Shown in pieces: positions 1 to 64,000 of a stretch of DNA of 64,000 nucleotides (position 1 is the stretch's first letter; every line of letters begins with the position of its first letter). Source of the DNA: Zingiber officinale (lineage: Eukaryota > Streptophyta > Magnoliopsida > Zingiberales > Zingiberaceae). Location: the NCBI RefSeq assembly GCF_018446385.1, contig NC_056000.1, positions 49,322,722-49,386,721 on the forward strand. The letters are read 5' to 3'. The position numbers and the translations under genes were made by a program. The notes beneath the pieces are model-generated. The model did not search any database. It saw only the letters and a list, made by a program, of their open reading frames with translations, and was not told the origin of the DNA.

Positions 1-789
1 TCCCATTTCAGTTCGTGTGTGTATTGCAGTGTCTTTTTAGCTTTTCAGTTATATTCATCATCACAATTGCTATAATATCTGAAACTTGATACTCCATTAT
101 GCAAAACTACGGTGTGTGAATTAGAACCTACAAAAATATGCCACTTGTGTAGAATGATTCTCGAAAGCGAGGACAACTCTGCCCCATTTTATTGTTGTTG
201 CTTTATTAAGTTTATAAGATTTGATTTCTTTGGGTGTAATGTTTCATTTTCTTAATACAAGCTTTAACTTTAAAATATAAATTAATAATTGATCATAAGC
301 TCAGCCACAGGACACAATGATCACGTAGACTTAATATATTGAGGGCCAATATTACATCTGGGAGAGTTCATATGAACAATACTCAAAGACGACACAATAA
401 CCACAAATTATGGTACAGTGAACCACTTGTTAGAAATGAACCACAAACTTATCCGCTCATCATGCAGCCAAAATGCCTTTTCTTCAAACTATTTCAACAA
501 AAGCTTGTCACAAATCAGTCTCACAAGCCAATTATATCCAAAGCAACATGAATCATTCTTATGAAGGGTCTATTGGAAGTTCTAATGCCTCTTAAAAAGA
601 CAATAAATCACAGACATTTGATTTTGGGTCTTGGCGTTGGTTTGTTCTTAACAAAAGGGATTTTGCATTTCCGAAGGATATGAGAGAAAAATAATACATG
701 CATTTAAACCGACAAAGAACTTACTGGCTCAGTATGTTGCAAATTCCATTTGAACTCACAAATCTGTATGCTGGCAAGTAATTACCAAC
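1..789. other. FLDH downstream flank, no gene seen
   Basis: AT-rich sequence beyond the stop codon of the minus-strand farnesol dehydrogenase gene. It should contain that gene's 3' UTR. The short open frame at 339-551 has no recognisable domain or coding character, so it is not called. Confidence 0.5.
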
Positions 790-3700
790 TCAGTATCTAA
801 TCATCCCTGATGCTTTGAGCCCGAGAAGCATCTCAGACAGCCCTTCGTTCAAGTTTCTCGGGCTATATCTCAACTCCTCTTTGGCCTTATCACACGAGTA
901 TGCCCATTGATGTCTCAACACCCTCACAGTCTGCAATAGAAAGTAACAAACAAATTAAACCAGTGTAGGTGCTTCTAGTTTGGACATGTACTGGTTATAT
1001 TTGTCATCAAGCTGAAAATACATGTTTTTTACTATATTAAAAGTGAAAGCACAGTTAGATCTGTTATGCTTATGCAAGATTTATCAATTAACAAATTAAT
1101 TTTCAGGATTCTGATTAAGACGTACGGGGTAGCTGATGAGTGGAAGCTTTCCTGTGATTCGAGAAAAGAAAACAGATATAAAGCCATAGATTTCTATTAT
1201 GCCCAGGGGGATGTGGAGATATGGCTTGCTTGTTTTGGTGATGGCTGCGGCCTTGTCAAAGACTTGATTAAGTGATACGTTTTCTCCGGTGAGCAAGTAG
1301 CGTTCGCCTAGTCGTCCCTTATGCATAGCTGCAACATGTCCACTGACCACATCGTCGACATGGCAAAGTGATTCCCTATCATTCCCATCACCGATATAAC
1401 CAGGTAGCCTCCAATTAAAACGCTCGATCAGCTGCAATGGCCAAAAGAAGGGTGGCATTTTAGATATTTTGTACTTAAACTTGAAGGCACAACTAACTGT
1501 TAGAGTTTATGATTCGGTGTGACGTATGAGGTGCAATGTGAAGGTGCAGGGTTGCAGCCCCTGCAGTATCTACTACTATTAGTATTATTATTGCACACAT
1601 ATTTATATATAGGTAATTAAGATTTCACAGTTATGTGATGTAAGCACTAATTCTCTTGTTATCTATTTTCATTATTATTGCTACATTAAGCATCATGATA
1701 CCTAAAAGCATAACACACCATCGTCAAGCCAATACAACAATGCATGAAGAATAACACTTACTATTCGTGCAATAACATTTCCAGCTGTAAGTTTCCCGGG
1801 ACCATAGATGACTCCTGGGTAAAGAAGAACAATTGGTGTCCCATCAGCTGCAGCTTGCAATGCAATTTTATCTGCAACAGCTTTAGACTTTTCATATTCT
1901 GTGCAAAATGTCTGTCCTTGATGTATCTGCAAATACAAACATAAAGAGATAATTCTGTCATCAATTCAAAGGCATACACAGTAATGCATTTCTGATCACT
2001 TTAAACTTTTGAGATTCCAATAAAAGGGAAGCGTGACTTATTACAATAGATATGTACAATTGTTGACTACTTAAGACCATTCATTTATTTGAATGTTTCA
2101 AAAAATTGATGTGCAAGAATCATGCTACTAAAGTGTTATATCTCCTACCAGAGAATAAATAACTACATGAAACATTGATGCAAAAGTTCCTAAACCATTT
2201 TTAGAAGGGATTATTTGAGCCACATTCCTAGTTTGCCAAAGAAGGTAAGGAAAGAGGGATGACAAAGGGTTATGCCATCAGAACCTTCTATTATAGATTG
2301 CTACAAGAGATCAAGTAAAACTCAATAAATTGGCTTTGATTGTGTGACAATTCAAATGAAAACAATTTGTGTGCTGCTCATATAATCTCATCCGAGTGAA
2401 TACTTTTTTCAGCAACATAATGTCATTGCATATAATTAATATAATGTTGTAAAGAACTACATAACAGGTATAATAAGTACATAGTATTTATTAATGACAC
2501 TGCGTATAATTAATATAATGTTAATTTGAACCTGCAAGAGAAATCTGAACAACACTAACAGAATGTGAATCTGGATTGGTAAACTAAAAACAATGAATAC
2601 CTGTTTCTCATCTGCAATGTAGCCATCAGTTGGACCAAGAGCGAAAAAGGACGATGTGTATATAATCTTCTTCAGTGTCTTTGTTTCTTGAAATGCTCGC
2701 AACACATTCTGTAGACCTCCCACATTTACCTACATTTGAGAAAGGGGGAGTTATTTTACTGCTCCTGTAACCAATATATATGTGTCATTCTATAACCAGC
2801 ACTGTGGGAAGGATGAATTAGATCAGTTCCATTTAGGATGCAGAACTTTAATATCGATATTCCAATGTATCTCATAAAATGAATTACATGCATTTATAGA
2901 CTCAGCATAATCCTTTTAAACAACTACTTCTATTTAAAATATAGGTATGAAAATAGGTATGCCATAGACCAATTGAGTGACAGCAAAAGCACTTCAGATG
3001 ACTTAAATTACTAGATGTTGGGCATTTCTTTGCCTGAACAAGTAATAAAAGGGTGGGATTTAGAGGTACTTTGGACTACTTGGCATCAATCAATTTCTCC
3101 GCTAGAGTGGAATAGGTGATGGGACCTCAAATCATGAACTTCTAGAAAAGTCTTTTGACTTTCACATATTCTCATTCATACTTTAAATTTCTGAACATGT
3201 TCTTCAACACTTGATCACACAAGTCCTTCGACCTTGGCAGCAAGCAGAGCTCTCACACTATGTAGAAATAAAATATTGTTATTGAAATCTACTTCACAAG
3301 AACAATTACATGTATTTATAAACTCAACATAATCCTATAAAGCGTGACTAATTCTACTAAATATCTATTTTTTAAAAAAATATAGGCATAAGAATAAGCA
3401 TGCAAAACAAGTTATATCTTTTATTTTATCTAACATAGGAAATTTCGACAGCTAACTCCTGGCAATTCACATAGATTAATCTCTAAATTTGTCTTAGAAG
3501 AGCTGCAAAAGGATCGTCCTTTTATCTAGAGTTTGACCTTCTCATGAATAGCTCAATTCATTTAATCGATTTTGTATGGAAACCCCAAAATTCATTAAAG
3601 CTTGATGAGGTTTTTTGCTCACTGTGAAGAATCTGGAAGGGTCGGGCAGCCAGGGCTCGACGAGCGCAGCGGCATGGAAGAGGGCGTCACAGCCCTGGAG

Positions 3701-3892
3701 GGCATCGACGAGAGAGGGTAGGTCGGTAACGTCCCCGTAGGCGAGCTCAAGCGCGGGGTACGAGAGGGGCAGGGAGCTGAGGTCGCTGCTTCGCCGCACG
3801 AAGGCACAGACGGCGTGGCCCTCAGCAAGGAGCCGGTGGCAGAGGCGGCCGCCGAGGAAGCCCGAAGCTCCCGTCACCAAAACCTTCCCCAT
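790..3892 (-). CDS. FLDH: NAD(P)-dependent farnesol dehydrogenase-like SDR, five exons
   Basis: Exons on the minus strand: 3892-3623, 2729-2601, 1926-1762, 1431-1126 and 930-790. All four introns are GT-AG and fall between codons, and the joined frame is 336 residues. The N-terminus has the Rossmann motif TGASGFLG (residues 7-14, GxxGxxG). The extended-SDR catalytic pair is Tyr144 and Lys148 in YEKSK. Family-typical stretches include HAAALVEPWLPDPSRF, SHVDD-like CHVDDV and GRLGERYLLTGEN. Recalled similarity is strongest to Arabidopsis FLDH (At4g33360), which oxidises farnesol to farnesal with NAD+ and modulates ABA signalling; the length fits (about 340). The start is the first ATG, directly before GKVLVTGA; the longer frame upstream crosses a MITE remnant. 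No broken residue was seen, so the gene looks functional. A different substrate within the dihydroflavonol-reductase-like SDRs is possible. Confidence 0.9.
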
Positions 3893-3943
3893 TTCTTGCT
3901 TCGCACCTTTCGCACGGAGACTCAGCCCAGATACACTTGTACG

Positions 3944-4060
3944 CATACAATTGGTGGGGAGCGGTCCCCACCTGTAAAATACATAAGGACATGACTCCCC
4001 ACTAATATATGTCAATAGTCCTCCTGATTTGTAAAAAATGGACTAGAAGATCATCTTCTT
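3944..4060. mobile_element. MITE remnant in the FLDH promoter/leader
   Basis: This stretch aligns by eye with the MITE at 6879-7051: a shared ggtgggga/tccccac block, then a sequence ending near ctagaagatcat. It lies about 50 bp upstream of the FLDH start codon, so it is probably in the promoter or 5' leader. Ends are eroded and no target duplication is visible. Confidence 0.45.
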
Positions 4061-4432
4061 CAAGGACGATCGTAATTTAGTATTAATAAAATTTTATTTT
4101 TATTTTTTATATTATTATTTTTTAATAATAAGTGCTTAAGCCTTCACAATGCATCACAATTATAACACCACTATCTCATTAAAAAAAAATATAAGATTCA
4201 CTGTCACATACTCATTATAACAACATATCTTTTTTATCGACATTCCTTTTAACACTAATATCATTATTTATGGTCTCATAATCCACTCAATCATCTTAAA
4301 TAAATTTTAAAATATTTAAATTATTATTAATATTTTAAATAATAATCTTATTTTTTAACATTATCAATATTTTTAAAATTTTAATTTTTTAATAAATTAT
4401 TTTTTTTTAAGAAAACACACACACACGTTCAA

Positions 4433-4853
4433 GTGGAGGGATGTTATAACATGAGAGAAGATCTCCTAGTCCAAAAAAAGTAGACCAAAGGATGGTCCAC
4501 TCCCAATTACGGCTATATCATAATTGTGATTCAACCGTAATTGCCTGTGATCCCTTTATGGGTTCACCGTTTCTACCAGGTTATAGTTTGGGTCAGAGCG
4601 GGCGGTCGGAGGTCGCCGGAAGTGGGTAAGTGTCCAGGTTGCTGGGCGCTGAGCAGGGGGCGGCCTTCGAGAGGCCTCCGACCGACGACTCCGACCCAAA
4701 CTATAATCTGGTGAGGGCGGTGAACCTATGAAGGGATCACAACTAATTACTACCAGATCGCAATTACGATCTGACCACAATTGGGAGCGGACCATCCCCT
4801 AGTCCACTTTTTTGTGGATCAAGAGATCTGATCTCGTGATAACACCCCTCCAC
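4433..4853. mobile_element. Foldback MITE with about 190 bp inverted arms
   Basis: The left end reads gtggagggatgttat and the right end, reverse complemented, reads gtggaggggtgttat. Similarity continues almost to the centre (about 4630), through blocks such as gatggtcc, ctcccaatt, gtgatccctt and tatagtttgggtc. The whole element is therefore one imperfect palindrome of 421 bp and could transcribe into a long hairpin. No clear target duplication was found, so the superfamily is not assigned. Confidence 0.7.
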
Positions 4854-4921
4854 AACAGTTGTTAACATCAAGACGTGTTATAACACCCCTATTAACAGAG
4901 CATTGCAGATGCTCTTAGAGA

Positions 4922-6160
4922 CGATAATAATAATAATCAAGCCTTATCTCACTAGGTGAGGTCGACTATATGAATCTTTTTATGTCATTGAGCTCTATCT
5001 CCTACTATATCATCATCTATACTTAAATAAATTTTATCTTGTTTTATTGTTTCTAACTAAATTTTTGTTAGTCTTCCTCTTTCTTGTTGAATATGCGTGT
5101 TTATCATAGTATCACATTACCTAACTGGAACATTAATTGATCGTCTAAGTATATATCCGTACCATCTTAAACGCGTCTCTCGGAGTTTTTCCTCAATACA
5201 TGCAACTCCAACTTTTTCTCTAATGCTCTCATTTCTTATTTTGTCCATCCTCGTATGTCCACACATTCACTTTAATATCCTCATCTCTGCAACTCTCATC
5301 TTCTACTCATGTGCTCGAGTTATAGCCCAATATTCAGCTCCATATAATATAGCAGGTCTAACTGCAGTTTTATAGAACTTACCTTTAAGTATTAGAGGTA
5401 CTTTACGGTCACATAAAATACTCAACGCTCTCCTCCATTTCAACCATCCTGCTTGTATTCTATGTAAAACATTTCTCTCAATTCTTCCATCGTTTTACAA
5501 AAATGACCTTAAATATTTAAATTTCTTGGTTCCGGGTAACTTGTCCTCTCTTATCTTAACAATTGTCTCATTACTTCTAATATTGTTAAATTTAAATTCC
5601 ATATATTCTATTTTTAATCTACTAAACTTAAAACATTTCCCTTTTAGTGTTTTCCGCCAAGATTCTAGTTTAACATTTACTCCTTCACATGTTTTATCTA
5701 CCAAAATAATATCATCTACAAACAACATGCACCACGGTCTGTGTCTTGAATGTACGCAGTGAGGTCGTTCATAATTAGTGTAAAAAGATAAGAACCTATA
5801 ACTGATCCTTGATATAACCATATTTTTATTGGAAATGGTTCAGTTACTCCGCCTAAAGTCTTTACTCTGGTTATTACATCCTCGTACATATCCTTAATTA
5901 GTTCAATATATGTTACGTTAACACATCTCTTTTATAGAATTCTCCATATAATTCCTGTTGGACTTTATCATAAGTTGTTTCTATGTCAATGAATACAATG
6001 TGTAGATCTTATTTTTGCTCTCGAATTTTTCAATTAATTGTCTAAGAAGATATATAGTTTCTATTGTCGCCTCCAAATATGAATCTAAATTGATTTTCAG
6101 TCACTATGGTCTTCTTCCTTAATTTTTTTTTCTATATTTTTTTTCCAGAGTTTCATGGTA
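4922..6160 (-). mobile_element. LINE (L1-type) 3' fragment with decayed reverse transcriptase
   Basis: On the minus strand, 5821-5495 encodes a reverse transcriptase core piece with FVDDIILVD, then LESWRKTLKGK and LKIEYMEF, which is typical of plant L1 LINEs. Downstream, 5490-5280 still shows the FYKTAVRPAILYGAEYWA-type segment in broken frames. The element ends in an (ATT)n-like tail at 4922-4937, preceded by the common plant LINE 3' sequence around 4938-4965. The 5' half (endonuclease) is missing and stops and frameshifts are frequent, so it is a dead 5'-truncated copy. Confidence 0.75.
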
Positions 6161-6870
6161 TGACTCATTAGTTTAATACCCTTATAATTTATATAATTTT
6201 ATACGTTTAGAGAATATTATCTAAAATTTTACAATTTTTATAAAAAATATTTGAACAATTTAAATTTTATTTTATTAATTTTTTTAAAAAATATTTTAGT
6301 ATTATAATATTTTAAATATAATAAATTTATATAAATTGAGTAATTTTTACTCGACGTCCTTCCCCGATAATAAAATTAAAACCATCCCTTTTAATTTTGT
6401 TTTATTTTTTATTTATATATATAATTGTCAATTTGAATTGGACCTATCAAGTTGACTATCCAACACAATAATTTACGTTAAAAGAGTCAGCTCGTGTGGA
6501 TTGCAAGTTCGAGTGGATTGGGCAAGCTCGAGTTAGCTTCCAAGTTAAGAAGGATTTTTTTTTTTCCAAAATTAGACTATGGATTAAGATGATATATGTA
6601 TGTTTTTTTATGCCAATTGCTTTGACATAAGTACAGTGTGAAATGAGGAATTATGAATTTTTCTACAATGTTTATTCATGAAATTATAAAATTCAATGAA
6701 TTGTAAGAATTTTTTTATATATATATATATTTTTTTGACGGATTGATCCGTCTAACCCGTAACTCATCTTGAGTTGGATTGAATTAGAAATTTTTTAGTC
6801 TGTTAAAACGGTGTACCAGCTCACCCCACCCACCCCACTAGATGATAAATTTTTGATAGGTTAATATGTC
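6161..6870. other. AT-rich spacer, nothing identified
   Basis: AT-rich intergenic DNA with short homopolymer runs and a (TA)n patch near 6715-6730. No open frame, RNA gene or repeat structure could be supported. Confidence 0.5.
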
Positions 6871-6878
6871 CCGCCACA

Positions 6879-7051
6879 AAGAGCAGATCCTTTGGACCGC
6901 TTTTTACAGTCTAAGGGATGACCCCTTGACATGAATTGGTGAAATGAATGGTCCTTATTCATAAAATAGGTGGGGACTATTCATCCCCACCAATCCATAT
7001 CAAGGGATCATTCTCTAGATCACAAAAGGTGATCCAGAAGATCTGAGCTGA
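6879..7051. mobile_element. Small MITE with 8 bp flanking duplication
   Basis: A short palindromic element. The left arm begins aagagcagatcctttgga and the right arm, reverse complemented, begins tcagctcagatcttctgga; both run into a (g)gatgaccccttgacatg-like block. It is flanked by ccgccaca at 6871-6878 and 7052-7059, an 8 bp direct repeat consistent with hAT-type target duplication (a Mutator type with 9 bp is less likely). No coding capacity. Confidence 0.65.
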
Positions 7052-7059
7052 CCGCCACA

Positions 7060-9527
7060 TATTAGCCCATGCTCTATTCACATGTTAGTAGTTATAAAGA
7101 CAAGGTTAATCTTTTTAATTAACCTTTCAGTCGAGATCAGATTAAGCCACACAAACCAAATAGTCATCTTATTTAAGAGTAAATCTTTTGTTTTACTTAT
7201 TAATACCACTCCCTAATAATTAGTAGGCCCCCTAAATGTATCAAATATTTGTCAGCAAATTTGACAATTTGTTATGTTCGTTCAATACATACGAAGTTAA
7301 TTAAATTAACAAATATAAACAACTCGTTAAACTTAATGAATAAATTTAAATATATTTATGTTCTATTTGTTAATATTCATGAAAAGAGATCTTGAATTGT
7401 TCATAAACAAAATTCACAAATAAAATTTGTAAATTATATTCACCAATAAAACTCTTTTTAATATAATAAATAAATATTTTTTTTTTGAAATGAACAAATA
7501 AATTTATATTTTGGAGCTCAATAACAAATCAAATAAATTTAAAAATATAAAAAATTAAACCAAACTCAAACTTGTAAAAAAGAAACCAAATCAAGTTTAA
7601 ACAATCATTCCAATAGTTTAGCTTATTTTAAATTTGATTTAGCTTAACTAAATTATCTTATCAAATACAATTGGACCCAACAAAATTTGACTCGTTTGCA
7701 ACCCTAACATTTGATAGGATTCCTATTGTTAGAAGCTAGCTTGCTTACTCTTTGAAGTTCTAAGTTGTAAAATTTAGAATTTACAAATACTAACAAAGTC
7801 TAAATACTAATTAATTTATCAACAAAATTTATTTTAATAACAATTATGAGAATCGATCCTACCCTTTCATCATATGCATCGTCTCAAAATTATCGATATA
7901 ACTTTTATGTGTGAACTTATTCGAGTCTAAATCTAACTGTCTAACCATATGCTTTAGAACTTAACTTTTGTCTTTAAGCCAAAAAGGCCTTCTCGAACAT
8001 TAAGATAATAAAGAAAACTATCTAATTAAACTCCAAAATACTTAGAACAAAATTAATCCTTGTAAAAGGGATTATTTGTCTTTAATCCTTGTTAAGACAA
8101 ATAAGTTCAATGATTAGTGGAATAATTATCTAAGAATGAAAATGCTAAGATAGATTTGTATTAAGCAGGCATAAAGTATAGGTCACTTGTTAATATTATA
8201 TATTCACTGCCGTTGCACTATAATATTAATTTAAATAAAATAGTATTTTTTTAATGAACAAATGAACTAATAAATGGCTACTTAATAAGGTGCATTAAGC
8301 TAATAATTAAGCTAACTATTAGTTAATGGCTTTGATCAGGAGAACCATCAACTATATAACTTGTAGGATAAATTAAGGGACGGCAGCCAAACTATCACTT
8401 ACAAGTAAATAAATTAGAATATTTTAGTCTTATTTAATCCGGCAATTTAGATTAATTTAATCAACATCAAGTGTTAATTAGTGTTTGACTAAAAGTTTAT
8501 TTATTCCTCAAGGTGATCATTGTGTTTTAAGCTCTTAACTTCTTGTCAACTATATTTGATCTTTACTTTTAGTATTAGAATTAGTCTTTTAGTCATGACC
8601 TTGTCGAAGATCGAACCACAACTTGAAAATATCATTCTTAAAACTAGCATTCCTAAAATCGAAGAGTCTAATTAAAAAAAGGAGGAGAGTTCTCTCTTCT
8701 TGCTTCTTTTGTAGCTGGATTCTCTGAATCCACAAGAATCTTTAGAATGAAATTCCAACTCAACATCTTTTGAGATTTTGAGAAGAGTTGCTCTTTGGAG
8801 AGCACTAGGGTTGTAAAAGATTTCAAGCTTGTTTGATAAGATAATCAAATCAAGTTAAGCTTAAAATGAATTAAGTCATTGAAATGATTATTCAAATTTA
8901 GTTTTGTTTCCTTTTTATTGGTTTGATTAACTTGGTTCATCGATATTACATACTTCCAATTCATACTTATTTGATCGTTTGAAACTTTTACATTTTAAGT
9001 TTGTTTGGTTGGCTATTAAGCTCGATAATACAAATTTATTTATTTATTTTAAAAATTTAGTTTTATTGATAAATATGATTCACAAACATTATCTACGAAT
9101 ATTAACAAACTGAACAGATATGTATACAACTTGTTCGCTTAATTTAACAAGTTGTTAAACTTATTTATTTATTTGATCTTGTATATTGAACAAATATAAA
9201 AAAAAAAACTCTTACCAAATTAAACATCAAGCTTATTCACAAATGTTCATTCATTTACAGCACTAGAGAGCACAATACAATGAATATTGTGAGCTGTGTT
9301 GGAGGTTATTGTCTATCATTAGCCTCTATGAAAGAATCATTTAGGAGGTTTTAGAGGTGATGGTTTACCCTATGACGAATATTATCAGTTAAAATCTGCT
9401 TATTTCTACTATATGAACTTTGCTGATACTATGATAATATCTAATTTTTCCAATTCGTAAATTTAAAAACTAAAGATATAGTGAGGCCGAATCAAAGTAT
9501 AAATTTAAATCTAAAATAATATCTATT
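7060..9527. other. AT-rich intergenic region, no gene
   Basis: About 2.5 kb of very AT-rich DNA with stops in all frames. Some stretches look like old retroelement debris, but no conserved motif can be read. Confidence 0.5.
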
Positions 9528-9739
9528 CATCATTGATCTAAATTGGACAATAAAATACATCAGACACTTTATGCTTACGGAGGTCACAAGTTCTTGGTAT
9601 ACACTCTACGTTCTAAAATAAGATATATTCATATTTGATCAATAGATTAGACGCTAAAATACAATAGACACTTTATGCTTAGGGATGTCACCAACTTGGC
9701 ATATTCTTGGTATACACTCTACGTTCTAAAAAGACTAGT
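9528..9739. repeat. Diverged direct repeat, two copies
   Basis: Units at about 9551-9619 and 9655-9739 share a cagacactttatgctta block (one T in the second is shifted), a following gtcac segment, and ttggtatacactctacgtt. The second unit carries an extra about 15 bp insert. This is a local tandem duplication of unknown origin. Confidence 0.6.
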
Positions 9740-9949
9740 CTTACCTATTTTTGGTACCTATTTAAATACGCCATTAAGCCATTGTTAATTCCACCACGTC
9801 ACTATTAAGTTCTTAATTATACTTAAAAGTCTAATAACTTTCTAAACCATCAAAGTCTTCCCTAAAATCAAATGGTAAGATTAAAAAAAAAAGTAGCTGT
9901 CAACTCTTTTAAATTATCATTTTAATTAATAAATTTTGGAGTAGCATAC

Positions 9950-10330
9950 TTTTGAGGCAGCCGGCAAAGGCAGGAGTGATTAAGGGGAGCGGTTAAGTTT
10001 GATTACGGCCAGCAAAAGGCGTCTTAAGCCGAGATTAGCGTTATTTCGCGGTTTGTTTAAGGCGACAAATGGCGCTTGGTCGGCTGCAGTGACGTCGCCG
10101 TGTGCGTAGTCATCGCTCATTGATGAATTTGGAGGAGTGCGATTGGCCGAGAGGTGACGCGGAATGCCTTTTCGCTGACGCGGCTACGAATCGCCGTCGC
10201 TGTCGCTTAAAAGTGGTCGATGGGACTATTCCGCGGCTGCGCCTCCGAGTCGTGGGAACCTCGCCGTGGAATTGACTGCAGCGTTTCCTCGCCGGCGACT
10301 GAGTCTGACGATCTTTCGTTGACAATTTAA
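9950..10330. other. CpG-rich island without a clear gene
   Basis: GC and CpG content rise abruptly from surrounding DNA that is mostly A and T. A 71-residue open frame exists on the minus strand (10325-10110) but is rich in Arg and Ser with no domain, as random GC-rich frames often are. It could be a distal regulatory island about 1.5 kb upstream of the NSP2-type gene, or debris of a GC-rich gene or transposon. Confidence 0.35.
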
Positions 10331-11780
10331 AAGGGAGAGAAATTAATGATTTAACTTTTTTAAAAAAAATTTTTCTTATGATTCAACTAATCACGAGACA
10401 ATTGGGTTATAAAAATTTTTCATTCTATCCTATTTTTATTTAAAAAATACCTTTCTTATAACATTTAATAATTTGATAAAAATATCATAATATATAATAA
10501 TTTTGTTATCAAAATTATTTCTATTAGACTTCGTTGTAGCAATATAATGTTAATTGATTTGGATCAATTAAGAGTAATTTTATCTAAATTAAAATAAAGG
10601 GTATTTTAATATCATAATAATAATTAGTATGTAATAATTTTAATTAAGTTGGAATGGTTTTGATCATAATTATTATAATAATATTTTTTTAAAAATAGAA
10701 TAAAAATATAATGAGATGTTATTGTGATTTTTTTTCTTCAAAATATATCATCCTTGTAATAAAAATAGAGGACTCTTTTTTATTTTTACTCAAAGTATTA
10801 TGTTACAAGTAATTAATGCATACTCTATGTTAAATGGTGTCTCTGGACTTTTTAAAAGAAATTTTGAGTGTTAGGTCTTCCAAACGGTTAAATAAATATT
10901 TAAAGGTAAAAAAAAACTTTTAAGAATGTTAGCCACTTAAATAGACTTTCATAAATATTTTTCTTAACTTGACTTAGTTAATCATTTCATATAAATCAAT
11001 CATTTATTGTTTTTCAAAATAATGAAAAATCTAGAGGCACATTTGAAATTATTTGAATATTGACGACATTTTAGCAAATGTCTATGAGTCTATACCTTCC
11101 AATTGATAGATAAATGATTTATCTAAGCTACTTAGTTATTTAGTATATTAGATTTGTCTCTTCCACTTAACTTGCCTTACTAACTCATATGATATCTACA
11201 TGGTCTTCTTGTTTTACCTACTTGTATATTATTGATTTCTATGAGTTCATTTGTTCAATTTGCTTGACTTATTTAGTCGACTTAATCCTTGTTTCCCATC
11301 TAGCCTATTCGACTCATCAAAATCAATCAATTGATCCAATCAATCTACCTTATTCACAATTATATAATTTACACTTCAAACCCTCCCCTTTGCTTGAGTT
11401 TTCTTTACAAAAGCATCACGATCATAGATTATCTTTGGAGCCCGATCCTCATTATTATACCATTTTATCGAACTAAACCAATATGAGTTGAGCAAGACAT
11501 CACACCTTAATCATCTATTTTAATCACAATCCACTTGGTTTTATTAGTGCAAGATGGTGGGAAACCCTATTGTCTTTACTGCTTAATTAATAGCTTCCCC
11601 TTTGTCTCTGCTCTTTAATTAACCTCGTTTGAATCATTAAGCACTTTCTTAATGACTGCACCTGCCAAGCAATAAGCCAGAAGCAGTAATTAGGACCACT
11701 AATTACGCTTTAATTAATTAAGATGGTTAATGGCGACAAGGTCTTCTCGCCATTCTCCCTGTTTGCTCCCCTGTTTCCTA
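10331..11780. other. AT-rich upstream region of the NSP2-type gene
   Basis: No coding feature supported. The open frame at 11189-11476 is low-complexity and has no family signature. The last about 250 bp probably contain the proximal promoter. Confidence 0.45.
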
Positions 11781-11795
11781 ACTCTGTGATTGCCT

Positions 11796-11804
11796 ATTTA
11801 TATG
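11796..11804 (+). promoter_or_regulatory. Possible TATA box for the NSP2-type gene
   Basis: The sequence tatttatat lies 29-37 bp before the first ATG at 11833. If it is used, transcription would begin almost at that ATG, which would favour the in-frame ATGs at 11842 or 11854 as the real start. Confidence 0.35.
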
Positions 11805-11832
11805 AAACAGGGGAAGCCATGGCTGGGCACAT

Positions 11833-13449
11833 ATGCTTCTGATGGAAGTAATCATGGAGGAGGCCGGAGCTTTCTCTGGCTGCAGCTCCACCACCGCCGT
11901 CGGCGACCATGCTAACTTCATGTACGGCTGGAATGAGTGGGAGACTGTTTCGGCTGAGGAATGGGCCCTCTTGCCCTCCGCCGGCGTTGCCGACGACTTC
12001 CACGAGCTCGTCGAGGCCATGATGTTTTCCACCGGAGATGGTGTGTTCGAAGGTCCCTCCACCGTTGGGCTCGAGTCAGTCTCGCATACTGCGTCCTATA
12101 ACTCCAGCCCGATCAGCATGGCCTCGAGCGAGGACGAGGCCGCCGTGGTCAGCCGCGACGACAAGGGGGCGAGGCTGGTGGACCTGCTGGTTGCGGCGGC
12201 GGAGGCGCTCGAGGGCCCGCAAAAATGCCCGGAGCTGGCTCGGGTGATATTGGTTCGGCTCAAGGAGTTGGTGTCTCAGGCCGCCGCCACCGGCGGAGCC
12301 ACTAGCATGGAGCGGCTGGCCGCGCACTTCACTGACGCGCTACAGGGACTTCTCGACGGCGACGTAGGGGGAGGCGGCCGGCGGAAAGGCTCCGTTCGGC
12401 ACAGCGGGGACGCGCTCACGGCGTTCCAGCTGCTGCAGGACATGTCGCCGTACGTCAAGTTTGGGCACTTCACGGCCAACCAGGCGATCCTGGAGGCGAG
12501 CGCTGGCGAGCGACGCGTGCACATCGTGGACTACGACATCGCCGAGGGAGTGCAGTGGGCGTCTCTGATGCAGGCCCTCGTCTCCCGCCCCGGCGGTGGC
12601 CCGCCGCCTCACCTACGCATCACCGCCGTCTCGCGCGGCGGCGGAAGCCGTGCGGTGCAAGAGACCGGCCGGCGCCTCGCCGCCTTCGCTTCCTCCGTCG
12701 GACAGCCGTTCTCCTTCTCCCAAGTAAGGCTCGACCCCGACGGCGAGCGTTTCCGCCCGGCGGGCGTCAGGCTGGTGAAGGGCGAAGCGGTAGTGATGAA
12801 CTGCATCCTCCCCCCGACGACCACCACGAGCAGCGGCTCCACGCAGTCCGTGGCGTCATTCCTGTCGTGCGCGGCGGCGATTGGAGCCAGGCTGGTGACC
12901 CTGGTGGAGGAGGAAGCAGAGGAAACGCCGGGAGAAGCAGAGCCGGTGGTCGAACAAAAAGGGAGCTTCGTGGGGCGGTTCATGGGGGAGCTCCGCCGCT
13001 ACTCGGCCATGTGGGACTCCCTGGAGGCGGGGTTCCCGATGCAGGAGCGTGCGCGGGGGGTGGTCGAGCGGGTGATCCTGGGGCCGTGGATCGCCGGCGC
13101 GGTGGGGCGGGCGTACAAGGAGGCGGTGAGCGGGGAGCATAAGGAGGGCAGGTGGGGAGAGTGGATGGCGGCGGCGGGGTTCGGCCGGGTGGAGATGAGC
13201 TGCTTCAACCACAGCCAGGCCAAGCTCCTTCTAGGCCTCTTCAACGACGGCTACAGGGTGGAGGAGGAAGCCTGCAACAAGCTGGTGCTGGGGTGGAAGA
13301 CCAGCAGACTGCTCTCTGCTTCAGTATGGAAACCTCCACTTCCACCACCACCACCTCCTCCTCCATGCCTCGATTCCTCTCCTCTTCCTCTTCCTCTTCC
13401 TCTCGGTGCTTTTGATAGCTATGAGATCTCTGATTTCTTCTATGATTGA
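11833..13449 (+). CDS. NSP2: GRAS transcription regulator, NSP2 type
   Basis: A single exon of 538 residues. The GRAS domain starts near residue 110 ([16 protein letters not shown]). It continues through [40 protein letters not shown], the VHIVDYD motif (residues 229-235) and [12 protein letters not shown], and closes with the SAW region ending SASVW (495-499). The order and wording match NODULATION SIGNALING PATHWAY 2, which works with NSP1 in the nucleus in symbiotic (Nod/Myc factor) signalling and activates strigolactone biosynthesis genes. Beyond SASVW there is a 39-residue tail with nine prolines in a row and PLPLPLPL, absent from the family members I recall and encoded by a cct/ccacct microsatellite. 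The start may be residue 1, 4 or 8 (ATGs at 11833, 11842, 11854). High GC and no introns are usual for monocot GRAS genes. Confidence 0.93.
12242..12261 (+). promoter_or_regulatory. miR171h-type target site inside NSP2
   Basis: GGGTGATATTGGTTCGGCTC, encoding the RVILVRLK segment, is nearly complementary to miR171h as I recall it, with only G:U-type differences. In Medicago, NSP2 mRNA is cleaved by miR171h at this place, which limits mycorrhizal colonisation zones. The position in the protein (LHRI region) is the same here, so post-transcriptional control of this gene is likely. Confidence 0.75.
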
Positions 13450-13903
13450 GTGATTCAGTTCAGTTCGATTGAAGTTGTTTGTGTACATATTCAACCTTCC
13501 TTCTCGTGTATTGTTGGTTGCATCAATTTCTTGAGAATTTACTTCTCCATTCTCATCTAATTTTGTGAATGATAGCAAGAACACCACCATCCTAATACAC
13601 TAACTCCAATTTTATTCTTAATTAATACTACTACTACTACTACTAATAATATTGTTATTTTGTTACGTAGTGTTCTACAAGACAAGCAAAAAAGACTTTT
13701 TTTAATGGAATGATGGTGCTCTGTGTTGGTGCAAGTTGGCCATGACAGAGGTTTTAAAATTTGTGCTGTTGTTGGCAGCAAATAAGATGATTCAGTTTGA
13801 ATAAACTAGTCCAAAGTCTCTGTCTTGGGTAATGGTTACAGGCTAAATCATTATTAATCTGAATAGAAAATTAGGAAAATGAAGTTTTTTTATTTAATTA
13901 TCT
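13450..13903. other. NSP2-type gene 3' flank with (CTA)n microsatellite
   Basis: Probable 3' UTR and downstream spacer. A (CTA)n tract lies at about 13626-13645. No other gene is seen. Confidence 0.5.
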
Positions 13904-14430
13904 TGTATGATCCCGTTCAGAAGCTGAGTTGGACAGAGGCTGGTCGAGCTGTCGTTGGAGTTGACGAGGGTCGTCGAAATGTGTGGCTGATGCTGTACCT
14001 TCGGCAAGGATCATCGCGGGAGGGTGACGGAAGACGATGATGAGGCTGATGAGGTGGGGATCTCCTACGCACACTCAGACAGGCACTCAGGCCGTTAGAG
14101 ACCAAGAACCAGGGAAAAAGTCTCCGGGTCAGACCCTCCGACGCTCAAGTCAGGTACTTTTCCCCAGAAGCACAGTGAAAGGACGAAATGTAAAAGACGG
14201 GTGAGCGTACTTGCGTAGAGACAAAGTCTCCCTTTTTATATGGTCGTGGATATTTCTGGAGTTTGACGGGTGTTAGGGAATGTCGGGTGTTAGAATTTGT
14301 CTGGCGGTGAATGACACATGACATCTTCCTATAGGTCTAAGGAGGGATCAGTGGGCAATGAGCCTTAGACTGTTAACATATTCCCTGACATGCGGTGATT
14401 ATTCTCTGACGAGTTGTTACAATTCCCTGC
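13904..14430 (+). mobile_element. LTR-like unit, copy A
   Basis: Begins near tgatcccgttcagaagctgag and shares an ordered set of blocks with the unit at 62944-63530: a start tgatc..ttcagaagctgag, an agaac(c)agggaaa block, a ctcaagt(c/t)ag block, a TATA-like cctttttatat, and the attattctct...ttcctg(a)cat tail. The layout (promoter-like TATA, no coding frame) suggests an LTR of a Ty3/Gypsy-type element, but no primer-binding site or partner LTR is visible. Confidence 0.5.
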
Positions 14431-14439
14431 ATTGAATGT

Positions 14440-15440
14440 CGTGTAGTGTCTGCTTGCCCTAGTCTGTTAACCTTAGACTTGGTCCCCGTACCTGCAAGTC
14501 CTGACCTGTAGGCACAGACCTGCATTTCTTGGCGCATTCCCTGGCTTGTGTTTGTTGTCCCGTGAATCCAGATATGTACGTCCCGTCCCGTATTTGTCAT
14601 TCGGTCTATCTCGGTAGATCCAGACCTGCGCCTACCGCCCTGCCAACCGAGGCCTTCGCTTGTCGTCCTTCAAGTCTCGTCCCGTATGCACAGCCTTGTT
14701 CCGTATTTCATCATGTACGTCCTGAATCGTATATCTTGACCCTCATTTCCTGTTTTGCCTGTCTCGTCCTGTAAATCCTGACCTGTAAATCTTAATCCGC
14801 ATATCCCGACCTGTACGTCTTTGGTCCGCATATCCTGCTCTGCACATCCTGGTTCGTATACCCCGACCTGTACGACCTGGTTCATATATCCTGTTCTGCA
14901 TGTCTCTAAGTCCTAACCTGTATCCCATTAGTCCTAAATCGTATGTCCTGACCTGTACGCCTTGGTCCATATATGTTGTTCCGCATGTCCGCAAGTCTTG
15001 ACCTGTACGTCTTTGGTCTGCGTATTCTGCTCTACGAGTCTTATCCTGTAAATCCCGACCTGTAAACCTTAGTCCACATATCCCGACCTGTACGTCTTTG
15101 GTCCGCGTATCCTGCTCGGCACATCCTGGTTCGTATATCCCGACCTGTATACCTTAGTCCACATATCTTGACATGTACGTCTTTGGTTCGCGTATCTTGC
15201 TCTGCACATCCTGGTTCGTATATCTCGACCTGTATGTCTTACCTTTCGAGTTCCTACTCAACATGTAGGCCTAACTCCGGAATACCCCTTATGCTTGACC
15301 AGGACCATCCTGTAATCTGGACTTTTGACCATCATGTAGGTTGGATTTTTGACCCCCATATAGACCGAGCTTTTGATCACCACATAGTCTTAACTTCTGA
15401 CCGCCATATGAATTTAATTTTTGACCACCTCGTGAACTTG
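14440..15440 (+). repeat. Degenerate tandem repeat with a gacctgtacgtctttggtcc-type core
   Basis: Many diverged copies of short modules such as cccgacctgtacg, tctttggtccgc, atcctgctctgcacatcc and tggttcgtata recur in changing order. A longer period of about 100-150 bp is seen best at 14806-15240. Stops interrupt every frame. It directly follows LTR-like unit A in the same orientation. After 15290 the array changes to modules of the ttttgaccaccatgtag type. Confidence 0.65.
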
Positions 15441-16934
15441 ACTTCCGGCCATGTTAATTATTCGACCTTATGAAGCGTATCATTATAAATAAGTTATTAA
15501 GTTATTGACGGCATTTTCTCATGAAATATATGGATGTTAATACCTGTGCCCTGTTGTTTCCACGTGTAAGATGAACAATGGTAAGAGGTGTGATGCAGTG
15601 GTAAAATACTCGAAGGTCATCTGATCGTGTATAAATTGTACTTTGAAATTTCTCGATAAACATATTAAACGAAAGCTCATCAAAAGTGTTGGGTTTAACA
15701 GCTATCTGCATCTCAGGTGGGTCAAAACGCATCAAATGTTGTCCAGTCATGTCCAGTCATCTTAATAGTCAATTGAAGATGATGTTCTGCTCATGAATGA
15801 AAGGTACTATTTCAGTTTGAGTCGACTAAATGTGAATTCAATTGATTAGTCGTCCGAATCAACTAAACAGAAGATTTTTAGTAACATACCTCTTTTATTT
15901 GAATTTAATCGAACGAGAGAATTTAAGTTGGCTATTTCATCTTGAGTCGACTTAAGTATATTATTATTATTATTATTATTTAATAATCTATATAACCAAC
16001 TAACTAATTGTGAAGATGACTAATCGAGATGGATAGACAATCCAATAGCGTCTAGTGGGCTAGGCAAGCTAGGCATGCCGAACTAACTAATCAAGTGGAA
16101 CACATTGAAGGTGAGCTAGCTCTAACGGATTAGGTCAAACTGAGTAAGCAAATCAATTGTACTGAATGAGTTAATCAAATTAAGTAGACATACCCACCAA
16201 ACCGATCAAGCAACACAGGCCAATTGATTATGTTTAAAACATCAGAGCAAAATCCAGTTTGTCATTTTTTTCTACAGACATAATATTTTTATTATGTTGA
16301 CAGTATAAATTTTCAATTTGAATCTACATGTTTCCGAGGTTGTATGTTATAGAATAGAGACTTCTTATATTTTATAAGAGTAAGAACTCAGTTTGTCTGT
16401 CTGATTAGTGGTGAGGTCCCATTGAGTTCTTATTATTTCATGTCTACAATCCGGTTCATCCAATTATTAAAGAGATGAACCCAACCAAGAATATGAACCA
16501 TAAAAGAAAACACCTATTAAATCGATCACAAGAATACTAGTTACAGTATCCCACCAACCAATATCGGCCATTGGCATAGTCTTGCCAAACAAAGAAAGTA
16601 AATCAAGCACATTAGACATTCTTAAATTCTTATTTCATTCTTTACATATTCCATCCTCACAGATAACTGCTACATTACTATATTCTATCAGGTAAACCAA
16701 ACATTAAAGAGTGGAGAATATACAGCAGAAGTCTATACATTTTGTGCAATAACCAAGCTAAGTTACATGGATTTAGGACTATAGATTCACTACAATCTCA
16801 TGCAGCCAGAGTAAACATTGCAAATCGAAATGTAGAGCAAGAACCCTGGCGAAATGGCGACTAATATATGCGATCTTGGGGAAAAAATGCAACGCTATTG
16901 TTGAACGAAGATAAATTAGAGACCGAAGAGATTC
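15441..16934. other. Spacer and 3' flank of the MAPKKK gene
   Basis: An 82-residue minus-strand frame (15750-15502) has no recognised domain. An (ATT)n microsatellite lies at about 15959-15981. Several gtcgactaa motifs recur around 15820-15960. Roughly the last 250 bp should include the 3' UTR of the minus-strand MAPKKK gene. Confidence 0.45.
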
Positions 16935-19900
16935 TCAGCGGCCTTTTACAAATGGATGCTCCAATAGTTGAGAAGCATTAGGACGGTCATCAGGGTTTAC
17001 TTGTACACACTTCCTAATGAAATCGCGTGCATCTCTGGAGAGAGAGTCTGGAATAGTTGGGGGTTCGCCGTGGCCGATCTTGTATAAAGCTTGCATCTGC
17101 AAAGTTAAACAAAAAATCAACATATGCTGATTGGGGCCAAATGCCACAGCCATGAATACGATCATTCGGCAAAAGTGTATTGCAATAGACACTTAACTGC
17201 AGCAAATATAGACTAGACACCACAGACAGAGATTCTTCCCATAAAAGATTGCTGAGAACTGTTTTCAGCCTTAAAATTGCATAAGAGAGTAACATCAATA
17301 ATACAAGTTTCTGAGTCGGCAGTCGTAATTTGAACACTCGATAGCTACAAGACTTTCAAGCCACCTCTTCAGTTATTAAATCTATACAGTTTAACAAGTT
17401 AACTATATTCAGCTTGAACAAGTAAGACTTGTTCCAGTCGACTGATAAAATATAGCTTGACACCTTGGAAATCTTTGGACTAATAGAGAGGAAATGCAAA
17501 CACACTCACAATAAGAAAACAAAGCTTATTGTCTTATCAGTCACTAAGTTACTAAAAGCGAAGTACCAAAGCTTAAGATAAATTCGAATAATGACGGACT
17601 AGTAACTAACCAGTTCCAAGTGAGGATACGGAATCTGGCGAGTAAGCATTTCCAGAACAGTGCAACCAAGACTCCATATATCGGCAGCTTGTCCATATGT
17701 TCTCCTAGGATTAACAACCTGAAAAAATGCTATGTTAAGAATTCCATTCGTACGATTATTTCGTAGTTATAATCTTGTGTGCTGCAGTATCATGACAACA
17801 AAGATGCATAGGGAGGATGAAGCAGACTGAGTTTTAATAAAGTGGACGAAGATACAGTTATGCCTCCTTGGCTAGTTCTGCAATGGTGTCAGACCTACTT
17901 GATTGCAAGTCTGGTTGATGAGCTCAGGCCTGATGTTGAAGGAGGATAGTGGTCCATCGACGGAAGGGAACTACAAAGAGGACAGTGGCCCATTGATTTA
18001 AATGATTGACTCAATGGTTGACCAATAGACTTGACCAGATCAATGCCCGAGTTGACATGTGCTTCAACAAATTGATCCATTGGTCCGGACACTGGACCAG
18101 CAAGCCAGAACTCATCCGGTTCAATTTTTACAACTATACTTGAATTTGACAACTAGTTAAATCAACACACCTTGATTTAGTGATTTAGCACCTCAAACTT
18201 AAATCTGATGGGGTTATGCTTCCTCATGAAATGTTGTTTCATCATAATAGTTAGGAGATTCAAGTTTGTGTCAATATCGAAGCCTCAATGAAATAACCTA
18301 CCTTGATCCTTAATTACAAGATTATCATGCTGTGGATTATCTCGTAGATTGTTTTATAAAAAATGCTTCCATATCTTAAAATCCAAATTTGATGCATGAG
18401 TCCAAATTTCTGCCTATTTTAATGTTGATACTGAAGCCCCCAGACAAACAGATATCTTAGTTGATAATTAGGATGTCAAAATGCTATGAGTTATCGTGAA
18501 TATTCTTTAGGCAAAGTGTTTCTCACTGAAACAACAGACTTCTCAAAACGTTTTGCAATGTTATTGAAACGTTCAAATGACCACTTAAAACAAGAAGAGG
18601 GGCTAACCTCTGGAGCCATCCAATATACACTTCCTCGACAAGATTTCAGCATGTTGAACTTGCTCATCTGAAATGGTTCACAACAACAGTAACAATAAAT
18701 CGTATATTCAAAGAAATTGCATTTTCAAAGCTTGAGAACATCAGAACAAACCTCTTTTGCCAATCCAAAATCTGCAAGTTTCACCAAGCCATTCACGTGA
18801 ACCAATATATTTGCACATTTGATATCTCTGCCAAAAGTAAGGATATCTATTAAGTTTCTTCTCGTAGGATATAGAAAAGAACAAAATAGTTAGCACATGC
18901 TGTTCGAAAAGCATATGTGTCAAACTTGTACGAGGAGATAATCATAAATGGTTCGTGCTACTGATATAGTGGCACCGAAAGCATTGCACCCCCTTCATTG
19001 AATTGTTTCATTTTTTTTTATAAAAATAAAGTTTGAAAGATCAAATTTGCTTGTATTCATGATTTGAAGCCTAACCACACCATATATAACATGGCTCTTG
19101 AGTGAGATTTAAACTATATATATATATATATATATATATTCAGTTGTACATAACCTCATCGGAGAAAAAAAGATCTGAAAATTTAAACATAATATCGTAC
19201 AGATCAAACTTTCACCAATATAATGTAATGGTTGCATCACCTGTGCACAACATTACGCTCGTGAAGGTAATTTAATCCATTTAGAATTTGCTTGGTGTAA
19301 GAAGAAACTTGGGAGTCTTGCAAACGATACTTCTGGTATAGAGATGCAAGGGAACCTTGTGTGACAAGTTCGAGGAAAATATATAGTTTTGACGACTCCT
19401 ACAAAATGATATACACCACATTCAAAGTTAGACAATGTATGTTGAGAAAATAAAGTGAAAAAGGGTAAGGGTGTGTTTGGTACGCGCATTTTTCATTTTC
19501 ATTTTCTGAAAAACGCGCGTTTTCTTGAAAACAGAAAATGACTTTTTGTCATTCTGTGTTTTTCTAGAAAACACTATCTATTTTTTTAGAAAACATGTAC
19601 GAAAAACGCAAACCAAACACCATTTTTTAGAAAACACGCGTTTTTCAGAAAATGAAAATAAAAAACGCGCGTGCCAAACACACCCTAAGTTTTCTCATTG
19701 CACCAACTAGTCCTTTTCCACACATCTAGTTTCTAACAAAGAATATTCAATAATAAATTGACAAGCTTTACCATATGAAACCATCTTGAAGGATAAGTTT
19801 GTGTGAATGTAAAGAACTTGGATCTATGAAAACTGTCGAAACAAGTTGTTACCTTGTCTGTCCCATAATACTGAACAATGTTATCATGTTCAAACTGACT

Positions 19901-22055
19901 CAGCAGAATAATCTCCTGGCAGGGAGAAGTAAGCTAGGTCAGAATATACTTACGACTGGAATTCAAATTAAATTTGAAGTATGAAAGATTTAAAGAAATT
20001 TAATAAACAGTTATACGATAAAACAATTTGAAATTAGCATTAGTGTACCTGCTCAAGTTGAAGAATACACTGCTGAGCATTGCATCCTTTGTCAAGCAAG
20101 GGAACTTCTTTAACAGCAAAAAATACACCCTCCCTGAGAATATAAAACTTATATTGGCTGGAAATAATAAGGAAACCACAACAGTTTATAACAGCCAATG
20201 CTTCCAATGGAGCAAGATCCAAGACCTAATTATTGTAGATAGTAGATATGTGGAACTAAATATTACTGAACAAACAAAGGAAATTATCATCCTAAAGAAT
20301 CTGTGGAACATCAAAATCATATGAGAGGCCAACTGCGCGTTTGAAAATTAGTGAAGTTTCCACTTACAAGTTAGATAAAGATCATTCTTCGTGCAAATCC
20401 AAGTATATTAGAAACTACTCATTTTGCCTCAACACATGACCATAATTTTCAACCTCATTAACTGGTTTATATGCCACAAAGAATTGCAAGTGTGAAAGAT
20501 TGAACTAGCATTTACCTATTTTTGAAAGTCGGAAAGAACTGAAATCAAACAAAAGGGTATACTTGAAGCACGAAAGCCTGGATGCAATAGAATTGATTCC
20601 TAAATAAAACTAACTTTTCCATAGAAGTGATTGGAACCCAAAATCCAATTATTGAATTCTACATATCGAGTGAGTTCATCCTAAATAACTTTTACAAGTT
20701 CATGAATTAATTAAACAAAACACCATGTCTAATAAAATTTAATTGATAGTATGGAAGTCTTCATGAAAACCACTGACTCTCTTTAAGAACAAGTAGTTAG
20801 TATCTAACAAAAGTACTCAATAAAAGCATATTGTATTCAATTTGCAGGATTGGAATATATACTAACACATTACGCGAATAAAAAATATGCGGATTCAGTT
20901 TAATATCATTACTTACTCACTGATCCCCTCATAAACTGAACCGAACGAACCGCTCCCCAAGAACGCACCACGCATCCATGACTTTATCTTCCTCTTGAAC
21001 CTACCGTTAGGCGAGATGATGAATGTCTCAGTGGTCGAACAGGATGAATCATCATCATTCATCGTCGAGTAAGAAGAAGTCCCAGTAAAGTCATCAGAGG
21101 TGTCCCCCAACCAAATCTCCCTCAATTCCTCATCAGTGATTTCATCCACAGCTGAAACTCCTCCCTTCACCTCATCCTTGGAATCCACAGATTTCCTTCG
21201 ACTGGCATCAAGACCACTCTTCTCTGGAGCCAAGGCTCTTAAGTTATACAAAGCTGTGCTGGCAGAGTCTGGAACGGAGGTTCCAGAGGTAGAGAGAGGA
21301 GGTTTAAGAGCTGATGGTAGATTATCCCTAGTAGGATAAGATGGTGTAGGTAAAAACGTTGTGGAAGGTGTTGGAGGAGAAAGAACCGGTGGCCGGACTC
21401 CTCGGATCCCTCCATCTCCTGCCCTAGACCTTGGAGAAGCACATGGAATCTCGAAAGGTTCAGTTTCAGAAACCCTATTATCAGGGTTCTGAACAACACA
21501 GGCCTTCCTGTCTTCTTCTCCTGAGTTCTGCTGCTTACTCTGCTCGTCTGCGGCAGACAAAATGGACGCACAAAGAGCTGATTTTTGCGACAAGGTGTGG
21601 CATAGGCTGTTTGGACTGTCCGGCTGCAGAAAATTAGACCTAGTGAGAAAATCTGCGGGCGATCGCACCTTTCGCTTCTCCCAATCGTCAAATGAAATGG
21701 CAAAGTCCTCTGGGCCGTCGAGACCGAGGCTGCGGCAGAGGATGCCCACCTCGTCCTCCACGCTGCCGTCGATCCGAAAGCTCGTCTTGTGGGCGTAGGT
21801 CGATGGCCAGATGTTCAGCGACAGAGTGACGCGGGTGTTGGCTTGCTCCTCTGACGCAGCAGCGGAGGATCCCGCAGACCACGACGCCCGCACTGCCTGC
21901 GCCTCGTACTTGATGTTTTTCAACGCGTTGCACCGCTCCAGTCTCGGCCGAAACCCTGCACCTTGCTTCTGCTGCTGAGGAAACTTCCGCTGCGGCTGCC
22001 GGGAGTCCATCCAGAGACGCTCCAGCCGAGACGCCTCTTTCTTATGGCTCGGCAA
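16935..22055 (-). CDS. MEKK1: MAP kinase kinase kinase, MEKK1 type, eight exons
   Basis: Exons on the minus strand: 22055-20917, 20133-20049, 19915-19853, 19398-19241, 18827-18752, 18667-18608, 17718-17611 and 17096-16935. Every junction is GT-AG with matching phase, giving 616 residues. The N-terminal 360 residues are a variable regulatory region with the MEKK1-family blocks RLERCNALKNIKYEA, TSFRIDGSVEDEVGILCRSL and GIRGVRPPVLSPP. Kinase motifs: G-loop GSGSFG (367-372), Lys388 in AVK, HRDIK (481-485), DFG (501-503), APE (525-527). All catalytic residues are present. The family starts MAPK cascades in immune and stress signalling by phosphorylating MKKs such as MKK1/2/4/5. Exon 1 is GC-rich and long, while the kinase domain is split by AT-rich introns, one of which holds a Tourist-like MITE. 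Assignment to the A1 (MEKK1-4) subgroup is firm; one-to-one orthology is inferred. Confidence 0.92.
19115..19139. repeat. (TA)n microsatellite in a MAPKKK intron
   Basis: About a dozen uninterrupted TA repeats in the intron between the exon ending at 19241 and the exon starting at 18827. Confidence 0.8.
19469..19685. mobile_element. Tourist-like (PIF/Harbinger) MITE in a MAPKKK intron
   Basis: Ends are gggtgtgtttggtacgcgc and its near-exact inverse gcgcgtgccaaacacaccc, flanked by the 3 bp duplication taa (19466-19468 and 19686-19688). Inner parts also pair, with aaaacgcgcgtttt-like blocks. It lies in the intron between exons 3 and 4 of the kinase gene and does not touch a splice site. Confidence 0.85.
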
Positions 22056-22600
22056 TATGGCACCGCCGTAGCGCTAGCACAGCTCCCATCACCAAGACCC
22101 GCAAAAAGGCAGAATCTTGACCAGTTGACTCCACTAAACCAATCTAAACACGCAACCTTTGGCGCAAGAAAGGCAAAAAATCCCAAATAATTTCGACGAA
22201 ACAAGCTCGCGCCGCGAAAACCATCAAAAGATGCTAACTTTTTAAACGAAACCAGAAATTCAGATCAGAAGAGCTGACGCAGCGAAGTGAATCACCAGAG
22301 GAGAAATTGCCAAGAAAGTCGACGATTTATGCCGCTCCTCGACGAATGGGAGAAACGCGACAAAAAGGGGTCCGCGGATTCCACAAGCGCTGTTTTGAGG
22401 ACTTCTTCGCAGGGGGAAACGCGGCGGTGAAGACTCGATCTCGGCGGTCGGATCCGTCGCCCACCAATGCGGTTGGATTGGATCGGAGGAGATTTGCGTT
22501 CGCTGGGTGGCGTCACGGAACAGTCGTCATCAGCAGCCCAACGGCTCGGACAAAACTGCGAAGGCACTTTCGCACTTCCGTTTGGTGCTGAATCTCAGTG
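22056..22600 (-). other. MAPKKK promoter/5' UTR region, CpG-rich
   Basis: GC-rich sequence immediately upstream of the kinase start codon. Open frames on both strands (22292-22591) lack any domain and are best explained by base composition. An upstream leader with or without an intron is expected here, but no boundary can be fixed from sequence alone. Confidence 0.45.
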
Positions 22601-23635
22601 CTATCAATTTTTAGAATATTGTATTCTTTTAATAAAATGAACCTGTTTTTATTTATTTATTTTTGTAATATAAATGTTGGGATTTTGTTCAATTAATTTT
22701 AAAATAGATCATCTTCTAATTCACTTATCGAATAAATCTACGCACATTCAAAAGGGATCGACGTCTAGAATTACCATTCTATTAAAATTCAAACTTGCCT
22801 ATGAATACTTTATCTTTATTTTAATTTTTAATTTTTAATTTTTTTATATCCCATTCTCACAATCAGATTATTCCCAGCCCCACGGAGAATTTTAATCGGT
22901 CAAATACCTAAAGTAGCACAATAGTGTAAGCATGAGTTTTCCATAAAATTCAAATTAGCACATGTCCCAGTAAACAATTGAACCTGGTGTACTGCAATAT
23001 CTCGCTGCTCCTTACCGTTGTGTCATGCGGGTACAATAACTTATCTTTATTTTTTTTAATATCAGCTATTAGGATCTTATGATCGGACTAATTCTGAGAT
23101 AGATAATTCAATTTCACATTACGCTCACTAAGTAAATTTAGAACATGTAATTGTTCACAGCTTGATAATCCAACATCATCAGTTATTTGAACCTTTCAGC
23201 CATTCGAAAATGCGCTACGCGAGAATCGAATCCTCGCTTCTGAATTTATGTCGTCTTGTTGCTAATCATCTTACCGTATCATGGGCTTATGATCTATATT
23301 TATTTATTTTGGTTATTAGATATTCAGCTCTTCGAATTGAGATAGACCAATTCGATTTCATAAAAAAAATTTACCTTCCATCAAAATAAATCAAGAAGAA
23401 CTAGCTGAAGCTTATTTAAGTGGTCAATGTTCTTAGAATTATCATTTGAAAATTTCTACAGTACATCACAGTTTGAATTCAATCTTTAAATATTTGGTCA
23501 ATCATTCGAAGGAATTAATTGTTGCACCTTTATTTTGGGTAATACATTATTTTTTTAGATAATATATGATACAGATATGTCATAAGGGTAGAGTTGGAAT
23601 TAGGAGGGGAGGAGGGGTAATTTAGTCTTTCACTA
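22601..23635. other. AT-rich spacer, nothing identified
   Basis: No coding frame of note. Two segments around 23060-23110 and 23280-23350 resemble each other loosely (a gatct/attag then gagatagat/caattc pattern), perhaps old duplicated debris. Confidence 0.4.
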
Positions 23636-24340
23636 TTTAGCACTTTAAGGAGAGGGGGGCTTTTTGGCTTCGTGTCTGCTCCATCGTAGCGAGGATGATC
23701 CCAGGGACGTCGTCTCTCTCGTCACCGGCAAACCACCTCCTCTCTCTCTCACTCTCTCTCTGTCTCCGTAGCCAACATCGTCTCCGATCTTCTCGGCGCG
23801 GATGTCACTGAGTAGCCACACCGCCTGTTGCAAACCAGTCGCACCGTCCTTCCTTCATGCCCGTTGGCCAACCGTGGCTCCCCCCTTCTCCCCTACTCTC
23901 TCTCTCGCATACGCGGAGGTCGATGGTTGCGGGCAGGAGGGGCATCTCCTTCTCCACACCGACCGCTAGCACCGCCAAGGAGCCGCTTCCCCTCATGCCG
24001 CCTCCAGCTGTCATCTCCTCTCTTCTCCACGCCACTGCAACCAAGGGGACGACCGACCAAGAGCTCTAGCCGTCAGAGCCGTCGCCGGTGCTATAGCTCG
24101 CCGCCACGTCCTTTTCTTCCTTGCAGGCCCAGCCCTGGGAGCTGCCACCATCACCGCAGTTAGTGCCAGTTATCGTCGCCTTCGGGTTACCGACAACACT
24201 GCCTCCGTCTCCCTCTTTTCCAGCATTCGCAACAGCCCTCTTTCCCCTCAGTGTCGCTCCCCTCACTGTCTCCACGCTGACGCGCCTGTCCCTCTCCTAA
24301 GCATCTTTCCCGCTCCATCGCCGTGTGGTAGTCGTCCCTA
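23636..24340. other. GC-rich block with CT microsatellite, left flank of the Copia element
   Basis: An abrupt GC-rich segment with a CT-rich microsatellite at about 23738-23766 and overlapping short open frames on both strands, none with a domain. A compositionally similar block lies on the other side of the Copia element (33692-34036), so they may be halves of one older unit. Confidence 0.35.
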
Positions 24341-24563
24341 GAATTATTATATTTGGCATAGTCAAGATCGACATGAATTATATGGGAAAAATAATATTTC
24401 CACGTCTATTATATTACTATGTTTATAATTATTATAATTGTATGTCTTATTTAATCTTTCCATTATTATGTTGGATAATTTGTATAAATAAACCTATTAG
24501 CTTTAGTAATAAGATTATCAAAAAATTTTATATTATTTTTTCCTCTATCTATTAATTTCAACA
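24341..24563 (+). repeat. Copia 5' LTR, 5'-truncated
   Basis: Aligns with 33477-33691: shared caagatcgacatgaatta, attatattactatgtttat and the terminal ttatttcaaca-like end. The first about 45 bp present in the 3' LTR are missing. Confidence 0.75.
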
Positions 24564-24575
24564 TGGTATTAGAGC
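24564..24575 (+). other. Copia primer-binding site
   Basis: tggtattagagc directly follows the LTR end. It differs by one base from the usual initiator-Met tRNA primer site tggtatcagagc. Confidence 0.8.
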
Positions 24576-25005
24576 GAGGTTCTCTTCTTCTTAATTTTCT
24601 TCTTCCGAATCAGCAACCTGGTAATTTCGACAATAATAACTTTTCTTCTCTTTACATTAACAACTCTTTTTTATCGACAGTAACAGCTTCGACAACATTA
24701 ATGGTAGCAAGACAAAATTATTATTTGTCCATTTATTTTTTTTTCTTTCTATTTTTTTTTTCTTTCTCCTTGTCTATTTTTCTCTGCCGTTTCTGTTAGA
24801 AGAAAAACAAAAAAAAACGAGCAAAAACAAAGAAAGAAAAAGGTTAGAAAAAAGAAAAAAAAAACGTGTAAAAAAAAAAAAATAGAGATGGTGAAAAAAA
24901 ATCTTCTCTCGAGTCTTATTTTTCTTTCCTTTCACTGTCTTTTCTCCCGACGTTATTTTAACTATTAATTAGTCTTGTTATTCTTTATTACTATTCATCT
25001 TCTAT
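24576..25005 (+). other. Copia leader, A- and T-rich
   Basis: Untranslated leader of the Copia element, with long T-rich (24720-24780) and A-rich (24800-24900) tracts. No coding frame can be supported. Confidence 0.5.
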
Positions 25006-27331
25006 TGGTTGTTACTCAGAATATCGTAATGATTCCCCTATACAAAAATTTTATATAAACCCCGAACCATTCCTACCAACCTATTATGTTTTTTAGAAAT
25101 TAAATTTGGAATCACAAACGATGCTTAACATTATTAATCCAAATTCATCCATGTAACAAAATTGATTAAATATTTATTTCAGAAATCGACTTCTAGGTTA
25201 AACATAGTGAGACACTAGACATTCTTGGGTATGGGATCATCCACCACTTCCTAATCAAAGCTTTTCAACGAAATTCAATATTTAATTTCCTTATAGTAAC
25301 CCTAAGTTTAACCACTAAAAATAATCGAATCACAAGATCGAAAAAACAAAAGAAACACAAAATCGAATCATAAATTCGAAACATAGAATCGTTAGCCTCT
25401 TGTGTTTGATATTTCAAAATTCATACAAAGAAAGCTAGTATGATGCGGAATAAGCCAACTAGTTATACCTTTCTTTGTAGTTAGAGACCTCTTGATCTTC
25501 TGTCATATTCCTCTTCTTATCTCGGACGTCGTGTGGGCGACGATCTACCAAGATGAGAATCCACCCAAGCCCCTTTCTTCTCCTTGCAAGTTTCGGCCAC
25601 CAACTATTCTTCAAGGGAAACTTTCTTTCTTTTCTTCTTCTCCACAAGCAACCGACCACCAAGATGAAACAAGACCTCCAAGTGCCGCCGACCTCAACAA
25701 AAGGAGAAGAGAGAAAGAAGAGAGGAGAGGGTCGGACACCAAGGAATTAGAAGAGAGAAATAATAGGTGTGTAATTCAAGGGGCAACCCCTCCCTCTCAT
25801 TTATAATCCTTGGTCATGACAAATATGGAAAAGTTTTGAACATAATTAAAACTTCCTTATTTTCTTTGCCAATGACTAATAAAGAAAATTTAATTAAAAT
25901 TTACGCTTAATCCATCTTATGGCCAACCCCTACATGTCCTCCAAATAAGGAAAGTTTTAAACACAAAATTAAAACTTCCTTATTTGTTTCTAAATTTTTT
26001 TTTAAAATAAAAATTTCTCTTTTTAAATTCCCTTAATGGTTGGTTATAAAAGGAAACTTTTATAAATTAAAATATCACTTTTAAAACATGTGGATGATTA
26101 CAAAAAAGTAAAGTTTTTTCCAAAATTAAAACCTTCCTTTTCATCTACAAATAAGGAAAGATATCAAATCTTTCTTTTAATATTTTGTAGAAAATTATAA
26201 GAGGAAAGATTTAAAATTTAAACTCTCTTTTAAAATCATGACTTCCACATAAGGAAATATTTTAAAAATTAAAATCCCCTTTTAATTTATTATGGTTGGC
26301 CACCACTTGAACTCATCTAACCTTGATTTGGTCGACCCTAGCTTGGGCTCCAAACTTGGCTTGGTTGACCACCTTAAGGTGGGTAAGAAGTTGGGTTTGG
26401 GTGTATATAAGAATTTATAAATAAGAGGCTACGACAGGGACCGAGAGGAGGAATTGATTTTGGTTTCCCAATGAACTTGAGTTTCCCGTGTTCGTCCCGA
26501 ACACTCAACTTGAGTTCATCAATAATAACTCATACCACTAAAGAATTATTATTGAACTACCGCACCAATCTCATATTACTATATGACCTTTTTCTTATCA
26601 TGAGTGTGTTAATTTCCCTGTGTTTAAGATATCGAATGTCCACTAATTAAATGAGTTACTGACAGCTCACTTAATTAGTATCTAACTCCAAGAGTAGTAC
26701 CACTCAACCTTATTGTCATGTCGGACTAAGTCTACCTATAGGGTTTACATGACAATCCTTATGAGCTCCTCTTGGGGGCATCATTAACCTAGATTGCTAA
26801 GATACAGTTTCCTTCTATAATTAACAACACACACTATAAATAATATTATTTCCCAACTTATCGAGCCTATTGATTTATCGAAATAAATCTCACCCACTAA
26901 TAAATTAAAGAAATAAATACTAAATATATGTGTTTGTTATTATATCGGAATTAAGAGTACACACTTCCATAATAACAGAGGTCTTGTTCTTTTATCCAGT
27001 CAGTATAAAAAGAAACTACCTCAAATGGTTCTGCTCAATACACTCAAAGTGTACTAATGTAATTTTATAGTCAAGATAAACTAATATCAAATTACACTAC
27101 GACTATTCCAATGGTTTGTTCCTATTCATTTTAGTCGTGAGCTACTATTTATAATTTATAAAGAACTGATAACATGATCTTCTATGTGTGATACCACACA
27201 CCATGTTATCTATAATATAAATTAATTGAACAACTACACTTAGCATATAAATGTAGATATTTGACCAATGTGATTCTTTATTTTAAAATAAATATTTACA
27301 AAAAGCTAGGCTTTTAGTATACACTCTAACA
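25006..27331 (-). mobile_element. Antisense LTR-like insertion in the Copia leader
   Basis: On the minus strand it starts tgttagagtgtatactaaaa (at 27331), a common start of a plant LTR family. It runs about 2.3 kb to an end reading gagtaacaacca near 25006, so TG...CA. It contains long AT-rich tracts and no reverse transcriptase. The 5 bp flanks do not match, so the left border is approximate, or it has been rearranged. Confidence 0.55.
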
Positions 27332-30300
27332 TTTCCATCGTAACAAGTGCTTCTATTCACCATCGATTGTTGCCTAAGCCAACACAAAAAATCTCTCTGC
27401 TTTCTTATCGCCGTCGATAAAAAATTACTCTGCCGCCCATAACAAGTGGTTGTCACCATCCACCAAGCTTCTAATTTGTCGCTTCCATTGGACAGCAAGG
27501 TTCCTGTGTCAAGTATTATTTCTGGCCACCGAAAATTCTTCCAGTAAAGTCTATTACTATCAAGGGATGAGTTATTTATTTTCGATGTCAGATACTCAAC
27601 AACATCAAGGTGCCCAAAAGCAAAGTTTAGACCGATGCCAAATTTATCATATCATTGGTCATACTGTTATTCATTGTTCTAGAAGATTTGATTGGTCATA
27701 TAGTCGGAGAAGATGCCAAATTTGTCTCAGAATTGGACATATTGGTATTCAATGTCCTAAAAGATTTGACTCAAATTTTGCTGGTGGTACTGCAGCATTG
27801 GGACAACTAAATGTTTCACAATGAGAGCACGCATCTTCAAATCGACCACCACCTTCTTGGCATTCTACAACCCAGTCATCTCATTCTGGAGCATTCTCAC
27901 ATTCTATCTCTCCTAATATAGTTTCATCGACTCTTGAGAACCCAAGATGGGATCCGAATTATGGAGCAACTCATCATGTTACACAGAAATATAATATTAT
28001 CATAGAAGCTTCGCCTTATGATGGACCCGATATGGTACAGATAGGTAATGGCTCAGGTTTGCAAATTACTCACATTGAGAACACATCTTTTCACTCATGC
28101 AATTGTACTTTTTGCATGCGCAACACTCTTCATGTTCCTTCTATTATTAAAAATTTGTTTTCCGTCCGTCAGTTTGCTCTTGATAATAATGTGTTTTTTG
28201 AATTTCATCCTCATCATTGTCTTGTGAAGGATCCCATAACAGGAAATATTTTACTTCGAGGAAATATTAAAGATGGTCTTTATCATTTTCAGCCCACCTA
28301 TACTAATGTGTTTGTTGGAGAACGCACTGATAAATTCTCTTGGTACGCACGTATTGGTCATCCGTCTCTCTGTGTTGTTCAGAATATCATTAACCAGTGT
28401 GGTTTACCAATTTCTTTAGTCTCCTCTTCTCATTTGTGTGAAGCTTGCATGAAAGTAAAATCTCATAAATTACCTTTTGTATCTTCTTCTCGCACTTCTA
28501 GTTTTCCTTTAGAAATTATTCACTCTGATGTGTGGGTCCTGCTCCTATTCTATCTAATCAAGATTTTCTTTATTATGTTATTTTTATTGACAATTTCAGC
28601 CAGTTTACTTGAATTTTTCCTATGAAAAGAAAGTCTGATCTCTTTGATATTTTTTGTCGCTTTCAAAAATAGGTTGAGCGCTATTTTGATCGTAAAATCT
28701 TCTCCCTTCATTCTGATTGGGGTGGAAAGTATCAAACGCTTCATCGCCATCTTACTTCCTCTGGCATCATTCATCAAGTCTCTTGTCCCCACACTCCTGA
28801 ACAAAATAGATCCGCCGAGAGAAAACATCATCATGTGGTTGAAACTGCCTTTGCTCTTCTTAGTCATGTCATGATTCCTCTTAAATTTTGGGATGATGTC
28901 GTCCAAACCGCAGTCTACCTTATCAATCGTTTACCCACTCCATTACTTCAAAATAAGTGTCCCTTGGAAAGACTTTATAATTGTCTTCTATATTACTCCT
29001 TATTTTGTATCTTTGGTTGCACATGTTATCCTTAGCTACGACCTTACTCTAAGCACAAGTTAAACCCTCGCTATTTACAATGTATTTTCCTTGGTTATAG
29101 TAATTTGCATCATGAGTACCGTTGCCTCTATATTTCGATCGGTCGGATATATATTTCTCGACATGTTACTTTTGATGAATCTCTATCTCCGTTCGCAGTT
29201 GCTACCTCAGATCCTCCTTCAAATAATCAAGGCAACTATCTAATATCACCAAACAATATACTAGAAGCCCCACATATTGATTTATCAGGACATATTGAAA
29301 GTACAAGGGGGGATGGTATCTTAGGTCCTACTCCATCTCCACAAGTTCCTGTAGACTCGACGTCTAGTTGTGATCCACTCTCTAGTTTTGATTTTTATCC
29401 GTCTGACTACTCATCTCCGAGTAGCTCTGATGATGATATTCCTCGATGGATGCTCCCTTTAAATGATATTTATGCACGATGTCAACCAGTTTCCACTCGT
29501 TATCCTCTTCCATGTGCTTTTATTGCTTTTTCAAATTTTGTTGAACCTTCTAGTTTTACACAGACAGTCAAAGATCCAAATTGGAGTGCTGCAATAGCTA
29601 CAGAATTTGTTGCTCTTCTTCGTAATGCAACCTGAAGTTTAGTTCCTTGTACCCCATCTATGAATATTGTGAGCTCTAAATGAGTTTACCGAATTAAGTA
29701 TCGTGCAAATGGTTCTATTGAACGTTACAAAGCTCGCCTTATTGCTAAAGGCTTTAATCAACAGTCAGGTATTGACTTCAATAATACTTTTAGTCCAATC
29801 GTCAAAATTACAACTATCAGATTGTTGTTATCTATAGCTGTAAGCTCCAATTGGTCAATACACCAATTAGATGTTTCCAATGCTTTCCTTCATTGGCACC
29901 TTGAATAAACTGTTTATATGGAGCAACCTCTTAGATTCATCCATCCGCAACTTTCAACACATGTGTGTCAACTTCAGAAGTCTATATATGGTCTTCGACA
30001 AGCACCTCGTGCATGATTTCATTATCTATATACCTGGCTTCATGCCCAGGGATTTTCTGGCTCAAAAACAGACTCTTCCCTATTTTATAAATGTAATGAG
30101 GAATTTTCAATATTTGTTCTGATTTATGTGGATGATATATTAATAATTGGTAGTGATCAAAATGGTATTACTACTTTACTACATCTTCTCCGTCAAGAGT
30201 TTTCTATTCGGGATCTTGGCAATGCTCATTTTTTCCTTAGTATAGAGTTTCTCTCACATTTTAAAGGTTATCTTTTCTCTCAGAGCAAATACATTACTGG

Positions 30301-30335
30301 GCTCCTACAACGAGCTAAAATGGATAGTACATATC

Positions 30336-32678
30336 TGTAACGCCCGAAAATTCTCAAACTTGCATTAGAATTATTCTATGATTTTTCTGAAATTTTTAGA
30401 TATTTTTTCGGAATTTTTCGAGTAGCGAACGTAGCAAAAACAAATAAAAAACGGAAACGGCCTAAGCGGGAATTGAATCCGAGACATATGGTTTACGGAT
30501 AATTCTAGTAACCAGTTGAACCCAGCAGGGCCGTGCTGAAAGGAAAGGGAAACATTTATATTTAAGTTTAAGTTGGGCCGAAATACCCACTTAATATAAA
30601 TAGGAAGTTAAGTGGGGTTTGGTTTATTTGGGTTTGGTTCGGCAACTTCTCCACCGAAACCTCACGCCTCTCTTCCTCTCGGTTCCTCTCTTCTCTCGAC
30701 GCCCCCAAGCACAAGCAAAAGGAACCTAGGGTTCCTTCCCTAAGGGTCACAAGAGCACCTTCTGGCGAGATCTTCGATACAAGGACGTTCCCCTCCGCGA
30801 GAGGAACGCGTAGACGCGAGCAGCTCGTCGAGAAGGTCTTCGTCTCCGAAAACCTAGCGCTTAGATTTGTAAGAATCTTTGCACAAGAGGTAAGAAACCC
30901 CTCACCTGCAGTATAATAGCTACCGTGTGATTTTTCTGTGCATTAGTTTAGTTATATGCGTATGTTTTCGACACATAGGGTGTATTTAACCCTCCTCGCA
31001 GGTTTAGGGATTTAGTGAGTACCTTTAGATGGGCCGGACACATCTTTTCTCCTTCAGTTGGAGGTTTAGATGTTGTCGGGTGCCTAAAGGTAGTCTCCCT
31101 AATAGAGAGGGGAGTTAAAGCGCACTAAGTGTTCGATTAAATAACCAACTTAGAAAAAGAATGCAACTTAGGCATTTTTATTAGCACAGTTGAATGCATT
31201 AGAAGCATCTAAACTAGTAAATCAGTTTATTCTAGCTTATATGGGACTACGGTCCAATGGGTGGGCTCCCACAGTCGCCTCTAGGTTCAGACAACCTAGC
31301 TCTAGGTTCAGATAACCTAGAAAGAGCAATTTAGAACAGTTTAGCTATACTCAGTATTTTTACTTTTCAGTTGGCACTGTACTGGATTAGATATCCATTG
31401 GGCTGGGCTCCCATAGTCGGTCCCTAGGTTTAGATAACCTAGTAGCTCTACTAAATTCGGGACTTGCAACCCCGGGTCTAGTTAGAGATGCGCGCATAGC
31501 ACGTACAGTTGTCGGGCCCCTCAGCAGCATGTTTAGTATTTTCACTTATTATATGTATACGGTTTTCAACTTTTCACAAATTAGTTCGTGAACTCAGTAC
31601 AGCTCTAGCAGTAGCTCAGTATTAGCGTAGCTCAGTTCTTAGTATCAGCTTAGTTTTTCCCTGTGAATATGCTTGATGACTTTATGTTCAGCTTTAGATA
31701 TGTCATGATTGTATGCTTATATGTCATGCCATGCTTAGTTTATTCAGTACATCCAGCATATGTTTTAAACAGCATGATTTAAAATCATTTTGCATCGTTG
31801 CATGATTTGTGAGGTAGATGGTTTCTTACTAAGCTTTTTAGCTTATAGATACTACTTTTCTTATACTGCAGATAAAGGTAAAGGAAAAGTGGATCAGTAG
31901 CGGAGGCTGGAGGGTAATGCTATCAAGATGTGTGTGGGCAGGAGTTGGAATAAGGATCTTCGGGATCTAAACAGTTTTACTTCAGTATTAGCACTTTGCG
32001 TTTTTAGTTTCATTATTCAGTTTTGGTTGTTAAGTGTTATGAAATAGTAAACCATGTACTATGTAGTATGCCAGGTTTAGTTTGTTAGTAATTATGTTAG
32101 AATGCTGGTTAATAGTTGTTAGAATGTATTTCCATTGATTTTAGAATTGTTGTGTGAGGTTTTGGCACGCCAAAGTGCTGAAATCAGAGTTCCCGGGCGA
32201 AATCAGAACTCTGATCGGTCTCCAGACCGATCAGGGCCTGGGCAGTGCCACTGGATCGGTCAGCCGACCTATGCTACTGTATCCTCCTGGATCGGTCAGC
32301 CGACCGATCCAGCACGATACAGTAGCGAGTTCCAGGTGTTTCGGGTGCCTGGATCGGTCAGCCGACCGATCCAGCCACACCTGGATCGGTCTGCCGACCG
32401 ATCCAGTTGGGAACAGAACGACCGCACCTCCGATCGGTCTGTGGATCGATCGACATGTCTGGGAGGTTTAGTTCCTAGTCCCTAGCTCAGTTGGGATGTT
32501 CAGTTTCCCCTCCTTAGCATGTGTACACCAGCAAAGAAGGTCTTTAGACCTTTCTGATCAGTTGTAACCGTCCTTAGTAGAGTAAAATTTTAATTAGCCC
32601 AGCTTTCCGCACAGTATAGTTTAGCATAAACTGTAGCGACCGGCCTTACAGCCAGTACCTAGAAGGTGGGTCGTTAGA
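30336..32678 (+). mobile_element. Solo LTR inside the Copia polyprotein
   Basis: Starts tgtaacgcccgaaaa and ends gggtcgttaga, flanked by a perfect 5 bp duplication atatc (30331-30335 and 32679-32683). Removing the insert plus one copy restores the Copia reading frame across the junction, which confirms the borders. The ends resemble Ty3/Gypsy LTRs that start TGTAAC and end TTACA; here the last triplet is aga. No internal region or partner LTR exists. It also contains ctaggttcagataacctag-type palindromes at 31271-31321 and 31425-31442. Confidence 0.85.
32211..32454 (+). repeat. Cluster of GATCGGTC hairpins in the solo LTR
   Basis: Perfect inverted repeats at 32211-32234 (11 bp arms, loop cc), 32287-32312, 32349-32374 and 32381-32406 (11 bp arms ctggatcggtc/gaccgatccag, loops agcc, agcc, tgcc). 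Decayed copies lie at 32251-32276 and 32431-32452. Spacing is irregular. Confidence 0.9.
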
Positions 32679-33432
32679 ATATCCTATCTCCACACCAATC
32701 ATTAAGGGTGGTTTCACTGCACCTTCATCCTCTTCTTTGATGTCTTACTCCCAGATCTATTGTAGTATTGTTGGTGTCCTACAATATGTCACAATTACAC
32801 GACCTGATATTGCTTTCGCTGTGAATCGTGCCTGTCAATTTATACATGCTCCTACTGAACATCATTGGGAAGGTGTTAAGCGAATTCTTCGATATCTCAA
32901 AGGTACTATTCTACATGGTCTTCTTTTATATCGTCAGTATTCACGATAGTTGATTGCCTACAGTGATGCAGATTGAGTTGGATATCTCGAAGATAGATAT
33001 TCTACTAGTGGATATGCTATATTTATTGGGCGAAATCTTGTTTCCTGGCTTTCAAAGAAGCAACCTACAATCTTTCGCTCGAGTACTGAAGTTGAATATA
33101 AAGCTATCGCTAATGCAACGTCAGAAATTATTTGGCTACAATCTCTTCTTTCAGAGTTACACTTTTTCCCAACTGTTACGCCTAAAATATGGTGTGATAA
33201 TATTGGAGCAACTTATCTTGCGGTAAATCCTATTTTTTATGCTCGTACCAAGCATGTAGAGATTTCATTTTATTCGCGAGCGTGTGGCGACTCGGCAACT
33301 TTCGGTTTCTTATATCTCTACGGAAGATCAAATTGTTGATATATTTACTAAGCTATTATCTAGACAACGTTTCACCAAGTTAGCACTCAAACTCAACGTT
33401 CAGACACTCCCGTTGAGTTTGTCTAGGGGTAA

Positions 33433-33691
33433 TGATAATAATGGAAATAATCTCTAATTGATTTCAATTAATTGAAATTTATTATATTTAGCACACAATC
33501 AAGATCGACATGAATTAAATAGGAAAAATAATGTTTCCAAGTCTATTATATTACTATGTTTATAATTATTATAATTGTATGCCTTATTTAATCTTTTTGG
33601 ACAATTTGTATAAATAAACATATTGACTTAAGTAATAAGATTTATCAAAAATCTTTATATTATTTCTTTCCTCTACCTATTGATTTCAACA
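33433..33691 (+). repeat. Copia 3' LTR
   Basis: Starts tgataataatgg just after a purine-rich aggggtaa and ends tgatttcaaca. It pairs with the left LTR at 24341-24563. Confidence 0.75.
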
Positions 33692-34036
33692 ATCTCGACC
33701 CGCTCCAGCGCTTAGGGGTGTCGCGGTTGCCCATTACAGTCGTGGCCTTCACGCCGCAGTCGCTGCCCCTCCGCATTATGGCTGGTTGTCGCCATCTTTG
33801 AGAATTCGATGCTTATCCGGTGTAGATTCCTTATCGTTGTATGCCTCCGACTTGTGTGCCACTATTGTGTTTCTGGCATTTGAGTCGAGATTATGTTCCA
33901 GTCTTCATGTCGTCTCCGCCTGCGTACCGCTAAGTACCTCTCGACCGGTTACATATATATTCGTTGGATCTACCTCGAGCATCGGGGTATCAGTGACCGG
34001 GGCAACTCTATCGCTGGTTGCAGGTAGTGTTGACCA
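33692..34036. other. GC-rich block between the Copia and CACTA elements
   Basis: A compositionally distinct GC-rich segment, similar in character to 23636-24340. It is the left flank of the CACTA insertion and continues at 41404 once the element and one aag are removed. A 94-residue frame (33786-34070) runs into the CACTA end and has no domain. Confidence 0.4.
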
Positions 34037-34069
34037 AAGCACTACAAAAAATACCATTATTACCGACTG

Positions 34070-34495
34070 AATTTTCTGTCGGTATTCCGTCGGTATATGA
34101 CATTACCGACGGAATTTATGATATCGGAAGTATCTATTCAGTCGGTATATTACCGACTGACTTTCTTACCCGTCGGTAAAAAGTCAAACGGCGCTAAACG
34201 AAACTTACCGACGGAATCTTTTATTCCGTCGGGGATTACCGACGGAATTATAGTTTCCGTCGGCAAACTCCCGACGGAATTACGGATTCCGTCGGCAAAC
34301 ACCGACGGAATAAAAGATTCCGTCGGTATACCCCGACGGAATACTTGTTTCCGTCGGTGTTCTCCGACGGAATCCGTAATTCCGTCGGGGTTTACCGACG
34401 GAAACTATAATTCCGTCGGTAATATATCGAAAAAACCACTGTACTTTTCGATAATATACCGACGGAATTTTAGTTTCCGTCGGTAAAAACCTGGA
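34070..34495. repeat. CACTA subterminal repeat array, left
   Basis: More than ten copies of ccgacggaa or its complement ttccgtcgg, often as head-to-head pairs, fill this interval. In En/Spm such motifs are TNPA-type binding sites. Confidence 0.9.
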
Positions 34496-34509
34496 AAAAT
34501 TTTGAAATC

Positions 34510-35125
34510 CTGCCCCTGTTTTGCTAGTTTCCCATATACAAATTTAATACAAATACAAACCATCACAGGCGATGGTATCACAAACACAATCCACACAATA
34601 TATTCACAACATACAACAACAAGATCACAATATAAATCAATCCACAATCTCCAAAATACAACACACAACAAATATATAAACATAACTGAACGACAAATAG
34701 AAAATCTCCAAACTATAATAAAATCTAAGTATCAAGTTCTCACAATCAAAAATATCTAAAAATATACAAGTGAACAACAAATACAAAATATCCAAAATAC
34801 ATACCATGATACATCACTTATACATATATCCGAATATAATCCTGTAAAAGTCAAATACAATAGATTATGATTAGAATAAATCGATGCAAATATAATATAA
34901 CTCAAACATTGTTATATATAACTAATTTTACTTGTAAAAAAAAATACCTGGATTATATTTTGGATAACCAATATTAGTGGTGATGGTGAATGTATCAGTA
35001 TGAACTCCTGAAAAATGTAAAACACTTTAAGATAAACCTCTAATAATATCTCAATACAATAAATATATTTGACTTAATGAATTTCTAAAAAAATCAAGTT
35101 ATAGTTAAACATACCTCAACAAAAT
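34510..35125. other. CACTA interior, AT-rich spacer
   Basis: A- and C-rich then AT-rich non-coding sequence between the left subterminal array and the TNPA-like gene. It is probably that gene's 3' UTR. Confidence 0.5.
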
Positions 35126-36466
35126 CTAATCATCAGCAGGGTCTGGGTCTGATGGGTCTGGGGTCTCCTCTGACTGGGGCTGCTGTGATGGGTCCCATCG
35201 TGCAATGATTGCTTGCATCTGGGCCAATGCCTGCTCCTGTGCAGCCCACTTCTTCTCCCACTTCTGATCCATGGTAGTCATCTGAGTCTTCAAGTCTTGG
35301 TTTTCTTTTCTTAATGACTCCACCTCAGAAGAAGAAGAAGAGGAACTCGCACGGCCCCTAGGAGTCCTCAAGCGATCAAATACCACCTTGGCCTGGGAAC
35401 CAAGGCCGTAGAGGGAGGAGTTCTTTGTCCTTCCACCCACAACATCATAATAAATTTCATTTATTTCCTGGGTGGATAGATCCTGTGACTCCCCTCCCTC
35501 TACTGGTGGCTGAGATGCCTGAGCAACCCTGCTTGTCATTTCATCCTGTGTAGAAAAAATATACAATTTATATATTATACACAATTATTAAAGCTAATTA
35601 ATCATTATTAAAGATTAAATATAAATTGCAAGTTAATAATTCAAACCCCAATGTTCTTTGATCGATCATCAATATATGTGTCATCCTTTCTCTGGTGAGT
35701 TTTGAGAAAGATCTCCAAGCAAGTGGGTTGTCTTTCTAAAGAACGCTCCTGCATGTACAAATAAATTTGACTAAAATTATACAAGTTCATTAATAAATAA
35801 AAATTTAATTTATATAACTTTAAATTAAAATTACCAGATCCATAGCGTGCTCAACAATGGATCGAGATCCTGATGTATGCCGAGCATATCCGGTACTCGG
35901 GCCACCTGGCTCTGTATTCCTATTCGCTCGAGCTTTTAGAGCCTTTGTTTGCCATCTTTCTGCAGACCAAGTGGCCGTCCATGCACTCCAAATCTCGTCG
36001 GATACATAAGCAGGTCGTGTGCCATCCTTTCTCACATAGTATAATAGGTCTTTGTACAACTTGGCACAATAAATATTCCAAGTTTTTGTTAATTCTACCT
36101 CGTGCCCCTCCTCCCATGTATATTTTTTCTGCAATTTAAAAATAAAATTTTAGAATATTAAAGGATAAATATAATGTACACATTCAATTTACTTACCACA
36201 AATTCTTAATAAGAGAAATCCTTAGTTCCAGCATCTACATGTCTCCATGTAGTCCCAGATATGCAGACTCTTTCCTTAAATTTCCGTGTGATATATGTGG
36301 ATACTCGATGGCCGTCGGGAGTAAACCTACATATAAGCAGTATTAAGACATAAGATATATGTTATAAATAAAGAACTTGAATTACTAATAATAAAAAAAA
36401 TACTTACGACTCTCCAACAACCCTAAGTACGGTGGATCCACGGAGTGGTGCTGGAAGATCTGCCAT
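35126..36466 (-). pseudogene. CACTA TNPA-like (Transposase_24-type) gene with one nonsense codon
   Basis: Five exons: 36466-36408, 36326-36197, 36128-35835, 35748-35647 and 35545-35126, with matching phases (335 codons including the stop). Recognisable segments are the KYTWEEGHEVELTKTW block, YVSDEIWSAW, ERSLERQPTCLEIFLKTH (typical of the second ORF of plant CACTA elements), a serine-rich stretch and a C-terminal coiled-coil-like region. Codon 60 is TAA at 36206-36208 (between TKDFSY and EFVKKY), possibly a C-to-T change. The product would bind subterminal repeats. Confidence 0.8.
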
Positions 36467-36615
36467 GATACCTTATATCTACAAAAACATATTACAGCAC
36501 ATCATAATAAGTCTTTAATAACATGATACATAAGCAACAAAACATGATTAAAGCATAACTTACTAGATGAATAATAATGCTAAAATTTAATCAATCCTAG
36601 ACTCTGGAAGCATTT

Positions 36616-39600
36616 CTACTCAACATTAACAGTTTGTAAGTCATCGTCGCTAGATTCTGTTAGTTCAACAAAATCCTCACTGCTGGATTTCTCTCCATCA
36701 TCTATCTCCTCGTCAGTGGCATTACCATCTACAAGTAATTGTGATGTAGATTGGATTTGTGAATCAACCGAATGTCTCTCTACTTCGTCATTCTGAAATG
36801 CATCATGGTTTTGAGCAGCAATAGTGTTCGGCATTTCTATGGTAGAACGAGACTTCAATCGACAAACAGACAACCATTCACTAGCTCTTCTTCTCTTCGT
36901 AGGATATTCAAGATAAACCACCTGACCCGCTTGTATTGCAAAAATGAAAGGTTCAAACTTATTGAACCTTCTGTTTGCATTAACCTCTACTAAATTATAA
37001 TTTGGATGTATTCTGGTACCTGTTCTTGGGGTTGGATCATACCATGAACATTTGAACAACACACACCTTTTTATCGGTAATGCAGGATACTCAACCTCTA
37101 TAATTTCCTCAAGTCTACCATAGTAATCAAACTCAGTGTTATTGGTGTCGATAGATCCTTTAACGCAGACACCAGAATTAAAAGTTAATCTCTGCGAATC
37201 TCGTTGTCTCACATGGAATTTGAGACCATTAACATAGTAACCCGAATAGACCATTATTTGGCGTAGGGGTCCAGATGCAAGATTCAATATTCTATCATCT
37301 TATACATTAGATATTCTTTGGTCTTTCACCTATCAAAATAGTAATAAGAAAAATTAGGACCGAATTTATTTTAATAAAGAATTATGAAAATTTCTCTAAC
37401 TCACATATATTTGAAACCATAATGCAAATTCGGTCTCTAACTTTTCAGCAACCTCACTTGCAGTCATCGATGGATTTTGAAGATGTAATTGTTGCTCATA
37501 CAAGCTTTGAAAAAAGGTAATTATAAGAAAATTAGGATATCAAGCAATTAACTACAACGAAATAAAAGCTTGATTAGAGAAGTTAACTTACTTTATGTAT
37601 GGTTTGACCTCATCACAGTTTAAGAGTATGTATGTTCTTGCAGCATGGTATTCTTGTTGAGTTAACCATCTAGAAACAGATGCACCCATTGGTTTACCAG
37701 AAAATTTGAAAATAGAAAGCATCGATGGATCTATATTCTGAGTATCATCGGAATTTCTAGGGCATTTGCGGTGTCTGGTTTTAACATTATCAGCAAAATA
37801 ATAAGAGCAGAAAGAAGATGCTTCCTCCACCAGATAAGCATTACATATTGACCCTTCAACTCTTGCTTTATTACGAACATTATTTTTTAATTTTCTCAAA
37901 AACCTTTCAAATGGGTACATCCATCTGTACTGCACAGGACCAGCTATTCGTGCCTCATATGGTAAATGTACCGGTAGATGTTCCATTGAATCAAAAAAAC
38001 TTGGTGGAAATATGCGCTCCAACTTACAAAGTATGAGAGGAATGTCAGTCTCTAGCTGAATCATATCAACCGTCATAATACACCTCGCTGTCAAATCTCT
38101 TAAAAAAAGACTCAACTCTGTAAGTGCTTGTCAAACATTATTGGGAAGTAAATCATGAAAAGCTATTGGAATAAGTCTTTGCATGAACACATGACAGTCA
38201 TGACTCTTCATTCCAAACATCTTTAATTTGTTCATGTCAACGCATCGAGCCATATTCAAAGCATATCCATCTGGAAATTTGATTTCTTTTAACCAACTAC
38301 ATAAAGCTTGTTTACCATCTTTGTCCAATGTATAACAAGCTTTTGGAAACTTATTGGTTGTTTCATTCTGATGCAATTCTGGTCTGTTGACTAGTTCTTT
38401 TAATTCTTCACGTGATTTTGCAGTGTCCTTAGTTCTTCCAGGTACATTCATCACAGTGTTGAAGATATTATCAAAGAAATTTTTCTCAACATGCATCACA
38501 TCTATATTGTGTCGAATGAGTAGATACTTCCAATAAGGCAACTCCCAGAATATGCTCCTTTTCTTCCAACCACACTTGCACATCCTCACAAGATACTTAT
38601 TTATCTCATCAGAATTAGGCTGAGATACTGGGAGGAATCCATAACTATCTATTTGTTCAATGATTTCTTCACCTGAAGTATGGACTGCTGGGGGAGGTTT
38701 TCTGACTACAACATTCTTTAGAAAATTTTTCTTATTTCGCCTAAAAGGGTGATCCAGTGGTAGAAATTTACGATGATTATCAAACCAAGATACCTTCCCA
38801 CTGCAAGGCAATGAAAATGCATCGGACTCTGTCATGCAATGTGGGCATGCTAATTTACCAGCCGTGCTCCATCCCGACAACATTGAGTATGCTGGAAAAT
38901 CATTGATCGTCCATAATAAGGTCGCATGCAATGTAAAATTAGTTTTACTTGCAATATCATAAGTAACCGACCCTACATTCCATAATTCATTAAGCTCGGC
39001 AATTAGAGGTTGCAAGAAAACATCTATCTTATCTTTTGGATTGGCTGGACCAGGAATAAGCACGGTAAGAAACATAAATTCATCTTTCATGCACATCCAT
39101 GGTGGTAAATTGTACGGTGTTAATATAACTGACCAAGATGAATATTGTTGTCCCGACTGACCAAATGGTTGAAATCCATCTGCAGAAAGTCCCAATCTCA
39201 CATTTCGTGGTTCCATTGCAAAGGAGGGAAAGACAGTATCAAGATGTTTCCATGCAGGAGAATCACAAGGATGACACATTATACCTCCTTCATGCTCATG
39301 CTCATGCTCATGATGCCACAACATGTGGTTAGCTGTAGCTGCATACAAGCGTTGAAGTCTAGCAATTAACGGAAAATAATACATCACTTTCCAAGCAATA
39401 TTTTTCTTCTTCTTCCCTGGTATGCGATTACGATGCTTAAAACGAGGGTGAGTACAGATTTTACATTCATTCAAAGCACTGTCTTCATTCCAAAATATCA
39501 TGCAGTTGTTTATACAACAATTAATTTTCTCTACAGACAAACCTAAACCTCTGATCAATTTCTTTGTTTCATAGAAGCTATCAGTCATTATGTTATCAGT

Positions 39601-40179
39601 AGGGAGCAACTCTGACATCAATTGACAAATGTCATCGTAACATCTTTCTGAGAAATGATGTTCTGCTTTCATATTCAATAACCTTGCTGTAGCTGATAGT
39701 TGTGAATGACCAGAAGGAATGCCTTCCCACACTTCTCTTTCACTAGCCTTTAACATTTCATATAGTTGCTGATATTCAGGGGTTGGTATTTCATCTATAT
39801 TCGAATAATCAACTGCATTCATCGCATCTTGAATCATTGATTGCATTGAAATATCAATATTATTTGATGCTTCAGGAGCTGTAACAGAACCACCAGATGA
39901 CCCAATTGGTTCATATATATAAGGTTCTCCGTGGCAATACCAATTGTAGTAATTTGGCACAAATCCATTTCTACATATGTGCATTTTTACGGTATCTTCA
40001 TCACGAAATGCTCTATTTTGACATTTTTTATGATTGCATGGACACCGTAACTCAGAACCATTCATACATTCTGGATGACTTTTAGCAAAAATCACAAACT
40101 GTTCAACTTCAGCAATAAAATCATCTCTGATAAAACCATTGTCTAATCGATTGTACATCCAAGCTTTGTTCATATACAT
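36616..40179 (-). pseudogene. CACTA TNP2-type transposase with two in-frame stops
   Basis: Exons 40179-37592, 37504-37405 and 37329-36616 (1134 codons). The N-terminus has the transposase-associated domain with C/H spacing (CPCNHKKC...HICRNGF). The middle is the TNP2 transposase (Transposase_21), with LGLSADGFQPFG and the NLPPWMCMKDEFMFLTVLIPGP region in order. The C-terminus holds DUF4218- and DUF4216-like segments (EYHAARTYILLNCDEV; FKCSWYDP). A TGA at 38131-38133 stands where homologues usually have Trp. A TAA at 37300-37302 is codon 10 of the last exon. All else is open, so inactivation is recent. A HEHEHEHE run reflects a small atgctc repeat at 39290-39313. Confidence 0.88.
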
Positions 40180-40499
40180 TGGTATAACCTAAAGAGAATA
40201 TAAATTTAAACATTATTAAACTTGTTGTATCACTTGAAATAAGTTTAAATAAAGAATTATGTGCACAATTTCATCTCACGATCATCATATCATATTACCA
40301 TAAATCACCTCTACACTAGAACAATTAAATGAAACTATTATAAACATGTTGTTCCTTATAACATTATCAAATGAAATAATCATACATATATGAGAAGCAT
40401 CGATCAAACTATATTTTATGCAAGTACAATAGCGAAATTGATCAAAATATGTCACGACACTTAAATTTTCTAGGGTTTACATTGTGCTCAGCTACGAAC

Positions 40500-40760
40500 A
40501 GTAACAAAGCATCGCTACAATTGCAAGCAGGCTGCTGGCCGCGAGCAGCGAGTCGTGAGCAGGTCGCGAGCAGCCCACTAGCCGCCGGCCTCGAGCAGTC
40601 TAGGAACCCCCGAGCAGGCCGGCGGCCACAAGCAGCCCGCCGGCCGCAAGGACCCTGCCGGCCTCGAGCAGGCCGCCGGCCGCAAGCACTTTGCTGGCCG
40701 TGAATAGGCCGCCGGCAGCGATCCGCGAGCAGGGCGCGGCTGCCGGCCGTGTGAAAACGC
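40500..40760. repeat. GC-rich minisatellite near the TNP2 5' side
   Basis: Imperfect repeats of a gccggccgcaagcag-like unit of about 15-30 bp sit upstream of the transposase gene, in an otherwise AT-rich element. Open frames on both strands (for example 40906-40442) are products of the repeat. Confidence 0.7.
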
Positions 40761-40859
40761 AAATGAGAGAGGAGAATAGAAGAGCATACCTGAGAGATCG
40801 CCGGAACGGTGTGAACGGGAGGAAAGAGGTCGCGCGAAGAGGAAAGGGGCAATCTGTGC

Positions 40860-41385
40860 CCTAAAACGTGATTTACCGACGGAAATATAGTTCCGTCGGT
40901 AATCACCGACGGAATAATACTTCAGTCGGTAATCACCGACGGAATGGTTAATTCCGTCGGTGATTTCGTCTAGTTATCGGGTAAGGTTTAGCGAATGCAA
41001 AGAAAACGGGTACGGGGCAGAAACTTACCGACGGAATATTATTTCCGTCGGTATAATAAAACCCTAAACCCAATAATTACCGACTGAATATAATTCCGTC
41101 GGTAATGTTTACGCCCGCACCCCGCCTATTTACCGACGGAATAAGAAGTCCGTCGGAAATACACAAAATTCTAACGGCGATATTATGGACTCCCCGACGG
41201 AATAGTATTCCGTCGGTAATTATCGACGGAAATAGTAATACCGTCGGTAATTACCGACGGAAGTTTAATTCCGTCGGTAATTACCGACCAATATAAATCC
41301 CGTCGGTACGTACCGACAGAGGTATTTTCAGTCGGTATACGCCGACGGAGTTAAGATTCCGTCGGTACTCCCGTCGTTAAACTCA
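40860..41385. repeat. CACTA subterminal repeat array, right
   Basis: At least ten ccgacggaa/ttccgtcgg motifs, many as inverted pairs around taa or tca centres, matching the left array. Confidence 0.9.
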
Positions 41386-41403
41386 TGCATTTTTGTAGTG
41401 AAG

Positions 41404-42869
41404 GACTTCTGACGATTTAGTCAAATTTCATCTATCTCATCTAGTGGTTCATTTGACTCAGGTTCCAGACAAGATCAATATAAAAATTTAATTTTTTAAA
41501 TTGATTAATTCTAGAGACAACTAATCTAAAGTTTTCTATTAATTAACATCAAGAGACACACATCCAAACGATTTGTTCTAGAATTATCCTTCAACTCGCA
41601 AAAAATTCGCAAGTGCACCGTCGATCATATTCAATCATACTTAATTAACAAGGAAGGTTTAATTGTTGTACTGTTGCGGGGACAACACTTGATAAGGGCA
41701 TCCACATCAGTTTCCCTATCAATATCTCTAAAATTTAAGATAAATCATCAACTTTATTAAATTTAGAGGATCTTTTTTCCATGCATGGTACACCAGTTAC
41801 TCTATAATTTACCATATATTTATTTATTTATTATTATTGTTCTCTTCTCTATACTTTTTTATTATTCATTTAATATTTAGGGTATCATTTTTATTTTCTA
41901 AATTTAAGGAGTCATTATTTATAGAATCTAAATTTAGAGAACTGTATCTTATATAAGGAACTTGTTTTTTTAGATAAAATGTAAAATTTAAAGTAAAATT
42001 TATATTTAGCATATCCAATGTGAATTGCTCTTAGTGTAGCAATTGTTATACTAGACACGTGGGGGACGAATGAATGCGCTTTTAGTTTTCATTAAAATCG
42101 ATCATGTCTTTTACAGTACAAAAAAGTTAATCAGAATATATGCACTCATTTATTGAAACAATAGGTTCATTAAAACGTAACAAATATATTTATCTTTTTA
42201 TTTGATTATAATATATATATTACTTTATTATCTCACACTAACTTTCAAAAATATCTAAAATTCATTAAACATTTATATTTATCCAACAACACATTTATTT
42301 ATGAAAATATTATTTATTAAAAAATCTGAAATCATTTTTTTTTTTAAGAATTGACCTATGAGAATTAAACATGACTGCGCCCCCTAATTATGAGACCAGC
42401 ACAGCTAATTATGAAACATGATTGTGCCCCCTAATTATCCCTAATTCATAGCTAATTATTATATAATAGATTTATAGAATTAAATAAGATTAAATTTATT
42501 CTCTTCTAATGATATAAGAGATTCATAAGGATCATCAAGATGATAAATTTTACCTTTGTAGAAATGATTATGACCATAAATAGCGATAAGCTATCAGTTG
42601 ATCTCATGATTTAATTATTTTTACATAATTTGAGGATGGACTGTAAAAAATGTCTGAGATGAATAACTAAGTGTAATCATATTTTGCTATACTAATTGTG
42701 ATCACTAATCACAACCTCATGGCTGTGATTTCATGATCGATCATGACTAGTTATGATAGTTGATCGGGGCCTCCTAATTGTGAAATCACGATTGCAACCA
42801 ATCATAATAGGAGGTTGTAATTCCTTATGATTTATCTCTTTATAAAGAGTGTCTATCTTGGGGCACACC
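41404..42869. other. AT-rich spacer with aattatgagac-type repeats
   Basis: No gene. Around 42370-42440 a ccccctaattat motif recurs. At 42680-42820 are inverted tgtgatt/aatcaca motifs suggestive of a decayed foldback element. The first bases continue the pre-CACTA flank at 34036. Confidence 0.4.
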
Positions 42870-44107
42870 ATGATTGATTCATGGCGGAGTTATTACAAAA
42901 ATTATTATTTTTAATAAAATAAATTTATATTATGATATTAAAAAAAAATATTTTGTATTTGTTTTTACTATTTTAATGTTTAATTGATATTATAATTTTT
43001 TATTATTTTAATATATATTATTTAAATAAATAAATAGTTAATTTATATAATTATTATATATAAAATAGTATATTTATATTAATTTATATAATTATAATTA
43101 TTTAGTCGGGTGTTAGAGAATTATAGAATTAATCTAAATAAAATATTATAAGTATCCGTGTTTTCAATTAAGGTTAGTAAGGAATTACTTTATATTTTTT
43201 TTTATAAGTGTCTTTTATATTTTATATTTTATATTTGGAGGGAATAAGCGGAGCGCATCTTAATATAATATGAAAACTTTTTAATTCATAAGGATCTGCA
43301 GTGTGGAAGGTTTATAGTATGTTATAAATTTTTCAATATAAAGATTTATAATTTTTTTTATAAATTTGTATCAAAATTTTAGGACTAGGTTTATAAAAAA
43401 AATAATGGAGAGAGAATAAAAAGAGAATTTAAAAAAAATAGAATTTGTAGAGAGTGAGTTTTAATAGAAGTTTTTAATTTTTGAGTTGATAATGATACGA
43501 TAGAGCATAAGGTTTATGCTGCGGATGCCCTAAAACCCTGAGTTTATTTCTTTCACTATTTTCCGCTCGATCCCCCTTCTTGCTCTCCCGATCCACCGCT
43601 GACCAATCGTCGTGTCGCCCCGACCGCGAGACACCGGCACCCTGCGCCGCCAACCGCCGTCGTTCGCCACTGCTGCCGCCCTTGTTTTCCTGAATCCTGA
43701 TCCGCTCCTGACGCGAGCGGCCAGACGCGGCCACCCCAGCCAGTCGCGGTCACCGCGGCCAACTCGCGGTTGCTCTTCACTACCCCGCACACGACGCCGC
43801 TCATCCGACCGTCTCTGAGGAAGATGACGTGAGATCGACGCCGATTGTATCACTGGACGCAGCTGCCTCTATTCGCTGTATCGTTGTAAGGCTCTTTGAA
43901 GAAGAGAGAAGGGTAGAGGCGGAGGAAGAGATGGAGAGGGAGGGGGAGGTGTTCGGTTTCCAGGGTTTCAGTTGGGGCGTGGCGTCGTCCTTCAAACTAG
44001 ATTTCCGATTTATGCTTTTTTTTCTGTTGATTTGGATTTGTGTTTCAAGGGTGCATCTTATTGGGGTTTTACATCGTCGAGTGTTTATAATTGGATAAGA
44101 AACCTCT
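42870..44107 (+). repeat. Segmental repeat copy 1: promoter and 5' exon region of the CX9C gene
   Basis: Matches 49727-50740 over its AT-rich upstream part and a GC-rich part (about 43555-44107) that probably holds the untranslated first exon of the gene at 46415. Both copies share the block with tgtatcactgga, gctgcctctattcgctgtat and agaagagagaagggtagagg. No splice donor can be fixed. Confidence 0.7.
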
Positions 44108-46397
44108 CCTTTTGGGATTAGAGACGCCGGCGTGTTGGATTCTGATGCCCTTCTTTTTTAGGGGTTCTTCTGTGTTATTTGCATCTAGGTTAGATTCTGG
44201 TGGTAGGGTAACGGAAGGTAGGTTCGAAAAAACTTGGATTTCACCTTCTAGAACATTTGGTAAGGAAAACAGTGTTTTCATTTTGGTAAGTTTGGGTCCG
44301 GAAGAATTGGGGTTTTGGTGTGAAATTGATATTTTCTTGCATCATTTGTGGGGTTTCTATGCTAATTGCGCTAATTCCTAGCACAATCCTTCGCAGTGTG
44401 AACACATCATTATCAGCACTAATATACTCGTAAACACTGCTTATGCATGACTGAGTTCAAAAAGTATAAAAAGGACAGGAAATTTATTCTTAGCAATTAT
44501 ATTTCTCTGGGCTTATCCTTATGCAAGTTTTTGCATGATGCGAACAGTCTCAAATCGGATTGACTGCACGGCACCTACGATACTTATGGAGTACACCAAA
44601 GAGAAGCAGAGAAAGAGATGCTGACAGGATCTTTCATTTGCTTTGAAGGAAAAATCACATAAATTGCTTTAATGACGACAAGTAGTTAGCCTCTTACATT
44701 ATCCTAAGGCATGGTAGACATAGGAAGTAATCTACTGATGGATAATTTGATTATGGGTTAGGCCTTGGACTTGGATAATCACTGAACCAATAGCAGTTAT
44801 TGTTGTTTGATTACTTTCTTATTCATGTTGGAGAATGTGAGATATTTATAAGTAACCTTTAATATCTACAATTAGGTCATCGAGACTCCCCCTAAAGCCG
44901 ACTTAAAATTATTATTAAACCCTATCTTGCTACGAGTTATTCAGTTTGAGGATCTCTCGTAATATAGTTAGTAAATCTGCTAACAGTTGGAACTAAAAAA
45001 ATGAGATGTCGATCTCCTTGGATTGTACCTTATTTCAAAAGCACTTTACACATTTTTGAGTATTTTTTATTCTGGGTACAATTTTTTTTTCATTCATATA
45101 GTTGAAGTCTTACAAACCTTATTATTTGTGTAATATATATGCATTTTGAGTTTTATTTTGCACAATGGTATTCATGGAAGTAGTTATTATGTGTACCTCT
45201 TGGAATTTGTATCTTGTTGCATAGTTGATTCGAACTTAATAGCAGCCAAAGAGGTCGGCATGTGGTCATTATAATAGGAGCCATGCCAAGCTAATCATCA
45301 TAGATATCCACTTGTGTCATCATAGGTTGGCATAGTTTTTCTTTCAAATTTTGGTATTTTCCAGTCTTTTGTCAGTTTGTGCCATATGCTCACTTTGTTG
45401 GCATGCATGTATATTATATTTTCTATGTATTGCTTCAGAAAATTGATGCTATTTGTGCACTTTAAAGTTGAATTTGCGCAAGAAAAAAACTAACTCTTGT
45501 GAATAAAAATCTTTTTTATCTGTATGCTTTCATCTTTATAGACATCCATGCAAATCTAAAGAAGGATAAACTGTAGGCAGGATCAGCTGAGCTCTTAACA
45601 GATCTTTCGTAATCAGGAATATACTTTGCTTTTTTAAAATAATGGAAGGACAATAGGGGAATTTCTTTTAACATGGTTTTTACCATTGCAAAATGTTTTA
45701 TATTGAACATTGTTTTTATGTCAGCTTTTGCAACTATCAGTGACCCAAAGAAAGAGAGGACATACCAATTGAGGAAGCATGGATGGTATGGAAATATTTT
45801 AATTATTATTTTTATTACTTTTTCTTCCATTAAAAAAATAGAAATTGTTATGACTAGCTTATATAAGTGGGCTATCTACAAAAGACCAGACCACATTTTT
45901 TTATTAGTTTATGCTCAAAAGGGACTTTTTAGGACTAGCTATTTTTTTCAAGGATATGGCACAAAGTTTATTTATTTATTTTTATTTTGTTGACACTATG
46001 CTGAAAAAATAAAATTAAAAAATTCTAGTTCTCATCATGTGTTATGCAGTTGATCAATTCATCAATGTCACTTAGGGTTAAACTATCAAAAAGTGTAATC
46101 TTTGTGATTCCGATGACTAACGTTTTTGTTTATTGAATATATATACAATCAATTTGTTCTTCTTTGACACGTGTAGCTAAAGAAGTGATCTTGTAATTTG
46201 TGAATCAGCTTTACTAACCTGAACATTTTGTTACCATTTTCTTGCTGCCATCAACAAACGAGCAACTAATTCATAAACTTTGCTTACTAGATCACTATAG
46301 ATGTTGAAATCTATGGATTTAACAGGGTAAGTGTTGCTGTGTGAAAGAATAATTCTAATATATAAATTTAATGTGCTCTTGTTTTATACCTTTTCAG
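44108..46397 (+). other. Probable first intron of the CX9C gene
   Basis: AT-rich sequence between the presumed 5' exon region and the acceptor ttttcag at 46391-46397. No coding exon was recognised. The frames at 45516-45993 are low-complexity. Confidence 0.45.
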
Positions 46398-46414
46398 TTG
46401 ATTCACAGCCGACG

Positions 46415-48501
46415 ATGGAGGAAACTATCATTGTTGGTGATGACCTTATGATGGGCCCCCCATCACCTATCATTCCTCCAGAGATTGCATCTCATGTCCT
46501 GGAAGGTGTAGACTTATGTAGGGGTGTCAAAAATGAACCCGACCCGACGACCCAACCCGAGTCGACCCGAAAAAAATCGGGTTCGGGTTGGGTTCGGGTT
46601 GACCCGGGTTGACCCGGGTTGGCTTAAATATAGGGTTTTGTGGGTTTTTTTAGAGTTAAATCAAATTTTATTTTAAAAATTTAGATGTTTTTATGTATAT
46701 TAATATCATGTTTGTATGATAATGATGGAATATTGAGATAAAAGTGAAGAATTATAGGGAAAATAGCCCAAAAAAGTCGTTTTGAATCGGATTTTCGGGT
46801 TATATGGGTCGGGTTCGGGTTGATCGGGTTGGTCGGGTTCGGGTTGGGGTGTTTTGGGTTGAACTCGGGTTCGGGTCGGGTTCGGGTTGGGTTAAAAAAA
46901 AAAAAAAAAAAACTCAACCCGACCCAACCCGACCCGACCCACCCGAATTGACACCCCTAGACTTATGTGATCAAGTATTGCGGAACTTTTTCTTGTGTAA
47001 GTGAGAGTGTATATTCATATTACACTCTAGTGGTGTGACATTGGGAATCCATTCTATCAGATGTGAAAATATGATGTTGATTAGTCTTTGTCCTTTATCT
47101 GAATGTTGAATAAAGTACAAACTTATTCAGTAATTGGTGCAGGCTTGCAAATCAATGATGTCGAGCCATTTTGTCAAGATGAGATCATCTTGTATCAAGA
47201 GTGTGCTGCAAAGAGAGTAAGCCATGGTGTTATAATGAAGTTGAGTTGTTTCTCTTAAGTTACAATATAACTTATATGTTAACCTGAAATGTGAACAGGA
47301 TAAGGAGTTAAGACGTAAACTTTTTGATAGTGAACGTAAGCTGGGTTTGTCTATGCCCTTGGGAGATGCAAAGGAACGAGCTGCTAATCTTGAAGCAGAA
47401 ATTAAAACTCTAGAAAGGTATGAGCATGGCGTCACTCTTTGCCCGATCTTTTCTATTCTTTACAAAGTTATAGAGTCCATGTGCATTTTAATGTAATATT
47501 ATGTGACAACACTTGGACTAAATAGCTAGAAGAAAACAACTAATGGTTTGACCAAAATGGAGGATTAGATCCATGCCTACTAGTTGTTTATTTACTGAAT
47601 GTTTTGAATTGAATCATACATAAGTGAAATAGAAAGCAAGTTATGCATCACAGTACTTTATTAGAGACTAGTATATCTAGGAAAATATTTCCTGAGAATA
47701 AGCTACAGTGATTTAATAGATGGATCTCTGGCACAGCCTCTTTGATCTTTTTGCTTGATATTTATTAAATTATCCAAGTCAAATAACATTTCTGATAATC
47801 ATCATTATGCTTTAACTGCAGAACCTTCTGATGGCCATTTATGAAGTTTCTTGTGTTATTTAGGCGTATGATTCTTGCAAGTGGAGTTGAAGGAATGGAA
47901 GGATTCCGCCAACGTTGGAGTTTGCATGGGCGTATTGAGGATACCAAGTATTCCTTTTTTTCCTCCTGATCTTAAGACAATCTTTTTTAGGATATATGTG
48001 TGTGTGCGCATTTTGTTTTTATTATTTTATATCATGTCTGCATACTTTAAGTCTTAAAGAGCCAAGAGTTAATGTTGATAGATAATTGGGTTGATATTAT
48101 ATTTCTAATGTCAATCACTTATTATTCAATGACGCCATTTCTAAAACTCTCATAGGGTTGAATTTGATAGTTTACTAAAAATTTGATGTAAACTATACAA
48201 TATGATATTGACAGTTTTAGCTTTTGGAATATGTTATTTCACTAGTTTTTTTTTTCAACTTAAAAAGTTTCGTATAGTCGACCCTACGATAAGACTTGGT
48301 TGTCGTTATTGTTGTTGAACAGTTTTTTGTATCAGAAGATATCTTATCAATTCTATGTCTGTTCATTTATCTTGATTCTCTCTCTCTGTTTTTCTGCACA
48401 GAAGAAGAATGGAATCTTTGAAAGAGGGGATCACAAAGAGTAAATCGGAAAATATTCCAGAACCTAAAGTAGACCCAGCTAAGAAGAAATGGTTCTTTTG
48501 A
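46415..48501 (+). CDS. Twin CX9C (CHCH-type) small protein, exon split by a MITE
   Basis: Coding exons: 46415-46518 plus 46968-46996 (one exon split by a MITE), 47143-47216, 47299-47417, 47864-47947 and 48402-48501. Without the insert the frame is 169 residues. Cysteines form two CX9C pairs: CDQVLRNFFLC and CQDEIILYQEC. This helix-turn-helix signature marks small proteins oxidised by the Mia40 pathway in the mitochondrial intermembrane space, including respiratory-chain assembly factors. The C-terminal half is charged and helical (DAKERAANLEAEIKTLERR) and ends KKKWFF. All splice phases agree and no stop was seen outside the MITE. With the MITE retained, translation stops within it after about 66 residues. 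It may instead be spliced out in frame (see findings). The start is the first ATG after the 46391-46397 acceptor. The family is not named with confidence. Confidence 0.75.
46519..46959. mobile_element. hAT-type MITE inside a coding exon
   Basis: Perfect 12 bp inverted ends taggggtgtcaa/ttgacaccccta and an 8 bp target duplication gacttatg (46511-46518 and 46960-46967), diagnostic of the hAT superfamily. The ends are rich in gggttcgggt/acccgaaccc, the middle is AT-rich, and an A run lies at 46894-46911. No transposase. Confidence 0.93.
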
Positions 48502-48880
48502 AAAATATTTCGTGTTTGTTCTCCAGTAACCTCTTGTAAGTTGACCATTGAGTACATTTTTATCTCCCTTTTACCTTCTCAAACCGGAATACATTACCTA
48601 ATAATTGCCGGCAAGGGATGATATTAATTATGCCAATACTTCACTGTGTCTAGCCATAATCTGCAACATCTTTAACAAAAGATAAGTTGCATGGACAAGG
48701 ACACAATTGTAATCGTTAGTTTGGTTTTTAGAGTCCAACTTATTGTTCTTTATTACCTATCCTGCTGATAACATTAACAACCTTGGCTAGCGACAAACTT
48801 TGTTTGGACCTCATTTTAGCATTTCCTTGATTTTCTCCATTCAACCCATAAACTCACACATCCTTGATGGTTATAAGAAT
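48502..48880. other. 3' flank of the CX9C gene
   Basis: Probable 3' UTR and spacer. No other feature seen. Confidence 0.5.
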
Positions 48881-49452
48881 CTAGGAGGTATTGCGCCAAC
48901 ACTATCTATAATAATATCCACTCATTTCTGTTTTTATTTTTCATAACTTAAAATTTGAATTCTCTATTAGTTTTATCTTCTGGTCTACACATTTTATCTA
49001 TTGTACACATAAAATATTAATTCTTTTAATTATTATATCTATTATATCCATTGATTTAGAGTGAGAGTTCTTATGTTCTATGTTCTAAATATTAGATTAT
49101 TAATTTTTCTATTATTTTTTTTCTTATCCAACGTATAGTATGAGATTCTTGTCTATTTAACAATACCTAGGAGGTATTGCGCCAACACTATCTATAATAA
49201 TATCCACTCATTTCTTTTATTTTTCATAACTAAAAATCTGAGTTCTTTATTAGTTTTGTCTTCTCGTCTACGCATTTTATCTATTGTACACATAAAATAT
49301 TAATTCTTTTAATTATTGTATCTACTATATCTATTGATTTAGAATGAGAGTTCTTATGTTCTATGTTCTAAATATTAGATATTAGTTTTTTTATCATTTT
49401 TTTTCTTATCCAACGTATAGTATGAGATTCTTGTCTATTTAACAATACCTAA
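48881..49452. repeat. Tandem duplication, 286 bp unit, two copies
   Basis: The copy at 48881-49166 is repeated at 49167-49452 with few differences. Both begin ctaggaggtattgcgccaac or its remnant and end atttaacaatacct. The high identity implies a recent event. Confidence 0.9.
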
Positions 49453-49726
49453 ATTCTCATAGAGATATAGCCACTCTTGTCGATACATTACAGTTGAATC
49501 TTACAACAAATTTTTTTGCATAATTAGCACTATACCAAAGTTCTGGAGATGTAGCGATCCTTGTCGAGACGGTATAGTCGGATTCTGTAACGCGTTTCTT
49601 TTGGGGAATAATTTAACATTAGTATAATAATTTAATAAATTCATTTATTGAATATTTATCATAATTTTAATATTGGTTGACAACCTAACGCAATCTTCTT
49701 ACTTTATCTGGGTTTAGGACAAATCA

Positions 49727-50740
49727 TGATTGCTTCGTCACGGGTGGAGTTATTAAAAATATTTATTTATTTTAATAAAGTAAATTTATATTTTGCTATT
49801 TTTTAAAAAAAATTATTTGTTTTTGCTATTTAATTGATATTATAATTTTTTTACTATTCTAATATATATTATTTAAATAAATAAATAAATAGTTAATTTA
49901 TATAATTATTATATAAAAAATAGTATGTTTATATTAATTTATATATTTATGATTGGTGTGTTGGAGAATTATAAATTTAATCTAAATAAAATGTTATAAG
50001 AGTCAATATTTCAGTCACTTTATTAAGGTAACTGTGAGATAAGATAATTAAATACAATTAAGGTTAAGTAAGAATTACTTTATAAAATTATTTAGATTTT
50101 TTTTTAAATTTTATAAGTGTCTTTTGATATTTTTAGGGAAGAAATGGAACACATCCTAATATAATAAGAAAACTTTCTAATTCATAAAGCCCTAAGTTTT
50201 ATTTCTTTCAGTGTTTTCCGCTCGATCCCCCTTCTTCCTCTTTCGATCCATCGCTGTCCAATCGTCGTGTCACCCCGACCGCGAGACATTGGCACCCTGC
50301 GCTGCCAGCCGTCGTCGTTAGCCACTGTCGTCGCCCTTCCTAATCCGCTCTCGACGCGAGTGGCCAGACGCGACCACCGCAGCCAGTCGTGGTCACCGTG
50401 ACCAACTCGCGGTTGCTCTTCACTACCTTGTACACGACACCACTCATCCGATTGTCTCTGAGGAAGATGACGCGAGATTGACGCCGATTGTATCACTGGA
50501 CGTAGCTGCCTCTATTCGCTGTATCGTCGTAAGGCTCTTTGAAGAAGAGAGAAGGGTAGAGGCGGAGGAAGAGATGGAGAGGAGGTGTTTGGTTTCTAGG
50601 ATTTCAGATGGGGAGTGGCATCGCCCTTCAAACTAGGTTTCCGATTTATGTTTTTTTTTTCTGTTGATTTGGATTTGTGTTTCAAGGGTGCATCTTATTG
50701 GGTTTTACATCGTCTGAGTGTTTATAATTGGATAAGAAAC
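49727..50740 (+). repeat. Segmental repeat copy 2 of the CX9C gene 5' region
   Basis: A diverged copy of 42870-44107 with several short deletions. It keeps the promoter/5' exon part but lacks all coding exons. At 50741-50760 it is followed by 20 bases identical to 43773-43792, a piece from within copy 1, and then unrelated sequence. Confidence 0.75.
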
Positions 50741-50760
50741 CTCTTCACTACCCCGCACAC

Positions 50761-53580
50761 TTCTTGCAAGAGGACTGCTAAAATGGCGGCTTCACTATTT
50801 ATTCTCATAATAAGAGGTTGCAAAAACATGGGTGTCGATTGCAGTCATTACTCTATCTTGAGCAATAATTTCGTAGGCGTCAGTCATAGCTTTTGCCCGC
50901 ACCTAATTGTGATTTTGCGGCTAGGAGGCTGCGACCAACGACCACTAACCACAGTTGGTTATCATGGTCATACTTGCGATGGTAAAAGGCGATGACACTC
51001 ACCCCTAGCGTAGTAGTGTTCCTGACAATCTATCCCAAGGTCAACACGAAGGAGATAAATCACATGTGGCTATTAGCCTTTGGAATAGTGACTAGCGCAT
51101 GAGAGAGACATTTACCTCAACTATGTCGAGATTCAAACCCCAAATCTTATGATGACAGTACTTTATATGCTAGCCACTAGATCATCCCGAGGGGACAATC
51201 ATGGTTGTACTTGTGCTAATTGGTAGGATGCACATAGAGCTCGCGGAGCTTATGACTCGACGCGATAAGTTGGTTTGAGTCAAAGTTTGAAGGTCCATTA
51301 GACTTTGAAAAATGATGGTTTGTAGCATTCAGAAGGATCATCCTAAAAGGAAAAGGAGCTGGTTTGCCAATTTTGGTGAGAGTTGCAAGAGGTCAATTTC
51401 GTTGGTAATAACAAAGGATAACGTGTGAATTTGCGAGTCTGGTGCATCTGAGACACCGAGGATCTAACAGAAGATAGATTCTGGGATAATGTAAAACTAA
51501 GACTAAAAATACAGCAAGTATGATATGACTCATACGAGAATTTAGTCGAACAAAATTGAAATCAAGTCGATTAATATTTGTCATAGTTGACTAGAATTTG
51601 AATAATTAAATCATCGTTGAGTCGACTAACGTTAAAAGTCATTAATGAAAAGACTTATCGTCTTAACCATTTTCTCTTGTTAACAAATAGATTTAAGTTT
51701 TGACTTAAATTTTGATGTAGTATTAAAAAAAAAGATGAAAAAAAAAAATCAAAAGAGCCCTCACTTGTTTGAATAATCAAATGAGCGTTCTATTTTAATT
51801 TTTTTTTAAATCAAAGAGCGCCTCAATCCTATATGAAATGGCACAAATACTTTTAGTAAGGTTCCCATTATTATCTCGCCCATATTTCCTATTTAAATCT
51901 TGAACGATCGGGTGCATTGTAATAACTACAATTTCATACTGCTATAAGCTATAGCAGTTACAACTACAATAATTGAAGTTAATAGTTATAGCAATTACAA
52001 TTTTATAGTATTATAAGATGGAAAATAATCTTAATAAAGAGGATTAAAATTTTTCGGAGCTTCCGAAAAGACTTCAAACGATATTTTTTGAGCCGAAGAT
52101 TGAGCCATTACGAATTACATATAGTAACAAATCTAAATCTTTAAACGAGCTTCTATTTAATATATTATGTGTTCCCTAGTTCAACCCGAGTTAAATTATG
52201 ATTTCTCAAAACTTATCTAATATTTATATTGTAATAATTATGATTTCATAATTGTTATAATACACCTTCAGTTCAGAATTTAAAAAAGAAGTATAAACTA
52301 GAGATAATAATGAGAATAATAGTGGAGGGTAATTCAATAATTATACTTAACAGGTAAGATGTAGTCCTATTTTAATAGAAAAATCAAGGTGGGATATCAT
52401 TTTAATGATTCAAAAAATAAGGGCCACTTTTGATTTTGTATGACAATAGTTCTATTGTATATTATAGTAGTTATGATAATAATTGTTGAGGAATAATTTG
52501 TTGTCCTACTTATAATACACATAATGTACACACCTATTATTTTTTTGAACTTTTTAAATCCTAAATACTATACCATAAAGCATAAATCTTAAACTCTAAA
52601 TCCATCTGAATCATGAATCATGAATCTTAAATCTTAAGCTTTAAAAACATGAGATCACCTTTCAAAGTCTTGTTATCGCAACTTTAATATAAAAAGTTTT
52701 TGACATAAAAAATAAATAATAAATTTTAATAGTCAAAATCTGACCATTTATAAAATGAGTATAAAGTGTTTCATTTAATGCATATCAGGTTAAAAAAAAT
52801 AATTATAAAGTGTTCATTCTAACAAGCTGAATTCTTCTCATTTAGCGTGGTCTAAAAATAAAATAGAATGATCTTTTAATATGTTTTTTTTAAAATAAAA
52901 AGGCCCTTTAATTTCTTAGCCAAACTATTTCTATTAAGCAAAGTCAATACAAATGACAAATTACTACTTTTGCCGTTGCCGACAGTATGAAAAGTCAAAT
53001 AAAAATCAGCGTTGTCATTTTTTCGGATCTTGCATTTGCGGTCAAAACAGCAGCAAGCAGCCGACACTCCACTGCACTGGACTGGAATGAAAAGCAGCAG
53101 CCTTGTCGTTTTCTTTGACTTTACGAGAAAAAATCGAGTCGAGAAAATTTAAAGTGGAAAATATTGAAATGGGGCTTTATTAATCAAGAAATTTCAATTA
53201 CAACCGCTTATTAGAAAATATTCAACTCAAATTTTCTTACAATTTGTCGTATCCAAATATTCTATGCAATAATTAATTGCTTTACAAGTTATAAGTATTT
53301 TCTTTAATCAGAATTACATATTAATTTAGTGAATATATATTTTTTTTACCTTAAAAGAGGATATTATTTAGTTTTTGTTTATTTCAATTCATTAAGTTAT
53401 TTTTACTAATTTATTTGGGAAAAATAATTAATGATAGATGACCAATAAATTTATGGTGTGTTTAATTGGAGGTTATGTTAGTATTAACTTTAGTACCAAT
53501 TATGAGATGATTATAAATTGTTTCTTTTGTATCATATTTCATTATTAATAAAAGGTAAAGTTGATTATTATATTTCTTTC
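50761..53580. other. Spacer with no gene recognised
   Basis: Mixed then AT-rich DNA. The frame at 50615-50995 starts in the duplicated block and has no domain. The stretch 51080-51195 resembles a dispersed plant repeat but shows no tRNA or SINE boxes. Nothing else could be supported. Confidence 0.4.
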
Positions 53581-53745
53581 AATTCAGTGTCGAATAAATA
53601 AGTATAATAATGTCCTAGAGTAGGAGATTCTAATCTACAACAAATCAATTGGTTGAATTGATAGTGAGATATTGTAGATATTCATAGAACATTACTCTTA
53701 ACTATTCCTAGTCAAGCATTAATATACAAGGACAATATTAATACG
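53581..53745. other. Left part of an outer repeat split by the gag-only element
   Basis: This sequence probably continues at 61002, because the LTR element lies between a slightly diverged 5 bp duplication at these borders. It has no coding content. Confidence 0.4.
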
Positions 53746-54247
53746 TGTTGGGACCGAAATGTAGTTAGAGGGAGGGGGGGGTGAATAGCTCGTCGCGATC
53801 GTCGTGCTCATCATTGCTAGCTTCTTGGGATGATGTGCAGCGGAAATGCAAGAAACACAAACAACAACGCTAACTCTAGGGATTTACTTGGTATCCACCT
53901 CAAGAAGAGGTGACTAGTCCAAGGATCCACACACTCACGCATCTTCCACTATAAAAACACTCCTTTTCGGTAACTACCGAAGGCGGAGAAGCCTTACAAC
54001 CTCACAATACAACAATGAGAAAGAAAAAATCAAAATACAAATGAATCTTATAAGATTACAATGAAAACCCTAACTTCTTCTTCTTCTTGTTGCAACTCGC
54101 CTCTTGCCTTTGATGAGCTTCCAAGAACCTTCAAGAACTGGCGGTGAGGAAGAAAAGATCGCTGTGGAGAGCTGCTGTGATCGCCCGTGGAGAAGAAGTC
54201 CGAAGAAAAACGCTCGCCAACGGCTTTATCTGCGCCAACGGTCAAAT

Positions 54248-54575
54248 CCCAATCGATTGGATTGCTCCCAATTGATTGGGGAGGCTTTAGATCAATTGGT
54301 CGATCGATCTAGAGTGCCTCTGTGCTCTCGGGAATTGCCTGGATCGATCGACCGATCGATCCAGGGCTTATCGCGCGAAATCGCAGCTCCCAATCGATCA
54401 GCCGATCGATTGGAGGCTCCCAATCAATCGACCGATCGATTGGGAGACGTTCTGTGCGAACGGTGATTTCCCCCAATCGATCCACTGATCGATTGGGAGG
54501 ATTTCATTCCGCGAGACTCACCCAATTGATCAACCGATCGATTGGGCATGAGCCAATCGATCGGTTGATCGATCC
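54248..54575. repeat. Hairpin cluster 1 (ATCGATC stems), 3' LTR
   Basis: Successive inverted repeats: 54338-54365 (13 bp arms, loop ac, perfect), 54390-54413 (10 bp, loop agcc, perfect), 54418-54444 (13 bp, one mismatch), 54472-54497 (11 bp, loop cact, perfect), 54521-54546 (11 bp, one mismatch), and weaker ones at 54248-54280, 54288-54312 and 54552-54576. Confidence 0.9.
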
Positions 54576-54829
54576 ATCCCATGTGAGATTTGCTAAATCA
54601 AGTCCAAACGTCCCTTAAGCCAACATACGGTCAACCATGACCTGTTGGTACATCATGCCTAGCATCCGGCCACCCTTGACCTGCTAGGACTCTCTCACCA
54701 AGTGTTCGGTCAATCCCTTTGACCAACTTGTACTTTCTCCTCGTGCCAAGTGTCTGATCAACCTTGCCCCACTTGGACTTACCAATACCAGGTGTCTGAT
54801 CAAACTTGATCCACCTGTATTTTCCTATG

Positions 54830-55110
54830 CCTAGCTTCACTCATTAGGACTTTCTATCTGCCTGACTTCACTCACCAGGACTTTCACCTAGCTTCACTCA
54901 CTAGGATTTCTCAACTGCCTGGCTTCACTCACTAGGATTTCTCAACTGCCTGGCTTCACTCACTAGGACTTTCACCTAGCTTCACTTACTATGATTTTCA
55001 CCTAGCTTTACTCACTAGGATTTCCCAACTGCCTGGCTTCACTCACCAGGACTTTCACCTAGCTTCACTTATTAGGATTTTCCTGACTGCCTGGCTTCAC
55101 TCACTAGGAC
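54830..55110. repeat. Tandem array of short cctagcttcactcactagg modules, 3' LTR
   Basis: Ten modules of 19 bp, separated by about 6-14 bp spacers such as actttca and atttctcaactg. Most have ends that can pair (cctag with ctagg, cctgg with ccagg) around a cttcactca loop. It is preceded by related longer inverted modules (ccaggtg...cacctg) back to about 54655. Confidence 0.85.
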
Positions 55111-55269
55111 TTTCACAATCTCCTCATATGAACAATTGCACCTGCAATCTTCATGTGTCGTATCCATGTATTGTTAAATATCGAAACTCAAACATCAAGA
55201 CTCGAACTTGAACCAATTCAAGCTCAGTTAACCAGGTAAACCTTGACCTAGAGAATGTTGCACCAACAA

Positions 55270-55282
55270 TCTCCCTTTTTTA
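55270..55282 (-). other. Polypurine tract of the gag-only element
   Basis: On the minus strand aaaaaagggagat directly precedes the 3' LTR start tgttggtg, the expected plus-strand priming site. Confidence 0.75.
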
Positions 55283-55520
55283 TGTTTGACAATACCTCCT
55301 TTAAGTTAGGCTAATCTCATAGCCTCAACCTTCTTCATGCCAATATGAATGAGGGTTCCCTTCATTCTCCTCCTTTTCTAGAGGACAAACTCCCTCTTAG
55401 GTAATGAAGGCCTAACTTAAACCCTACATTCTCCCCCTATTGACACACATCAAAAACTCTCCCCCTGAAAAGTTACCCAACGTTGTTCATAACTTCACTC
55501 GTTGTTCACAACATAATAAC

Positions 55521-55745
55521 GAAGGTCCCATACCCTTCATTATTCTTAACGCTCAACCTTGAGTATATACCACCTGGTATATTCATACATGATTCAAATG
55601 AAGGTCCCATATCCTTTATTATTCTTAACGCTCAACCTTGAGCATATACCACCTGGTATATTCATACACGATTCAAATGAAGGTCTCATACCCTTTACTT
55701 CTATCAAATGCTCATCCGTGATCATATACCACGTGAACAATGAAG
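55521..55745. repeat. 79 bp tandem repeat in the element interior
   Basis: Units at 55521-55599 and 55600-55678, then a diverged third. Each contains two small palindromes, ctcaaccttgag and atataccacctggtatat. Confidence 0.85.
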
Positions 55746-56184
55746 ATATCCACTCTCCATTGTAGGCAAACGCCCAACCTTGAGCATTTACGCTAAGGAA
55801 GGTTAACCACCTCCCAAGGTGAATGAAAAATAGATTTTCATGTCCTTAAAGAGTAACTCCTCTAAAGACATGCACGTAACTTCTGTCATTGAACCAACAA
55901 TGACTTGGAATCCCTAAACCTTTAGGAAATCCAAATTTAGAAGTTTGAGGTTCAAAAATTCAATATTGAAACCAAACCTCAACCTAAACCTCTACTTAGT
56001 CTTCCTTGACCAATCCATCCTTGTTTTCATCATGAAAACTCCCCCTAAATGTATACAAATGTGTTTTGAGGGGTTAGGAATGGTTTTATAGACTAAAAAT
56101 GGTTTAGAATGTTGAACATAAGCTTTCCCAGCCAAAATCAGCACCTCAATCAATTGGAGTTGGGTCCCAATCGATTGAACCCTG

Positions 56185-56325
56185 CTGAATCGATCCACTG
56201 ATCGATTCAGACTGCGTGGATCGATTGGTGGATCGATCCAGCGAGCTTCTACTCGCGAGAAATGCCTTCTCAATCGATCGTCCGATCGATTGAGACCCTT
56301 CAATCGATCGGGTGATCGATTGAAG
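56185..56325. repeat. Hairpin cluster 2 in the element interior
   Basis: Three perfect hairpins with four-base loops: 56185-56210 (arm ctgaatcgatc, loop cact), 56269-56294 (arm ctcaatcgatc, loop gtcc) and 56298-56325 (arm cttcaatcgatc, loop gggt). A weaker one lies at 56216-56242. Confidence 0.95.
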
Positions 56326-57304
56326 GTCTGAAGTTGCTGAAATTTTATTTCAGTCAACTTCAGAAATCCCTAGAAAATTTTATAAAATTCAAAAAATTAT
56401 GAAAATTTATGTAGACACTACTCAGGGTATATATTATCAAGGAAAAATAGTTTTCTATGAAAATACTTTCTATTTTCTAAGATTGACACAAACTTGAAAA
56501 CTCGTAAAAACTTTAGTGTTTTCTTCTAGTTTGTGTCTAACTTTTTAATGATGATTACTATCAAAAGATAGTTTTCATCAAATTTTTCTAAAAGTATTTT
56601 AAAATCATTTTCAAAACTAATATCCAACCATGTTCTTTGGGCTCAATGTACATGGCTTGTACACTAGCTTTCCCAATGATTGGAAAACACATAACTATAT
56701 GTTTTTGATGAACTTAAAACTAAAAAAAAACACTAAATCAACATCGTGAGTTTTGTTCATCATCCTAACATTTCACTTGCATCTAATGTGTACAAAAATA
56801 CATACAAGTCACATTATAGTTTTTTAGTGAGGTGTAAACTTTGGTTTTGCCCTATCTAGGGATCATACATATTTATCTAGGCATTTTGAGGTTAGGAACA
56901 TCCACCAAGGATGTTACTTGTTAATGAATGTCATTTGTCCTTAGTTTGCAAGGAATTAAAATAATGCATGATGCGTTATGGCATACATAAAAAAGAAATA
57001 ATTTTCAAAAGAAAATTTCCTATAACTACATGATATATGTATGACATGATATGATATTTTTATGTTTTTCATAATAAGGCATGAGTGCAAGAGTAAATAT
57101 GATGTCATGACATATGATGGGCAAACAATGCATCGAAAATTAGCATAAATAAAATACTTAGAATAACTATCTAAGTATCCTTAAACCTTAGCTAACTTAA
57201 AGTTTAAACCTAGATTGCCCAATATTTCCTAAGAAAATGCCAAAACCCAATTTTGACATTTCCTTTGCTTTTCCTACATTGTGCCAATTTAAATTAAGCA
57301 TATT

Positions 57305-57406
57305 CCTCAAATTTTGGCACAAAATACTCTTTTAAAGAGTAACAAATTTAAGTTTCCTCAAATTTTGGCACAAAATACTCTTTTAAAGAGTAACAAATTT
57401 AAGTTA
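57305..57406. repeat. 51 bp tandem duplication
   Basis: Two nearly identical copies (57305-57355 and 57356-57406), each starting cctcaaattttggcac. A small palindrome, ctcttttaaagag, sits in each. Confidence 0.9.
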
Positions 57407-57664
57407 AAGCTTAAATTGCCTCTAATTCCCTAAGAATATACCACAATCCCAACTTGGTAGTTCTTATAATTTTCCCTAATGTACCAATTTAATTTTAAAA
57501 ATAAATTTCTCACATTATGGCACATCTTACTCTTTCCAAGAGTAAGTCATAATCCTTTTCATTTTCAAAGGTTAATAATAATCTTGAAAATACTCTCCGA
57601 GTGTCAACTTCACCAAAGTTGGGTTAACTACCATTCTAATCGGAGTTGACACTCTCTATCCCAT

Positions 57665-59410
57665 CTAAGGGGTAGAGAAAATGCTCATAGGAACACAAAA
57701 CCTATTGGAGCTCCTTGGATGCTCTAGGTACTCACTAGGGATAACTTCTCTAGATACCTTCCTAGTGACCTTGTTAGGCTTCTTAGAAGCCTTAGTCACA
57801 TTTCCTAGGTCAACTCTAGGGATTTTTTCCCTTGTGACCTTCTTAGTGATTTTCTTAGACTTCTTAGAAGTCTTAGTCACGTTTGTTGTTGTAAAAATAC
57901 TTCTAGGGATAACTTCTCTTGTATTTTTGACTTCACCACTAGGCCTAGGGTTAGTTCCATCGCTATATGGAACCTTATGGTACGAAATTGCATCCTTCTT
58001 AGCCTTAGGTTTGTATCCCAAACCTTTACGACCATAGGATGACCCTTGTTTCTCTAAACCTAGGTTTTGACTCTTGAACCCTTGTGTATCATTTGTGATT
58101 TTTCTAAGAGTCCTCCCCAATTTATCAAGTCTTGACCTTAAGACTTGATTTTCTCTCCATAACTCCTCAATCTTAGATTTTTCATCTGCACTTTGATTTT
58201 TCTTTTTCTTAGGCAAATGGCTAGAATCCTTAGAGTTATTACCTAAATTATTTTCTATCTTTCTAACCTTAGGTTTGGTAGTTTTAGCATCAAGAGCCAT
58301 ATGTTTTTCTTTAATGCTATCATGTTTCCTATTTTTATGGTAAATAACATTAAAATGATAAAAGTTGGAATTAGCATGCTTTTTACCATTATTTAAAGGG
58401 ATAGGCTTAATAAATGATACCTTTCGTTTTACCTTGGAGGCTCCTCCTTTACTCATGCTTCCTCCCTTAAGCTTGACCGCCTTCTTCCCCTTAGGACATT
58501 GACTTCTATAATGTCCTTTTTGATTGCAAGAAAAGCACACAATGTGCCCCTTGCTCTTCTTTGTTCCGGGAGCGGTCTCCTTGGGCTTCTCCTTGCCCTT
58601 TGGTGTCATTTGACCATTTTCCTTGGCCAATTTAGGGCACTTGCTTTTGTAGTGCCCATGTCCCCTACATTCAAAACATATGATATGATCTTTATTTTTA
58701 ATTGAAATACTTATACCTTCACATGTAGGGATGACACTTGCTCCTACTTTTGATGTTTCTTGATTTTTGGAGGATGCATTGTCTTCTTCTCCATTTGATC
58801 CGGATGTAGAAACTTCTCCTTCTTCTTGATCCGATGTCAACAAAGGTCGCTCCCCCTCAATCCTAGAGGTGGAGGCTTCTTCATCTTCCTCTTGTACATG
58901 AAACAAAGAGTATGCTCCCTCTTTGCCCTTTTCATTGTATTCCTTTGAAGATGAAGCTTCTTGGACCTCTTCTTCGGATGTTGAACATCTCTCAACTTCG
59001 GAATCCTCTTCCTTTTGATCTTACTCCAATGAGTCACCCTCTTTGGACTTTTCTTGATCTTGTACAGTGGAGGGGATCTCATGAATCGTTGTCAATTTGC
59101 TCCAAAGCTCCTTGGCATCCTTGAATTCTCCAACTTGCTCCAAAATGTGGCTAGGCAATAGATTGACCAAAAGCTTGGTCACTTTATCATTTGCCTCGCT
59201 CCTTTGAATTTGTTCTTGGCTCTACTTGCTCCTCTTGAGAATTTTGCCCTTTGAACTTGTTGGAGCTTCGAAGCCTTCCATTAGAGCAAACCATTGCTCT
59301 ATCTCCACCATCAAAAAATTTTTGATCCTTGACTTCCAAAGATCGAAGCTCATCATTGTGAATGGTGGAGGCACCCTTGTATCGAATCCAAGTCCATCTT
59401 GGAATTCCAT
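57665..59410 (-). pseudogene. gag of the gag-only element, two nonsense codons
   Basis: One continuous frame of 582 codons apart from a TAG at 59222-59224 and a TAA at 59021-59023. The start MEFQDGLGFDTRVPPPF and the following LWKSRIKNFLMVEIEQWFA belong to the Copia-type gag (UBN2-like) N-terminus. Two zinc knuckles follow: CFECRGHGHYKSKC and CFSCNQKGHYRSQC (both CX2CX4HX4C). After these comes a long Lys/Ser-rich tail with a short coiled coil (IEELWRENQVLRSRLDKL). It would package RNA in virus-like particles. Only two point stops suggest recent loss. Confidence 0.85.
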
Positions 59411-59519
59411 TTGAAGTTGAGCTTCTTGAATGAAGTCTTCGACTTGTAGAATTGCTCTAACTTCTTCACCCTCTAGTTTTTTGACCCTTCCGGTGATGAT
59501 TCCGGTGAAGAGCAACCTT

Positions 59520-59531
59520 GCTCTGATACCA
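59520..59531 (-). other. Primer-binding site of the gag-only element
   Basis: On the minus strand tggtatcagagc, exact for the initiator-Met tRNA, two bases from the 5' LTR end. It fixes the orientation of the element. Confidence 0.92.
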
Positions 59532-60042
59532 CTTGTTGGGACCGAAATGTAGCTAGAGGGGGGGGGGGTGAATAGCTCGTCGTGATCGTCGTGCTCGTCG
59601 TTACTAGCTTCTTGGGATGATGTGCAGTGGAAATACAAGAAACAAAAAAAACAACGCTAACTCTAGGATTTACTTGGTATCCACCTTAAGAAGAGGTGAC
59701 TAGTCCAAGGATCCACACACTCACGCACCCTCCACTATAAAAACACTCCTTCTCGGTAACTACCGAAGGCGGAGAAGCCTTACAACCTCACAATACAACA
59801 ATGAGAAAGAAAGAAGTAAAATACAAATGAATCTTACAAGATTATAATGAAAACCCTAGCTTTTTCTTCTTCTTGTTGAAACTCGCCTCTTGACTTGGAT
59901 GAGCCTCCAAGAACCTTCGAGAACTGGCGGTGAGGAAGAAAAGATCGCAATGGAGAGCTGCTGTGATCACCTGTGGAGAAGAATTGAAGAACTCCTCAGA
60001 AAAACGCTCGCCAACGGCTTTATCTGCACAAACGGTCGAATC

Positions 60043-60340
60043 CCAATCGATTGGATTGCTCCCAATCGATTGGGGAGGCTTTGGATCAATTGACCGATCG
60101 ATCTAGAGTGCCTCTGTGCTCTCGGAAATTACCTGGATTGATCGGCCGATAGATCCAGGGCTTATCGCGCGAAATCGCAGCACCTAATCGATCGACCAAT
60201 CGATTGGGAGACGTTCTGTGCGAACGACGATTTCCCCCAATCGATCCACTGATCGATTGGGAGGATTTCCTTCCGCGAGACTCACCCAATCGATCAACCG
60301 ATCGATTGGGCATGAGCCAATCGATCGGTTGATCGATCCA
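60043..60340. repeat. Hairpin cluster 1 in the 5' LTR
   Basis: Homologous to 54248-54575. Perfect pairs include cccaatcgatc/gatcgattggg (loop cact) at about 60237-60262 and a cccaatcgatc-type pair at about 60285-60310. The hairpin matching 54338-54365 is decayed here, and 54390-54444 (two hairpins) is represented by one at about 60184-60210. Confidence 0.85.
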
Positions 60341-60593
60341 GCCCATGTGAGACTTGCCAAATCAAGTCCAAACGTCCCTTAAACCAACATACGATTAATC
60401 ATGACCTGTTGGTACATCATGTCTAGCATCCGACCACCCTTGACCTATTAGGACTCTCTCACCAAGTGTCCGGTCAATCCCTTTGACCAACTTGGACTTT
60501 CTCCTCGTGCCAAGTGTCCGGTCAACCTTGACCCACTTGGACTTACCAATACAAGGTGTCTGATCAAACTTGATCCACCTGGATTTTCTTATG

Positions 60594-60845
60594 CCTAGCT
60601 TCACTCACTAGGACTTTCCATCTGTCTAGCTTCACTCACCAGGACTTTCACCTAGCTTCACTCACTAGGATTTCTCAACTGTCTGGCTTCACTCACCAGG
60701 ACTTTCACCTAGCTTCACTTACTAGGATTTTCACCTAGCTTCACTCACTAGGATTTCCCAACTGCCTGGCTTCACTCACCAGGACTTTCACCAAACTTCA
60801 CTTACTAGGATTTTCTTGACTGTCTGGCTTCACTCACCAGGACTT
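60594..60845. repeat. Tandem short-hairpin modules in the 5' LTR
   Basis: Nine 19 bp modules. Modules with ctag on the left mostly end ctag, and those with ctgg on the left end ccag, so ends stay complementary. Confidence 0.85.
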
Positions 60846-61006
60846 TCACAATCTCCCCATATGAACAATTGCACCTGTAATCTTCATGTGTCGTCTCCAT
60901 GTATTGTCAAACATCGAAACCCAAACATCAAGACTCGAACTTGAACCAATTCAAGCTCAGTCAACCAGGTCAACCTTGACCTAGAGAATGTTGCACCGAC
61001 AATATG

Positions 61007-62325
61007 TTGAGACTAGCATGTAGGTCAACAGATGACTTAATCTCACAAGCTATGGATATGAGATATCAGGTTGACACATAGGTATATATTAGAGAATATA
61101 TACTGAATGATCCGCCATGAGAATGTTTCATGGATCATTATATGAGTGTCAAATATTCTCATGTGACTATTGGTATGAATAGTCCTTAGACCTGAAGTCA
61201 CTATGTTTCCCTACATAAGGAGTTGTGTACTTTGATATCGACAAATGTCACATGTAACAAGGTGGACTATAAAGATCACTAGGTATGCAATAAGTTATGC
61301 GGAGGGATGTAAGTGATGTAGATGGAATCTATCCCTTTCATATAACGGAAGTGATATCTGTGGGCCCCTTGATTAGTAGGATACAAGAAAGTATGATCAT
61401 GCTCAAATGAGTCAATATGAGATATTAAGTTTATTTGATTGAGTGTGTCTACTTAGAGATCGAGAAACACGAATATTGATAAGAGGATGACACGTTCTAT
61501 GCCTCATTGATCAATCTAAATATCATTATCAAGGGCAGAAGGATTGAGTCATACAAGATATAGACACGGAAAGGTTAGGTCAGATCTCGATATTCTCGTC
61601 ACTTGGGTAGTAATGATGCATTGCTAGATGTCACTCATTGCTTATGTATTTAAAATAGTCTTAGATATATTGCTAATTTTACGAGAGCCTATTGGGTCAC
61701 GTACAAATAACATGTTGATTTGAAGAGGGGTTATGAGGTTAAGTTTAATTCGAATTATACATATTGAGTTAGACTCGAATGAATTCGGATTAGACTTATT
61801 GAGTAATTAGTTAGACTTATTGGTTTATTGAGTTAATGACTTATTAGGTTAATGGTTAATCCAATATTCTAAATCCAACACGTTAAGATTAATATATCAT
61901 TAATCAAAAGAAAGATCAAGAGACAAAAATATTTTTGTATTCATTGGATGAATACAAAAGTCATTTGTAAAAGTAATATTTAGGTGAAGTAATCTTTTTG
62001 GTAAAATAATCTTTTGGTGAAGTAACTTATTTGGTAAAGTAATCTTTTTGTAAAGTCACCTTATATATATGAAATGACCTTTTAGGTGGTGTGTTATTCT
62101 TGGTTTTTGTTCTTCTTCCTTCTTCCACTTTTGACCGAAACTTCCACAAGAGAGATTGTTAGCACAACCTTTAGTTGTTTCTTTCTCCATTTCATGAGTT
62201 CATGAGACGGACGAAGAACGTGTTCATGTAGATATCGTAGAGGTTCGAACGTGTTGATCGCACTGATATCTACATCCTAAAGAAACATTGTTGTCGGGAT
62301 TGCGAAGGGCACGCAGTAAAAATAT
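61007..62325 (+). mobile_element. Part of an outer LTR-like repeat
   Basis: Non-coding sequence starting near tgttgagactagcatgtagg and ending in a leader-like segment with ttgcgaagggcacgc near 62299. From recall it resembles an abundant Zingiberales LTR family. The gag-only element sits at its left border. No coding frame or second LTR is in the window. Confidence 0.5.
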
Positions 62326-62943
62326 ATATTTTTTAACAAAACTTAATATATGATTTTTTTTTTATGGATATTCTGGATAAAAGAAAATTTGAAAAAAAAA
62401 AGAAGAAAACGTAAAGAAAAAAACAAGAAAAACATTAAAAAAAACGTAAAGGAAAATATAAAAACATAAAAAAAATTAGAAAATTTAAAAAAAAAAAAAA
62501 CGTTAAAAAATAAATAAATAAACGCTATCTATACCATTCAGTAATTTCAATAAACAAAGAAATGATTTGTATTTTTTATAATTTCGTTTCATTTCATTCT
62601 ATTCTATTCTAAATCTCTATCCATTTTAGTTTCATTTCATTTATACCAACCACGTGGACAAACCCGTGCTGGAAAAATGTACGAAATGACCTACATGAGT
62701 AAAATCAAAACGGAAATATAGGTCCGGACAATAACAGGGCAGGGCTTTTTTTAATTTGTAAGACATTTAGTAATTATTGGACGAATTTTTTTTAATAGCC
62801 GGATGACCTTCAAACACTAGATTGATGGACGATTCATTATGAGTATTTTTTTTTTTTGATTTTTTCGATGGTCGATCAATAAAATTTTTTTATAGTATCA
62901 TATGGATGATATCATACTTAATCAATATAAATTAGATATTTAA
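62326..62943. other. A-rich and AT-rich spacer
   Basis: A long A-rich tract (62380-62520) and AT-rich DNA with no gene seen. Confidence 0.5.
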
Positions 62944-63529
62944 TGATCATATTTGAAAGTTGAGTCAAATAAGAGGAGACCGATGACGAGGGCGAGAACG
63001 TTGATGGAGAGAGGACTGAGTTCTAGGATCTAAAGGGGCGTTGCAGGCTTTAGATCTTTGAGTGGAGCAAGGGGAGACCGTCGAAAATGATACTCACGGG
63101 CTTGTACACACCACAGAGAAATCACATGGGAGTGTGAAGGCGAGAACTAGGGAAAGGGTCTTTGGCGTAAATACTCCGATACTCAAGTTAGAAGCAGGAA
63201 AGCTGAAAAAGGTGCAAGAATAAAGTGAACAGTAGTAGATGTGCGCATGCGCGCGTACCTAACCAATGGAGAGAATTCCTTTTTATATATATTTTCATAA
63301 CATCCGCAATAATGAGATGGTTAGAGAATTTCTGGTGTCAAAGTATGTCGGGTGATAGAGGATGTACGACGAACTTCCATTGGGTAGAGGAAGGTTCCAT
63401 GACATGCATGTGCTAGAATATCAGAATATTCCTTGATAAGTAGAATATTCCTTGATAAGTAGTCATTATTCTCTAATAGATTATTGCGATTTCCTGACAT
63501 TGTTATCTTTTGGTGAAAGTCTGACTAGC
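62944..63529 (+). mobile_element. LTR-like unit, copy B
   Basis: A diverged relative of 13904-14430, in the same orientation, with the same order of blocks: tgatcatatttgaaagttgag start, ggcgagaactagggaaagg, ctccgatactcaagttag, a TATA-like ttttatatatat, and an attattctct tail. A 21 bp duplication aga-atattccttgataagt occurs near 63420-63460. Confidence 0.5.
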
Positions 63530-64000
63530 GTTGAGGCCAGGCGGGAGTAGACTAGGAGTCATGTCTATGAGTGAGGGACTAAGGCCTAGGGGTCCGACCG
63601 GTTTTGAGGCTGACTAGGAATAGATTGGGGGCTATGCTCATGAGAAGTGATGAGCTACATCCTGGAGATTCGATCGGCGCTCGAGCTGACCGAGAGTAGA
63701 TTAGGTGCCTTGTCCATGAGAGGTGAGAAACTGAGCTCTGGGAATCTGATTAGCATTGGAGCCGGCGGGGAATACACTAGGGGTCACATCCATGAGAAGT
63801 GAGGAGTTGCATCCTGGAGATTCGACCGGTGTTGGGGCCAACTGAGAATAGATTGGGAGCCTTACGCATGAGAAGTGAAACTAAGCTTTCGGAGTCTAAC
63901 TGATATTAGAGCCGATTAGGAATAGACTGGGGGTTGTGCCCATAAGAAGTGAGGAGCTGCATCCTAGAGATTTGACCGACACTTGGACTGACCCGGAGTA
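63530..64000 (+). repeat. 75 bp tandem array, continuing past the window
   Basis: Units start at 63530, 63601, 63677, 63754, 63829, 63903 and 63979 (71-77 bp). Each has a shared plan: gttgaggcc-like head, gggaatagact(g/a)gg, catgagaagtga, and a tail ending gattcgaccg or gtctaactg. Two tail types alternate in the last units, so a higher-order period of about 150 bp is emerging. Confidence 0.85.

Follow-up and report, generated by a model that had tools for sequence, protein, structure and literature searches.

Transposable elements that are removed by splicing from the exons they interrupt have a precedent, although such cases have seldom been seen. Both spliced exonic hAT elements such as maize Ds1 and plant introns derived from transposable elements have been published, as far as the consulted excerpts of this literature describe them. 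According to the excerpt of PMC5432752, exonic maize Ds1 starts with a TAG stop and supplies five splice sites, three of them donors and two acceptors, no more than 35 bp from its ends. The titles of Dennis 1988, Wessler 1991 and Giroux 1994, cited in PMC3260210, also concern maize Ds1 or Ds as introns. Another group are the DNA-transposon introners, whose splice sites are drawn from the element and/or the target duplication (Gozashti 2022, PMC9860276). The preliminary description of the locus studied here had appealed to such introners as builders of splice sites from target-site duplication plus element, and the excerpted survey does describe them in this way. Some introners add codons, as in Aureococcus, where 12 bp including the 8-bp duplication are gained. 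For land plants, the excerpted text of this large survey records none (PMC9860276). In plants, excerpts describe ONSEN in Arabidopsis as having turned into an intron, on the basis of nanopore cDNA (PMC12112155), and LTR/Copia elements of 4.7-4.8 kb in Brassica rapa exons as introns, from a comparison of gene structure and expression (PMC9241368). MITEs that alter splicing are described in carrot (hAT-like) and mulberry (excerpts of the review PMC12595863 and of PMC6593561). Among the best matches in the open-licence literature, judged by title and start of the abstract, we found no equivalent of a MITE-derived intron in plants.

Results

A DUF7803 gene interrupted in its first coding exon

The locus lies in a 64-kb window, by which we mean the whole stretch of DNA that was analysed. 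The features are listed in Table 1. A likely exon acceptor AG, recognized by eye, ends at 46397 upstream of the ATG. Fusing the flanks of the MITE at one copy of the duplication and reading the five coding exons yields an intact flank-joined protein of 169 residues. It matches PF25086 (DUF7803) with 299.6 bits against a curated cut-off of 27; the alignment covers residues 1-169 and positions 9-177 of the 178 in the profile. This full-length match qualifies it as a DUF7803 protein. Because the match runs over residues 1-169, the MITE interrupts an exon that was ancestrally continuous. The element had been placed inside a coding exon before, and this exon can now be named as the first coding one of a gene of the DUF7803 family, apparently a conserved plant gene.

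Table 1. Positions of the gene, the MITE and the candidate introns in the window
Feature	Position	Strand	Remarks
First coding exon, left part	46415-46518	+	from ATG, MEETIIVGDD...GVDL
First coding exon, right part	46968-46996	+	native donor GTAAGT at 46997
Coding exon 2	47143-47216	+	
Coding exon 3	47299-47417	+	
Coding exon 4	47864-47947	+	
Coding exon 5	48402-48501	+	with stop codon
hAT-type MITE, non-coding	46519-46959	.	441 bp; terminal inverted repeats 46519-46530 and 46948-46959
Left target-site duplication GACTTATG	46511-46518	+	8-bp direct repeat
Right target-site duplication GACTTATG	46960-46967	+	8-bp direct repeat
Candidate intron A	46518-46960	+	GTAGGG...CCCCTAG; +2 residues
Candidate intron B	46506-46960	+	GTGTAG...CCCCTAG; -2 residues; donor outside terminal-repeat helix
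Candidate intron C	46524-46960	+	donor GTGTCA inside MITE end, part of the element's terminal repeat; +4 residues
Branch-like motif TTGAT	46820-46824	+	A at 46823, 137 nt upstream of acceptor, no AG between

The MITE splits the codon for the first cysteine of a C-X9-C motif, and a second C-X9-C lies in exon 2. We would read the protein as a twin CX9C protein of the mitochondrial type; the Pfam CX9C model scored 12.2 on the flank-joined protein, below its cut-off of 26.4. Solved structures gave no match up to E 1. In viral contigs the DUF7803 protein had no relative; four stretches there fit a peptide pattern, none of them confirmed. The name DUF7803 was unmentioned in the open-licence literature searched. 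No second coding copy of the gene was found within the 64-kb window.

Anatomy of the MITE

A 441-bp MITE with an 8-bp target duplication had been reported, and both hold to the base. The ends TAGGGGTGTCAA and TTGACACCCCTA are complementary at 12 of 12 positions and thus form perfect 12-bp inverted repeats, and GACTTATG is present on both flanks, as is usual for a hAT MITE. With two further bases on the left and one on the right this repeat grows to the 11-mer TAGACTTATGT, which stands directly repeated at 46509-46519 and 46958-46968. The short terminal inverted repeats, a length below 600 bp and the absence of coding capacity (all six frames hit a stop inside the first 52 codons) likewise correspond to a hAT MITE. 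TAGGG ends are typical of hAT elements. Size, ends and the 8-bp duplication fit a hAT-type MITE, as judged from the sequence, and the insertion is clearly real and more than chance.

The window contains one copy of the MITE. The exact 12-mer end is present solely at the two termini of the MITE; allowing two mismatches adds seven sites in the window, nine in total, while shuffles gave a mean of 3.96 and reached nine once in 100. Inside the MITE the motif CGGGTTCGGGT is present in five copies, and it has no exact match elsewhere in the window. Two matches outside the window were discarded: a MITE-end pattern match in viral contigs (locus L001, 68% GC), with one end copy and short MITE matches (best E 0.022), is attributed to chance, and the exact end sequence was matched in the open-licence literature by base-editing work that is unrelated by title and start of the abstract.

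Surroundings in the window

Because of a GRAS gene, a tnp2 transposase, retrotransposon domains (all Pfam) and a plastid psbJ RNA match, we infer that the window is repeat-rich plant DNA. The tnp2 transposase of a CACTA-type element is a 685-residue open frame at 38134-40188 (-) (Transposase_21, 263.7 bits), adjoined by a DUF4216 frame at 36619-37299 (-). The match to the Rfam plastid psbJ 3'UTR RNA (16376-16509 (-), 102.7 bits) probably marks a transfer of plastid DNA to the nuclear genome. The sole tRNA call, by ARAGORN, is tRNA-Thr (ggt) at 4716-4808 (-). Upstream of the DUF7803 gene, 43531-44107 and 43001-43291 resemble 50185-50744 (88%) and 49852-50187 (72%) downstream of it, in the same order, as if the upstream region had been duplicated around the gene. 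Just 3' of the gene, 48881-49169 and 49167-49451 form a head-to-tail duplication of about 289 bp with 94% identity. A short stretch at 3193-3225 (-), reading DLCDQVLKNMF, resembles the interrupted exon but lacks the MITE, and was weighed as a possible empty-site paralogue. Its alignment of 43 columns scores 37, and the highest score among 60 first-order resamplings of the exon was 36; the match is marginal and too slight for a call.

Candidate introns and what chance provides

The preliminary description had derived a donor at 46518 and an acceptor at 46960 from the borders between duplication and MITE, with two extra residues in frame after removal, and had named 46506 as a second in-frame donor that costs two residues. 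All of this is borne out. The GT at 46518 and the AG at 46959-46960 are both there. Removal of candidate intron A leaves an open 516-nt message (171 residues, PF25086 293.1 bits), and removal of candidate intron B an open 504-nt message (167 residues, 287.5 bits). The borders are therefore GT-AG with the frame kept, as in a spliceosomal intron. A message that retains the MITE runs into a stop after 65 residues and matches PF25086 with 66.3 bits over residues 1-38. Three donors within 18 nt, 46506, 46518 and 46524, are each in frame with acceptor 46960. We examined 96 GT/GC-AG pairs in total, of which 16 proved open and in frame, and 8 of these 16 use an acceptor at 46975. With this acceptor, donors up to 46518 drop the first cysteine, and donor 46524 retains one at the spacing C-X8-C. 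No GT/GC-AG pair with a start from 46415 to 46599 restores the exact ancestral message.

How much the preserved frame can tell depends on how often it arises by itself. With a G-N6-G target and TA...TA ends the intron borrows one G from each duplication copy; since 8 bp minus two Gs leave 6 nt, any such hAT insertion keeps the frame automatically. The G-N6-G form is found in 24 of the 503 octamers of this CDS, with an open frame in 24 of 24. We also simulated 1006 insertions of the same MITE (503 CDS positions in both orientations), and counted in-frame, stop-free GT-AG pairs with the donor at most 25 nt from one MITE end, the acceptor at most 25 nt from the other and a donor U1 energy of -4.4 kcal/mol or lower. 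A qualifying pair was present in 390 insertions (39%) at a net change of up to 6 nt and in 516 (51%) at up to 12 nt, which makes in-frame splicing options commonplace for this MITE. The exact G-N6-G border arrangement is roughly a 1-in-20 event, and the coincidence of the splice borders exceeds chance modestly. We do not take the preserved frame as a sign of selection, since G-N6-G targets keep it automatically and in-frame pairs are common by chance.

Donors, acceptor and predicted fold

U1 pairing energies were calculated in register. They amount to -4.5, -5.2 and -4.9 kcal/mol for donors 46518, 46506 and 46524, and to -4.9, -4.5, -5.7 and -0.7 kcal/mol for the native donors, so that by U1 the candidates are similar in strength to three native donors and surpass the fourth. 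The window has 3144 plus-strand GTs, of which 10.8% equal or exceed 46518 in stability and 7.5% equal or exceed 46506. By plain consensus, 46518 reaches 5/9, a value attained by 40% of these GTs, and 46506 reaches 6/9 (14%). The terminal repeat of the MITE brings its own GT donor at 46524 (GTGTCA preceded by GGG), similar in U1 strength to native donors, and given this donor exonic copies may need just a nearby AG.

The acceptor 46960 is weak. T occupies 2 of the 21 positions from -25 to -5, against 8, 7, 12 and 12 of 21 in the native introns, and the sole branch motif within 60 nt lies at -9, none being found between -60 and -15. A branch site and a U-rich 3' stretch, which are typical of spliceosomal introns and not strictly required, are thus missing at the usual place, and for this reason we file the locus as a hAT MITE insertion with a candidate intron, and as no more. 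The GC content of the candidate intron is 0.44 overall and 0.60 and 0.62 in the first and last 50 nt; the four native introns have 0.29-0.33. The acceptor is the first AG downstream of 46776.

The fold of a 507-nt RNA was predicted, which is suggestive at most. The MITE ends pair in a stable predicted terminal-repeat helix (z -7.66 against 100 shuffles), in which donor 46518 and acceptor 46960 would be buried: the probability of being unpaired is at most 0.12 at 46519-46523 and 46955-46959, and 0.86 and 0.94 at the border Gs 46518 and 46960. For the six bases of donor 46506 it is 0.16-0.76, and we prefer this donor over 46518 because it is the more open of the two in the predicted fold. The earlier preference for 46518 is thereby shifted; the site exists and is in frame, but it is predicted to be paired. 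The A at 46823 is predicted to be unpaired and adjoins a hairpin (46824-46946) that would bring this branch A closer to the AG at 46960.

Age of the insertion

The absence of stops in the rest of the gene had been taken to fit continued function. The rest is indeed stop-free, but this is weak evidence. Stops are created by 73 of 1521 single substitutions. With the substitution rates used, the probability that a silent gene is still stop-free after 1 My is 0.73-0.89; after 5 My it is 0.43 at a rate of 7e-9 per site per year. None of the 20 pairs in ends and duplications differ, which allows a recent insertion and also a divergence of up to about 14%. As a silent gene stays stop-free with sizeable probability and the insertion may be young, the open remainder is no proof of continued function.

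Discussion

We consider it plausible, with a probability of roughly 0.45, that an intron is being born here by leaky splicing across the MITE. A hAT-type MITE has inserted into the first coding exon of the DUF7803 gene, and the transcript would be leakily spliced across it. Splicing would use the acceptor 46960, which the final TA of the MITE forms with the G of the right duplication. The donor of first choice would be 46506, in the upstream exon and outside the helix, and 46518 (duplication G plus TA of the MITE) and 46524 (MITE end) may serve as well. Relative to the ancestral protein, the products would be changed by -2, +2 or +4 residues where the first cysteine of the CX9C pair lies or immediately ahead of it, so that the gene would keep part of its function and the MITE would act as a nascent intron. 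From the intron birth put forward in the preliminary description, the border anatomy, the in-frame sites and donors similar to native ones stand; the weak acceptor, the predicted helix and the automatic frame speak against it.

A recent loss-of-function allele is nearly as likely. The MITE would be retained, the reading frame would end at the stop after 65 residues, the message would be degraded and another allele, a paralogue or a homeologue would provide the function. The poor acceptor and the high GC content of the candidate intron point this way, as do ends held in a stable predicted helix and the young age that perfect ends and duplication permit. The gene is undamaged over 169 residues outside the MITE and has no second coding copy in the window, which argues against a null allele; the intact remainder is, however, expected under either reading because the insertion may be young, and a young unspliced insertion would look identical in sequence to a nascent intron.

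Splicing around the MITE might instead draw on different cryptic sites, such as the acceptor 46975 or an upstream donor, and would leave the first CX9C broken or missing. The number of in-frame open pairs, half of them with this acceptor, makes such products conceivable, but they would lose the first cysteine or shift its spacing, and scanning favours the first AG as acceptor, which is 46960; we regard this explanation as improbable. The MITE could also belong to a haplotype that was collapsed or mis-joined, or to a decaying duplicate, and so be foreign to the working gene. Local duplication, as in 43531-44107 and its downstream repeat, speaks for this, but the target-site duplication and the terminal repeats are clean, which favours a real insertion, and no second coding copy lies in the window; we regard this explanation as very improbable.

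If the MITE is spliced as in the nascent-intron reading, the locus would show, in nature, a plant intron as it arises, while the element it comes from can still be recognized. A wider proposition, which we hold to be doubtful, is that hAT MITEs with TA...TA ends are frame-safe intron makers in land plants: G-N6-G exonic targets would provide GT-AG borders in any phase and add exactly two codons whatever the length of the element, and the present locus would be one live birth. In that case, fixed exonic copies should be enriched for G-N6-G duplications. Since two codons are what remains of an 8-bp duplication once two Gs have been borrowed, this arithmetic offers a simple genome-wide test of intron-making by hAT MITEs in plants.

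Among the known systems, as far as the cited excerpts describe them, ONSEN and the Brassica Copia elements are retrotransposons, unlike the hAT-type MITE found here. The carrot and mulberry elements are plant MITEs as well and change transcripts, but by exonization, splice variants and alternative splice sites and not as whole-element introns of the kind proposed here. Introners form multi-copy intron families, whereas one copy is present in 64 kb here; they share with this locus splice sites made from element and target duplication and, in some cases, added codons. In maize Ds1/Ds, the acceptor does not use the G of the duplication as the candidate acceptor does here, and the present MITE has GGGTTCGGG-type subterminal repeats. 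The likeness to the hAT element Ds lies in the 8-bp duplication, the length of about 400 bp, the TAG start and the splice sites, here candidate ones, near the element ends.
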